Source: a virus
Virus record (IMG/VR): IMGVR_UViG_3300020000_000026
Location: 1-46,534 of that record
Length of the DNA stretch: 46,534 nt
Strand: one strand, 5' to 3'
Shown here: in pieces, positions 1-46,534 of the stretch
How the letters are laid out: every line of letters begins with the position of its first letter
Numbering within the stretch: the stretch's first letter is position 1
Notes under the pieces: generated by a model
Told to the model about the DNA's origin: nothing
Databases searched by the model: none
The model's input: the letters and a program-made list of their open reading frames with translations, nothing else
Translations under genes and position numbers: made by a program

Positions 1-2679
1 TATGGAGTCGATATTGCCGCCGACGATCGCCGTCGTCGCCGTGCCGCCGGTGTCCCAGCGCGAGCTGCCGAGCGCGCTGTGCGCGGGATCGCGGTAGTAG
101 GTCGCGCCGGTGCCATGCGGCACCACGAGCGCCCACAGTGGACGCTTGCCGACCGCCGGCGCCAGCGCGATCGTCCTCGAGGCCGCGCCGTCTCCGGTGT
201 AGGTGACGATCTGGCACGCCTTACCCTTGTTGCTGCCGACGTCGTCGCTGCTGCCGTCGTCGCTGCGCCAGGCGGAGAACGGCACCATGTTGGACGGGCC
301 GAGCCACGAGGCCGCCAGGACGTGAAACGGCTGCTTGGTCGTGATCTGGCCGGCACTGACCGCGATCGCCGCGGCCGTCTCGCCCTGCGTCGCCATGCCG
401 GTCACAGCGGTCGGGTTGCCCTTGCCTTTCCAGAAGCAGCCGGTTGTGGCGACGTTGGGATCCTCGCCCTGGAAGATGATCGCCTCCGGCACGAACGTCG
501 TCCGGATCAGCGGGGTGTTGACGTCGATCGCCTGGTTCTGCTCGTTGACCAGGCCGCCGTTCAACATGAACCGCTGGCCGGGATCGCCGATGGCGATGTA
601 GCTGTAGACGACGCCGGCCGCGTTGCTCTGCGCGCCGCCGCCGACAATCCGCAGGATGCTCTGGATCTGCTGACCGTCGAGGCCGACCGGGACGAAGCTC
701 TCGTCCATGAGCGCCTGCACCATGCCGGCGCCATCGAGCTGATTGGCCGTGCCGACGTGCGACGCCATCAGCGTCGACCACCAGAGCGTTCCGCCGGCGA
801 CGCTGACCGTCGACGGCCGCGCCCGGAAGAAGTGGATCGGCATCGGGAACAGCAGATCCTGGCCGGTGCCGTTGCCGGTGTAGGTGCCGGCGCGCACGAA
901 GACCGGCATGATCGGCGCGACGGTCGAGCGCGCCCAGGGCGTCCGCGGATACGGGTTGTTGTGCGGGCCGGCCGCCTTCGGCAGCACGCTGGGGGGCGGA
1001 GCCAGCGGTCCCAGGTCTTCCTTGCCGAAGCTGCCGATCAGACAGACGGTTGCCGAGAGCCGGCGGATCGTCTCGACGGACGCGCTGCCTTTGATGTGCT
1101 TCAGCACGATCGGCGCGATCGGCTTGACCGGCGTCGGCGTGCCGCTCAGCGCCTTGCCTGCCGTCTTCCAGTCCGCGCTGACGGTGCTCTGCGCGACGGC
1201 GCCAGTCGAGAGCGCCGCGCCGGTGCAGACCGCTTCGTTCGTCGCTACGTTGGTCGAGCCGGTGCCGGTAATGAGCTGCACGCGAATGGCGACGGCGCCC
1301 AGGCTCTCCGGCAGCGCGTCGACCGCGTAGCCGTCCGTGGCGACGGCCAGGACCGCGCCGTTCGTCGACGACGTCAGCAGCGACGTCGGGCCGTCAGTCG
1401 GCGCCGGCAGGTTGCACCAGCGCCAATCGCCGGTAAAGCCGGACATCGCCGCATCGAAGCCGGTCGCGCGGACCTGGATGACGCGGTGCCCGTTCTGGAA
1501 ATCGACGCCGTCCGGCGCGCCCTGATGGTCGCCACAGATCCAGTCGTCGATGTCGATCGCCATCGTGTTCGCTTGAGCGTTGCCCATGCGACTCGAGCCG
1601 TGGCGAGAAAAGAACGAGAGGCTGATGTCGGTCCAGTTGGCGTTAGGCGGCTGGCTGTTCGTGTTGTTGGCGACGGCCTGATATGCGCGTCCGCCGGATC
1701 CCACCTGGTTGCCGATCACGTAGGCGGTGATGCTGTTCCAGGCCGCCGGCAGCGCGCCGGCCGGCCCGCTGCCCAGGGCGTTGACCGTGCCGCTCGCCTT
1801 GATGACGCCGTTGATCCAGAGCTCGAACTGCGTCCCGCCCGAGCCGACCGGCCCATACCAGAAGCGGACGTCGACCTTATACCAGACGCCGACCACCAGG
1901 TTGAACGCGGTGCCGACCGCGGTGTAGACGCTCGTGTTCGTGTCCCAGCCGTAGACGAGTTGACCGGCGGGATTGATCTCGAGGTTGAAGCCCTCGACGC
2001 CGCCGGTGCCGCGCGAGCCCCACAGCCGCGTCTGCGCCGCTGGCGCCTGCCAGAGCCGGATATAGAACCGCTCCCAGCTCGCATTGCTCGAGACGGACGT
2101 GCCGGCGAGGTTCTCGTTGACGTTGTGCGTGCGGATCGTCGTCTGCCCGCGCCAGGCCATGCCGCTGCCGTCCGCGTGCCTCGAGGCCGAGTGTGAACAG
2201 TAACGGTTGTCGTTGTTGGCGTCGCCGTTGACGCCGTTCTCCGGGCCGGCGTTGCCGCTCGGCGGATCGAGAATCTCGAAGCCGTCCCACCATCGCAGCT
2301 TGGCGATGTTCAGCGGAACCGCGACACCTGGCACCGTGGCCGGCGGTGAGTAGGTGTATTGCCCGCGCCAGTGGTAGGTCGTCGTGTCGCCGAACAGCAG
2401 CGGGATGCCGAACCAGCCGCCGCTTTTGCGATCGAAGGCCGCGATGTTGGTCGGGAAGTGATCGCTCGTGCCGAACCATTCCGACGTCTGATAGTTGCCG
2501 GTCTGCGGGATGACGTCGGTCTTGAGCTTGTTGGGGGCGGTGTAGGTGATCGCTGTCGCATCCGGCGCCGCGAGCACGGCGCCGATCGTCTCAGGCGAGC
2601 CCGTCAGCGCGAGGCTGTCGTAGAGCGCCTTGTCCGTCAGGTGGATGTAGTAGACGAGATATTGATGCTTGTGCGACAT
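1..2679 (-). CDS. Fibre-like N-terminal part of a 1425-residue tail fibre/adaptor fusion (continues at window end)
   Basis: The ATG is at 2679 and the frame stays open to base 1. Because bases 2-136 repeat at 46400-46534, it continues in frame at 46398 and stops at 44800, giving 1426 codons with the stop. This part holds residues 1-893. About residues 200-308 look like a LamG/concanavalin-type lectin sandwich (Trp/Tyr-rich strands and an ELWINGV motif). About 312-350 resemble a CBM5/12-type carbohydrate-binding module (AWNSITAY, then AYQA and a PPNANW segment). Later segments resemble phage tail-fibre repeats (TYTGNGTG, TYTGDGAA, VVPHGTGATYYRD). I infer a receptor-binding or fibre role on the short tail. 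The C-terminal part is described at 44800-46534. No clean internal start with a ribosome site splits the frame. The domain calls are by eye; the continuous frame is certain given the terminal repeat. Confidence 0.8.
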   Translation of the reverse strand, partial: MSHKHQYLVYYIHLTDKALYDSLALTGSPETIGAVLAAPDATAITYTAPNKLKTDVIPQTGNYQTSEWFGTSDHFPTNIAAFDRKSGGWFGIPLLFGDTTTYHWRGQYTYSPPATVPGVAVPLNIAKLRWWDGFEILDPPSGNAGPENGVNGDANNDNRYCSHSASRHADGSGMAWRGQTTIRTHNVNENLAGTSVSSNASWERFYIRLWQAPAAQTRLWGSRGTGGVEGFNLEINPAGQLVYGWDTNTSVYTAVGTAFNLVVGVWYKVDVRFWYGPVGSGGTQFELWINGVIKASGTVNALGSGPAGALPAAWNSITAYVIGNQVGSGGRAYQAVANNTNSQPPNANWTDISLSFFSRHGSSRMGNAQANTMAIDIDDWICGDHQGAPDGVDFQNGHRVIQVRATGFDAAMSGFTGDWRWCNLPAPTDGPTSLLTSSTNGAVLAVATDGYAVDALPESLGAVAIRVQLITGTGSTNVATNEAVCTGAALSTGAVAQSTVSADWKTAGKALSGTPTPVKPIAPIVLKHIKGSASVETIRRLSATVCLIGSFGKEDLGPLAPPPSVLPKAAGPHNNPYPRTPWARSTVAPIMPVFVRAGTYTGNGTGQDLLFPMPIHFFRARPSTVSVAGGTLWWSTLMASHVGTANQLDGAGMVQALMDESFVPVGLDGQQIQSILRIVGGGAQSNAAGVVYSYIAIGDPGQRFMLNGGLVNEQNQAIDVNTPLIRTTFVPEAIIFQGEDPNVATTGCFWKGKGNPTAVTGMATQGETAAAIAVSAGQITTKQPFHVLAASWLGPSNMVPFSAWRSDDGSSDDVGSNKGKACQIVTYTGDGAASRTIALAPAVGKRPLWALVVPHGTGATYYRDPAHSALGSSRWDTGGTATTAIVGGNIDSI
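2..136. repeat. Terminal direct repeat, left copy
   Basis: Bases 2-136 match 46400-46534 over 135 bp with one difference: a at 128 versus c at 46526. The difference changes Leu (CTC) to Arg (CGC) in the tail gene. The repeat lies inside a gene and the frame is continuous through it, so it is best read as an assembly overlap of a circular or permuted molecule rather than a functional terminal repeat. The mismatch may be strain variation or a read-end error. Confidence 0.93.
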
Positions 2680-2706
2680 CGGTCCTCGAGCCTGGAATCA
2701 GAACAG

Positions 2707-2733
2707 CCCGCGGCAGCGCGATGCTGCCGCGGG
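2707..2733 (-). terminator. Strong hairpin between a virion gene and the tail fibre gene
   Basis: A perfect 11-bp stem (CCCGCGGCAGC with its complement) and a 5-nt loop lie in the 65-nt gap between genes. On the minus strand the stem is followed by CTGTTCTGATTCC, which is only weakly T-rich. It may be a weak terminator or an mRNA-stabilising or processing hairpin that adjusts levels between the capsid and tail genes. Confidence 0.4.
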
Positions 2734-2744
2734 ACCACGGTCGA

Positions 2745-3293
2745 CTAGTCGCCGAGCACGTCCTGGCCGGCGCCGCGGGGCTCCGGTGCGGGCTCGTTGA
2801 CGGGTTCGCCCTTCTTGTTGCGCTCGAGCGCCGCGTTGCTGCCGGTGACGCGCTCCGGGGTGGACGTCGGCACGCGCCGCATCCACTTGTCGGAAAACGC
2901 CTTTTCGTCGGCGATGTCGAACACGTCGCCGACGCGACGGATGACGTCGTCGTAGTAGCCGATCGCCTTCGCCTGCACGCGGATCGTGCCGGAGGTGCTG
3001 CGACGGTTGGCCGGCAGATCGTCCGGATCGAGCGCCTGGCTGCTCGCCCCTTCGATCTGCTTGGCCGGGATCATCGCCGGCTGCGGGGGCGGATTCGGGA
3101 CGACCGGCAGGGGCGGCAGCGTGGTGTGCGCGGCCTTCCGCCGATCCTGCTCGTCCTGCTCCGCCTGCTTGTCGACCGCGGCATCGGTGCCGTTGCTCGT
3201 GTCGAGCGCCGGACCCTTCGGCCCGTCGTCGCGCTTCTTCGAGCTCGAGCTCCTCGCGCTCGCGGTCTTCTTCGCTGCTGCTTTCTTCGCCAT
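2745..3293 (-). CDS. Conserved-looking virion-module protein of unknown function
   Basis: 182 residues starting at ATG 3293, with GGAGAG upstream. The N-terminus is Lys/Ala/Ser-rich and probably disordered, followed by a proline-rich stretch. The only part that looks folded is roughly residues 100-145, with a GYYDDVIRRVGDVFDI segment and then WMRRV. Short proteins with such a segment are common next to capsid and cement genes in podoviruses, so a minor virion or assembly role is plausible. I do not recognise a named family. It lies between the cement gene and the tail fibre gene, with hairpins on both sides. Confidence 0.75.
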   Translation of the reverse strand: MAKKAAAKKTASARSSSSKKRDDGPKGPALDTSNGTDAAVDKQAEQDEQDRRKAAHTTLPPLPVVPNPPPQPAMIPAKQIEGASSQALDPDDLPANRRSTSGTIRVQAKAIGYYDDVIRRVGDVFDIADEKAFSDKWMRRVPTSTPERVTGSNAALERNKKGEPVNEPAPEPRGAGQDVLGD

Positions 3294-3315
3294 GTGACTG
3301 CTCTCCTACAGAACC

Positions 3316-3343
3316 GCCGGCGCCTCGAGAGGAGACGCCGGCG
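3316..3343 (-). terminator. Hairpin downstream of the cement gene
   Basis: A near-perfect 10-11 bp GC-rich stem (GCCGGCGCCT against its complement with one mismatch) lies in the 88-nt gap between the cement gene and the next gene. On the minus strand it is followed by GGTTCTGTAGG, so the T-tract is poor. It is possibly an attenuator below the highly expressed capsid genes. Confidence 0.35.
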
Positions 3344-3381
3344 CCGAGTGAACGAACGGAAACCTCGAGCTCGAGCTGCGC

Positions 3382-3816
3382 CTAGACGTTGAAGTTCTTG
3401 GCGTAGTTGGTCGAGCCGATGCTCCACAGGTTGGCCGGCATGAGCTGCGCCGTCAGCGTGACGGTCGCCGCGCCGCCGGTCGGAGTCACACGCAGCCCGA
3501 GGAACCGCTGCGTCGGGGTGCCGTCCGGCACGTCGATGGAGAGCAGCGCGCCGGCCGTCGCGTCCGCGGCCAGGATGGTCCGCGAGTTGTGGACGAGGAT
3601 GCCCGCGGTGAGCGCCGCATCGGTCGCCGAGATGACCTCGACGAGCATGCTGGTCGCGTTGAGCAGGACGTCGATCGAGATGCCGAAGATCATCGGCTCG
3701 CCGGTGCCGATCTGTCGCTTCGGGGTGACGTTGCCCAGGTCGATCGAGCTGGTCGACACGGCCGCAGCGGTGAACGCCTGCGCCGAGCAAACCCTGAGAA
3801 GTGCGTCGATGAACAT
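3382..3816 (-). CDS. Capsid cement/decoration protein, Bbp16-like
   Basis: 144 residues from ATG 3816. The N-terminus (MFIDALLRVCSAQAFT) followed by a beta-rich body (SIDLGN, GTGEPMIFGI) matches my memory of the Bordetella phage BPP-1 cement protein Bbp16, which sits on the outside of the capsid and clamps neighbouring major capsid subunits. It lies directly downstream of the capsid gene, as Bbp16 does in BPP-1. The C-terminus ends in NYAKNFNV. The family call rests on motif, size and gene order. Confidence 0.75.
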   Translation of the reverse strand: MFIDALLRVCSAQAFTAAAVSTSSIDLGNVTPKRQIGTGEPMIFGISIDVLLNATSMLVEVISATDAALTAGILVHNSRTILAADATAGALLSIDVPDGTPTQRFLGLRVTPTGGAATVTLTAQLMPANLWSIGSTNYAKNFNV

Positions 3817-3875
3817 TTTCCAGTCTCCTGTGAAGCCGGACGATGCCGGCAGATCGGTGAACGCTGCGCCGATGA

Positions 3876-5009
3876 CTACGGGACGAGCGCCTCGCTGTTG
3901 AGGAGCTGGTCCGCGCGCTTGATCGGCACGTCGCCGAACATCAGGATCCGCTTGCCGTCGAAGTTGTCGTAGGTCAGCCCGCCGCCGCTGCCGACCGACT
4001 CGCGCGCCTCACGCCGCAGGAACCGCCGCATCGTCCGGTTCATGTAGAACACAGGCCGGCCCAGCGAGTCGGGGATCGTCTCGACCGCCTGCTCCATCAG
4101 GTTGATCAGCGTCTTGACGTTGGCCGCGTTCAGGTCGCTGACGTCGATGTTGCAGATGCGGACGACGTAGCGCCAATCCTTCAGCGCGATGCCGCCCTTC
4201 CACTGGAACCGATCCTGATACGCGCGCATGCGCGCACCCGGCAGGCCGGCGACCATCTCGACGGTGACTTCGCCGTAGTCCTCGTGAATCAGGCCGGCCT
4301 TGCTGCCCTTCGGGAAGATGCCGGTGACCGTCTCCTCGCCCCAGGCGACGAGCCAGATGCTCGCGTTGTCGGAGCCGGAGCCACCGGCCTTGATGACGTT
4401 GTCGACGATCGCGCCCGAGCTCGCGCCGTAGCGCACGCTCAGCCCGGTGAACTGCTCCGGCGCCGCGCCGCCGTTGCCGTAGAACAGGACGCGCCCGAAC
4501 TCCTGGCTCATCGCCTCGATGAAGGCGCGAGCCTCCGAGAGCCGGAACGCGGCAACGTTGCCGTTGAGCAGCGCCAGGTCTTTGTCGACCTCGGTCCACG
4601 CCTCAAGCATGCCGGTCTGTTCGTCGATCTGCGCGGTGGTCGACTTGCTCGGGATGACGCCCTGGTTCAGCAGGCGCCACGCGACGGCCGGCAGCCCGGT
4701 GCGAACGGTCAGCCGGTGCCCGGTCGGAAGGTTGCCCTCGCGCCAGACCATATCGTCGAGAATCTCGTTCTTCTGCGCGAGCAGCTCGACGATCTTGTCG
4801 ACCTTGCCGGTCGGATCCAGGCGCTTCGCCCAATCCGCCAGCGTCAGGTTGCCGGTGCCGAGTGCCGCGCCGAAGACGACGAAGCCGAGCCCCAGGTAGC
4901 GCAGCGCGTCGCCCTGCGTGGCGTGCTGCGCGATCGTCGACGCTGCACCGATGTCCACGGTGAACAGCGCGACGATCGCGGTGATGATCAACAGTCCAGT
5001 GAATCGCAT
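3876..5009 (-). CDS. Major capsid protein with an unusual hydrophobic N-terminal extension
   Basis: 377 residues. From about residue 55 (TLADWAKRLDP) onward it follows the P22/BPP-1-type podovirus coat protein: NEILDDMVWREGNLPTGH, VRTGLPAVAWRLLNQGV, then FYGNGG and IWLVAWGEETVTGIFPKG. These proteins form the HK97-fold shell. Homologues I recall begin near TLADWA. Here about 54 residues precede it, with two hydrophobic segments (about 4-23 and 38-53), the first resembling a signal or membrane anchor. The ATG at 5009 has GAGGGA in front. No ATG, GTG or TTG with a ribosome site lies next to the canonical start; only a CTG codon does. Whether the extension is made, cleaved or bypassed is unknown. 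Confidence 0.9.
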   Translation of the reverse strand: MRFTGLLIITAIVALFTVDIGAASTIAQHATQGDALRYLGLGFVVFGAALGTGNLTLADWAKRLDPTGKVDKIVELLAQKNEILDDMVWREGNLPTGHRLTVRTGLPAVAWRLLNQGVIPSKSTTAQIDEQTGMLEAWTEVDKDLALLNGNVAAFRLSEARAFIEAMSQEFGRVLFYGNGGAAPEQFTGLSVRYGASSGAIVDNVIKAGGSGSDNASIWLVAWGEETVTGIFPKGSKAGLIHEDYGEVTVEMVAGLPGARMRAYQDRFQWKGGIALKDWRYVVRICNIDVSDLNAANVKTLINLMEQAVETIPDSLGRPVFYMNRTMRRFLRREARESVGSGGGLTYDNFDGKRILMFGDVPIKRADQLLNSEALVP

Positions 5010-5035
5010 GGTGTCCCTCGAGAATATGGTCCGAG

Positions 5036-5767
5036 CTACTCGCCCTTCGACGTCTCGCCGTAGAACAGATCCGCGGTCGACTTCTCGCCCGCTTTGCTGC
5101 CTGCGCCCGATCCGCCGGGGTTGTCCTCGGCCATCAGTTTGCCCAGGTCCGCCAGGAAGCTGACGACCTCGAGCTTGTTGCCGTAACCAGACTTCGCCAG
5201 GATGCGACGCAGCGCCTTCCCCTGCTCGGTGTTCGCCGGCCGCACCTTGTCGAGTGCGAGCCGCGCGAGCCGCTGGGTTTCGGCCAGGTTGTCGCCGCCG
5301 TAGGTCTGATCCTTCTCCGTCTCGACGCGAAACGCCTGGCTCTGCGCCGCCAGGCTGTCCGCGTATTCCTCGAGGCTCGCCTGCGCCTGCTCGTTCGTCC
5401 AGCCCTTAGCTCGGGCCACCCGCTCGACCTGCGCCAGATCGCTCTCATCGAGGTAGTCGCCGGCATCGTCCGGCAGCTTGAGCTCATACTTGTCGGGGGC
5501 CTTCGGCTGGTCGCCGTCCTTGCCCTCATTTCCCTTCTGAGCCTCGTCCGCCTTCTTGTCGCCGGTGTCGCCGCTCTTGCCGTCCTTCTGCTCGCCCGCC
5601 TTTGCGCCAGGCTTGTCGCCGCCGGTGTCGACGTTCTCGTCGCCCTTCGGCGCCGGCGTGTTCTTGCCCTCGTCGCCGGTCAGTGTTTCCTTGCCGCCGG
5701 CGCCCTGGTCGCCTGCCTTCTGCTCGCCAGCTTTGCCGGCGTCGCCGCCATCTTTAGACGTTGCCAT
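5036..5767 (-). CDS. Scaffolding protein
   Basis: 243 residues. The start is taken at ATG 5767, 9 nt after AGGGAG; an ATG at 5776 sits too close to that site. The first ~90 residues are a low-complexity, charged Gly/Lys/Asp/Glu-rich tract. They are followed by an alpha-helical region (PDKYELKLPDDAG, then EEYADSLAAQSQAF) typical of phage scaffolds that line the procapsid interior and leave or are degraded. It sits between the Bbp19-like gene and the capsid gene, the usual scaffold position, and overlaps the upstream gene by 14 nt. No protease motif was seen. Confidence 0.8.
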   Translation of the reverse strand: MATSKDGGDAGKAGEQKAGDQGAGGKETLTGDEGKNTPAPKGDENVDTGGDKPGAKAGEQKDGKSGDTGDKKADEAQKGNEGKDGDQPKAPDKYELKLPDDAGDYLDESDLAQVERVARAKGWTNEQAQASLEEYADSLAAQSQAFRVETEKDQTYGGDNLAETQRLARLALDKVRPANTEQGKALRRILAKSGYGNKLEVVSFLADLGKLMAEDNPGGSGAGSKAGEKSTADLFYGETSKGE

Positions 5768-6143
5768 CGGTGCCATCTCCCTGCGTGACGCTGTTGGTGT
5801 GCGCGGCATCGGTCGCCGCGTTCTCGCGGCGCGTCCGTGCGCGAGCCTCTGCTTCCATGAGCTGATACGCGCGCTCGTCGCTCTCGAGCAGCAGCGCAAT
5901 CAGCTCGTGCCCGAAGTCTTGCCGGCCGGCGAGGTAGTAAATCTGCGACGCGCTCGGATGGAAGACCGACGCATAGACGCCCGCGCGCTCGAGCAGCGAC
6001 CAGGCGAAGATGCGGCCGGCCGGCGTCGCCATGACCTGGACGACGGCCGCCTGCTCGAGCTCCTGGCGCTCGCGTTCCTTGCGGCCGGCGCGTTTGACCT
6101 GCCGCGGATCGCCGGCGTTCTTGACCTGCGCTCTCGGTTCCAT
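5754..6143 (-). CDS. Bbp19-like small phage protein
   Basis: 129 residues from ATG 6143, overlapping the end of the portal gene. The core (VMATPAGRIFAWSLLERAGV, then YLAGRQDFGHELIALLLE) matches the Bbp19-like phage domain as I remember it: a small helical protein encoded between portal and scaffold in BPP-1-type phages. Its molecular role is not established; a part in head assembly is inferred from its place. The N-terminus is rich in Lys/Arg/Glu and the C-terminus is likely disordered. Confidence 0.7.
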   Translation of the reverse strand: MEPRAQVKNAGDPRQVKRAGRKERERQELEQAAVVQVMATPAGRIFAWSLLERAGVYASVFHPSASQIYYLAGRQDFGHELIALLLESDERAYQLMEAEARARTRRENAATDAAHTNSVTQGDGTDGNV

Positions 6144-7921
6144 CAGTTACTCGGGACCGCAGCCGGCCCGCTGCCGCGCGCCTGCGGGGGAATGTTGCGC
6201 GCGTTGGCGCTCGCCGACTGCACCATCGCCGCCAGCGCGCTGTCGCCGGTGACCGGCGCCTGGCTCGCGTCGCGCGTCGCCTTGGCGACCTTGACCGCCG
6301 TCTCCGCATCGGCCTGCGCCTGCTGCGCCTGCGCCTGCTGCGCGGTGCGCTGATTCGCCTCGTCGGTCGAGCGCACGATCCGCGGATCGACGCCGAGCAT
6401 CTCCGCGTAGTTGTCGACCGCCTGGTTGACGTCGACCTTGTTGCGGACCTCGGGGAAGACTTCGGCCAGGCCGAGCGTCGTCTGCAGGAACCGATCTTGT
6501 CCGGTGACGCCGACGAGCTTCTGCGCCTGCGCGAGAATCGAAATGTATTCGACCTTCAGCTTGACGCCCTGCAGCTCCTTCGGCGCCGGCGGCACCATGC
6601 CGGCGTCCTGCATCATCTGGAACACGCGATCGACGACCGGATCGAGGAGCTCGTCGTTCGTCCGCTCGAGCACCGGGCCGAGCGCGAGCAGCTTCTCCTC
6701 GTGCCGCTCGTCGACCTCTCGCGCGGTGATCGGCTGACCGCCCTGCTCGCCCTCGCGCGCCAGCATCAGGAACAGGTCTTCGTAGAACGCGCGCTGAATC
6801 CGGTAGATGACGCGATCGCCGTCTTCGATCAGGAAGCGCAGCCCCTCGAGCCGAACCTCGTGGATCGGGCTGAGCCCCTGCTGGCCGTCGCGCACATCCA
6901 CATAGGTGACATCGCCAGGCAGCAGGCTGGTCTTCTGCGTCCGCAGCGAGCTCGGTCCCTTGAGTGGCGGATCGACGGCCTTCGCAATCGCCTGGCCCTT
7001 CCGCTTCTCCATGATCTGCAGTTGCTTGATGTCGCCGAGCGCGATCATGCCTGGCGAGTCCGTGCCATAGCTGTCCTCGCCGGTGATGTCCCAGCGCGGC
7101 GTCATGCAGGGGAACGTCTGGAAGCCGCTCTCGCGGAGAAACTTCTTTTCCTCGCTGCCCTTCTCCCAATGGCAGGACGAGAACGGCAGATACTTCGACT
7201 CGAGCCGCCGGTTGTTGGCGCTCTCGTTCTTCTTGACCATCCAGCAGACCTCGACGCGCTGCTGGTAATCGCCGTTGTCCCACAGGGTTTTGACGTGCAG
7301 CGAGATGTTGGTCCAGTCGATCGTCCGGCCGTCCGCCTGCACGCCGAACTGCTCGACGAGCTGCTCGACGCTCAGCTCGTAGTCGCGCACGAAGGTGCTG
7401 ACCTGGCCGCGATCGTCCTGGCCCAGCGCGAAGCTGCCGAGCGGATAGCTGTAGGCGCGAAACAGATCGCGGCTGTCCGGCACGATCGACATCGCCGCGG
7501 TCGCAAAGATGCCCATGTCGAGATACACGAGCGGCAGCACGTTGTAGAGATTCGATGTCGCAAAGATGGTGAGCATCATCTCCGTGACAACGTGCAGCCA
7601 CTCCTGCACCGGCTTGAACTGCGCCAGCTTCGGGTCCGGCGTGGTGAGCTTCATCCAGGGACGCGCCGGCGACGTCAGGCCGGCGTGCAGCCCGCTCGAG
7701 AGCGTGCGCGCCGAGAACCGCGCCGTCGAGTTGATGATGTTCTGGTTGCGCTTGTCGCCGCGGTTGCGGTCGCCGGCGAAGAACCGCGTGCGCCGCGGCA
7801 TCGTCCAGTCGCCGAGCTCGCGCCAGTGCTGATCGAAGCCGCTCGCGCGCTCGCTGAACAGTGCATCGCGCAGCTTCTCGTAGCGGACGCGCCGATCGTT
7901 GGGATCGCGGTAGGTCGCCAT
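6143..7921 (-). CDS. Portal (head-to-tail connector) protein
   Basis: 592 residues from ATG 7921, which shares TGATG with the upstream stop. The sequence shows the podovirus connector pattern: an N-terminal RYEKLRDAL helix, WRELGDWTMPRR, SARTLSSGLHAGLTSPARPW, and a long mid-region ending in helices and a glutamine/alanine-rich C-terminus. By family knowledge twelve copies form the ring at one capsid vertex through which DNA is packaged and ejected. The length suits T7/BPP-1-type portals. The downstream Bbp19-like, scaffold and capsid genes support the call. Confidence 0.92.
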   Translation of the reverse strand: MATYRDPNDRRVRYEKLRDALFSERASGFDQHWRELGDWTMPRRTRFFAGDRNRGDKRNQNIINSTARFSARTLSSGLHAGLTSPARPWMKLTTPDPKLAQFKPVQEWLHVVTEMMLTIFATSNLYNVLPLVYLDMGIFATAAMSIVPDSRDLFRAYSYPLGSFALGQDDRGQVSTFVRDYELSVEQLVEQFGVQADGRTIDWTNISLHVKTLWDNGDYQQRVEVCWMVKKNESANNRRLESKYLPFSSCHWEKGSEEKKFLRESGFQTFPCMTPRWDITGEDSYGTDSPGMIALGDIKQLQIMEKRKGQAIAKAVDPPLKGPSSLRTQKTSLLPGDVTYVDVRDGQQGLSPIHEVRLEGLRFLIEDGDRVIYRIQRAFYEDLFLMLAREGEQGGQPITAREVDERHEEKLLALGPVLERTNDELLDPVVDRVFQMMQDAGMVPPAPKELQGVKLKVEYISILAQAQKLVGVTGQDRFLQTTLGLAEVFPEVRNKVDVNQAVDNYAEMLGVDPRIVRSTDEANQRTAQQAQAQQAQADAETAVKVAKATRDASQAPVTGDSALAAMVQSASANARNIPPQARGSGPAAVPSN

Positions 7922-8238
7922 CAGTAGCCCAGGAGCGTCTTCGGCGCCGGCGCCGCCGCGGTGCCCGCCTGGTTGACGATCGGCCCGTTGAGCAGGTTGC
8001 CGGCGCCGGCCTTCTTCCGCTGCCTGGCTGCCGCGTTCGATGCGCTGACGGCCGCGTTGCTGCCGGTGAGCGCCAGGCTCGGCGGAGCGGCCGGCGGAGT
8101 GTCGCCGCCGCCGAGCGTCGCATGCGGCGACCGGCCCGAGCTCGCGCCGTCGTCCTGGCCCTTGGACGCCAGCGCCTTGCCGCCCGCCAGCCCGCCGGCG
8201 AGCGCCAGGCCGATCAGTGCCGCGGTAAACGCCGCCAT
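7921..8238 (-). CDS. Small virion-module protein, unknown function
   Basis: 105 residues from ATG 8238. It begins with a hydrophobic Ala/Gly/Leu stretch (about residues 2-24) that could be a membrane segment, followed by a Pro/Ser/Ala-rich tail containing RQRKKAGAGNLLNG. No family is recognised. It sits directly before the portal gene with a 1-nt TGATG overlap, so the two are probably translationally coupled. It may be a minor structural protein. Confidence 0.65.
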   Translation of the reverse strand: MAAFTAALIGLALAGGLAGGKALASKGQDDGASSGRSPHATLGGGDTPPAAPPSLALTGSNAAVSASNAAARQRKKAGAGNLLNGPIVNQAGTAAAPAPKTLLGY

Positions 8239-8697
8239 CTACTCGCCTCCCAGGGTTTTCGCGTAAGCCGTTTCAATCGGGGTGTAGCCGAGCCGCTCGT
8301 AGAAGCCGCCAACGGTTGAGCCGAACGGCGCGACCATTTTTACCATGTAACAGTTGCGCGCCCTAGCCCAATCTTCCGCGCAGCGCAATAGCTTGGGGCC
8401 AGCGAGCCCTGCGCCCCTTGCCGTGGGGTCCACCCACCAGACAACCTCGTCGGCGTATTGCTTGCCGTTGAACGGATGCGGCGACGCCACGATCGCCAGC
8501 ATGCCGTAGACGAAGCCGGCGTCCTCGGCGACCAGGATCGTCGCCTGGTCGCCGAAGGAGAACAGCAGCCCGACCAGCGCCTCGAGGCTGTCGGGCGTCG
8601 CTTTGAACAGCCGGCCGTAGGGCGTCGCTTCGAGGAAGCTGCGCGCCATCCGTAGGAGCTCCGGCGTGTCCGCCGGCGTTGCGGCGCGGATCGTCAT
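8239..8697 (-). CDS. GNAT-family N-acetyltransferase
   Basis: 152 residues from ATG 8697, overlapping the upstream stop as ATGA. The protein fits a single GNAT fold: an MTIRAATPADTPELLRMA start, central strands (ATILVAEDAGFVYGMLAIV), the acetyl-CoA loop region around VDPTARGAGLAGPKLLRCAE (a GAGLAG variant of the usual R/Q-x-x-G-x-G/A), and a FYERLGYTP end. It would move an acetyl group from acetyl-CoA to an unknown substrate. Stand-alone GNAT genes next to portal genes are seen in many podoviruses; the target, virion or host, is not known. Confidence 0.85.
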   Translation of the reverse strand: MTIRAATPADTPELLRMARSFLEATPYGRLFKATPDSLEALVGLLFSFGDQATILVAEDAGFVYGMLAIVASPHPFNGKQYADEVVWWVDPTARGAGLAGPKLLRCAEDWARARNCYMVKMVAPFGSTVGGFYERLGYTPIETAYAKTLGGE

Positions 8698-9782
8698 GGC
8701 TTGGGCGTCAGCTCGATCTGGCCGGTGCCCAGGTAGCGGATCGCCACGGTGCCGGTGTAGCCGGGGTGTTTGGTGATCGCGGCCATCAGCAGGTCGAACC
8801 GCTTCGCGTTCATCGTCTCGATCGCCGCCTGGTTGTCCGTCAGCGCCAGGACCATCTGCTCGAGATGCTGCAGCCGGCCCAGGACGTCGACCGGCGTCGA
8901 CGGGGGATCGGTGTGTCCAGGCGGTGGCGGATCGCCGCCGCCGGCCTCGAGCGGGAACGGCGGAGCCCAGCGCGCGAGCAGCGTCGGGTCCGTGTCCTCG
9001 CTCCATTGCGGGATGTTGGCGCCGCCGGCATCGCCCAGGATGTCGACCGCCGGCCCGCCGCGGAAGACGATGTAGTCGACCGCGCGCCCGTTGCAGTTGT
9101 TGCCGGTCGCCTTCTGCAGCAGGCCGGCGCCGAGCGCCAGCGCGACGCGGTTGGTGATCTGCAGCGCGCCGCACGGTCCGGCCAGGTCGACGCCGGCCGC
9201 CTCGAGCTCCGCCTTCACACGTCGAACGACATCGAGATTGTTCATGGCTGGGGGCTCCTGGTCCTGGTAGGTGGCGATCGCGCTGTCGTTGGCCGTGATC
9301 GGGAACAGCACGATGTTGCTGCGCTCGGCGACGCTCGAGACGCCATCGGTCAGCCGGCCGTTGCCGGCCGTCACGAAGATGATCAGCGCGTCGCCAGGCA
9401 CCGGCGTGTAGGTCGAGAGCTCGCCCCACAGTTGCCGGACGTCGCCCCACAGCCGCGTGTAGCCTGGCGCGCCGTCGACGTCTTGGAACAGCGGGGGCAG
9501 CGACCGCTTGAAGTCGCGCCCCTGCCACATCTGGACGAAGCCGGCCGCGTGCCAGGCGCCGGCGATGCGCGCCCCGAACCAGACCGTGTATTGAAAGTTC
9601 TCGCTCGGCACGTTGGGATTGCTCGGCCACTTCCACGAGTCGGGGATCGGCCGATCGAAGAACAGCTCGAAGCCGCCGCTCGGGGTTTCATGGATGGCCG
9701 TGATGCTGACCGTCGCCGGCCAGCTCCGGACGTCCGGCGAGTGGTGGATGGCGAGCGCCTGCGGTTCGATCTGGTCCTTCAT
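8694..9782 (-). CDS. Virion-module protein of unknown function
   Basis: 362 residues from ATG 9782. Residues ~20-160 are beta-rich with many aromatic residues (FELFFDRPIPDSW, FQYTVWFG) and could be an immunoglobulin-like or carbohydrate-facing domain. Residues ~185-275 form a separate domain (NLDVVRRVKAELEA, CGALQITNRVALALG, VDILGDAGGANIPQW) that I believe recurs in phage proteins but cannot name; a single Cys followed by conserved Asp residues hints at enzyme activity without proving it. A proline-rich linker (PPPPGHTDPPSTP) leads to a short helical C-terminal part. It may be a tail appendage or a cell-wall-acting protein. Confidence 0.6.
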   Translation of the reverse strand: MKDQIEPQALAIHHSPDVRSWPATVSITAIHETPSGGFELFFDRPIPDSWKWPSNPNVPSENFQYTVWFGARIAGAWHAAGFVQMWQGRDFKRSLPPLFQDVDGAPGYTRLWGDVRQLWGELSTYTPVPGDALIIFVTAGNGRLTDGVSSVAERSNIVLFPITANDSAIATYQDQEPPAMNNLDVVRRVKAELEAAGVDLAGPCGALQITNRVALALGAGLLQKATGNNCNGRAVDYIVFRGGPAVDILGDAGGANIPQWSEDTDPTLLARWAPPFPLEAGGGDPPPPGHTDPPSTPVDVLGRLQHLEQMVLALTDNQAAIETMNAKRFDLLMAAITKHPGYTGTVAIRYLGTGQIELTPKP

Positions 9783-9791
9783 GCGGTCCTT

Positions 9792-11039
9792 TCAGAGTGA
9801 GTTGTCGAGAATGGCGTCCGGCGCGTAGGCGCGCAGCGCGGCGACGCCCATGCCGCCGGCGTCGATCTTCCAGCCGTAGGTCGCCGGCGGCAGCGTGACG
9901 TTGATGATCGTCAGCTTCGTCGGCGGCTGTCCGGAGAAATAGCCTTTCGCCGCGATGTTCTGCCCGACGACGGAGACGCCGGCGATCGTGACGTGCGCCG
10001 GCGCGCGGTCGAAGGTGAACAGCCGGCCCGCGCCGCCGGTGATGCCCTTCGGATCGATCTCGGTGAACGAGCTCGCGCGGAGCTGGAAGCCGTCGAGCAC
10101 GCCGCTCGGGTAATTGTTGTCCTGGCCGAGCAGGGTGACGATGCCGCCCGCCTTCCCGCCGCGGCAGTTGGTGATCAGCACGTTCTTGATCGCGGACCAG
10201 GGCGCGTGTCCGTCCTGGTTGCGAACGGTCGCCACGATCAGATATCCGCCCTGGCCGGCCGACGTGCCGGCATACTCGAGCACGCAGTTGTCGACGGTGA
10301 CGCCGATGCACGCCTTGAACTCGAGCGCGGTCTTGATCTGGATGTGGCGCGCGGCCTCGAACCAGGCCGGGTTTTTCGTCAGCGTGCAGCCCTTGATGGT
10401 GACGTCCCGCGGCATGCGCGCCTCGCTCGAGGAGTCGCCGCCGCCGAGCATGATCGACTGGCCGGCCGCCTCGAGGTAACAGTCCTCGATCCACATGCCG
10501 GGGTTCATATCCCAGGCGCAGATCGCTTGTGTGTCCTCGCCGCGCGTGAAGATGTCGGCGATGTAGGCGCCGGTGATCTTCATCGCGCCGCCGTTGGCGA
10601 CGATGCCGCACCGGGCGCCGTTGGTCGGATCGCCGAGCACGCGCACGCGCTCGAGCGTCGGCCGGTTGCCGGCCAGCGTGATGATGCGCGCGAGCGGATC
10701 CTGGTGCCGCACTTCGATGCCGCGCAGCGTGATGTCGTCCGCCGCCAGCTTCAGCCCGCCCAGGAACGCCGGCGCCGGTTCGCCGCGCGTCATGCGCGAG
10801 CTGCCGGCGAGCTCCGACTGCAGGGTGACCGGCTTGAGCAGCGTCCGCGAGAGCGTGTTACTGAAGTCCTTCGCCAGCGTCAGCACCGCGCCGGCCGGTG
10901 AGATGGCGAGCGCCTGGTCGAGCTCGGCGCCGTTGGTGATGAGCGGGTTCGCTGCCGGCGGCACGACGACCGTGCCGATGTCTTTGATCGCCTGGTCGAT
11001 CAGCGCGCGAGCTTGCAGCAGGTTCTCGAGGGTGCCCAT
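9792..11039 (-). CDS. Right-handed beta-helix protein (candidate tailspike/depolymerase)
   Basis: 415 residues from ATG 11039, which has a strong AAGGAG site 6 nt upstream. After a short helical N-terminus (NLLQARALIDQAI), the rest is a regular series of short strands and turns with repeated hydrophobic-x-hydrophobic-x-N/D/G motifs (ITLRGIEVRHQ, VTIKGCTLTKNP, VTVDNCVLEY, VLITNCRGG). This is the pattern of pectate-lyase-like parallel beta-helices. In phages such proteins are often tailspikes that bind or cleave surface polysaccharide. No catalytic residues can be assigned. Its place between terminase and portal is unusual for a spike. Confidence 0.75.
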   Translation of the reverse strand: MGTLENLLQARALIDQAIKDIGTVVVPPAANPLITNGAELDQALAISPAGAVLTLAKDFSNTLSRTLLKPVTLQSELAGSSRMTRGEPAPAFLGGLKLAADDITLRGIEVRHQDPLARIITLAGNRPTLERVRVLGDPTNGARCGIVANGGAMKITGAYIADIFTRGEDTQAICAWDMNPGMWIEDCYLEAAGQSIMLGGGDSSSEARMPRDVTIKGCTLTKNPAWFEAARHIQIKTALEFKACIGVTVDNCVLEYAGTSAGQGGYLIVATVRNQDGHAPWSAIKNVLITNCRGGKAGGIVTLLGQDNNYPSGVLDGFQLRASSFTEIDPKGITGGAGRLFTFDRAPAHVTIAGVSVVGQNIAAKGYFSGQPPTKLTIINVTLPPATYGWKIDAGGMGVAALRAYAPDAILDNSL

Positions 11040-11050
11040 GAGGATCTCCT

Positions 11051-11293
11051 TTAGGTTCGCCACGAATAGATCAGGGAAGCGCCGACGCTGTTGTCGCCGG
11101 TCCACTCGTGCCGGCCGACTGCGTTGACGCTGAAGTGTCGACGATCGTCCTCGCTCTTGAACTTCACCGTGAGCACGACCTGCGCGCCGGTGTCGTCCGT
11201 GGTGCCGATGATCGCGTTGTTGTCGCCGGCGGGAATCATCGGCAGCACCTTGGCGATGTGTGCATCGAGCTGCGCCTGGCTGAACAGGATCAC
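11051..11293 (-). CDS. Small protein of unknown function
   Basis: 80 residues starting at GTG 11293, which overlaps the upstream stop as GTGA. The central part (AGDNNAIIGTTDDTGAQVVL, then HEWTGDNSVGASLIYSW) suggests a small beta-sheet protein. It lies directly before the beta-helix gene in a chain of coupled short genes. No family is assigned. Confidence 0.6.
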   Translation of the reverse strand: MILFSQAQLDAHIAKVLPMIPAGDNNAIIGTTDDTGAQVVLTVKFKSEDDRRHFSVNAVGRHEWTGDNSVGASLIYSWRT

Positions 11294-11514
11294 GATTCAG
11301 CCTCGACGTAGGCATCGGCCGCCGAGCGCGCCGCGGCGATCGCCTCGCGTGATGCGCCGGTGAAGCCGCCGATGCCGTCCGGCCAGACCTGCGTGAGCCC
11401 GCCCTGCGTCATGGCACTGGCGCGCATCGAGAGCGCCAGGTAGCCGAACGCCTCCGCCGGCATGCGCTCGAGCGCCGCGAGAATCGCCTTCTTCGCCTCT
11501 GCTTGCGTCTTCAC
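11290..11514 (-). CDS. Small alpha-helical protein of unknown function
   Basis: 74 residues from GTG 11514, overlapping the upstream stop as GTGA. It is alanine-rich and mostly helical (KTQAEAKKAILAALERMPAE, then ASREAIAAARSAADAYVEAES). No named family. The tight couplings on both sides argue that it is a real gene. Confidence 0.55.
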   Translation of the reverse strand: MKTQAEAKKAILAALERMPAEAFGYLALSMRASAMTQGGLTQVWPDGIGGFTGASREAIAAARSAADAYVEAES

Positions 11515-11942
11515 ATGCCCCCCTTGTAGCTCGCCCAGCCGCCGACGCGGACGCCGGCGTAGACCAGGTGCCGCGTGAACCAATTGACGCCGAGCGCCTC
11601 CATCGCCTCGAGGAACAGCGCATCAGCGTCCGGCCTCGAGCAGAAGCCTGGCGTCCGATACGCATGATCGTGCAGCACCGCGGCCTTCCCGTAGGGTCCG
11701 GTCGGGCTCAGGATGTTCTGCAGGATCTTCGGGATGCTGGCGAAGTCCGTCTCCTCGCCGGCCTTGACGGTGACGATGCGCTCGAGCCGCTTGCTGGCGA
11801 AGCTGAAGTCCGCGAGCAGCAGCCAGCGCCGGCCGTCGATCCAGCGTGCATCGAGGTTCTCCGTCCGGATGTCCGGCCCGACGATCGCCAGCTTCGCCGG
11901 CGTCCGGAGTATCTCGTAGCCAGGCGGAATGACTTCCGGCAT
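11511..11942 (-). CDS. DUF1353-family protein
   Basis: 143 residues from ATG 11942 (TGATG with the upstream stop). The signature of DUF1353 is visible: ETDFASIPKIL, then SPTGPYGKAAVLHDHAYRT, with the aspartate and the HDxxYR group expected of the family. DUF1353 proteins are common near phage structural and lysis genes, but their biochemical role is not settled. The C-terminal GGWASYKGG segment also fits the family. Confidence 0.75.
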   Translation of the reverse strand: MPEVIPPGYEILRTPAKLAIVGPDIRTENLDARWIDGRRWLLLADFSFASKRLERIVTVKAGEETDFASIPKILQNILSPTGPYGKAAVLHDHAYRTPGFCSRPDADALFLEAMEALGVNWFTRHLVYAGVRVGGWASYKGGM

Positions 11943-12205
11943 CAGCTCGCCCGCCGCCGCTGCCGCTTCGCCGCCTTGACCGCGTCCGGCACCGGAAACA
12001 GTTGCCGCGCCCGGTAGCGATCGGCGATCGCCTCGCCGAGCTCGTTGTCGTCGCGGCCGATCTCGCTCCGCTCGAGCCGATGAAGCTGGTCCCGCAGCCA
12101 AATCTTCACCGCCTCGCGCTGCTGCGTGTGCATCGTCGGCCAGCCCTCGAGCGTCAGGACCGCCGCCGGCACGAACTCCTTCGCTGCTGTCTTCTTCTTC
12201 GCCAT
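11942..12205 (-). CDS. Small basic protein of unknown function
   Basis: 87 residues from ATG 12205, 3 nt after the terminase stop. It starts with a Lys-rich MAKKKTAAKEF and ends with KAAKRQRRRAS. The middle is helical (HTQQREAVKIWLRDQLHRLE). The charge pattern suggests nucleic-acid contact, but there is no recognisable domain. Confidence 0.6.
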   Translation of the reverse strand: MAKKKTAAKEFVPAAVLTLEGWPTMHTQQREAVKIWLRDQLHRLERSEIGRDDNELGEAIADRYRARQLFPVPDAVKAAKRQRRRAS

Positions 12206-12208
12206 GCG

Positions 12209-13714
12209 TTACCTCGTCTCGAGTGGGTTCCAGTTGCCGCCGTCGTCGAAGCGATCGCTCTCCGCGCGCCCGACCTCCTCCGTTGCGTAAGGATCGAAGT
12301 CCCGCAGCGCCCGCTGCCCGCGTCCGCGCTGCAGCTTCTCCATCATGCCGCCCGGTAGGTCAGGGATCGCGTAGGTCTGCATGTAGGCGTCCGCCAGGTC
12401 CGGCGATCGGCCGATGCGCGCCTTGATCTGGTCCTTCTCCTCGAGGATGAAGACGCCGCCGGCGAACGTGTATGTCGGTTCGGTGAGCTCGCCGACCATC
12501 TCCGGCAGGTTCGGCAGCGCCGCGCCATTCTTGATCGCCTCGGCGCCCTCGAGCCACATCTCCGCGCGCTTGTTCTTGTAGCGGGGATCGTTCGCCTTGC
12601 CCGCGTAGTTCACCGGCAGCGCCGGATAGCCGACCGTGCTCAGGTTGTCAATGACGCCGTGCCCCCAATGGCCCGTATCGTCGACCAGCACGAGCTCGGC
12701 GCCCCAGCGGTTGCCGGCGCGCATGACCCGAGCCGCGATGTCCGTCGTCCGCGCGTTCCGCATGATGACCGGCCGGAAGCTGGCGAGCCCCTGGCGCGGG
12801 AAGATGACCGTGCGATCGTCGCCGAAGCGCGCGACGTCGACGCCCAGGCGCTTCTGCGCCCATTCGTATTCCGTGATGCGGAGATGCCGCGCCATCGCCG
12901 CGTTGACCTCCTCGATGCCGAGCAGCGAGTTGATCGACGATGGCGGAAACTCGCCGAGCACGTTAACCTGCACCCAGGGATTGTCACGGCCGTATTTGGC
13001 AATCTCCTCGCGCGCCCACTCAAGCGAGATGCGCGGGCTTCGCTTCGGGTTGTCGGGGTCGCCGGTGATCGTGATCAGGTGCCAGAGATGTTTGTCGATG
13101 GTGCAGGCGCGGTGCAGCGGGCCGGTCGTATGCGTCGGGTTGCCGGACTGGACGACGATCGCGCGATGCCCCAGGACGTAGGTCGAGAGCACCGCCTCCG
13201 CCGTCACCATGACCGCCTGCGGGATGCCGCCGCTCTCGTCGAGCACGAACATGACGTCGTCCGCGTGCAGGCCGGCGAGCGCGTCCGCCTGCTGTTGCGC
13301 GTCACCTGACTTCGGCCAGGTGCGTTTGACCGCGAACCAGTTTTCGTTGCCCTTCCGCGTGACGGAGCTCTTGGTCCAGGTGAACGCCGCGCGCATGAAC
13401 CTCGAGCGGTTCATCCACTTGAGGAGCTCCGGCCAGAGATTTGTGTCGATGTTCGCTTCGGTGATCGACGTGCAGCCGATCTTGCTCTCGTAGTGGCACG
13501 TCAGGAACCAGAGGATGATCCAGGCCAGGACCGCCGTCTTCCCTGGTCCCTTGCAGGCTTTGAACGCCAGCCGGCGCGTCTCCGGGTTCGATACCAGCCG
13601 CAGCGCCTCGTCCTGCCACTCGTCCGGCCTGGCGCCTAGGCACTCGCGCACGTAGATGCGCGCGTCGAGCTTCCATCGACGGACCTGCTCGGTGAGCCAG
13701 CCCTGCTCGCTCAA
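12209..13714 (-). CDS. terL: Terminase large subunit (packaging ATPase/nuclease)
   Basis: 501 residues. The ATPase domain shows Walker A KGPGKT (residues 55-60) and Walker B VMFVLDE (154-160). The RNase-H-like nuclease shows GVDVARFGDD (first Asp at 293) and VLVDDTGHWG (Asp at 345). It cuts concatemers and pumps DNA into the procapsid through the portal. The start is a TTG at 13714 that overlaps the previous stop as TTGA; the nearest ATG (13739) is out of frame. Length is normal for the family. The small subunit lies ~600 nt upstream, separated by two short genes. Confidence 0.95.
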   Translation of the reverse strand: MSEQGWLTEQVRRWKLDARIYVRECLGARPDEWQDEALRLVSNPETRRLAFKACKGPGKTAVLAWIILWFLTCHYESKIGCTSITEANIDTNLWPELLKWMNRSRFMRAAFTWTKSSVTRKGNENWFAVKRTWPKSGDAQQQADALAGLHADDVMFVLDESGGIPQAVMVTAEAVLSTYVLGHRAIVVQSGNPTHTTGPLHRACTIDKHLWHLITITGDPDNPKRSPRISLEWAREEIAKYGRDNPWVQVNVLGEFPPSSINSLLGIEEVNAAMARHLRITEYEWAQKRLGVDVARFGDDRTVIFPRQGLASFRPVIMRNARTTDIAARVMRAGNRWGAELVLVDDTGHWGHGVIDNLSTVGYPALPVNYAGKANDPRYKNKRAEMWLEGAEAIKNGAALPNLPEMVGELTEPTYTFAGGVFILEEKDQIKARIGRSPDLADAYMQTYAIPDLPGGMMEKLQRGRGQRALRDFDPYATEEVGRAESDRFDDGGNWNPLETR

Positions 13715-13899
13715 GCCGTTCTATCCAGACGGTGAGCATTGTTCATTTGGCGGGGCTTTTCGCCTACTTTGGCCGAATGGTCAACCTCTGTAAAAGCGTT
13801 CTTCCAGCGATGCGGCCTGGTCCCTGTCGGCGGATAGCGTGCGCGCCGAAGCGCCCAGCTCTCCGCGTAGTTCATCGGCGCCTTGTGTTTCGTGTTCAT
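13711..13899 (-). CDS. Small basic protein between HNH and terL, unknown function
   Basis: 62 residues from ATG 13899, one nucleotide after the HNH stop, and ending in a TTGA overlap with terL. Basic, with Trp residues (AESWALRRARYPPTG, then HRWKNAFTE). No family. The precise overlap with terL favours a real gene that couples terL translation. Confidence 0.55.
   Translation of the reverse strand: MNTKHKAPMNYAESWALRRARYPPTGTRPHRWKNAFTEVDHSAKVGEKPRQMNNAHRLDRTA
13769..13778. repeat. TTGGCCGAAT motif, copy upstream of terL
   Basis: This 10-mer also occurs at 14795-14804 in front of terS, both on the plus strand and both followed by G. The copy here lies inside the 62-codon gene. With copies on both sides of terS it could be a terminase recognition element, but two short copies may also be chance. 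Confidence 0.25.
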
Positions 13900-13900
13900 T

Positions 13901-14308
13901 TCAGTGAATCAGCCGATAGGCCGCCGGCCAGTTGGTCGCAATCCCGAGCTGCGCGGCCTCGAGCGTCAGCCGGCCAGTGCAGACCGCCCGGTGCAGCCGG
14001 TTCTCGAGCGCGTCCTTCTGGCGTGCCTCAGCCCAGGGCTGCGGCCAGAGGTTGTTGACGTCGTCCGCCCCTCCGAGCTCGCGCGAGATGAGATGGTCGA
14101 ACTCACAGCAGCGGCCGGCGCCCGCGGCCTTGATGCTCGAGCGCCGCATGCCGTAGCGCCTGGCGACCTCGCGCTTCATCGCCTCGGTGACGTGCCGGCG
14201 ATCGTGCCCCCAGCGCGTCGAGCAGATCGTCGACGTGCTCAGCCCGCGGGCGACGCCTGGCGTCAGCGAGAGGTTCGGCAGCGCGAGCTGGAACAGCAGG
14301 AGCACCAT
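13901..14308 (-). CDS. HNH endonuclease next to the terminase genes
   Basis: 135 residues from ATG 14308 (a GTG at 14311 is an alternative); the start overlaps the terS stop as TGATG. The HNH-type core reads CCEFDHLISRELGGADDVNN and continues LWPQPWAEARQKDALENRLH, with the expected D-H pair, the Asn of NLWPQ and a following C-x-G. The N-terminus is hydrophobic. HNH nucleases beside terL/terS assist cleavage by terminase in many phages; here its position inside the terminase operon supports a packaging role. The basic helical stretch before the core may bind DNA. Confidence 0.8.
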   Translation of the reverse strand: MVLLLFQLALPNLSLTPGVARGLSTSTICSTRWGHDRRHVTEAMKREVARRYGMRRSSIKAAGAGRCCEFDHLISRELGGADDVNNLWPQPWAEARQKDALENRLHRAVCTGRLTLEAAQLGIATNWPAAYRLIH

Positions 14309-14778
14309 CACACCTCCGCGTGCGCCTTCTGGTCGTCTCGCAGCGCCTGCGCCAGCGCGTCGATGCTGTCTGGTATGGATTTGAGCTTGCCGCTCTGCTC
14401 GAGGATGACCTTCAACGCCGCCAAGCGGACGCGGCTATCGCTGTCGTCGACGGCGAGCTCGGCGACGCGCGCCAGCGCCTCCTCGCCCCCCATCTGGTAA
14501 GGCTGCCAGGCCGCCTCGAGCTTCGGCTGTAGGAACGCCCGGATGCTAACAGACCTTAACGCCCTGGATGCCGCAGCACAGGCGACGTTGTCGTCCTTGA
14601 CGTCGGGGTGTGTCTCCCGGTATGCCGCGGTCCCGTTGAAGCCGTTCGCCAGGTAGAGCAGGCGGAACGCCCGCTGTTGCGGCTGCAGGCCATCGTCAGG
14701 AACGGCCGGCACCGATGGAGCTGGCGCCCTCCGAGACTTGGCGCGCTTTTTGGCTGGGGTCCGCTTCGACACGGACAA
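14308..14778 (-). CDS. terS: Terminase small subunit
   Basis: 156 residues. It starts with a basic tail (KRTPAKKRAKSRRAP), then a helix-turn-helix segment (QQRAFRLLYLANGFNGTAAY followed by RETHPDVKD), and a helical oligomerisation region (EEALARVAELAVDDSDSRVR, LAALKVILEQSGKL). This matches Terminase_2-type small subunits, which recognise phage DNA and regulate the large subunit. The start is TTG 14778 or GTG 14772; neither has a good ribosome site. A 16-bp palindrome and the TTGGCCGAAT motif lie just upstream, where a pac-type site might be. Confidence 0.85.
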   Translation of the reverse strand: MSVSKRTPAKKRAKSRRAPAPSVPAVPDDGLQPQQRAFRLLYLANGFNGTAAYRETHPDVKDDNVACAAASRALRSVSIRAFLQPKLEAAWQPYQMGGEEALARVAELAVDDSDSRVRLAALKVILEQSGKLKSIPDSIDALAQALRDDQKAHAEV

Positions 14779-14794
14779 GAGGATAGCCGAGTTG

Positions 14795-14804
14795 TTGGCC
14801 GAAT
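14795..14804. repeat. TTGGCCGAAT motif, copy upstream of terS
   Basis: Second copy of the 10-mer at 13769-13778. It lies in the gap in front of terS, 10 bp from the 16-bp palindrome. Possible terminase site; weak evidence. Confidence 0.25.
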
Positions 14805-14813
14805 GTCGAACTT

Positions 14814-14829
14814 ATCCCGCCGGCGGGAT
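14814..14829. repeat. 16-bp perfect palindrome ATCCCGCCGGCGGGAT upstream of terS
   Basis: Perfect two-fold symmetric 16-mer in the 62-nt gap between terS and the gene before it. The identical 16-mer recurs at 27409-27424 and its 14-bp core at 18255-18268 and 46159-46172. Four exact copies of a 14-mer are unexpected in 46 kb even at high GC. It could be a protein-binding or packaging signal. Confidence 0.6.
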
Positions 14830-14840
14830 TTGAAACTGCA

Positions 14841-15260
14841 TCAGAACAATGTAGTTTGGACTGCGCGCTCGAGCTCGGACGATGGCTGCGCCGGCGCCGC
14901 GGGCTCCTCGTCGTCCCACTCGAACGGCGGACGGCCAGGCTGCTCGGCGACGATCGCGCGGTCGATGGCCTTCTCCTGCCGCATGCGCGCCGTCCGCAGC
15001 GCCAGGCGCCAGCCGTCCGCTGCCAGCTTGAAGGTGTGCGCGCCGGGGCCGTTGAGCTTCTTCTGGTAGCGTCGACGCTGCGCCTCCGCGGTCTGCAGCC
15101 GCTCCTCAAAGTAGGCGATGAACGGCGCGTAGAACTCGGCCGACTCGCCAGGCGGGAAGTGCGAGTCCTGCTTCCGGTTCTTCAGCTCGTAGTAGGGGTG
15201 TGGCGGCTGCCGGATGTCAGGGTAGAAGCTGGCGACCTGCGCGGCGCTCGGTGTGGTCAC
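14841..15260 (-). CDS. Unknown protein upstream of terS
   Basis: 139 residues from GTG 15260, overlapping the preceding stop as GTGA. The middle is helical and charged (EERLQTAEAQRRRYQKKLNG, then RMRQEKAIDRAI), preceded by SFYPDIRQPPHPYYELKNRK; the C-terminus is acidic and proline-rich. No family recognised. It is the last gene of the short operon that starts at the 16.0-kb promoter before the terS leader. Confidence 0.6.
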   Translation of the reverse strand: MTTPSAAQVASFYPDIRQPPHPYYELKNRKQDSHFPPGESAEFYAPFIAYFEERLQTAEAQRRRYQKKLNGPGAHTFKLAADGWRLALRTARMRQEKAIDRAIVAEQPGRPPFEWDDEEPAAPAQPSSELERAVQTTLF

Positions 15261-15478
15261 GATTGCACCTTCGGATTCAGCGCGCCCATGTAGGGCTCTC
15301 GGAGAACCGGAACGCCGGCGAGCCAGCCGCAGCGCGAACACGTCGGCAGCGGATTCATCGGATGGTTGCCGCACTTCGGACAGAAGCCGTAGCGCCGGAC
15401 CATACTCTCGAACATCCGGCGAGCCCAGCGTTGATCTGAGCGCCGCCGCTTCGCCAGGTAGCGCCTGCGCTTGTTCAT
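15257..15478 (-). CDS. Small zinc-ribbon protein
   Basis: 73 residues from ATG 15478 (ATGA overlap). A very basic N-terminus (MNKRRRYLAKRRRSDQRWAR) is followed by two CxxC knuckles (FCPKCG and TCSRCG), a four-cysteine zinc ribbon. Probably nucleic-acid binding, perhaps a transcriptional accessory factor; no specific family. Confidence 0.65.
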   Translation of the reverse strand: MNKRRRYLAKRRRSDQRWARRMFESMVRRYGFCPKCGNHPMNPLPTCSRCGWLAGVPVLREPYMGALNPKVQS

Positions 15479-15726
15479 AGCGTCCTCGCGGCCATCGCCC
15501 AGCAGTAGGCGCCGAAGTCCATCGCGCGCCGGCGCTCAAGCTCCTCGCGCACGCAGCGCAGCGTCGACTCGTTCAGCCAGTAGGCCGGCCCGAGCTCGCG
15601 CCGCAGTCCCTTGCCGATGTGCCGCCACTCGAGCACGCGGCCGGTGTCGAGCAGCTCGTAGTCGACGCGGCCAAACGTGCAGCGCGCGACGACGTTGCGG
15701 CCCGCTAGCGCGTCCTGTAGGCTCAC
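15475..15726 (-). CDS. Small protein of unknown function
   Basis: 83 residues from GTG 15726 (GTGA overlap with the preceding gene). It contains VDYELLDTGRVLEWRHIGKG and a C-terminal FGAYCWAMAARTL. No family is recognised. It is held between two translationally coupled genes. Confidence 0.55.
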   Translation of the reverse strand: MSLQDALAGRNVVARCTFGRVDYELLDTGRVLEWRHIGKGLRRELGPAYWLNESTLRCVREELERRRAMDFGAYCWAMAARTL

Positions 15727-15986
15727 GGTTCCACCGTCGCCGCGTCGCCTGAGCCCTCGCCGTTGCTCTCGATCTGCGCGACGATGTCGAGCAGCCGCGT
15801 CTCGCACATCGCAGCTAGGGCGAAGGCACTCGCCCGCAGCGCGCTGACTTCCGCGTGCGTCATGGTGTCGAGCTCGGCGCGAGCGGCTGAGAGGATAGAC
15901 GCCCGATCGTTGTTGCTGACTTCAGCGTGAACAGCGACCATGAAATCGAGCGCCCGAGCGATCCGCGGAATCAGTGCGTTAGTCAT
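15723..15986 (-). CDS. First gene of the packaging operon, unknown function
   Basis: 87 residues from ATG 15986 with AAGGAGAG upstream. Helical and alanine-rich (RIARALDFMVAVHAEV, then RAELDTMTHAEVSALR). It is the first gene after the promoter at 16019-16047, with a leader of roughly 25 nt, so it should be strongly expressed. No family recognised. Confidence 0.65.
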   Translation of the reverse strand: MTNALIPRIARALDFMVAVHAEVSNNDRASILSAARAELDTMTHAEVSALRASAFALAAMCETRLLDIVAQIESNGEGSGDAATVEP

Positions 15987-16018
15987 CGTCTGCTCTCCTT
16001 GAAGATGTTCCGGGCGAG

Positions 16019-16055
16019 AGCATACACGACGATAGAGTTGTTGTCAACAAGTCAG
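16019..16055 (-). promoter_or_regulatory. Sigma70-type promoter with inverted-repeat operator (copy 1)
   Basis: On the minus strand: -35 TTGACA (16047-16042), 17-bp spacer, -10 TATGCT (16024-16019). The -35 box is inside the perfect inverted repeat TTGTTG-A-CAACAA (16038-16050). The 20-nt block TGACTTGTTGACAACAACTC also occurs at 25.58 and 28.84 kb. Its leading TGA is the stop of the 24-codon reading frame at 16052-16126. It drives the gene at 15723-15986 and probably the terminase genes. A regulator binding the repeat would cover the -35 box. Confidence 0.85.
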
Positions 16056-16126
16056 CCGACAAGGTCCGCGTCGACGTCCGCCGGCCCGTCTTCCTCGAGC
16101 TCCTCCTCGAGCCCCAGGCCGTCCAT
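16052..16126 (-). CDS. 24-residue highly acidic peptide
   Basis: ATG 16126 follows the preceding TAG without a gap. The peptide begins MDGLGLEEELEEDG and ends DVDADLVG; about half its residues are Asp or Glu. The stop TGA forms the edge of the promoter cassette, exactly as the stops of undoubted genes do at the two other cassette copies; that positional parallel is the main reason to call it. Function unknown; acidic peptides may mimic DNA. Confidence 0.4.
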   Translation of the reverse strand: MDGLGLEEELEEDGPADVDADLVG

Positions 16127-16363
16127 CTATCCGAGCTTCGCGCGAACGATGCAGTCCTTCGCCTCGAGCAGCTTCCGCAGGCCGGCCGTCCGCTCCGCGC
16201 TGCTCTCCGTGCCGTTGACGATGTCGCACGCCAGGCGCGCGAAGCCGGCGCTCGTCTCCTGCAGCGCCGGCGGCAGGTGTTTGAAGGCGAAATATTTCAG
16301 CATGCGCTCGCCGCTCAGCTGAGTCGTCGCGTCGAGCTGTTCGATCGTGTCCTGCAGATCCAT
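16127..16363 (-). CDS. Acb2-like protein, candidate anti-CBASS cyclic-nucleotide sponge
   Basis: 78 residues from ATG 16363. The segment YFAFKHLPPALQETSAGFAR and the end LRKLLEAKDCIVRAKL match the helical-hairpin pattern I associate with the Acb2/Tad1 hairpin family. Acb2 proteins bind cyclic di- and trinucleotides such as cGAMP and cA3 and so block CBASS and related defences. Size and the two-helix layout fit. Sponge activity is inferred: many phage members of this family are untested. It is the second-last frame before the packaging promoter, downstream of the wHTH, nuclease and methyltransferase genes. Confidence 0.7.
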   Translation of the reverse strand: MDLQDTIEQLDATTQLSGERMLKYFAFKHLPPALQETSAGFARLACDIVNGTESSAERTAGLRKLLEAKDCIVRAKLG

Positions 16364-16372
16364 GTGCTGCTC

Positions 16373-16954
16373 CTATCGAGATTCGAGTGTCCGCTCGGTG
16401 ACCTTGACGCCAGGCGCCAGGGTCCAGAAGTCTGAATCATTGACGATCAGGCCATCGCGCTGCATCAGTTTCAGCGCCTTGCTCAGATCGCCGGTGTTGA
16501 CCGCCGGCCCGGTGCGCTCCATCTGCTTCCGGATGTCCGCCGCGCGTCGAGGCTCGGCCAGGTAGCCGGCCGCGGCGACCGTGGCGATGCGTCCGCGCAG
16601 GCTCGAGCCATCGAGCTCGACGACGTTGCGCTCGACCTCGACGACAATCTCCGGCCGCGTGGTCAGCAGATGCAGCAGCGTCGGATCGATCGCGCACTCC
16701 TCGATCAGCCGGCCCTTGAACTGCTGATAGAGCGCCTCGAGCTCGGGCAGCTCGAACGGCTTCAGATGGCCGCCGGTGTTGTCCGTGCCCTCGACCAGCG
16801 CGCGGTCCATCGTCAGCGCCTTGCCGTTCGCCTTCTGCTCGCCGAGCTCGAGCATCTTGCCGGCGCGCCGGCCGCCGGCGATGACCTGCCGGTCCTCTTG
16901 AACCATCAGGCTCCGGATCGTCTCGATCAGTTTTTCAGCTTCGTCTTTCGTCAT
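16373..16954 (-). CDS. Putative DNA-binding protein with C-terminal winged-helix-like domain
   Basis: 193 residues from ATG 16954. The N-terminal half is charged and helical (TKDEAEKLIETIRSLMVQED). The C-terminal ~70 residues (RIATVAAAGYLAEPRRAADI, TGDLSKALKLMQRDGLIV, FWTLAPGVKV) have the helix-helix-wing arrangement of a winged helix. It may be a transcriptional regulator and is a candidate to act on the repeated promoter cassette, but nothing links it to that site directly. Confidence 0.55.
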   Translation of the reverse strand: MTKDEAEKLIETIRSLMVQEDRQVIAGGRRAGKMLELGEQKANGKALTMDRALVEGTDNTGGHLKPFELPELEALYQQFKGRLIEECAIDPTLLHLLTTRPEIVVEVERNVVELDGSSLRGRIATVAAAGYLAEPRRAADIRKQMERTGPAVNTGDLSKALKLMQRDGLIVNDSDFWTLAPGVKVTERTLESR

Positions 16955-16958
16955 ACCC

Positions 16959-17561
16959 TCACCATTGAATCTCGTCCGCCGTCAACATCGGCAGCGAGCA
17001 CGCGATCGCCGGCGGCCGGATGACCGTCTCGATCGCTGGAATCGCCTCGAGCTGCTCGGCGCGCACGATGCGCGTCGGCGTGATGATGGACGACCGCCGC
17101 GCCTTGATCGACCGGATCGGCGCCGCCTGCAGCGTGGCGCGCCGGCACCAGCCCGCGAGCTCGACGCCCTGGCGTTCGCCGTAGCGCGCGACGACATACA
17201 GGTCCGCGCGCAGCGCGTTGCTCGCCGGCACGAAGAAATCGGTGTAGCCGACCTGCCCGGTCTTCACGTCGACCGTCCCGCCTGGCGTGATGAAGTCGAT
17301 GCCCTTGTCGCCCAGGGGCTCGTCCTTGAACCGCACCGGCAGATCGAACCGTCGCGCGAAGGCGAGCTCGCCCAGGATGCCGAACCAATCGGTATCGTTC
17401 CGCAGTAGCAGCGTCGAGCCTGGCTTCCGCCCTTGCGTCTGCCGCTGCTCGGCGACCTGGCGCGCTCGCGCGATCGCGTGCCGCGCGCAGTAGCACACGA
17501 TGCCGGCGAGCTCGAGCGCCTGGACGACGCCCGCCTCGTCGCACCAGGCGCAGCGTGTCAT
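16959..17561 (-). CDS. PD-(D/E)XK-fold nuclease with N-terminal cysteine knuckles
   Basis: 200 residues from ATG 17561, overlapping the methyltransferase stop as ATGA. The N-terminus has C4, C7, C23 and C25 with H28, a possible zinc site. The core shows E65 (GELAF), D89 (DKGIDF) and D98-V-K100 (TVDVKTG), the spacing of a restriction-endonuclease-like active site. It likely cuts or processes DNA. Coupling to an adenine methyltransferase invites a restriction-modification reading, but many phages keep such nucleases for replication or recombination. Confidence 0.7.
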   Translation of the reverse strand: MTRCAWCDEAGVVQALELAGIVCYCARHAIARARQVAEQRQTQGRKPGSTLLLRNDTDWFGILGELAFARRFDLPVRFKDEPLGDKGIDFITPGGTVDVKTGQVGYTDFFVPASNALRADLYVVARYGERQGVELAGWCRRATLQAAPIRSIKARRSSIITPTRIVRAEQLEAIPAIETVIRPPAIACSLPMLTADEIQW

Positions 17562-18565
17562 GCCGTCGCCGCCTGCTCCGCCCATAGGCGCGCATCGTTG
17601 CCGAAGACGTCCCAGCCCTTGACCTTCTCGCGCCCGAACAGCTCGAGGTAAGGGCCGTCATACATGCGCTCGATGATCTTGCGAAACGTCTCCGGCTTCG
17701 CCGAGTGCTCGCCGCGCTGCCGCTCGGTGACGACGCTGTCCTGCATCGGAGTGGGGCGATCGGGTGTGCAGCTTCCCCGCGTGGCGATGATCAGGAGCTC
17801 GTGCCGCACCGACACGTAGCTGCCGACGTGATGGTCGACCTTGTCCCACACGATTTGCGTCTTCGGCGTGAAGCCCCAGGCGTGAATGAGCTCGCGCGGT
17901 CCAGGGTTCTCGAGGAGCATCGGCGCCGTCGTCCAGAAGAACAGCACGCTATTCGGGTAGCTATGCGCCTTGACCGGCAGCTCCATGCCAGCCTCCACCG
18001 TCATGCCGGCGTAGTTGGCTTGTGCGCCGGCTGGCGTCTGCTGCGAATAGAGCCAGGGGAAATCTGCGTAGATGACGCGATACTTCCCTTCGAGCCGCGC
18101 CTGGCCTTCGATGACGCGCGTCCGCTTCGCCGCTCGGATGTTCAGCCGGAGCTCGCGCCGGTCCCAGCCCTCCGATGCCGCGCGATCGAGCCACTCGCTT
18201 TGCTCGCGCGGGTTCATGCCGGCGACGACCTCGTGCAGCCCGAACTCGACATCGTCCCGCCGGCGGGATTCTTCGATGCCGCCGACCGCTCGGATGTTTT
18301 TGATCCGCTTCTCGCTCAGGCCGGTGATGTGCGCGACCTGGTCGATGCGCTCCTGCCAGTCCTCGCGCGTCTCGCCGTAGCGCAGCCAGTCGGCGAGCCA
18401 GAAGCCCGAAGCGCGATGTGCCCCCTTGATGAAGACGCCGACCCGCTCGTGCTCCTCGATCGTCGGCTTGCCTTTGATCTTGAGCCCGGTCGCTGTCAGC
18501 GTGTAGTTGCCGAGCACCATAGGCTCGACCTCGGACGGGATACGGGACACACCGCGCTTCACCAT
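17558..18565 (-). CDS. MT-A70-family adenine methyltransferase
   Basis: 335 residues from ATG 18565, with GAGGAG upstream inside the preceding gene. The catalytic motif is ADFPW (167-171), a DPPW-type motif, preceded by KYRVIY and followed by FFWTTAPMLLENP and FGREKVKGWDVFGND, as in phage MT-A70 enzymes. These transfer a methyl group from S-adenosylmethionine to N6 of adenine in DNA. Residues 1-150 form an added helical region (HITGLSEKRIKNIRAVGG) that could be a helix-turn-helix for target choice. The probable role is protection of phage DNA from host restriction. The 14-bp palindrome at 18255-18268 lies inside this gene. Confidence 0.87.
   Translation of the reverse strand: MVKRGVSRIPSEVEPMVLGNYTLTATGLKIKGKPTIEEHERVGVFIKGAHRASGFWLADWLRYGETREDWQERIDQVAHITGLSEKRIKNIRAVGGIEESRRRDDVEFGLHEVVAGMNPREQSEWLDRAASEGWDRRELRLNIRAAKRTRVIEGQARLEGKYRVIYADFPWLYSQQTPAGAQANYAGMTVEAGMELPVKAHSYPNSVLFFWTTAPMLLENPGPRELIHAWGFTPKTQIVWDKVDHHVGSYVSVRHELLIIATRGSCTPDRPTPMQDSVVTERQRGEHSAKPETFRKIIERMYDGPYLELFGREKVKGWDVFGNDARLWAEQAATA
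18255..18268. repeat. 14-bp palindrome TCCCGCCGGCGGGA inside the methyltransferase gene
   Basis: Exact copy of the core of the palindrome at 14814-14829; further exact copies are at 27410-27423 and 46159-46172. It lies in coding sequence here. Confidence 0.5.
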
Positions 18566-18569
18566 CGAT

Positions 18570-19022
18570 CTACTCCTCGCCCGCCGCTTCGCCGTCGCCG
18601 CTGTCGCCGGCGTCCGGCGCTTCGTTGTTGTCGCCGGCATCGTCGCTGCCCGAGCTCGAGCTGCTGCCCTCGTCCTTCAGCACGCGGACGCGGACCTTCT
18701 CGTCGCCAGGCACGAGCACGATCTCGACGCCGGCGTGCTTGTAGACGCTCTTGCCGTATTGGTGCATCAGCTTCCGCGCAACCTGCAGATGCCCCTTCTC
18801 CTCCGTCCGGAGCTCGTTCATGTTGTCGCGGCAGTCGCCGATCGCGCTGGCGATTTTGTCGAGCGGGCCGATGCGCGCGTCCTCGATCAGCGCCGCCTGC
18901 CGCGGCTGCCGCGTCCGCGGTTTGCGCGCCGCCTTCGCGCCGCCGGCGCCCTTGCGCGGCGCGTTGTGCCGGTTCTTGCTGGCCGGCTTGTCCTTCTTCT
19001 TACCCTTCGGTCGCTTTGCCAT
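18570..19022 (-). CDS. Two-tone charged protein of unknown function
   Basis: 150 residues from ATG 19022 (GGAGGCAGAG upstream). The first ~45 residues are strongly basic (KRPKGKKKDKPASKNRH, then ARKPRTRQPRQ). The middle is a compact helical/beta part (IGDCRDNMNELRTEEKGHLQ, then VEIVLVPGDEKVRVRVLKD). The last ~30 residues are Ser/Asp/Glu/Gly only. The basic head suggests DNA or RNA contact. No family recognised. Confidence 0.6.
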   Translation of the reverse strand: MAKRPKGKKKDKPASKNRHNAPRKGAGGAKAARKPRTRQPRQAALIEDARIGPLDKIASAIGDCRDNMNELRTEEKGHLQVARKLMHQYGKSVYKHAGVEIVLVPGDEKVRVRVLKDEGSSSSSGSDDAGDNNEAPDAGDSGDGEAAGEE

Positions 19023-19041
19023 CTCTGCCTCCGTTTCCGAG

Positions 19042-19494
19042 TTACCGCTTGCTCGCCGCGAGCCGGCGCCCATACTCCGCCAAGAGCAGCGCGTCGGCGT
19101 TCGCGTGCGTGATTTTCAGCGCGGGGAACAGGGCCGCCGCTCGCGCCTTGCTGATGTTCTTGTCGCCGTGCGTCCGGCAGCCCATCGCGTTCTGCCACTT
19201 CACCGGAACGACGAGCAGCACCGGGATGCGCGCCGCGGCCAGGACGCCCTCGAGCCGGCCGTAGCCTCGCATGAACGTGCCAGCCGAGACGACTCCCATC
19301 TGCGGCGACGTCCAGACCTGCTCGAGCATCGCCGTCGCCGGCCCGTTGACTGACCGCAGCGCCAGGATGTGACCGACCGCGTCGACGAGCCCGAAGGTGT
19401 CAGCCGGCATCTTGAAGAAGTCGAGCACGTCGCCGGCGTCGTCCAGCGCCGCGATGCCGCCGCCTTTGCCGGGGTCGATGCCGATGTAGATCAT
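19042..19494 (-). CDS. RuvC-like Holliday junction resolvase
   Basis: 150 residues from ATG 19494. RNase-H-fold features: GIDPGKGGGIA with Asp7, MLEQV with Glu58, and a C-terminal HANADALLLAEY with Asp134. Together these form the acidic active site of RuvC-type resolvases. It would resolve branched replication intermediates before packaging. It is preceded by its own likely promoter (19506-19534) and follows the DnaB-type helicase gene. Confidence 0.85.
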   Translation of the reverse strand: MIYIGIDPGKGGGIAALDDAGDVLDFFKMPADTFGLVDAVGHILALRSVNGPATAMLEQVWTSPQMGVVSAGTFMRGYGRLEGVLAAARIPVLLVVPVKWQNAMGCRTHGDKNISKARAAALFPALKITHANADALLLAEYGRRLAASKR

Positions 19495-19505
19495 GCGGGC
19501 CTCGT

Positions 19506-19534
19506 ATTCTTACTAACAAGTTGCGAAAGGTCAA
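19506..19534 (-). promoter_or_regulatory. Probable sigma70-type promoter before the RuvC-like gene
   Basis: On the minus strand: -35 TTGACC (19534-19529), 17-bp spacer, -10 AAGAAT (19511-19506). The TGA in the -35 box is the stop codon of the DnaB gene. The spacer contains ACTTGTTA, half of the inverted repeat seen in the main promoter cassette. Weaker match than the other promoters. Confidence 0.5.
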
Positions 19535-20955
19535 CGGTTTCGGCGCGCCTGGTTGATAAATGACACCTGGCGCGCTTTCTTGACTTCCGGCGCCTCGACG
19601 GGCTCCGCCGGCGGGGGGCCGTCGTAGTCGCTGAATCGGGTGATGTCCCGCTGCAGCAGCAGGTTGATGGTCCCGGTCGGGCCGTTGCGCGCCTTCTCGA
19701 CGATGAACTGCGTGAGCCCCTCCTCCTTGTGGTTCTTCCGGTGCAGGAAGCCGACGACGTCCGCATCCTGCTCGAGCGCGCCGCTTTCCCGCAGGTCCGA
19801 CAGCTTCGGCCGCGGATCCGGCCTCGACTCGCTCGCCCTCGAGAGCTGCGAGAGGATCAGGCCGGCGACGTCGAGCTCGCCGAACATGATATTGAGCCGC
19901 CGGCTGATGTCGGTCAGCTCCTCGGATCGCGTGGCGCCGCGGCGCGCCAGGCTGCCGGCCATGAGCTGCACGTAGTCGATGATGACCGCGTCCAGGCTAT
20001 GCTCGGATTTGAGCCGGCGACACTCCGCGCGTATCTCCTCGACGTTCCGGCCCTTGGTGTCGTCGATGTGCAGCCCCATCGCCGCCATGCGGTTCAGGCC
20101 GGCGACGACCGCCTCGTTCTGCTCGCCGAAGACGTAGCCGCCGCGCAGCAGCGTCGACGGCACGCCTGACAGGTCCGCCAGCAGCCGGTCCTGCAGGAGC
20201 TCGCGCCGCATCTCGAGGCTGAAGAACGCGACCTGATACCCGCTCTCGGCGATCGTCCGCGCCGTGTTCAGCACGAAAGCCGTTTTCCCGATCGACGGCC
20301 TGGCCGCGATGACGATCGAGTCCTTGCGCTGCCAGCCCATCGTGATCGTGTCGATGTCGCGGAAGCCAGTCGGCAGCCCGGTCAGCGCGCCCTTGTTGGC
20401 GATGCGTTTGTCGAGCACGTCCATGTAGGCGCCGCTCGAGCGCGCGAGGCTCTGCATGTTGCCGCCGATCGCGTCCGCCTGGATGTCGACCAGCGCGCGA
20501 TCGGCGAGCGTGAGAATCTCCGCCGCCGGCTGCTCCGCGGCGTAGGCCGCCGAGAGGATCCGATTCGTCGCCATGATCAGCCGGCGCAGGATCGCCTTCT
20601 CGCGGACGATGCTGGCGTAGTGCTCGATGTTGGTCGACCGCGGCACGCCGTCGATGAGCGCCGAGATGTAGGCCGGCCCGCCGGCTTCGTCCAGGTCGCC
20701 GGTCTTCCCGAGCTCCTCCTTCAGTGTGACCAGGTCGACGCTGCCATCCGGATGCTCGAGCAGCCGCTCGATCGCGTCGAACACCATGCGGTGCGCCTGG
20801 CGGAAGAAGTCGGCGCCGCTCAGCGTCTTGGCGATCTTCTCGTAAGCATCGTTATGCAGGATGATGGCGCCCAGCACGCTGCGCTCGGCCTCGAGGTTGT
20901 TGGGCAGCGTGCGCTCGCTCTCCTCCGGCGCCGGTGCGCTCCCGCGGCGCGTCAC
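19531..20955 (-). CDS. dnaB: DnaB-type replicative helicase
   Basis: 474 residues from GTG 20955, overlapping the preceding stop as GTGA. The N-terminal DnaB domain (LPNNLEAERSVLGAIILHND) leads to the RecA-like motor with Walker A ARPSIGKT (218-225), Walker B IIDYVQLM (~325) and the LSQLSRASESRPDPRPKLSD block. It unwinds the replication fork 5'-3'. Length and domain order equal those of bacterial DnaB, which suggests that it was acquired from or modelled on a host gene. No primase or polymerase is encoded nearby, so host enzymes are probably recruited. Confidence 0.95.
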   Translation of the reverse strand: MTRRGSAPAPEESERTLPNNLEAERSVLGAIILHNDAYEKIAKTLSGADFFRQAHRMVFDAIERLLEHPDGSVDLVTLKEELGKTGDLDEAGGPAYISALIDGVPRSTNIEHYASIVREKAILRRLIMATNRILSAAYAAEQPAAEILTLADRALVDIQADAIGGNMQSLARSSGAYMDVLDKRIANKGALTGLPTGFRDIDTITMGWQRKDSIVIAARPSIGKTAFVLNTARTIAESGYQVAFFSLEMRRELLQDRLLADLSGVPSTLLRGGYVFGEQNEAVVAGLNRMAAMGLHIDDTKGRNVEEIRAECRRLKSEHSLDAVIIDYVQLMAGSLARRGATRSEELTDISRRLNIMFGELDVAGLILSQLSRASESRPDPRPKLSDLRESGALEQDADVVGFLHRKNHKEEGLTQFIVEKARNGPTGTINLLLQRDITRFSDYDGPPPAEPVEAPEVKKARQVSFINQARRNR

Positions 20956-21431
20956 TTCTTGCCGCCGACGCCGGCCGCGCGCATCGTCGAGAGCATGCGA
21001 CTCGTCTGGTTCGCCTCGTCGAGCAGCTCGAGCTCGAGCTCGCCGCCGGCTTGTGCGACGTCGGCGTAGTCGTTGACGCGCGAGACGAACAGGCCGAACG
21101 GGTGCCGCGCTTTCACCAGGTAGCCGTCCGCGTTGCGGCAGTAGTTGAGCATCCGGCGCTCGAGCTCCTCGACGCCCAGGATCCGGATCAACCGTTTCAG
21201 TTGCGGCACGTCCTTGGCGAAGTTGAAGGCGTAGTCGCTGCCGTAGCGGACGCGCCAGCAGGTCGAGAAGTGCGCCTCGAGCTGCTTCAGGATCGCGCCG
21301 ATGCCTGGCCCGCCGGCCAGGAGCTTACCCATCTCGTCGACGACCGCCATCTGCTGCTCGCCGAGCTCGGTCAGCTTGGCCTGTAGTGCGACCAGCTTCT
21401 TCAGTGTTGCCGCCTTTGCTTCATCAGCCAT
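20952..21431 (-). CDS. Possible helicase loader or replication accessory protein
   Basis: 159 residues from ATG 21431. The N-terminus is a coiled coil (TLKKLVALQAKLTELGEQQM). The C-terminal half (FSTCWRVRYGSDYAFNFAKD, LERRMLNYCRN, LVKARHPFGLFVSRVNDYA) resembles the C-terminal domains of phage replication-initiation and helicase-loading proteins, where a similar motif ends in F-x-x-x-I-N. Direct coupling to the DnaB gene (GTGA) fits a loader. The resemblance is loose. Confidence 0.5.
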   Translation of the reverse strand: MADEAKAATLKKLVALQAKLTELGEQQMAVVDEMGKLLAGGPGIGAILKQLEAHFSTCWRVRYGSDYAFNFAKDVPQLKRLIRILGVEELERRMLNYCRNADGYLVKARHPFGLFVSRVNDYADVAQAGGELELELLDEANQTSRMLSTMRAAGVGGKK

Positions 21432-21892
21432 CTATCACTCCTGTGTTCCAGCCAGGGCACCGTGGGGTTCCGGAGCAGGCAGAGGGCTCCCCATTTGAGG
21501 AGCAGCCCCTTCCGACGACGATGACCAGCCAGGTATACCGCTGTCCCGTCGCAGGCCGGCCGGTGACGCGACGACGTCCCGGTCGATGGCTCAGACTTGC
21601 GGGCCGTCGCGCGGCCTCCCTCGCGGGCTCTGAGCCTCGGGCTCCACCCTCCCAGCTTTGCGCCTTCCCGGTTGCTGGGTTGCGTTCAGTCGACGGGCTC
21701 CCGATGGCGAGCGTGCTCTCGAGCCCGAAGCGGATCGCGTCTTGAGGGGAGAACGAGGCAGGGGATAATCGGCCCTTGCGAGCCGCCTGTCTCCGTGGTC
21801 CCTCACGGTGACGCGCGTTGTTGCGGCCGGCGTGTTCCAGACGCCGGCCGCATCTTTATCAGTCAGTCCGCTCCTCGATCGCAAGCCCACAA
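21432..21892. ncRNA. 461-bp gene-free, hairpin-rich region (candidate structured RNA or origin)
   Basis: The longest gene-free stretch. Complementary pairs visible: an 11-bp stem 21823-21833/21841-21851; CCGTG 21793-21797/21804-21808; CGGGCTC 21694-21700/21721-21727; GGCTCAGA 21588-21595/21629-21636 enclosing GGCCG 21602-21606/21612-21616; CGTCGC 21547-21552/21568-21573. Frames here (for example a 99-codon minus frame from GTG 21890) are Arg/Pro/Ser-rich, use codons unlike the neighbours and lack ribosome sites. The region borders the replication genes. The 11-bp stem is followed on the plus strand by ATCTTTATC, hinting that an RNA could end there. Strand and function are open. Confidence 0.45.
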
Positions 21893-22120
21893 TTAGGAGT
21901 GGCGATCAGCCGCCGAAAGGACCGCCTGCAGCGCGTCGGCGAAAGCGCCTTTCCAACGTGGCGCCGCGCGCCGCACGTCCTCGAGCTCGCGCTCGGTGAG
22001 CTCCATCTCGCCGGTCAGCGGGTCGAGCTTCTCCTGCAGTAGCTTGACGATGGCGCTCTTGCCGGCGCCGTGCGCGAAGACGCTCTCCGTCTCGCGCGGG
22101 GTGAGAATCATCCAGGGCAT
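21893..22120 (-). CDS. Small protein of unknown function
   Basis: 75 residues from ATG 22120 (TGATG with the helicase stop). Helical and charged, with HGAGKSAIVKLLQEKLDPLT near the N-terminus and ELTERELEDVRRAAPRWKGA after it. The AGKS segment resembles a P-loop fragment but lacks the GxxxxGK spacing. Last gene before the long hairpin-rich gap. Confidence 0.55.
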   Translation of the reverse strand: MPWMILTPRETESVFAHGAGKSAIVKLLQEKLDPLTGEMELTERELEDVRRAAPRWKGAFADALQAVLSAADRHS

Positions 22121-24003
22121 CAGCGTCCTCCTCGCCGGTTGGTGAACTGATCGATGAGCGTCGACGCCTCGCCCGCGGTCATGCCTTTCTTGATCGGCGC
22201 GCCGATCATCCGGAGTCGCCCGAGCTGCTTCGGCGTGGCCGGCCGCAGCCGCCAGGGTTCATCTTTCCCCATGATCTTCATCGTCGATCGCCGCTCCTGC
22301 AGGACGAACGCTTCGGCCAGGCCCGCCGCGGCGTCCGCGCTGACGACCTGCGTCGCCAGGGTGCGCTGCCGCGGGGGGCCGGCGCCGTCGCGGGGCCGCA
22401 GCGTGCAGATCACTTCGTAGTGGCCGAGCATATCCTTGACGACCTGCAGCGTCTCCGTGCCGTCCGCCCAGGGATAGATCAGGCGGAAGTCTTCAGCGCC
22501 GGCGCGGATCCAGTTGAGCGCCCGCCCAGCGCCGAAGGCGCCCAGGTTGTTGACGTTCCAGATGTCGAACGTCGACGCCTTCGCGCGGAGCTGCTCGAGC
22601 GTCAGCCGCGCGCCGTCGATGTTGAGCCCTGGATGCCGGTCGAGAATCTCCTGCAGCTCGCGCTCGACCTGTCGCATCTCCTTGCCCTTGACGACCAGGG
22701 ACGGCGGCAGCCCGTAGAGCACCGGCGCCGCCATCAGCGAGTGCCGGCGCGCGACGTCGACCAGGTCGATGACGATGCAGTCCGGTTTGATGATGCGGTC
22801 GCCGCGGGCGATCGCCTCGAGCCTGGCCGGACCTGCCGGATCGTCGGGATGCGTCCGCAGCCCGCGGCCGGTCATTTGCTCGTAGAGCGTCGCCGAGCTC
22901 GTCGGCTTGTAGTGCAGGATGCACGCGGTCAGCGGTAGATCGGTGCCTTCGGTTAGGACCATGCAGTTGAAGATGACGGTGACCTGGCCCTCGCGGTATT
23001 GCCGCAGCAGGATGCGCCGCTCCTCCTTCGGTGTCTCGCCGCTGATGGCGACCGCTCGGATGCCGGCGTTGCTATACAGGTCCGCCAGCGCGTGCGCGTG
23101 CGCGACGTCGACGGTGAAGCCGATCGTCGGCAGGCCGTCCGCGTGCTCGCGCCAGGCGGCCAGGCCCATCGCGTTGCGCGGATCGTTGTTGACCGCCTCG
23201 GCGAGCTCGCGCTGGTTGAAGTCGCCGCGCGCCATGTGGACGTTGTCGAGCGACGTCGCTGTCTCGACGACCCACGGCACGATCGGCGTGAGCCAGCCGT
23301 CCTCGATCGCCTGCTTCAGCGGGTAGCTGTAGGCGATCGACTGGAAGACGCAGCCCAGGCCGACCGCGTCCGATCGGTTCGGTGTCGCGGTGACGCCGAT
23401 CAGCACGCGATCCTTCGGCGCCTGCTCGTCCCAGCCGGCGAGCGCCTGCTCCATCTCGAGCACGTCGTCATGCGTCGCCGCCTCGATGTCCTGGCCTTCG
23501 GTGATGTCCGCCTTCGGCAGAAAGCCGAGCATCGCCAGCGCCGTGCGGTAGCTCTTGGCCGCGGCGTGGTGCGCCTCGTCGACGATGACGATCCGAAAGG
23601 TGTGATGCTTCAGCAGCCGCAGCAGCCGCTTGAACTTCATCGCCTGCAGCGTTTGGATCGATGCGACGACGACGTCGGAGTAGCGGCTGGCGTGGCGATC
23701 GCCCTGCTCGATCGTCACGATCAGCCCCTTGTTCGCGCGGGTGATCTTCTCCGCGGCCTGGTCGAGCAGCTCCTCGCGGTGCGCGATGACCAACATCGTC
23801 GCGCCGCGCTGCTCGCCCCTGGCCTTGAACGTCTCGAGCCAGGGCGCCAGGCGCTTCAGCAGGCCGGCGAACCAGACCGTTTTGCCGGTGCCGGTGGGCT
23901 TCTTCACGAGCAGCCGGTTCTGCCCAGCCTCGAAGAAGGCGGCCTCGACCGCCTGGCTCGCCGCGTCCTGGTAGACGCGCTGCGTCGGGATGCCGGCGAT
24001 CAC
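22120..24003 (-). CDS. Superfamily 2 DEAH-box helicase
   Basis: 627 residues from GTG 24003 (GTGA overlap). Motif I is KKPTGTGKT (34-42), motif II VDEAHH (141-146), motif III GVTATP, and motif VI QMTGRGLR, all in order, with a C-terminal domain after the second RecA fold. The layout matches the SSL2/UvsW-like and type I/III-restriction-like helicases carried by many phages. It probably remodels forks or recombination intermediates, or helps initiate replication. It is next to the ERF recombinase and exonuclease genes, consistent with recombination-linked replication. Confidence 0.9.
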   Translation of the reverse strand: MIAGIPTQRVYQDAASQAVEAAFFEAGQNRLLVKKPTGTGKTVWFAGLLKRLAPWLETFKARGEQRGATMLVIAHREELLDQAAEKITRANKGLIVTIEQGDRHASRYSDVVVASIQTLQAMKFKRLLRLLKHHTFRIVIVDEAHHAAAKSYRTALAMLGFLPKADITEGQDIEAATHDDVLEMEQALAGWDEQAPKDRVLIGVTATPNRSDAVGLGCVFQSIAYSYPLKQAIEDGWLTPIVPWVVETATSLDNVHMARGDFNQRELAEAVNNDPRNAMGLAAWREHADGLPTIGFTVDVAHAHALADLYSNAGIRAVAISGETPKEERRILLRQYREGQVTVIFNCMVLTEGTDLPLTACILHYKPTSSATLYEQMTGRGLRTHPDDPAGPARLEAIARGDRIIKPDCIVIDLVDVARRHSLMAAPVLYGLPPSLVVKGKEMRQVERELQEILDRHPGLNIDGARLTLEQLRAKASTFDIWNVNNLGAFGAGRALNWIRAGAEDFRLIYPWADGTETLQVVKDMLGHYEVICTLRPRDGAGPPRQRTLATQVVSADAAAGLAEAFVLQERRSTMKIMGKDEPWRLRPATPKQLGRLRMIGAPIKKGMTAGEASTLIDQFTNRRGGR

Positions 24004-24320
24004 TTCTTACCGGCCTTCCGCGTGGCCGCGGCCTGGCGAGCTCCGCGCCGGCGGACGACGTCGACGATGCCGTCGCGCTGCCTGGCGATCGCCTCGGTGA
24101 CCTCCGCCGGCAGGACCAGGCGCGTGCCGCCGGCGCTCGTGATGCGCTGGACGAAGACGATGTCCGAGCCGTCGACGCGGATCGTCTTGATGATCCACGT
24201 CTCGGTGTTGCCCAGGAAATCGACCAGGTCGATCATGCTGGTCTTCTCGACGGCGCCGGGGTGCGCCTGCTGCTGCCGCAGCGCCTTGCTGTAGTCGTCA
24301 GTCTGAAGTTTATCGTCCAT
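24000..24320 (-). CDS. Small protein of unknown function
   Basis: 106 residues from ATG 24320, overlapping the previous gene by 11 nt. A beta-rich core (WIIKTIRVDGSDIVFVQRIT, then RLVLPAEVTEAIARQRD) is followed by a basic tail (RRRGARQAAATRKAGKK). Probably nucleic-acid associated. No family recognised. Confidence 0.55.
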   Translation of the reverse strand: MDDKLQTDDYSKALRQQQAHPGAVEKTSMIDLVDFLGNTETWIIKTIRVDGSDIVFVQRITSAGGTRLVLPAEVTEAIARQRDGIVDVVRRRGARQAAATRKAGKK

Positions 24321-24540
24321 CGGTCCCTGCCTCCTGCTTGGCCGGCGGCTGCCGGCGTTGATTCACGTCGCGCAGCTCGGCGCGCTCGTGTGCGATCCGC
24401 TCGTCGAGCAGTCGGATCGCCTGGTCACGATCGCGCGTGGTCACATAGCCCAGCGCGATCGTGTAGGCCCGCAGCGCCGCCTCCGAGCGGACGCCGCGGA
24501 CGAAGTTGTTGGTCTGCCGCTTGCGCTTGCTCTTAGGCAT
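24310..24540 (-). CDS. Small basic protein of unknown function
   Basis: 76 residues from ATG 24540 (TGATG with the preceding stop). The N-terminus is basic (MPKSKRKRQTNNFVRGV), followed by helices (EAALRAYTIALGYVTTRDRD, then LLDERIAHERAELRDV). No recognised family. Confidence 0.55.
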   Translation of the reverse strand: MPKSKRKRQTNNFVRGVRSEAALRAYTIALGYVTTRDRDQAIRLLDERIAHERAELRDVNQRRQPPAKQEAGTDGR

Positions 24541-25538
24541 CAGATGACGCTCGTCGTCTTCTTGTAGCGGACGCCAGGCCACTTGTTGATCAGCTCCTTC
24601 AGGTCGCGCGCCTGCGCGTTGAGCGCCGTCTGGTCGATCTTCAGGATGGTGCGGGGGATGCCGTATTTCCCCGCGAAGATGGCCTCGATGAGCGCCGTCT
24701 CGTCGAGCAGCTCCGCGCTGTGGGTGCTGCGATCGTGCGCGCCGGCGGCCTGGCGGACGTCCGGCTTCTTCTCCTCGATGTCGACCAGGACCGGCTGCCG
24801 CTTGATGGCCTCCGCCTGCGCGCGGATCGCCGCGGCCGACCGCTTCGCCTCGATCGCGTTCTTGATCTTCTCGAGCGCCATCAGCCGCGTGCCGTCCGCC
24901 GCGGGCTTCTTGAAGCCGGCGCGCTGCGCGGCCTGCGTCTGGCCGTTGCCGGCGAAGACCAGGTCGACGAAGATCTGCTCGCGTGCGCTGAGCTCGCCGG
25001 CCGCTTCCTCGCGCCGGACGGCTTCAGCCTCGAGCGCCTCGAGCTCGCGGTCCTTGCGCTCCTGCTCGGCCTGCTCCGCCTCGCGCCGCAGCCGCTCGTT
25101 CTCGCGGGCGACGCGCTGCTCCTCCTCGCGGAGATACTGCGCGTGCAGCTCGTTGCCGCGCTTGTTCGCCTGGTCGAGCGCCGTCGACGCGATCGCGCGC
25201 CGGCCGGTCATGTGTTTGTGGAACCGATGGATGGCCGTCGTGATCTGCCAGTGCTCCTCGACGACCTTGTTCTGCGCCGACGTCTCTCGGATGAACTTCT
25301 GCAGGGCGACGTCCTCGTCGCCGTTCGTCGGCAGCTTCAGCGCCTTGGACCGCTCGAGCGTCTCGAGCGCCTGCGTCTCGAGCTCCTTCGCGGTCTTGAA
25401 GAACTTGGTGACGCTGAGCAGGAACGTCGTAACGGCCTCGCCTGCCGTCTTGACGATCTGCACGTCCTCCGACTGCTCGATCGGGTCGCCGACGTCGATG
25501 ACTTCCGGGGTCAGTGCGCGCGGTGTTCGTTTCGCCAT
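24540..25538 (-). CDS. Coiled-coil protein with an internal TerS-like helix-turn-helix segment
   Basis: 332 residues from ATG 25538 with GAGGAGAG upstream; first gene after promoter copy 2. Residues ~125-180 are a charged coiled coil (REEEQRVARENERLRREAEQ). The segment near 183-225 (LSAREQIFVDLVFAGNGQTQ, then AAQRAGFKKPAADG) reads like the N-terminal DNA-binding part of a Terminase_2 small subunit. The N-terminal region (EAVTTFLLSVTKFFKTAKEL) resembles DUF-type early phage proteins. A DNA-binding early protein is likely; a second terminase subunit is unlikely because a full terS exists at 14.3 kb. Confidence 0.6.
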   Translation of the reverse strand: MAKRTPRALTPEVIDVGDPIEQSEDVQIVKTAGEAVTTFLLSVTKFFKTAKELETQALETLERSKALKLPTNGDEDVALQKFIRETSAQNKVVEEHWQITTAIHRFHKHMTGRRAIASTALDQANKRGNELHAQYLREEEQRVARENERLRREAEQAEQERKDRELEALEAEAVRREEAAGELSAREQIFVDLVFAGNGQTQAAQRAGFKKPAADGTRLMALEKIKNAIEAKRSAAAIRAQAEAIKRQPVLVDIEEKKPDVRQAAGAHDRSTHSAELLDETALIEAIFAGKYGIPRTILKIDQTALNAQARDLKELINKWPGVRYKKTTSVI

Positions 25539-25559
25539 CTGTCACTCTCCTCGGGCGAG

Positions 25560-25595
25560 AGCATACAGCGGGCGAGAGTTGTTGTCAACAAGTCA
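25560..25595 (-). promoter_or_regulatory. Sigma70-type promoter with inverted-repeat operator (copy 2)
   Basis: On the minus strand: -35 TTGACA (25588-25583), 17-bp spacer, -10 TATGCT (25565-25560). The -35 box lies in the inverted repeat at 25579-25591. The cassette shares TGACTTGTTGACAACAACTC with copies 1 and 3, and the TGA is the stop of the HNH gene. It drives the coiled-coil gene at 25538 and probably the helicase operon. The best match of the set to a canonical promoter, tied with copy 1. Confidence 0.88.
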
Positions 25596-26162
25596 GACCT
25601 CCATGCCGCGCAGCCAGGCGAGGATGATCGTTTGCTCCGGCGTCTGCGGTTCGTAGACGTGGATGGCCGTCTCGCGGGCGAGCTCGAACCATCGGCCAGG
25701 GTGCCGCGGCAGCGCGAGCTCGAGCAGCGGGCCGCCGGTGCGATACCGCCGGAGCTCGTGCAGGTCGATCTCCCAGGCGATCGGTCCCTCGGCGCCGGCC
25801 TTGGTCAGCGCCCGCCAGCGTAGGGTGTGCCGGTCGATGCTGAAGACGTTCTCCTTGTGCCTGGCCGAGCACACCAGGACCATCAGCTCGGGCTCTGAGC
25901 GGTCAGCCGCGGGGTTGCCGCCCATACCCTTGTGCTTCGCGTGCGACACTTCGCCGCGCCTGGACGTCGGCGCCAGGGCGAGCTGGAACCGCTTGCAGCC
26001 GCACAGCGGGAACCGACAATATTTGTCCCGCCGGCGGACCTCCGCCTTGTTGCTGTTCTCGCCGGCGAGCCGCTTCTCGCGCTTCAGCCCGCGGGCGACC
26101 TTCCTCGAGCCGGCGCCCTTGAACTGCGGGCCGGTCCAGCGTGGCGGCCAGTCAGCGGTCAT
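25593..26162 (-). CDS. HNH-type zinc-binding nuclease
   Basis: 189 residues from ATG 26162. A basic N-terminus (GSRKVARGLKREKRLAGEN) leads to RRRDKYCRFPLCGC, then VSHAKHKGMGGNPAADRSEP and MVLVCSARHKENVFSID. This has the C-x-x-x-x-C, His, Asn and C-x-x-x-H elements of an HNH (His-Me finger) fold. The rest (RWRALTKAG, YEPQTPEQ) is unassigned. Possible early DNA-cutting enzyme or a recombination nuclease. Its stop codon is part of the promoter cassette that follows. Confidence 0.7.
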   Translation of the reverse strand: MTADWPPRWTGPQFKGAGSRKVARGLKREKRLAGENSNKAEVRRRDKYCRFPLCGCKRFQLALAPTSRRGEVSHAKHKGMGGNPAADRSEPELMVLVCSARHKENVFSIDRHTLRWRALTKAGAEGPIAWEIDLHELRRYRTGGPLLELALPRHPGRWFELARETAIHVYEPQTPEQTIILAWLRGMEV

Positions 26163-26295
26163 GCCGGCCCCCTCGGTTCTCCGCGCGCCAGGCGTCGCTG
26201 ACGCTGCCGCGGTCGATCGGCCTGGTCCGGATGCAGTAGGTGACGATGAAGCCGACGACGGCCGCCGCGCCTCCGATCAGGATTTTCAGCAGCAT
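26152..26295 (-). CDS. Small single-pass membrane protein
   Basis: 47 residues from ATG 26295, overlapping the exonuclease end by 10 nt and the HNH start by 11 nt. One clear membrane helix (residues ~2-22, LLKILIGGAAAVVGFIVTYC) is followed by a charged tail (RPIDRGSVSDAWRAENRGGR). It fills the only space between two coupled genes. Short phage membrane proteins can act in superinfection exclusion or membrane attachment; no function can be assigned. Confidence 0.5.
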   Translation of the reverse strand: MLLKILIGGAAAVVGFIVTYCIRTRPIDRGSVSDAWRAENRGGRHDR

Positions 26296-26885
26296 CGGCG
26301 TATCACCCTCAGCGCCTCGTCGAAGTCCGCGCGCTTGTTGAACTGCTCGACCTTGAACTTGCCGGTGGGCTTCAGGTAGATGCCGAACCGTCCGATCGAC
26401 GGCGCCGGCAGCCGGTAGCGCAGCGACACCAGGATCGCCTGCAGCGCCGTCTGGATCGGATGGCAGTCTTCGTATGGTCCGGTCTTGATGTCCGGCACCA
26501 CGATCGCGCCGTCGAGCGACCAGACGCGATCGGGCCGGCCGGCGAACTTGTAGGTCGGATGCACCGATGCCTGCTCGACCTCGAGCACGTCCGGCCGCAG
26601 GATGTTCATCATGGCGACGTGCCCCAGGAGATACCCGCGGTAGCGCGACGTGCAGCTCGGGACGTCGAGCGCGCCCAGGTCATAGTCCGCGGTCAGCTTG
26701 TGGACCGCGGTGCCGCGCTGCTTGCTCTCGAGCGTGAACCAGGTTGGATCTGGCGAGAGCCCGCACTCCTCGAGCATGCCGGTGATGTGGGGATACGGAT
26801 CGCCAGGCTCGAGCGGCAGGTAGACGTGCCTGGTCGCGTCGAACCGAAACGGCAGCGAGCTGACGACGTCGCTGCCGGCGATCAC
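26286..26885 (-). CDS. PD-(D/E)XK exonuclease (Cas4/RecB-like)
   Basis: 199 residues from GTG 26885 (GTGA overlap). Active-site pattern: His62 (GTAVHKL), an Asp in FAGRPDRVW (119), PDIKTG with Asp132 and Lys134, and PIQTALQA with Gln145/149. This is the order in lambda-exonuclease/RecB-type phage nucleases. It probably makes single-stranded 3' ends that the ERF protein, encoded two genes upstream, anneals. Confidence 0.85.
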   Translation of the reverse strand: MIAGSDVVSSLPFRFDATRHVYLPLEPGDPYPHITGMLEECGLSPDPTWFTLESKQRGTAVHKLTADYDLGALDVPSCTSRYRGYLLGHVAMMNILRPDVLEVEQASVHPTYKFAGRPDRVWSLDGAIVVPDIKTGPYEDCHPIQTALQAILVSLRYRLPAPSIGRFGIYLKPTGKFKVEQFNKRADFDEALRVIRRCC

Positions 26886-27136
26886 GAGAACAGCCTCACG
26901 CTGTTGCCGTCGACGACGACGTCCGCATGCCGCAGGAACGCGATGACGACCTCGAGGAGCTCGTTGCGCGCCTTGTCGGGATACTTGTCGAGCAGCTCGC
27001 GCGCACACCGGATGCAGGCGAACGCCGCGAGCGCCGCCTCCATGTGAGCATCGTTGGCGCGAATGAGCACGCGCGAGAGCTCGAGCTGCAGCTCGGTCAT
27101 TTGCTTGAACGACTCGGTCGAAAAGTCCAGCGCCAT
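26882..27136 (-). CDS. Small helical protein of unknown function
   Basis: 84 residues from ATG 27136, directly after the ERF stop. Helical (ELQLELSRVLIRANDAHMEA, then LLDKYPDKARNELLEVVIAF). It sits between the annealing protein and its likely partner exonuclease. No family recognised. Confidence 0.6.
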   Translation of the reverse strand: MALDFSTESFKQMTELQLELSRVLIRANDAHMEAALAAFACIRCARELLDKYPDKARNELLEVVIAFLRHADVVVDGNSVRLFS

Positions 27137-28048
27137 CTATCCCTCCTCGCCTGGTTGACGTGTGGCCGGCGCCGGCAGATCGCGCGGGCTCTCGACAAGC
27201 TGCACTATCCGATCGTAGTCGCCGCGTTTGACCTCGGAGATTTTCTTCACGTTGTAGGTCAGGCCGATCCAGACCAGGACGTCGCGCTCGATGCGTCCGC
27301 TGTTCTTGATGATGGCCTTGAGCCGCTGCTGCTGCGGCTGGGTGATGGGCTCGCCGGCTTTGGCATCGTGCGCCGCTCGAGGTTCCGGCTGCACGTCGAT
27401 GACGCCCGATCCCGCCGGCGGGATGTCCGGCTTGCGCTCGAGCAGCGTCGCCAGGTTGCCGTCGTCGTCGACGCCCTGCTCCTCGAGGTTGAGGATGTCC
27501 TTCAGCGTGTAACGCTTGCCGTAGCTGTTGGCCGAGCCGAGCCCCTGGATGGCGTTCTTGCCGCCGGTCGCGTCCGCCTCTGACTCGAAGGCGCTCTCCT
27601 CGAAGTGACCGCCGCGGTGCGTCAGCTTGCAGACGACGCGGAGCGTCTTCGGTCGCGGCCAGTCCGTCCGGTAGCTGGCGACGAAGCCGAACCGCTTCAG
27701 CACCGGATTGACCGCGGCCTGGATGTCCTCGAACTTCGCAAACCGCGATTGAATCGGCCCGAGCTTGCCCTTCTCGTCTGCCTTGCCGCGGACGATGCCG
27801 CGCTTCTTGATGATCGGCAGATACTCGCGCATCTCGTCGAAGTCTTTCCAGTAGGCCGCGGCAGCGCGAGCTGCGTCGATGCGCTCCTTCGCCGCGATGA
27901 GCCGCTCGAGCTTCTCGACCGTCAGCTTCGGATCGCGCGCCAGGCGCTCGATCGGGCCGAGCTCGCCGGCGTCCTGGTGCGCGAGCTGCTGCGCCGGCCG
28001 GCGCGCGATCGCGGTCGACCGCTTCGTCTTCTTCCGTTTGGCTGTCAT
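27137..28048 (-). CDS. erf: ERF-family single-strand annealing recombinase
   Basis: 303 residues from ATG 28048 (GAAGGAA upstream). ERF hallmarks: FAKFEDIQAAVNPVLKRFGF, a beta-rich stretch (LRVVCKLTHRGGHFEESAFE), and GSANSYGKRYTLKDILNL. It binds single-stranded DNA and anneals complementary strands, supporting recombination-dependent replication and genome circularisation in P22-like phages. The C-terminal third (QQQRLKAIIKNSGR) is less conserved and probably mediates partner contacts. The 16-bp palindrome at 27409-27424 lies inside the gene. Confidence 0.92.
   Translation of the reverse strand: MTAKRKKTKRSTAIARRPAQQLAHQDAGELGPIERLARDPKLTVEKLERLIAAKERIDAARAAAAYWKDFDEMREYLPIIKKRGIVRGKADEKGKLGPIQSRFAKFEDIQAAVNPVLKRFGFVASYRTDWPRPKTLRVVCKLTHRGGHFEESAFESEADATGGKNAIQGLGSANSYGKRYTLKDILNLEEQGVDDDGNLATLLERKPDIPPAGSGVIDVQPEPRAAHDAKAGEPITQPQQQRLKAIIKNSGRIERDVLVWIGLTYNVKKISEVKRGDYDRIVQLVESPRDLPAPATRQPGEEG
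27409..27424. repeat. 16-bp palindrome ATCCCGCCGGCGGGAT inside the ERF gene
   Basis: Identical to the palindrome at 14814-14829 in front of terS. Here it encodes residues in the variable linker of the ERF protein, so it costs little at the protein level. Confidence 0.55.
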
Positions 28049-28100
28049 GGGTTCCTTCGGGTAGGATGTGATCGCTTCGTCGTCACTCCCCCCTGATGGG

Positions 28101-28142
28101 AACGGCCGCCTGGTTTCGCCGCCAGGCGGCCGTTGTTGTTTT
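28101..28142 (+). terminator. Intrinsic-terminator-like hairpin oriented against the genes
   Basis: A perfect 13-bp stem (28101-28113 with 28122-28134) and an 8-nt loop are followed on the plus strand by GTTGTTTT. This is a better terminator for plus-strand transcription, although all genes read minus. On the minus strand the stem is followed only by CCCATCAGG. It lies in the 93-nt gap between the small gene ending at 28142 and the ERF gene. Confidence 0.6.
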
Positions 28143-28372
28143 CAGTCGTTGGCGTGGCGCGCGATGTAGGCGCGCGTGGCGTCCTCCCCGATCGCCAGAT
28201 ACTCGATGACGTCGGCATCGCTGGGATGCTTGACGTGTGGCGCCAGCTTCGCCAGGCGAGCTCGCGCGGCCTGGAACTGTCGGGCGCCGACCTTGGTGAT
28301 GAACCCCTGCACGCGAGCGCCGCCGTCTTTGTTGCGGAACACGCAGGGCCGACCGTTAAGCTGCTTGGACAT
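28142..28372 (-). CDS. Small basic protein of unknown function
   Basis: 76 residues from ATG 28372. Beta-rich start (GRPCVFRNKDGGARVQGFIT), then helices (RQFQAARARLAKLAPHVKHP, then ADVIEYLAIGEDATRAYI). There is no ribosome site; the ATG overlaps a variant of the inverted-repeat operator (28372-28384). It may be controlled by that site or translated by coupling from the KTSC gene 18 nt upstream. Confidence 0.6.
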   Translation of the reverse strand: MSKQLNGRPCVFRNKDGGARVQGFITKVGARQFQAARARLAKLAPHVKHPSDADVIEYLAIGEDATRAYIARHAND

Positions 28373-28384
28373 TGTTGGCAACAA
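28372..28384. promoter_or_regulatory. Variant inverted repeat overlapping a start codon
   Basis: TTGTTGGCAACAA, the same 6-1-6 inverted repeat as the promoter cassettes with one changed centre base, preceded on the minus strand by GAC as in the other copies. The -35-like hexamer becomes TTGCCA and no good -10 is seen 17 bp on. The repeat runs into the ATG at 28372. Probably an operator without a strong promoter. Confidence 0.55.
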
Positions 28385-28389
28385 GTCTA

Positions 28390-28791
28390 TCAGTCCCGCG
28401 GATCGTGATCCAGCCGCGCGTCGATGTCCTTGTCGCGCGCCTTCCGGAGCGGAGCCGGGTCGACGATCGGCCGCTTGTCGGGCTCGACCTCCGCACAGCC
28501 GCAGTCGACGCAGGTCAGGCCGACGATGCCCTGGCCGCCGCACTTCGGGCAATGGCCGGACATCTTGATGCTGGCGTATTTGCCGCGGATCTCTTTGTTG
28601 TAGAAGGCGCCGGCGCTCTCCGCCTGCAGCCAGGCGTTGAACGTCGACGGCGGAACGGCGTGGTGATGGTAGATCGTGCCGTTCTTGAACATGACGGCGA
28701 CGACCATGCGCGCGGGATCGTAGCCGCGGCTGTGGATGTTGCTGCTGTTCTCGACGATCGTCTTGTCGATCAGGGGCTCGAGTGGCGCCAT
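28390..28791 (-). CDS. KTSC-domain protein with C-terminal zinc ribbon
   Basis: 133 residues from ATG 28791 with GAGGAGAG upstream; first gene after promoter copy 3. Residues ~14-75 (SSNIHSRGYDPARMVVAVMF, then VPPSTFNAWLQAES, GAFYNKEIRGKYA) match the KTSC domain, a small fold also found appended to lysyl-tRNA synthetases. C-terminal CPKCGGQG and CVDCGC form a zinc ribbon. KTSC proteins are frequent in phages, with possible RNA binding; the role is unproven. It would be among the first genes expressed. Confidence 0.8.
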   Translation of the reverse strand: MAPLEPLIDKTIVENSSNIHSRGYDPARMVVAVMFKNGTIYHHHAVPPSTFNAWLQAESAGAFYNKEIRGKYASIKMSGHCPKCGGQGIVGLTCVDCGCAEVEPDKRPIVDPAPLRKARDKDIDARLDHDPRD

Positions 28792-28814
28792 CGTTGTCTC
28801 TCCTCGGTCGAGAG

Positions 28815-28849
28815 GTTACACGGCGCCCTGAGTTGTTGTCAACAAGTCA
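28815..28849 (-). promoter_or_regulatory. Sigma70-type promoter with inverted-repeat operator (copy 3)
   Basis: On the minus strand: -35 TTGACA (28842-28837) inside the inverted repeat at 28833-28845, and -10 TGTAAC (28820-28815) with a 16-bp spacer. The TGA edge (28849-28847) is the stop of the endolysin gene. It lies just after the late lysis genes and starts the early region. The -10 box is weaker than in copies 1 and 2. Confidence 0.78.
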
Positions 28850-29320
28850 GACGGAGACGGCGCCCCAGGCCACAGCGTAGTGGTCCGGCCAGGCGTCGAC
28901 GCGCGGCCGGCCCGGTCGCCAGGCCGCGCGATATTGCTGCCAGGCCGCCATCGGTGCATCGGCCGCCGGCAGCGCCTCCGGCAGCGTGTAGAGCAGGCAG
29001 CGAGCACAGACCGCCGCCAGGGTGTCGTTGACCTCGAGCAGCGCATGGAGCTCCGCCGGCTTCAGCGGGCCGAAGCGCAGGAACTCGACCGCCTCGCCGA
29101 GCTCGTGCATCGTCTCGGGATGCCGCATGATGCCGGCGACGCCGGCGACCTCGAACTGCCAGAAGCCTCGAGCCGGTCCCTTGACCTGCCGGCGCCGTGC
29201 GAAGCGCGACTCCTGCAGGCCGATGGCGAGCAGCATGGCCTCGGCTGCCGGCGAGTGCCAGGCTGTCGGCAGCAGGTCGAAGGCGGCCGGCAGCACGTAG
29301 GTGCGAACGTGTTCCATCAT
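28847..29320 (-). CDS. Endolysin (lysozyme/transglycosylase-like)
   Basis: 157 residues from ATG 29320, overlapping the holin-like stop as ATGA; a second ATG follows at 29317. The catalytic pattern AIGLQESRF (Glu37) followed by GPARGFWQFE fits a lysozyme-like or soluble-transglycosylase-like fold that cleaves the glycan strands of peptidoglycan. No signal peptide, so release would depend on a holin. Gene order with the coiled-coil/membrane protein upstream supports a lysis cassette. No spanin genes were recognised. Confidence 0.75.
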   Translation of the reverse strand: MMEHVRTYVLPAAFDLLPTAWHSPAAEAMLLAIGLQESRFARRRQVKGPARGFWQFEVAGVAGIMRHPETMHELGEAVEFLRFGPLKPAELHALLEVNDTLAAVCARCLLYTLPEALPAADAPMAAWQQYRAAWRPGRPRVDAWPDHYAVAWGAVSV

Positions 29321-29712
29321 GGTTTGGTGACGATGACCTTCTGCCCGAGCACCAGGCCCAGGACCGCCAGGATAACCGCGCCCAGGATCAACGTGACGAC
29401 CCACCAGATCCCGCGCTGAATCGGATCCAGCTTCTCCGACACGGCCATGAGCTTGAGATTGATCTGCGCGACGGAGCCCTCGAGCTGCATCTTCGCCACA
29501 GAGAGCTGCAGGAGCAGGTGCTCCTTGACCGCCTCGAGCTGCTCGCCGGTGGCGACGTCCGCGGTCAGTTTGTCGACGCGCTCCTTCAACGTCCGGATGT
29601 GGATCGCGTGCTCGCTGATGTCGCCGCCTTGCTTGACGACGACGTCGTTCAGGTTATGGATGCGCGATCGAACCGCTTCCATCTTCTCGTCGAGAGTCAC
29701 GTCTTCACTCAC
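29317..29712 (-). CDS. Coiled-coil, C-terminal membrane protein; candidate holin
   Basis: 131 residues from GTG 29712 with GGAGAGG upstream. Residues 1-95 are coiled-coil (LKERVDKLTADVATGEQLEA). Residues ~100-125 form one strong membrane helix (WWVVTLILGAVILAVLGLVL), followed by a short basic end. This is the layout of XhlA/haemolysin-type holin-associated proteins. It lies directly before the endolysin. It could be the holin itself or a spanin-like or anti-holin partner. Confidence 0.65.
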   Translation of the reverse strand: MSEDVTLDEKMEAVRSRIHNLNDVVVKQGGDISEHAIHIRTLKERVDKLTADVATGEQLEAVKEHLLLQLSVAKMQLEGSVAQINLKLMAVSEKLDPIQRGIWWVVTLILGAVILAVLGLVLGQKVIVTKP

Positions 29713-29760
29713 AGTCTTACCTCTCCGCTGGGGATGGCGCCGAGATAAAAAGCGCCGTGC

Positions 29761-32700
29761 CTACTTCTTCGGCGCGCCGACGATCAGCGCGCCGGGGTTG
29801 CTGGTCTTACCTTCGATCAGTGCTGCGATGCCGTCGATCGTCCGGCCGGCTTGTCCGCTGGGATAGTGGAAGATGACGCCGCCGGCGTCATTCAGCGACA
29901 ACCAGAACGACCGCCCGAAAGCCTCCTCCGGTTTTCCCTCGTGCAACTTCGCGGCCGAGTGCTCCGTCTGGCTGATGACGCGCCCGACGCTGGCGAACAG
30001 CCTGGCGCCGGCCGGTCCCTCATAGCCGTAATACCCTTCGATTGCGCCCGAAAGCTCGCGGAAGCCGAGCATCGTGTCCGCGGCATAGGCCGCGTGTCCC
30101 TTGAGGAGCTCGGCCGCGATCGTGCTCGCGTCCTCGTCGTTGGCTGACTGCTTTGGATTGGCCTTCAGCGCGCCGTGTATCAACATGCCCATCGTCGCCG
30201 GCACCGAATAGAGCATCAAATAGTCGACGGCCAGGCGACCAATGGAGCCCGGATCGTTGAACCTTGCGCGCCGGTTCGCCTCGACCGTCAGGTTGTAGGT
30301 GACATTGAACGGGCTGTAGAAGTTGGTCCACAGCCGGAGCAGCGGGCCGCCGCGCTGCACGCTCGCCAGGTCTTTGTTCTGGCCGCCGCCGAAGGCGTCG
30401 AGCACAGCCTGGTCCGCGTGCGCGATCGCGTCCTTCTCGCTGACGCCGGCCGCCATGCTTTTCTCATACTGCCCGAGCCAGGTCGGGATGTCGGCGATCC
30501 GCTGCGCCTGCTGCACCAGGTAGAAGTAGCTGTCGACGAGCCCCTGCTTGCCGACCAGCCCCAGGCTCGTCTTGTCGACGATGTCGGCGATCCAGCCGGA
30601 GAACTTGCCGGTGTTGACGCCGACCTGGTTGCGGAGCTCGTTGATCTCGCGCTGCTGCGTCCTCGAGCGGTTCCGCATCATCGTGCTCTGCTCGTCGATC
30701 CACTTCGCCGTGTTCTCCATGTGGACCGCGTCGCGCGTCCAGCGGGCGATGCCGCGAGCGACATACTCCGGCCCGATGCGGACGACGGCGCGCGGCAGCG
30801 CGCTCGAGAGATGCAGCATCGCCGTCGAGAGCGACCAGCCCAGGCCGGCGACCGTGGCGCCGGTGCGGACGTGGCCGATCGCGCGCTCGAAGGCGTTGAC
30901 CGCCGGCACCTGGCCGAAGGCGACGTCGCGCACGCCGTTCTTGAACTGGCGGTAGACCAGATCGCCGTGCGTCTCATAGATCGCCTTCTGCACGGTCGGG
31001 TGTGAGAGCACGCGGTTGACGTCGATCAGCGCCTCGTGGTGCGTCAGGTCGTGAATGACCTGGTTGACGTGCTCGAAGATGACGCCGAAGTCTCGACGGA
31101 GCGGCATCTTCACGTTGCTGACGCGCTCCTTGGTGTGGCCGCGCTTCGTCGTCGACTGCGCGTAGGCGGCAGCTCGGGCCAGGTTGCCGGCTTCCAGGTC
31201 GAGATGCGCGCCGGCCTTCGGGTCCGCGCGATCGTCGTATTTCAGCGGGAAGTAGCCGCCGGCGATCGTGCCGGCCTTCGCGCGGATTTCCGTCGACTCG
31301 ACCTTCTCCGGCGCGATGCCATAGACGCGCTCCTGCTTGGCGGCAATCTCCGGCCAGTAGGCGTTGATGGCGTCGAGCGTCGCCTGGACGAACGTCAGAT
31401 CGCGCTTGTCGAGCGTGTCGAGGATCGCCTGCACCTGGCTGTCGGTCCAGCCCTCGCCGCGGCGCACGCGATCGCGGTTGCCCTCGTTGCCCCAATTGAG
31501 TGCGATGCTGAGCCGCTCCATTCTCGAGAGCGACTGGCCGACCGCCGGCACCTCGAGCTTCTCGTAGAGCAGCCGCTTCTGCGATCGCGGATACGCCTGC
31601 TCGATGATGTCGCCGAACTTCTTCGTCGCCGCGGCGACCATATCGGCCTCTCGATCGGCCGCCTCGTTCAGCGGACGAATGAGCTGCTCCCACACCTGGC
31701 CGCCGTCTGCGAAGCCGTCCATCTCGCGCGCCAGGCTCGCCATCTTCCGGTGACTGGCGAAGAAGTCGCCGATCATCCTGGCGCGCTCGTTCGAGACGCG
31801 GCGATCGCGCTCGACCTGCGTCGCCGGCGTGCCGGTGAAGTGCTCGCGGATCGCGTCGGCGACGCTGCCGGTGACCGCCTCGAGCTCGCGCTTCTCCGCC
31901 GCGCGCAGTAGCCGGTTCTTCAGGCGCGCGAGATGCTGCAGCTCCTTCAGGCCATCGGTGACGCCGCGGAGCTCCTCGACGGTGAGCTGCTTGTAGTTGC
32001 GCCGGCGCGACTCGTCGAGCAGCTCCTCGGGGATGTCGACCGGCAGCCCTTGCGCCTCGAGCCCTGCGACGAACGCCTGCAGCGAGCCGCGGCGATCGAG
32101 CACCTTCTGCGATACCTTGGCGAACTCGAACCGCTCGAGGATGCCGTCGACCTGGTCCAGATAGTTCTGACCGGCCAGGCCGAACAGCTTGCGCGCCGCC
32201 GGCGTGCCGAGCGATTTGGCGAAGCGCACGCGATCGTCGACGTCCTCGAGCGCCTGCTCCGCCTGGCGATACAGGTTTAGGTTGATGAGCTCCTGCTGCT
32301 TCGCCGCGATCGCGCCGTCGAAGTCCTGGCGCGCCGCCTTCTCGAGCGCCTGCTGGCCGGCGCGCCTCGAGGCAGACCAGAACGTCGCCGGCTGGATGTC
32401 GCCGATCCGCATGGCGTTGATGCGGGCGCTCGCCGCATCGCGCAGCGTCGCCGCGTCGGGGATCGCGTTCCGGATGACGGCCGCGCCGCCTCGAGCTCGG
32501 GCCTTCAGATCGCGGACCTGGCGCGTGAGCTCGTCGATCTCGCCCTGCTTCTTGCCCTCGGCGACCGCGATCCGGAGCTTGGCCTCGGCCTCGAACCAGC
32601 GCCGCTCATAGGCGCGCTCCGCCTTCTCCTGCTCGAGCGTCGCGCGGCCGGCCGCCCGCTCCGCCTTGACGAACGGGTCGACCGTCCGCCGCAGCCGGCC

Positions 32701-35700
32701 CAGGGCGCGCATCTCCGCGCGAATGACCTCGTCGTGCGTGGCGTTGGCAACGGCCGCCTGCGCCTGGTTGTGCAGCGAGCCGTCGAGCAGGATGCTGCCG
32801 TGCTCCTCGATCATCCGGCGCTTCGTCTCGCGCTCGATGACGTCGCGCATCGCCGGCGCCTTCTCGACCGCTGTCAGCATCGCGTCGGCGCTCGCGTAGC
32901 CGAACATGCCGGCGACGACGTCGGGATCCAGGCCGCCGTCCGAGCCGACGATGCCGCGGGGCAGCCGCTTGATGCGCTCAGCACCGAAGCGTTCCTCGAG
33001 GATCTTGCGCGAGAGCTGCAGCGGGGGAGTGATGAGCCCCTCGACGAGAGGCTCGCCGTTGGGGTGCGTGCCCTTCCGCATCGCCTCGATCGCGCCGTAT
33101 TCCGGCCGGCGATGGACGTCATTCTCGACCGCGGTTTTGACTTCCTCGCGCCGCGCCTTCCATTCGCGCGTCTGCTCGCGGAAGACCTCGCGCAGCAGCT
33201 TGGCGTCGAGCCGCTCCTGCGCCTCGCGGTGCGCGTCGGCGACGGTGCGCGCGTAGAGCTCGAACTCGCGGGGCTCCATGCCGGCGCTCTCCGGCGTGGT
33301 GAACATCGCGCTGACGCCGCGCTGCTGCTCGGCCTCGGCGATCGCGTGGTCCGTTGCCAGCATGCGGTCCATGACGCCGCGAACCTCCGGCGTCAGGTTG
33401 ATGTTCAGCTTCTTCAGCGAGTCGTAGATCGAGAGCAGCCAGGCGCGGAAGCGCGCGAACGGCGTTTGTAGCGCCAGGCTGGGCGCCTTGCCCTCGCGGA
33501 GATACGCCTCGAACATCCGGGCGAACTCCTCATGTTGGCCGGTCTGCACGTCCTCGCGCCGCTCGACGCCGAGCGCCTGCAGCAGCGTGCCGTAGTCGCT
33601 GAGCAGATGCCGCTGCGCCTCGGTGAGCTGCTCGAGCGGCAGGTTGCCGACCTGGTCCGCCAGGTCGCCGAAGACCTCGAGGAAGAAGTGCCCGCTCTCG
33701 TGCAGGAACGTCGACAAGTCCGCGCGCTCGAGCAGGTCGATGTTGAACTGCCGATCGGGACCGAACCGGATCGCGCCGCGCTTGAGCGGCTGGAACATCA
33801 GCGTGTCGGCGAGCTGCTTGGAGACGTCGGCGATCGCGCGCTTGCGATCGAGCTCGTCGCCGGCCTTGTATTCCTCGAGCTGCACGCCGCGCGACTCGAG
33901 GAGCTGGCGCGCCTCCGGCTTCAGGTTGTCGGGGATGACCGCCGCGCCGAACTCCGCCAGGTCGACCTCGCGGAGAATCTTCGCCTCGAAGTATTCAGTC
34001 GGCAGCGTCCGGAGCTTCTGGATGTAGCCGGCGATCGCCTGCTTGACGTCGTCCGGCACGTCCTCGAAGCCGTAGGATTTCAGCGCGCCGCTGATGCCCT
34101 TCTTCGGCGACTCCTCCATGACGGCCATGACGGTGTCGACGAACCCGAACCGATCGGCGTTCTCGGTGTAGTAGGGCTTGACCTGGTCGACGACCTTGAA
34201 CAGCTCGCCCTCGACGTCCTTCTTGACCGTCTCGAACGTGGCATCGTCGACGAGCAGGTTCTTCGCGTCGATGATGCCCTTCAGCGATCGGAACTGCGGG
34301 GCGAACTTCGATCGGAGCTGGCCGACGCCGTAGATGTTGCTCGAGCTCTCGCCGCCGCGTAGATCCTTCTTCAGAATCTTGACGACGTTGTCGAGTGTGT
34401 GCGGCTGATAGCTGCGGTTCCCCATGTTGGTGAAGCCGCGGTAAATCTGCTCCTTCGGCTGCAGCGATTTGAACGTCTCCGCGGCAAACTCCTTGAACGC
34501 CTGGCGCCGCTCGTCGCTGACGTCGATCAGGTCGCGCAGGTTGTAGCGCGTCGCGCTCGAGTCGACGCCGGTCCCATCCTTCCGCATCGCCGGCTTGGGC
34601 AGCTCGACGCCTTCCTTTCGGAGAAACGCCGCCATGACCGCGGGCTCGTCCTCGAGCGCCTTCGGTCCTTCCTTCTGCAGCGAGTCCAGATCGAAGTAGT
34701 TGCGGTCGGTCGCCTCCTGCTCCGCCTTGACGATCGCGCCGAGCCGCTTCTCCGCCGCCGCGTCGATCTTGTAGTGGATCGTCGGATAGCGCGGGCTGTA
34801 GACGTCCGAGCCGAAGACGCGCGTCCTGGCGTAGCCCTTCGGATCGGCCATCTCCTTTTTACCCAGGAGTGTGACCTCGCCGAAGTTGGTCATAGCATCG
34901 GCGGCCTTGGTGATGGCGAGCGACGGCACCGGCAGCCCTCCGAGCTCGCCGGCTTTCAGCAGGTTGGCCGCGGTCAGGTTGTGCTGGATGATCAGCTCGC
35001 GCGGATCCTTCGGCGCCGGCGCCTCGAGCTCGCGGCCAGGGATCGCGGTTGGCTCTCGATACATCGCCTCGTCGAGCGCCGGGTCGAGATGCCGGCCCTT
35101 GTTCTCGACGAACCCGAACCGCTTGTAGAACTTCACCAGGCGGCCGGTCGACGTGGGCTCTCCGGGGCCGATGTCGCCGGGATGCGCCGGCGTCAGCGTG
35201 ATGCGCTTGCCGTTCAGGTCCGCGAACCGCGTCAGCTCGAGCATCGCCTTCGTGCCCAGGCCGGCGCGCTGCGCGCCGCGGTCGACGATGAGCGACTCGA
35301 GGAACAGGTCGCCCTCCGGCGTCAGCACGATGCTGAAACCCTGCAGGTCGCGGCCGGCGCGCTGCTTGACCTCCTTCGCCCAGGCTGCGACGTTCTCCGG
35401 CGTCAGCTTGGCGGACGCCTTCGGCTGCAGCGCCGGCGGCATCTCCTTGACCCAGCCGTCCGCTGTCCGGCGCATCCAGGTATTCGGATCGCCGTAGAGC
35501 CGTGCGACCTCGAGCCGATCGTCGGGGTTGAGCAGGTCGAACGCGGCGCGCGTGCTCGAGCCCTCGACGTTGACCGCCCAGGGATCCACCAGGTAACGGC
35601 CGTCGACGATCGCAAAGTCGTGCCCCTGGCCGTCGTCGAGCCTGGCGCCATGCGTCGGGCCGGCGACGACGCTGGTCGGATTGGTGCCTTCCTCCCAGCC

Positions 35701-38700
35701 GAAGACCTCGCCGCCGAACTTGGCGATGATCTGCTCCGCGCAGTTGGTGCAGACGACCGCCTCAGAGCCGTCAGGGAAATGTGACGGTTCATCCTCGGGG
35801 AACTCGACGCCCATCGCTTCGTCCGTCGATGCGGCCTCGAGCTCGGCGACGCGCGCCCTGCCTTCCTCGAGCTCCTTCGGCGACTGGAACAGCGTGGTCT
35901 GCTTACCCTTCGGTTTGGCGATTTCCGACGTCAGCGAGAAAGGCGCCTCGAACTCCGGCGTCTTGACGTCCTGCTCGCGCACGTCGCCGACGTCGCCAGG
36001 CAGCCGCGGCTGCTGCTCGCCCGTCTCGGTCAGCGTGTCGACCTTGGGATCCGGGGGCTCGAGCTCGTCGAACAGCGATTGATAGAACTTCGTCGGGTCG
36101 AAGCTGGTATCGCCGGCGTCGCCGCTCTCGACCGCGTCCTGCTCGAAGCCGGCCTCCTCGAGCATGTTCGCCGGCTGCTGCGCCTGGTCGATCGCCTCGC
36201 TGAGCGAATCGGTGAACTCGCGCGTGACGGGCTCGCCCCACGGTGGCGGGATCATCGGCCGCTCGAGGTTCTTCCAGTCGCCGGCGTTGCGCGCCTCGGC
36301 GACGCGGAGCGCGCCTTCCATCAGGTTGCTCGTGACGTGGCCTGTCTCGAGCAGCTTCTCGATCGCCGCCTGGACCTGCGCGCGGCTGCCGTTGGCGCGA
36401 TCGGCCGGCACCTTCTCGCCTTTGACGGTCTTGGTGTTGACCGGCGAGTAGCCGATGACGTCGTCGTAGACCGGCGCGCCGCCGACCGCCGCGCGCTTGT
36501 CGGCGTTGCCGCCGGCCGCGTTGCCGCTCTTGCCGCGGCTGGCGTTCTCGTCCGTCAGCCAGTGCCAGGTCGCCGGCGTGTATTTGAAGTTGTCGAGCTC
36601 CTCGAGGATCCAGCGGAGATTGCGCTCGACCTCGGGGGTCAGCCTTGCGGCTGTGGCTTCCTTCGGTTCTTTGACGAAGACCTCGTCGAGCTCGGGGATG
36701 CCTCGGCGGGGCGGAGTCCGGCCAGGTTCAGCGACGTTGCCATCGCCTCGCCCTTCTCCATGCCCGACGACATCAGCGCCAGGCTGTTGTCCCTGAGCGT
36801 CTGCAGGTCCGTGCCCTTCTTCAGCGGGGGATGCTGGCCGAGTTTCGACATTGAGGTAGTTCTCCGGATTCTGAGCCGCGTCCGCGTTGTTGTCAACAAG
36901 TCCCTTGCCGCGGCCTTTCAGCGCGTCAGGCTCGGGGATCCGGCCGGCGGCCAGGGCGCGCTCGCGGTTGGCCTGCGCCTCCTTGTCGATGTTGGGGTTC
37001 TCCCGCCGCATCTGCGCCGCGGCGTCGACGATCGACGCCATCGCCGGCAGCGGGGTGTCGCCGGTGCGCCGGCGCATGAGCTCGCCAGCCGCGTCCGCCG
37101 CCTGGCGCCGCTCCGGGCCGGCGTAGCCGCCCAGCGGACGGCCTGCCGCGTCGACCAGGCCAGGTTGCCCTTCCGCCGGCGCCGGCGCCCCAGGCGCGCC
37201 TCCTGCGGCTGCCGGCGGGGTGTTCTGGCCCTCGTCCGGCGGCAGGTCCGGCCGGTCGACGGTCAGCCCATACTGCCGGTAGAGCTCGAGCGGGTCGACG
37301 CCGGCGCGCTGCGCCATCGAACCGAAGGCCGAGTCGACCAGGCTGGCGTATTGGCTCGCGGTGTCCTCGCTGAGCCCGCCGCCCTTGGTGAGCTGCTCGA
37401 GCGCCGCCTGGTAGATCGGGCTGCCGGCTTCGGCCGCCGGCTGGTCCGGCGCCTGCGCCATCTTCTCGATGAGCGCCTTGCTCTCGCGGCCGTTCATCTC
37501 CTCCGGCCCGAGCCGGAGCTCGTCGGCGAAGTGGGCATTGTGCTCCGTGGCCGCCAGCTTGGTCGCGTAGCGCGCGGTCGGGATCGCCATATCCTCGCCG
37601 GTCTTCAGCGCGTTGTCGTAGGCGTCGGGATCGCCGGTGACGTGCGCGGCCATCTCGCGCGGGTCGACCTCGTGCTCCTGCCAGTATTTCGTCCAGTCCT
37701 CGATCGACGTGTAGAGCGTCGGGATCGGGCCGTCCTTGGTCGCGGTCGCCAGGAACTCCTGCGCCGCCTCCGGCAGCCGCTTCGCGGTCTTGCTCTGCTC
37801 GACGCCTTCGCCCAGCGCCTTGAAGAACTCGACGCCCTGCTGCGCGCGGCGCGCGTTGCGGAACTCGCGGACCAGGCCGAGCGCCGGCCCGGTCGCGCCG
37901 ATGATGGCGAACGACTGCACGCCTTCCTCGGCCGCGGCGAGGAGCTGCTGCCCGATCGTCGGCGTGGTGTATTTGCCGGCGGCATAGTCCTCGTGGACCT
38001 GCTTCGCAAACGCGGTGGCGGCCTCCGGGCTGTCGAACTTGCCCATGTGCCGGCCCGTCTTCTTGAACTCCTCGAGCGCCGCTTCCTGGCTCAGATGCCG
38101 GCCGTCCGGCGTCACCGTGGGGAGTAGCACTTCCTTGCCGTCGATGTTGACGCTGAGGCTGTCGACCGTCGAGATGCTGCCGTCCGCGTTCTGGACCGCC
38201 GGCTGCTTGAACAGGTCGACGTTGCCAGGCTCCTGCATGCCGGCGACTGGCGCCCGCTCGCCCGAGCTCGTCGCCAGCGCGTGCATCAGGATGTCGTTCG
38301 TCTTCATGGCGACCATCAGCGCGGTGCCTTCGGTCAGCGTGACGCCGTAGCCCTTGACCATCTCCGCGATCGCGCCGGCGACGGACGGCTGCCGGATCGC
38401 GGCTTTGATGGCGTCGCGCGTCAGCATGCTGGCGACCTTGCCGCCGGCCGCGTCGATGCCGCTGGCGATCAGTTTGCCGCCGCCGAGCATCAGGCCGGCG
38501 TTGATGGCGCCGCTCGTGACCGCCAGCGCCTTCGCCACTTCGGGATCGAGCTTCCGGCCGAGCGCGTCCGTCGTCTCGAGGAAGTCGTCGTAGGCAGCGC
38601 CGGCGGCCGTCTTGAAGGCGCTCGAGCCCAGGCCGTAGGTGTAACCCGCTTCGGCGCCCAGCTTCGCGCCGGCGATCGCGCCGGCAGGTCCGGCCGCCAG

Positions 38701-39393
38701 GAAGCCGGCCGAGCCTACCGCCAGCGCGCCGGCCGCGGTCGGGATCGCCTCCGGCGCCGTCAGCGTGGTGAGCAGCTTCATCGTCTTGGTCAGCGCGCCG
38801 CGGAACCAGGACTGTCCGCTCCCGAGCTCGCCGCCCATCTGCGCGTGCAGCTTGTAGGCGGCCAGGCGATCGTGCTCCTCCTGCGTCAGCGGTTCAAAGA
38901 TGGATTTGGTGCGGAGCTCGCCATACGCCTGCTCGTTGAGCGCCTGGCTGATGGCGCGCGACGGCATCGAGACGAGCCACTCGAGCGCGCCCATCTTGTC
39001 CATGTCGTCGTGCGACACGGCCGCGTTCTTCGGATCGGCCGCCCAGGTCGCCAGCGCCGGCGTGTCGCGGACCATCTCGGTCAGCGGAGCCTGCTCGATC
39101 GCGGTGTGCTTGCGGATCTCGTCGTAGTTGCGGCCGACGACGTCCTGCGGGATGCCGGTCTGCCTCGAGAGCCGAATCACGTCCGCCGCGCGATCGGGTG
39201 TCTCGTCCTGGCTTTGCACCAGGCTGCTGCGGAGCTGCTGCTTCCGGCCGCCGTCCTGCTCGGCGAACATGCGCGCGTAGTCGTCCGCGGTCGGATCCTT
39301 GGTCGCCGGCGTCGCAGGGGCCGGGGCCGGCGGGGGAGTGACGCGCGCCGGCGGAAGCTGCTCGAGCTCGTCGGTCGCCAGGTCGTTCGCCAT
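29761..39393 (-). CDS. Giant multi-domain internal virion/polyvalent protein
   Basis: 3210 residues from ATG 39393 (TGATG with the upstream stop). Domains by eye: hydrophobic helices ~210-350; a PGNVDLFKQPAV domain ~385-470; a papain-like segment with C1215, C1218, H1258 (HDFAIVDG) and D1270; a GNAT-like acetyltransferase ~1350-1450; a conserved LKAGELGGLPVPSLAI polyvalent module ~1470-1560; a zinc metallopeptidase with H1898-E-S-G-H1902 and a downstream HEEF (H1954); long coiled coils; C-terminal hydrophobic helices. Such proteins are carried in the capsid and ejected, delivering several enzymes at once (Bcep22-type giants, polyvalent proteins). It sits last of the virion cluster, in the place of T7 gp16. 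No lysozyme domain was seen. Confidence 0.85.
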   Translation of the reverse strand: MANDLATDELEQLPPARVTPPPAPAPATPATKDPTADDYARMFAEQDGGRKQQLRSSLVQSQDETPDRAADVIRLSRQTGIPQDVVGRNYDEIRKHTAIEQAPLTEMVRDTPALATWAADPKNAAVSHDDMDKMGALEWLVSMPSRAISQALNEQAYGELRTKSIFEPLTQEEHDRLAAYKLHAQMGGELGSGQSWFRGALTKTMKLLTTLTAPEAIPTAAGALAVGSAGFLAAGPAGAIAGAKLGAEAGYTYGLGSSAFKTAAGAAYDDFLETTDALGRKLDPEVAKALAVTSGAINAGLMLGGGKLIASGIDAAGGKVASMLTRDAIKAAIRQPSVAGAIAEMVKGYGVTLTEGTALMVAMKTNDILMHALATSSGERAPVAGMQEPGNVDLFKQPAVQNADGSISTVDSLSVNIDGKEVLLPTVTPDGRHLSQEAALEEFKKTGRHMGKFDSPEAATAFAKQVHEDYAAGKYTTPTIGQQLLAAAEEGVQSFAIIGATGPALGLVREFRNARRAQQGVEFFKALGEGVEQSKTAKRLPEAAQEFLATATKDGPIPTLYTSIEDWTKYWQEHEVDPREMAAHVTGDPDAYDNALKTGEDMAIPTARYATKLAATEHNAHFADELRLGPEEMNGRESKALIEKMAQAPDQPAAEAGSPIYQAALEQLTKGGGLSEDTASQYASLVDSAFGSMAQRAGVDPLELYRQYGLTVDRPDLPPDEGQNTPPAAAGGAPGAPAPAEGQPGLVDAAGRPLGGYAGPERRQAADAAGELMRRRTGDTPLPAMASIVDAAAQMRRENPNIDKEAQANRERALAAGRIPEPDALKGRGKGLVDNNADAAQNPENYLNVETRPASPAEEGHGPADAQGQQPGADVVGHGEGRGDGNVAEPGRTPPRRGIPELDEVFVKEPKEATAARLTPEVERNLRWILEELDNFKYTPATWHWLTDENASRGKSGNAAGGNADKRAAVGGAPVYDDVIGYSPVNTKTVKGEKVPADRANGSRAQVQAAIEKLLETGHVTSNLMEGALRVAEARNAGDWKNLERPMIPPPWGEPVTREFTDSLSEAIDQAQQPANMLEEAGFEQDAVESGDAGDTSFDPTKFYQSLFDELEPPDPKVDTLTETGEQQPRLPGDVGDVREQDVKTPEFEAPFSLTSEIAKPKGKQTTLFQSPKELEEGRARVAELEAASTDEAMGVEFPEDEPSHFPDGSEAVVCTNCAEQIIAKFGGEVFGWEEGTNPTSVVAGPTHGARLDDGQGHDFAIVDGRYLVDPWAVNVEGSSTRAAFDLLNPDDRLEVARLYGDPNTWMRRTADGWVKEMPPALQPKASAKLTPENVAAWAKEVKQRAGRDLQGFSIVLTPEGDLFLESLIVDRGAQRAGLGTKAMLELTRFADLNGKRITLTPAHPGDIGPGEPTSTGRLVKFYKRFGFVENKGRHLDPALDEAMYREPTAIPGRELEAPAPKDPRELIIQHNLTAANLLKAGELGGLPVPSLAITKAADAMTNFGEVTLLGKKEMADPKGYARTRVFGSDVYSPRYPTIHYKIDAAAEKRLGAIVKAEQEATDRNYFDLDSLQKEGPKALEDEPAVMAAFLRKEGVELPKPAMRKDGTGVDSSATRYNLRDLIDVSDERRQAFKEFAAETFKSLQPKEQIYRGFTNMGNRSYQPHTLDNVVKILKKDLRGGESSSNIYGVGQLRSKFAPQFRSLKGIIDAKNLLVDDATFETVKKDVEGELFKVVDQVKPYYTENADRFGFVDTVMAVMEESPKKGISGALKSYGFEDVPDDVKQAIAGYIQKLRTLPTEYFEAKILREVDLAEFGAAVIPDNLKPEARQLLESRGVQLEEYKAGDELDRKRAIADVSKQLADTLMFQPLKRGAIRFGPDRQFNIDLLERADLSTFLHESGHFFLEVFGDLADQVGNLPLEQLTEAQRHLLSDYGTLLQALGVERREDVQTGQHEEFARMFEAYLREGKAPSLALQTPFARFRAWLLSIYDSLKKLNINLTPEVRGVMDRMLATDHAIAEAEQQRGVSAMFTTPESAGMEPREFELYARTVADAHREAQERLDAKLLREVFREQTREWKARREEVKTAVENDVHRRPEYGAIEAMRKGTHPNGEPLVEGLITPPLQLSRKILEERFGAERIKRLPRGIVGSDGGLDPDVVAGMFGYASADAMLTAVEKAPAMRDVIERETKRRMIEEHGSILLDGSLHNQAQAAVANATHDEVIRAEMRALGRLRRTVDPFVKAERAAGRATLEQEKAERAYERRWFEAEAKLRIAVAEGKKQGEIDELTRQVRDLKARARGGAAVIRNAIPDAATLRDAASARINAMRIGDIQPATFWSASRRAGQQALEKAARQDFDGAIAAKQQELINLNLYRQAEQALEDVDDRVRFAKSLGTPAARKLFGLAGQNYLDQVDGILERFEFAKVSQKVLDRRGSLQAFVAGLEAQGLPVDIPEELLDESRRRNYKQLTVEELRGVTDGLKELQHLARLKNRLLRAAEKRELEAVTGSVADAIREHFTGTPATQVERDRRVSNERARMIGDFFASHRKMASLAREMDGFADGGQVWEQLIRPLNEAADREADMVAAATKKFGDIIEQAYPRSQKRLLYEKLEVPAVGQSLSRMERLSIALNWGNEGNRDRVRRGEGWTDSQVQAILDTLDKRDLTFVQATLDAINAYWPEIAAKQERVYGIAPEKVESTEIRAKAGTIAGGYFPLKYDDRADPKAGAHLDLEAGNLARAAAYAQSTTKRGHTKERVSNVKMPLRRDFGVIFEHVNQVIHDLTHHEALIDVNRVLSHPTVQKAIYETHGDLVYRQFKNGVRDVAFGQVPAVNAFERAIGHVRTGATVAGLGWSLSTAMLHLSSALPRAVVRIGPEYVARGIARWTRDAVHMENTAKWIDEQSTMMRNRSRTQQREINELRNQVGVNTGKFSGWIADIVDKTSLGLVGKQGLVDSYFYLVQQAQRIADIPTWLGQYEKSMAAGVSEKDAIAHADQAVLDAFGGGQNKDLASVQRGGPLLRLWTNFYSPFNVTYNLTVEANRRARFNDPGSIGRLAVDYLMLYSVPATMGMLIHGALKANPKQSANDEDASTIAAELLKGHAAYAADTMLGFRELSGAIEGYYGYEGPAGARLFASVGRVISQTEHSAAKLHEGKPEEAFGRSFWLSLNDAGGVIFHYPSGQAGRTIDGIAALIEGKTSNPGALIVGAPKK
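36868..36899 (-). promoter_or_regulatory. Inverted repeat and promoter-like sequence inside the giant gene
   Basis: GACTTGTTGACAACAAC occurs in frame in the giant gene (repeat 36887-36899). On the minus strand TTGACA (36896-36891) is followed after 17 bp by CAGAAT (36873-36868), a 4/6 match to a -10 box. It may be an internal promoter/operator for the 3' part of the gene and the lysis genes, or a by-product of the encoded residues. Confidence 0.5.
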
Positions 39394-41129
39394 CAGCGCG
39401 GCCTCACACGCATGGCCTGATACGCCTCGAGCACGGTCGCGTCAGAGACAGCGCGGCCGGCGCGCCGGAGCTGGTCTTCGATGATCGTCCGCTGCGCCGG
39501 CGGGATGTCCTTCGCCGTCACGTTGATGATCGGTTGCTCGCGGCTGAAGAAGCTGGTCCCGGTGAACGGGATGAGCCCCCACCAGGAGCCGGGGGTCTTC
39601 TCCGACGTCGAGAGGATATGGTCGACGACGCTCTGGATGTCCTGCTCGGTCGCGTGCTGGCCGGGTTTGAGCTTGCTCTCGATCACAGCGACGCCCTGCG
39701 CGGTGAGCCGATAGAGCTCGGCGTTCGCCTTGCCCTGCGCGGTGTTCGGCTTCGCCGCGGGGTCCAGGCCGTAGAGCGCCAGGCTCTTGTTGATGATCTG
39801 CTCGTGCGTCAGGAAGTTGCCGCTCTGCTTGTTGGCCGCGTTGCGATCGCCCTTGACGATCGACGCCTGCATCTCGGTGAGCTGCTTCAGCTCGGTGTCG
39901 CCGATCTTCGCGCGGTAGTTGAGCAGGTTCTCCGTGGCGAACGTCTCCGGATCGTGCGCCGCCTTCTGCATCAGGTTGTAGTAGGTCGGGAAGTCCGTCT
40001 CGACGGCGACGCCGCGCGCCAGGTGCTCGGCGTAGCTGCGCGCGGCCGACCGCTGCGCGCCGTCCATCTGCGCCCACACTGGCGCCGGGATCCGCGCCGG
40101 ATCGTGCGTCTTGTCGAGGATGTCGTAGACGCCGCGGAGCGTGCTCGCTTCGTCCTCGCGCTTCGCCCGCTCCTTGACCGCATCGTTGTGCTCGAGCCGC
40201 GCGCTGACCTCGTCCCGCAGCTTCGGATCGAGCCCCTTCGCCTTCTCGAGCTGCGCGGTCAGGCTGCCGCCCTCGGCGATGATCTTGTCGGCTTCCTTCT
40301 GCGACTCCGCCAGGTTCTTGCCCGTCTCGATCGCCTTCTCGATGCGCGCCAGGCTCTCGCCCTTGATCTGGCTTTTCGTCTCGTCGAAGTAGACGCTCGC
40401 CATCTTCGTCTGGTCCGTGGCGAGGAGCTGCTCGATGACGCCGACGTGCGTCGCCGACGTCGTCGCCTCGACCTGCTGCTTAACCTCCTCCGGGCCGAGC
40501 CCGAGCCGCGGCGCATGCGTTCGGATGGCGTCGACCGCGCGCCCGAGCTCGAGCCCGACCCGGCGAGGATCGCCCGCGTTGGCGATCGCGGCACTCCGCG
40601 CGTTCTCGACGGTGGCCTGCAGCTCTTGCCCTTCGTATCGCTGCATCTCGCCGTAGACGTGGCGCCGGAGCGTCAGATCAAGATTCTGCTGCCGTTCGAG
40701 CTTCAGCCGTGTGAACGCTTCCTTTTGCCGTGGCGTCTGCATCGACGCCTCGACCTGGCTGGCGACCTGCTGAAACTGATCGCCGACCTTTTCCGGCAGA
40801 CCAAAAGCGTCTTTCCCTTTGACCGTCAGCGCGCCGGTGTTCGGATCGTAGAGCGCCTGATTTTCCCAGGCGCTTAGGACGTTGCCGGCGTTCATCACAG
40901 CGATCTGGTCCGCGCGCTCTCTCTCGCGTTCCATCGCCGCGCGCTGCTCTCGCGCGAGCTGGATGCCGGCGCCGGCGACCGTGGCGCCCAGGCCGGCCGC
41001 GGCCAGGTCCGTCCGTGCGCGCTGGTCCGCGAGCGCGACGCCGGCGGAGATGTCATTCTCCGCGGCCTGGCGACGCGCGCCGGGAAGCGGGGCCGCCTGC
41101 TGCGTTTGCTCGACGCGGACGACCGGCAT
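39393..41129 (-). CDS. Internal virion protein, T7 gp15-like
   Basis: 578 residues. The start is ATG 41129, which overlaps the preceding stop as TGATG; in-frame codons further upstream are inside the neighbouring gene. The N-terminus has a hydrophobic helix (ALADQRARTDLAAAGLGATV), then long helices with many charged residues (RQNLDLTLRRHVYGEMQRYE, ARLEHNDAVKERAKREDEAS). Proteins of this layout, placed between a gp14-like and a giant gp16-like protein, make up the internal core that is ejected to form a channel across the cell envelope. It is shorter than T7 gp15 (747 residues). Confidence 0.7.
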   Translation of the reverse strand: MPVVRVEQTQQAAPLPGARRQAAENDISAGVALADQRARTDLAAAGLGATVAGAGIQLAREQRAAMERERERADQIAVMNAGNVLSAWENQALYDPNTGALTVKGKDAFGLPEKVGDQFQQVASQVEASMQTPRQKEAFTRLKLERQQNLDLTLRRHVYGEMQRYEGQELQATVENARSAAIANAGDPRRVGLELGRAVDAIRTHAPRLGLGPEEVKQQVEATTSATHVGVIEQLLATDQTKMASVYFDETKSQIKGESLARIEKAIETGKNLAESQKEADKIIAEGGSLTAQLEKAKGLDPKLRDEVSARLEHNDAVKERAKREDEASTLRGVYDILDKTHDPARIPAPVWAQMDGAQRSAARSYAEHLARGVAVETDFPTYYNLMQKAAHDPETFATENLLNYRAKIGDTELKQLTEMQASIVKGDRNAANKQSGNFLTHEQIINKSLALYGLDPAAKPNTAQGKANAELYRLTAQGVAVIESKLKPGQHATEQDIQSVVDHILSTSEKTPGSWWGLIPFTGTSFFSREQPIINVTAKDIPPAQRTIIEDQLRRAGRAVSDATVLEAYQAMRVRPR

Positions 41130-41704
41130 CAGCCTCTCCCCTTCCCGTTGAACCCATAGCGCGCCTCGAGCAGCGACGTCGTGCCGCCGACGATCGTGGA
41201 TGCAACATTCCACTTCGCCGCGTCCGCCGCACTCTCGCCGGCGAGGATCTGGTTAGCGCCGGCCTTCCGGTCGATCTTGGCCTGCTGCCGGTAGTCGTAT
41301 GCCTGGACCTGGTAGCCCCAGGCTTCACGCGCCGCGTTGGTCTTGATGGTCAGCGCGTCGAGCTCGCCGAGAAACGCGGCATCAGCCTGGACGTCGACCG
41401 CCGAGCCGAAGCCGACGTCGATGTTGCCGGCCGCGAAGCCTGTCCGCTGCGCGCCGATGGCGCCGCGGATCTGCGTGCGGAAGCGCGCCTCCGCCTGGTC
41501 GCCGCGTTCGATGGCATCGGTCGCCTGCAGATCGGCGACGTGCGCGTTGTAGTCAGCGACCTGCGCCTGGCTCTCGCTGACGTCGGCCGCGGCAGCGCCG
41601 GCCTTCTTCTGGTTCTGGCCGGCCTTGTATTGCCCGACCGCCGACGCCGCGGTGCCGCCGGCGGCGAGCGCGAGCGCGATGGCCGAAAGGGTGAAGCCGG
41701 CCAT
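41129..41704 (-). CDS. Internal virion protein, T7 gp14-like
   Basis: 191 residues from ATG 41704. It begins with a hydrophobic Ala/Gly-rich helix (LSAIALALAAGGTAASAVGQ), then a long helical region (QAQVADYNAHVADLQATDAI, then LGELDALTIKTNAAREAWGY). This pattern is typical of gp14-type core proteins that insert into the outer membrane during DNA ejection. Its place before the gp15-like and giant genes supports the assignment. Confidence 0.75.
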   Translation of the reverse strand: MAGFTLSAIALALAAGGTAASAVGQYKAGQNQKKAGAAAADVSESQAQVADYNAHVADLQATDAIERGDQAEARFRTQIRGAIGAQRTGFAAGNIDVGFGSAVDVQADAAFLGELDALTIKTNAAREAWGYQVQAYDYRQQAKIDRKAGANQILAGESAADAAKWNVASTIVGGTTSLLEARYGFNGKGRG

Positions 41705-41707
41705 GAC

Positions 41708-42214
41708 CTACTTGCAGACCGCGGTGATCGTGTAGGTCGCGCCGACCGGCGAGCCGGACGCGGACGCCATCTTCTCGCGCACGCGGAACAGATAGCCGAA
41801 CGGTCCCTGTCGCGTGGTGCCGGCCGCCAGCGTTTCCGCCGCGGCTGCCGAGCCCGACGTCGCCGTCGATGCGATGTAGCCGCTGACAAAAAACCGCTGG
41901 GTGATGACCGACGCGCCGAGCGCGAAGGTGTTCGAGCTGATCAAGTCGTCCCAGGTGACGCCGCCGTCCGGCGAGTCCTCGACGTAGACGCTCAGCGTGC
42001 CGGTCGCCGTGCCGGTGGTCGTGATGTTGAGCAGGACGTCCATCGCGTTGCAGATCGGCAGCGTGCCGGTGTTGCGCGTGACGGTCCCGTTGGCGATCGC
42101 CGAGACGACGGCCGGCTGGATGACAAACGGCACGCCTGGCGACGTCTGCGCGGCTGCCGGCAGCGCCAGGGCGACGAGAGCGACGATGAGCAGCGCGCGG
42201 GTGAATCGAATCAT
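41708..42214 (-). CDS. Virion-module protein with a Sec-type signal peptide, unknown function
   Basis: 168 residues from ATG 42214. The N-terminus is a textbook signal: basic MIRFTR, a hydrophobic core of about 12 residues, and LPAAA just before residue 23. The mature part is beta-rich (GTLSVYVEDSPDGGVTWDDL, then GPFGYLFRVREKMA), with two Cys (about 54 and 167) that could form a disulphide, and resembles decoration or jelly-roll-like phage proteins. A signal peptide is odd for a virion part assembled in the cytoplasm. It may be an exported host-surface protein or a virion protein with a vestigial leader. Confidence 0.65.
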   Translation of the reverse strand: MIRFTRALLIVALVALALPAAAQTSPGVPFVIQPAVVSAIANGTVTRNTGTLPICNAMDVLLNITTTGTATGTLSVYVEDSPDGGVTWDDLISSNTFALGASVITQRFFVSGYIASTATSGSAAAAETLAAGTTRQGPFGYLFRVREKMASASGSPVGATYTITAVCK

Positions 42215-42230
42215 CGGTCTGACCTCCTGG

Positions 42231-42566
42231 TTACTGTTTGCCGTAGAGCTCGGTCGCCGCGTCCTTCTTGTTGGTGTCGGCGTCCTCGAGGCACAGATCG
42301 GTGATCTGCAGCTCCATGTTCTTGTTGCTGCCGCCTTCGCTGGCGTTGCTCGAGACGCTGACGACGTCGACCTTGGCGATGAGCAGATACTTCTCGCCTG
42401 GCGCCGGCAGCTCGTCGATGCCCAGCTTTTTCAGCGCCTCCGTGTCCAGGCGGACGGTCAGCCCCCAGGGATAGCGCGGGCGATCCTCCTTGGCGGCCAG
42501 TCCTGGCTCGGCCTGCGCCTTCTGTTCCTTCGCCGACATTTTCATCGAGACGAGCTTCGCAGCCAT
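42231..42566 (-). CDS. Small virion protein resembling phage epsilon15 capsid staple (gp10-like)
   Basis: 111 residues from ATG 42566, 2 nt after the nozzle stop. LVSMKMSAKEQ, then YPWGLTVRLDTEALKKLGID and ELPAPGEKYLLIAKVDVVSV, matches a widespread phage family annotated as capsid staple protein after epsilon15 gp10 (111 residues), which pins capsid subunits together. The length agrees exactly. Here it is beside tail genes rather than capsid genes and a Bbp16-like cement protein is also present, so the role could differ. Confidence 0.6.
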   Translation of the reverse strand: MAAKLVSMKMSAKEQKAQAEPGLAAKEDRPRYPWGLTVRLDTEALKKLGIDELPAPGEKYLLIAKVDVVSVSSNASEGGSNKNMELQITDLCLEDADTNKKDAATELYGKQ

Positions 42567-42568
42567 GC

Positions 42569-44800
42569 CTAGCCTCCCATTTCGACGTCCGGCAGGATGC
42601 CGAGGATCGTCAGCGGTAGCGGATCGGTGTGTCGCAGGAAGACCCGACCATTGTCGTCGAAGCTGCTGGTCAGGCTCATCTCGACGTCGCCGGTGAACAG
42701 GTTGAGCGCCGCCTCCCAGGGTTTCCGGAAGAACGGCACGAGCGCGCCGGAGCTCGGGCCGACCAGGAACGTGCGACTCGAGTCCTCGAGCAGCACCATC
42801 AGCATCTCGATGCGCTTCTTCTTGCCGCGCACGCTCGAGCCCTGCACGTCCAGGTCGAGCGTCTCGAGCTCCGCGGTGATCGGCAGCCCGACGTGGATGT
42901 CCGAGTAGCTCGCCGGAAAGTTGACCGGGAACGTGCCGCCGGTGACCGTGAAGTTGGCCGCCAGCGCGCCGGCGGGATCGCCGTTGTAGATGACGGCGCC
43001 GTCGCCGAGCACAGAGACGACCTGGCCGTTCAGGTGCGCCAGGCCGGTGACGTTGTTGGTCGGCGCGCCGGAGTAGCTCAGGCCGCAGTCGACGAAGAAG
43101 GCGTCCGTGTTGAACGTGACGATCTGCCGGCGGACCAGGCGCTCGATCTGCCGCTGGAAGACGCCGCCGATCGTCCGCCGCGTAATCAGGTAAACGGTGT
43201 CGCCGTCGACCTCCGGCACCACACACACATGCTCGAACCGGCAGGCCGCGCCGCTGTCGTGCCGGTGCCAGCCCCACACTTCTTGTTCTCGGATGTAGGT
43301 CATGCCCAGCAGCGTGCCGTCCGAGCGGCAGCACCAGACGACGCTGTCGGGGTTCTGCTGGAAGTCAAGCTCGTTGACGCTGAAGCCCTTGAACAGATGA
43401 TCGCTGAAGATGCACAGGTCTTTGCCGGCGAGCCCCTCGACCTGCAGGTCGAACTGCAGATCGAACAGCGTCGACCCGAGCTTCTCGACGTAGACGATGC
43501 TGTTGCCGATGACGACCGGGGCGACGTCGGAGATGCCGACGTAGGTGTTCTGCAGCGCGACGATCGCGCTCGGCGTGAGCGGCGCGCCGGTGCCGCCGCC
43601 GTTGACGACCCAGGCGCCGCCGCCGGTCAGCACGATCAGATCCTTCAGGCCGATCAGGTGCCGCACCGGACTGTGATTGTTGCCGGCCATGCGGAAGGTG
43701 ATCGCGTCGTCGTTCTGCAGCGGTTGGCTGATGCTGAAGTTGGAGACGAGCCCGGTCTTGCTTGCGAAGATGCCGTCCGGCGCCTGGTCCGTGTAGCCGA
43801 AGATGCGCCGCTGCTGGAAGGCGCCCGAGCGGTTCGGGAAATCGCCGGCCGTCGAGAATCGGGTATTCGGCTTCGGGGGCGTCTGCGTGAAGTCCGGCAC
43901 GATGCCGGTGTTCTGGAACTTGTTCGTCGACGCCGTGCCGATGAAGCCGAAGATGCCATTGCCGGCCGGATCGCAGTAGACGTAATACTCCGCCGGCGCC
44001 AGGCCCGCCGGGGCGACCCACGTCAGCAGATCCGGAGCCGCCGGCGTCGCCGGCGCGCTGGCGGCCTGGACCGCGATGTTGCTCGGCAGCCCCTCCTCGT
44101 AGGTGTTCGGCGCCGCCGCGGTGACGACGTAGGACACGGTCAGCACACCAGCCGCGCCCGCGGTGAAGGCGAGCGCCGTTGGCGCGCCGATGACCGCCGA
44201 CGTTGCCACCGGCCGCAGGATCCAGGCCGTCGTGCTGCCACCGTTGATCAGCTCATACGGCGCGTGCAGATGATGCGTCAGCGTCAGCGTGCGCCCGCTC
44301 TGCGACACATGCGGCAGGTCCGCGCCGAAGGGGTTCGGCAGCTCGAAGTTGGTCCCGGTGAAGGTGACCCAGCTCGCGCCAGGCGGGGCGACGCCAACCT
44401 GGATCGCCAGCGAGTAGTAGACGACGCCGCCGCTCTGCACCAGGTCGCCGACGACGTAGTTGGTCGCGCCGTTGTAGGCCGCGATCGAGCCCAGGACGAC
44501 CTGCAGCCTGGCGCCGTTCAGATACGGCCGCAGGTAGTTGGTGCCCATCTCCCACAGGATCGACTCGCCGGTGTTCTCCGACACGTAGCGAAACAGCCCG
44601 ACGTTGATCGACGTCGTCTTCGTCAGCCCGATCAGCCGCGTGCCTGGCCGGTTGGTGACGCCGCCGTGCCGCTGGACGATAAAGTTGCGGCAGCGTCGCA
44701 GCCCGGTGACGTATTTGACCAGGTCCGCTCGCGCGTGCAGCGCCGGCGCCAGCTCGCCGCCGGAGAACGCGCGTTGAATGAGCTGCTGCGGATTCGCCAT
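42569..44800 (-). CDS. Tail nozzle protein (tail tubular protein B, T7 gp12-like)
   Basis: 743 residues from ATG 44800, sharing TGATG with the end of the fibre/adaptor gene. The N-terminal signature is strong: IQRAFSGGELAPALHARADL, LRRCRNFIVQRHGGVTNRPG and TRLIGL, seen in nozzle-type proteins of many podoviruses. The body is beta-rich, with WGWHRHDSGA and VYLITRRTIGGVFQRQIERL typical of the family. Six copies form the tube below the adaptor ring. Length is in the family range. Confidence 0.85.
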   Translation of the reverse strand: MANPQQLIQRAFSGGELAPALHARADLVKYVTGLRRCRNFIVQRHGGVTNRPGTRLIGLTKTTSINVGLFRYVSENTGESILWEMGTNYLRPYLNGARLQVVLGSIAAYNGATNYVVGDLVQSGGVVYYSLAIQVGVAPPGASWVTFTGTNFELPNPFGADLPHVSQSGRTLTLTHHLHAPYELINGGSTTAWILRPVATSAVIGAPTALAFTAGAAGVLTVSYVVTAAAPNTYEEGLPSNIAVQAASAPATPAAPDLLTWVAPAGLAPAEYYVYCDPAGNGIFGFIGTASTNKFQNTGIVPDFTQTPPKPNTRFSTAGDFPNRSGAFQQRRIFGYTDQAPDGIFASKTGLVSNFSISQPLQNDDAITFRMAGNNHSPVRHLIGLKDLIVLTGGGAWVVNGGGTGAPLTPSAIVALQNTYVGISDVAPVVIGNSIVYVEKLGSTLFDLQFDLQVEGLAGKDLCIFSDHLFKGFSVNELDFQQNPDSVVWCCRSDGTLLGMTYIREQEVWGWHRHDSGAACRFEHVCVVPEVDGDTVYLITRRTIGGVFQRQIERLVRRQIVTFNTDAFFVDCGLSYSGAPTNNVTGLAHLNGQVVSVLGDGAVIYNGDPAGALAANFTVTGGTFPVNFPASYSDIHVGLPITAELETLDLDVQGSSVRGKKKRIEMLMVLLEDSSRTFLVGPSSGALVPFFRKPWEAALNLFTGDVEMSLTSSFDDNGRVFLRHTDPLPLTILGILPDVEMGG

Positions 44801-46534
44801 CAGCGTCCGGCGATCCAGTCGGCATCAGGGTTGGTCAGGTCCGGCTGTCCCTCGTTGGCTGCCGCCTTCTTCGCCGTCGAGATGGCCTGGTAGTAGTTGC
44901 GCTGCGCGGTGTCGGCTGCTCGAGCACGGAGCTGCGCGCCGGTCGCCGGCCGCTCGCGCGGGATGCGCCCATCGTCCGGCCCGCGGCCGAAGCTCTCCGT
45001 CTCCTCCGGCACCTTGACCGCCAGGCTCGGCGCCATCGTCCAGGCCAGGCGCCAGGCGAGCGCATCGCGGAACAGCGCATCAGAAATCAGGACCGCGCCG
45101 ATCGGCCGGTTCGTGTATTCGATCGTGACCGGCAGGCTCGTGCTGATGGCCTGGTCCGTGAACAGCAGCCCGCCGGTCGCGTCGATCGCCTGGCGGAACT
45201 CCGGCGGCTGCCGCTCGTAGGTGCGCCTCGAGGCATCGACCATGCGCCGGACGAAGACGACATCAGTCGGCAGCCGGTAGCTGTATTGCCAGTCGGCGTT
45301 GACCGGCACCGAGCTCGTGCCGCCGACCAGCGCCAGGCTCGCGTATTGCGTGGCGAACGACCAGGGGAAATCGCGCAGCGTCGCGCGGAGCTCCTGCTCG
45401 AAGACGATGCGGGCGACCTGCGCCTCTCGAGATTGATCGGTCGAGACGTTCCGGATCGTCCGCGCGCCGATGCGGACCAGCGCCAGGTTGATGACGTTGA
45501 CGTTGGCCGCCAGCATCGGCGCCGTCGTGTCGTAGGTCGACGTCGCCGGGATCTCGCCAGGGTTGCCCGGTCGCAGCACGAGCTGCGCCTTGCCGATCGC
45601 CTCGGCGTAGCCCTTGGCGCAGTTGACCGCGGTGTCCGTCAGCCGCGAGAGCCCTGGCGCCAGGAGCTCGGCGAGCTTCCACATCGCCGCCTCGCGGAAA
45701 AGGGGCTCGCTGCGGGTGTGCGGACACTTCGGCCGCGCCGTGTATTCGAGCACGGCCTGCGCCTGGTTGGTGAAAATCAGGTTGCCGGTCGCGTCGCTCG
45801 AGCAGGCGAACGGGATCGGCGCCGCGTCCGCGACGTCCGTCCTCGAGGCCGCGATGCGCCGCTCAAAGATGCAGTCGCTCGGCTGCCGGTAGGCATAGAG
45901 CCAATCGCTGTTAGGCCGCGTGGTGCCGACCTGCGTGAGCTGCACGTAGCGCGTGGCGAACGGCCAGGCGAAATCGCGCAGCGTTTGCTGGATGGCGTCG
46001 TTGTAGACCAGGCGGACCTCGGTCGCCTCGGGGATCGCGTCCGTGGCGACGACCGCGATCTGCGTGGTGATGCCGATGCGCGTCAGCGCCATGTTGATCA
46101 TGCGCGTGGTGTCGGCGATGCAGGCCGGATCCAGATCATCGGTCAGCGACGGCATCGGTCCCGCCGGCGGGAGCGGATCCGGCAGGACGACGACCGGCGT
46201 CGGATCGGGCGATGGCGGATTGCCAGGCACTTCGCCGGGGCTCGGGCCGTCGACTGGGATGTCAGACGGCGGGGGATCCGGCGGCACCGGCCAGAAGTCG
46301 CCAGGGATCGACCAGCCATCGTTGCCGGCCGTCGAGTCGCCAGGGATGACCAGCACGTCGTAGACGATGCCGTTGGTGTTGATCAGCGGGCCGACACTGA
46401 TGGAGTCGATATTGCCGCCGACGATCGCCGTCGTCGCCGTGCCGCCGGTGTCCCAGCGCGAGCTGCCGAGCGCGCTGTGCGCGGGATCGCGGTAGTAGGT
46501 CGCGCCGGTGCCATGCGGCACCACGCGCGCCCAC
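44800..46534 (-). CDS. C-terminal part of the tail fibre/adaptor fusion: two tandem tail-adaptor (gp11-like) domains
   Basis: Continuation of the gene at 1-2679; the 5' side is cut by the window end. Residue numbers are for the whole 1425-residue protein. A proline-rich linker (about 925-980) leads to two copies of a tail tubular protein A-like domain: MINMALTRIG at 993 and VINLALVRIG at 1195, an offset of 202. Each then has LRDFAWPFAT or LRDFPWSFAT, and WLYAYRQPSDCIFERR or WQYSYRLPTDVVFVRR. In T7, gp11 forms a 12-copy ring between portal and nozzle. Two domains per chain would need only six chains. The stop overlaps the nozzle start. A GTG at 46524 could start a shorter product but has no clear ribosome site. 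Confidence 0.85.
   Translation of the reverse strand, partial: WARVVPHGTGATYYRDPAHSALGSSRWDTGGTATTAIVGGNIDSISVGPLINTNGIVYDVLVIPGDSTAGNDGWSIPGDFWPVPPDPPPSDIPVDGPSPGEVPGNPPSPDPTPVVVLPDPLPPAGPMPSLTDDLDPACIADTTRMINMALTRIGITTQIAVVATDAIPEATEVRLVYNDAIQQTLRDFAWPFATRYVQLTQVGTTRPNSDWLYAYRQPSDCIFERRIAASRTDVADAAPIPFACSSDATGNLIFTNQAQAVLEYTARPKCPHTRSEPLFREAAMWKLAELLAPGLSRLTDTAVNCAKGYAEAIGKAQLVLRPGNPGEIPATSTYDTTAPMLAANVNVINLALVRIGARTIRNVSTDQSREAQVARIVFEQELRATLRDFPWSFATQYASLALVGGTSSVPVNADWQYSYRLPTDVVFVRRMVDASRRTYERQPPEFRQAIDATGGLLFTDQAISTSLPVTIEYTNRPIGAVLISDALFRDALAWRLAWTMAPSLAVKVPEETESFGRGPDDGRIPRERPATGAQLRARAADTAQRNYYQAISTAKKAAANEGQPDLTNPDADWIAGR
46159..46172. repeat. 14-bp palindrome TCCCGCCGGCGGGA in the proline-rich linker of the tail gene
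   Basis: Exact copy of the palindrome core seen at 14815-14828, 18255-18268 and 27410-27423. It encodes part of the Pro-rich linker, where sequence is free to vary. Confidence 0.5.
46400..46534. repeat. Terminal direct repeat, right copy
   Basis: Matches 2-136 except at 46526 (c instead of a at 128). Joining the copies gives a circle of about 46,398 bp and a single uninterrupted tail gene across the joint. Confidence 0.93.

Follow-up and report, generated by a model that had tools for sequence, protein, structure and literature searches.

A tandem T7 gp11-type adaptor fused to a lectin-like arm in an uncultured short-tailed phage

The window analysed here, a 46,534-nucleotide stretch of IMG/VR record IMGVR_UViG_3300020000_000026, encodes a 1425-residue protein that fuses an arm at its N-terminus to two T7 gp11-type adaptor domains, D1 and D2. 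The fused adaptor occurs in dozens of relatives of this uncultured short-tailed phage, and its diverged doubling is as expected if each chain supplies an alternating pair of subunits. On balance we lean towards the view that six such chains, each a duplicated adaptor carrying a lectin-like arm, sit on the 12-fold portal with D1 and D2 side by side.

A gene across the terminal repeat

The gene is a single open frame on the minus strand, running from an ATG at 2679 to position 2 and then from 46399 to a stop codon at 44800–44802. The terminal repeat at the joint is 135 nt long, with one mismatch between its copies that makes residue 851 leucine or arginine, and the frame stays open whichever copy is used for joining. 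The joint is taken to be real because a second contig, 99.8–100% identical (L001), runs unbroken over it, and because two others (L002 and L003) carry a homologous 1553-residue protein inside linear contigs. The continuous frame described in the earlier note is thereby confirmed, with no stop or frame break at the joint. The coordinates heading that note, 44800–46534, take in the C-terminal 577 residues only; the N-terminal part lies outside them (Table 1).

The gene occupies the position of an adaptor, between the capsid gene upstream and the nozzle gene directly downstream. The suggestion that the phage has no separate fibre gene is doubtful, as the window also encodes a 415-residue protein, with relatives in 4 of 20 records, that looks like a β-helix tailspike, although its profile match is weak.

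Table 1. Coordinates of the fused gene, its parts and its neighbours in the window
Feature	Position	Strand	Basis or remark
N-terminal 893 residues (MSHKHQYL...), putative receptor-binding arm, lectin/CBM-like β-sandwich modules	1..2679	-	open to joint; fold
Terminal repeat, left copy, 135 nt	2..136	.	L001 crosses
Terminal repeat, right copy, one mismatch (L/R at residue 851)	46400..46534	.
C-terminal 577 residues of joint protein, plus stop	44800..46533	-
Proline-rich linker, arm to first adaptor domain (residues ~926–974)	46156..46302	-	sequence; variable in relatives
Adaptor domain D1 (residues 975–1176), T7 gp11-type, without C-terminal tail	45550..46155	-
D1 α1–α2 loop, length as in fused single domains	46033..46074	-
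D1–D2 linker (residues ~1168–1185, RPGNPG...)	45523..45576	-
Adaptor domain D2 (residues 1179–1425), with C-terminal tail	44803..45543	-
D2 α1–α2 loop, shorter by one residue than the D1 loop and that of fused single domains	45430..45471	-
D2-specific α3–α4 insertion (GRGP...)	44941..45021	-	28/28 fused second/mid domains, 0/100 others
T7 gp12-like nozzle; adjoining gene, whose start codon overlaps the fused-gene stop	42569..44800	-	phrog_376, E = 2e-152
Major capsid protein	3876..5009	-	PF20911 GP7, E = 5e-125
Protease gene	5036–5899		phrog_458
Portal protein	6143..7921	-	phrog_332 'head-tail adaptor', E = 8e-148
415-aa protein, probable β-helix tailspike	9792..11039	-	RBS AAAGGAG; weak phrog_2234 tail spike match, E = 0.06

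Adaptor domains and arm

The starts of D1 and D2 lie about 203 residues apart. Aligned with each other, the domains display 41% identity over 174 columns and score 115 bits, whereas none of 100 shuffles exceeded 22.7 bits. Two stretches match PHROG 394 ('tail protein'; E = 1e-57), and profile A6 finds 8ck1_E (E = 2e-34) and 9efk (E = 1e-11). The AlphaFold model contains two copies of a helix–helix–strands–helix–helix unit, that is, a four-helix bundle in which a β-strand fibre dock follows helix 2 and precedes helix 3; Foldseek relates it to the Carin-1 connector, LME-1, KP32 TTPA, T7 gp11 and P-SCSP1u. The pTM of 0.49 does not fix the orientation of D1 relative to D2. Alignment, profile and fold thus agree with the proposal of two gp11-like domains some 202 residues apart, rather than only one.

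T7 gp11 (tail tubular protein A; PDB 6r21, 7box, 7ey7) and KP32 TTPA (5mu4) share the fold, the position between capsid and nozzle and the gp12-like neighbour. However, T7 gp11 is a free single domain of ~200 residues, with 12 copies per ring and a separate gp17 fibre, whereas here two diverged domains end a long chain that begins with the arm, and no other copy was found in the genome. The closest solved or cultured relatives by sequence, the Carin-1 connector (8ck1_E, by profile), epsilon15 gp11 and Tr60_Ab31 ORF10, are also standalone single domains. The 741-residue 'tail tubular protein' VP2p14 of the cultured Vibrio phage VP2 does fuse an adaptor to extra domains (Ig-like, Gly-rich), but its one adaptor domain is N-terminal and the unrelated appendage C-terminal. 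In SU10, neighbouring gp11 adaptors differ and jointly hold one fibre (PMC9509320), although all 12 come from one gene and the fibres are separate trimers. One relative (L016) joins the arm to a phrog_399 domain beside a separate SU10-type adaptor gene; that adaptor and the fused C-terminus both match phrog_399 without significant pairwise similarity, a weak link. Predicted structures of three proteins of uncultured phages, with no function described (A0A6J5LSM0, 512 aa; A0A516L4P3, 583 aa; A0A516M5L4, 1139 aa), align over ~450 columns, the length of the tandem adaptor. When genomes were searched with the tandem adaptor, all the relatives returned were standalone (Magnetospirillum, Pseudomonas, Desulfovibrio, Sporomusa and others), and no fibre–adaptor fusion with tandem adaptor domains was found described in open-licence PMC papers.

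The arm, modelled with a pLDDT of 73, resembles ConA, LamG and CBM jelly rolls in Foldseek, with low TM to the whole query, and the homologous arm of one relative (L008) matches Laminin_G_3 (E = 3e-7). The lectin/CBM-like character attributed to the N-terminal half is therefore borne out, and the arm presumably binds a receptor. The top Foldseek matches are toxin receptor-binding domains; at 7–12% identity they are read as sharing the jelly-roll lectin fold only. A duplication of β-sandwich units near the joint, suspected by eye, was rejected when its alignment scored 39, below the highest shuffle score of 52. Searches with the arm gave no match in phage records, no cultured phage and nothing among genomes, and there was no match to tail-fibre families. 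'Tail fibre' is a loose label. The lectin-like β-sandwiches show no known trimeric fibre fold, and the arm precedes its anchor, whereas T7 gp17 has its adaptor/nozzle-binding anchor at the N-terminus and its receptor tip at the C-terminus.

The distance from arm to D1 is 107–137 residues across relatives (sd 8.4). If the long protein were a precursor cut in the proline-rich linker, or were translated in parts from an internal start at about residue 975, arm and tandem adaptor would become separate proteins. Residue 975 is indeed a methionine and the genome holds a protease gene, but this reading is improbable. Upstream of Met975 there is no strong ribosome site, and a methionine occurs anywhere in the 60 residues preceding the first adaptor domain in just 14 of 53 fused proteins, so an internal start there is not conserved. 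The protease gene adjoins the capsid gene, as that of a prohead protease would, and the in-frame fusion is kept in ~40 full-length relatives.

Divergence of the two domains among relatives

Homologues with the same architecture were sought, and the order arm–D1–D2–nozzle is kept in 19 full-length proteins with two adaptor domains. Another 21 full-length relatives have one fused domain, and a single 5'-truncated contig (L051) has three. In trees the D1s form one clade and the D2s another, which argues for one old duplication that has been retained; the single domains make a third clade in two of three trees. Mean identity is 39% between D1 and D2 within a protein but 50% between D1s and 52% between D2s of different proteins; both copies have therefore been retained, with roles that have diverged.

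An insertion of 25–30 residues separates helices 3 and 4 in each fused second domain, and the α3–α4 span is 40–49 residues in the 28 fused second or middle domains against 12–16 in the other 100. The α1–α2 loop has 13 residues in 23 of 27 D2s and 14 in 23 of 27 D1s and 24 of 25 singles; alone this difference is weak, since standalone adaptors also vary (12–14 residues). The insertion and the loop change probably each arose once in an ancestor, and many copies therefore do not amount to many independent tests. From the tyrosine of helix 4 to the asparagine of helix 1 the D1–D2 linker spans 40–42 residues in all 25 fused tandem proteins. A C-terminal tail motif is present in 16 of 20 D2s and in none of 21 D1s; its place is that of the embracing helix of T7 gp11, of which it may be the counterpart. 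Armless tandem adaptors (L116, L217 and L229) arose independently.

Single- and double-adaptor modules are intermixed on the nozzle, arm and capsid trees, the states alternating at least 4–7 times. This alternation, with the existence of one-, two- and three-domain forms, would suit a relic of unequal recombination whose domain number drifts and has no role in symmetry. Free expansion and loss, however, would mix the clades or give hybrids, whereas D1 and D2 keep clades of their own, the D2-only insertion is universal and only L051 looks hybrid-like. A relic is thus very improbable. The mixing looks as if either module completes the same ring.

A proposed ring and its alternatives

A 12-fold ring of identical subunits meeting a 6-fold nozzle is a standard structural problem of tailed phages, to which the answer in T7 is two conformations of one chain. 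In the arrangement we prefer, six chains would assemble on the 12-fold portal, and adjacent D1 and D2 would give a pseudo-12-fold ring whose distal face has true 6-fold symmetry. Each chain would meet one nozzle subunit and bear one arm. The two ring positions would then be built into two diverged domains, as opposed to two conformations of identical chains in T7.

Both the copy number and the side-by-side placement are what we infer from three observations, which make the six-chain ring the best-supported, but unproven, arrangement: the constant linker, the divergence of D2 at the nozzle end, and the fact that no second adaptor gene turned up either in the window or among 19 relatives of 43–50 kb. 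A hidden second adaptor gene was also looked for in single-adaptor genomes, and none was found. An up-down four-helix bundle has both its ends on one side, and the short D1–D2 linker therefore suits neighbours in one ring. The D2-specific changes lie at the end of the bundle that in T7 is turned to the nozzle. There, at the α1–α2 loop, two adjacent gp11 subunits in alternating conformations touch one gp12, and since α4 ends at the portal, the α3–α4 turn lies at the nozzle end (PMC6702177). In P-SCSP1u one fibre is held by two adaptors and one nozzle (PMC10575957), and in SU10 a long fibre branches off every second adaptor (PMC9509320).

The principal alternative is that twelve chains are present per virion, with one domain, probably D2, making an ordinary 12-fold ring and D1 a second layer or an arm-bearing docking collar. 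That only D2 keeps the conserved tail fits this arrangement; to judge by the single-adaptor relatives, a single domain per chain can be enough, and the three-domain L051 is easier to accommodate if extra domains are accessory. But D1 keeps the full helix bundle and dock, is as conserved as D2 and has the same type of loop as single-domain adaptors; a linker of fixed short length, joining domains whose termini lie at one end, also points to neighbours in a single ring. Twelve chains are accordingly a serious but unlikely reading.

Some observations do run against the six-chain ring. Three domains, as in L051, fit no C6 ring of 12, and an independent tandem family shares the altered D2 α1–α2 loop, in sequence, without the α3–α4 insertion. 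Nor are six hanging arms, as the earlier note had it, a general rule, even if they may apply here: by the same logic the 21 single-domain relatives would presumably carry twelve, L051 has three domains, and arm number is not fixed.

More tentatively, at somewhat less than an even chance, the A and B adaptor states may have been turned into two specialised domains of one arm-bearing chain, with the 12-to-6 step and the arm number set by the polypeptide, and with twelve one-domain and six two-domain modules swapped between genomes as equivalents. If so, the symmetry step that T7 makes by conformation would be fixed by the chain itself. Evolution seems to have split both ring positions into two sequences, so that an alignment shows which residues are position-specific, and D1 and D2 can be tested one domain at a time; the D2-specific insertion gives structural and mutational work a concrete target. 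The arm is covalently part of the ring beside the portal, and could pass binding straight to the DNA channel.

A reading frame across the genome joint

The terminal repeat of the window is 135 nt long with one mismatch. Closing the window at either copy yields a single minus-strand open reading frame, from 2679 via the joint to 44800, that encodes 1425 residues; the choice of copy alters residue 851 only (Leu or Arg). Because a 7.6-kb contig that is 99.8–100% identical to the window (L001) crosses the joint unbroken, and the linear contigs L002 and L003 encode a homologous 1553-residue protein internally, the joint is real and the protein is no artefact of circularisation. L001 carries a 46-nt deletion away from the joint (around its position 4877; window about 1260–1306, in the arm region), which disrupts its own frame, and a 9-nt in-frame deletion; these differences may be true variation or assembly errors.

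The two C-terminal adaptor domains of the T7 gp11 type, D1 and D2, align with 41% identity and 115 bits (shuffle maximum, 22.7). In the PDB, their family profile matches the Carin-1 connector (8ck1, E = 2e-34) and LME-1 orf17 (9efk, 12 chains, E = 1e-11). In an AlphaFold model (pLDDT 79, pTM 0.49) the order helix–helix–strands–helix–helix occurs twice, and Foldseek matches the model to the Carin-1, LME-1, KP32 (TTPA), T7 (gp11) and P-SCSP1u adaptors. The presence of two gp11-like domains in one chain is thereby borne out. A T7 gp12-like nozzle gene (phrog_376) comes next after the fused gene, and portal and capsid genes lie upstream.

Features of the fused protein and of the window
Feature	Position	Strand	Basis
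D1	residues 975–1176		phrog_394
D2	residues 1179–1425		phrog_394
Probable tailspike, 415 aa	9792–11039	−	strong ribosome site, beta-helix-like sequence, weak tailspike-family match
Internal virion protein, 3210 aa	29761–39393	−	phrog_9880; gp16-like position
Direct repeat, 45 nt, possibly a promoter or operator pair	16011–16055 and 25552–25596		87% identical

Residues 1–893, the arm, match nothing in Pfam, PHROGs or the phage records. In fold, their model (pLDDT 73) is like jelly-roll lectins, LamG and CBMs, and a homologous arm in contig L008 has a Laminin_G_3 match. The name "lectin-like arm" has better support than "fibre": the order of arm and anchor is opposite to that in T7 gp17, with the arm first, and there is no sign of a trimer. 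It is doubtful that the virus manages with no separate gene for a fibre, since it encodes the probable tailspike, whose relatives occur in 4 of 20 related records (35–53% identity).

Specialisation and proposed assembly of the adaptor domains

An insertion of 25–30 residues, in most cases containing GRGP, separates helices 3 and 4 in 28 of 28 fused second or middle domains and in 0 of 100 others, and the α1–α2 loop is one residue shorter in 23 of 27 D2 domains. In T7, the α1–α2 loops of two adjacent gp11 subunits alternate in conformation to bind one gp12, and α4 ends at the portal (PMC6702177); both D2-specific changes therefore sit at the end of the domain that in T7 faces the nozzle. An independent armless tandem family has an altered α1–α2 loop in its second domain, without the helix 3–4 insertion.

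The conserved C-terminal tail has been lost from D1, whose chain runs on into D2 through a linker. Measured from the helix-4 Tyr to the helix-1 Asn, this linker is 40–42 residues in all 25 fused cases, and each of the three armless tandems has 33; for the arm linker, lengths span 107–137. The chain of an up-down bundle enters and leaves on one side, and we infer that D1 and D2 as ring neighbours fit a short, fixed linker better than two stacked rings would.

In P-SCSP1u one fibre is held by two adaptors and one nozzle subunit (PMC10575957), and in SU10 every second adaptor emits one long fibre (PMC9509320). The tandem protein would be a covalent version of such a repeating unit, with two adaptor positions and one arm, and on balance we favour six chains building a pseudo-12-fold ring. 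A three-domain protein (contig L051) does not conform to a strict rule of six chains with two domains each. The main rival, in which twelve chains each contribute one domain to the ring and D1 forms an accessory layer, appears rather unlikely.

Distribution and history of the fusion

Homologues of the same architecture were sought and found. Scans of viral contigs gave 21 full-length proteins with an arm and one adaptor domain, 19 with two (window counted), one 5′-truncated protein with three, and three armless tandems (L116, L217, L229); the arm is absent from every cultured phage record searched. Genome-length contigs with the fused gene total one adaptor domain in all singles and two in doubles, so no separate same-family adaptor gene supplements it. 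In L016 (61.6 kb; 5349–9792) the same arm seems to be joined, by sequence, to a second adaptor family (phrog_399, SU10-adaptor-type), beside a separate same-family gene matching SU10_adaptor in Pfam (one contig, weak scores), which would match the idea by a different route. Adaptor–appendage fusions exist in cultured phages, as VP2p14 of Vibrio phage VP2 (L117:9329–11554) shows: its single adaptor is N-terminal and is followed by about three Ig-like domains and a Gly-rich tail. Novelty of the window architecture is judged against the collections and open papers searched.

Variants include CBM-like insertions that follow the second helix within the adaptor domain (L052, L015, L025, L028, L036), other insertions in D1 (L002, L021, L022, L034 and, FCCH-like, L116), and an arm with tandem adaptors spread over three overlapping frames (L053:4238–7876), which may reflect frameshift errors or a gene that is truly split.

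In three trees of 88–128 domains, the D1s from fused tandem proteins group together (support 79–93), as do the D2s (95–97). Fused singles form a third group in two trees (82–85) and are not one group in the 128-row tree; the mutual branching orders of the three groups have AU p of about 0.45–0.49, so that fusion may have come before or after duplication. Identity averages 39% between D1 and D2 of one protein and 50–52% for D1–D1 and D2–D2. In the L051 protein (arm plus three adaptor domains, 2–2491 of that contig) the middle domain is D2-like with a D1-like end, as a chimera or unequal recombination would produce. The single and double states interchange at least 4 times in the nozzle tree, 7 times in the arm tree and 6 times in the capsid tree, counting only changes that well-supported branches of these quick trees force. 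Most simply read, adaptor modules of one and of two domains are swapped as cassettes among genomes and work with the same arm and nozzle classes.
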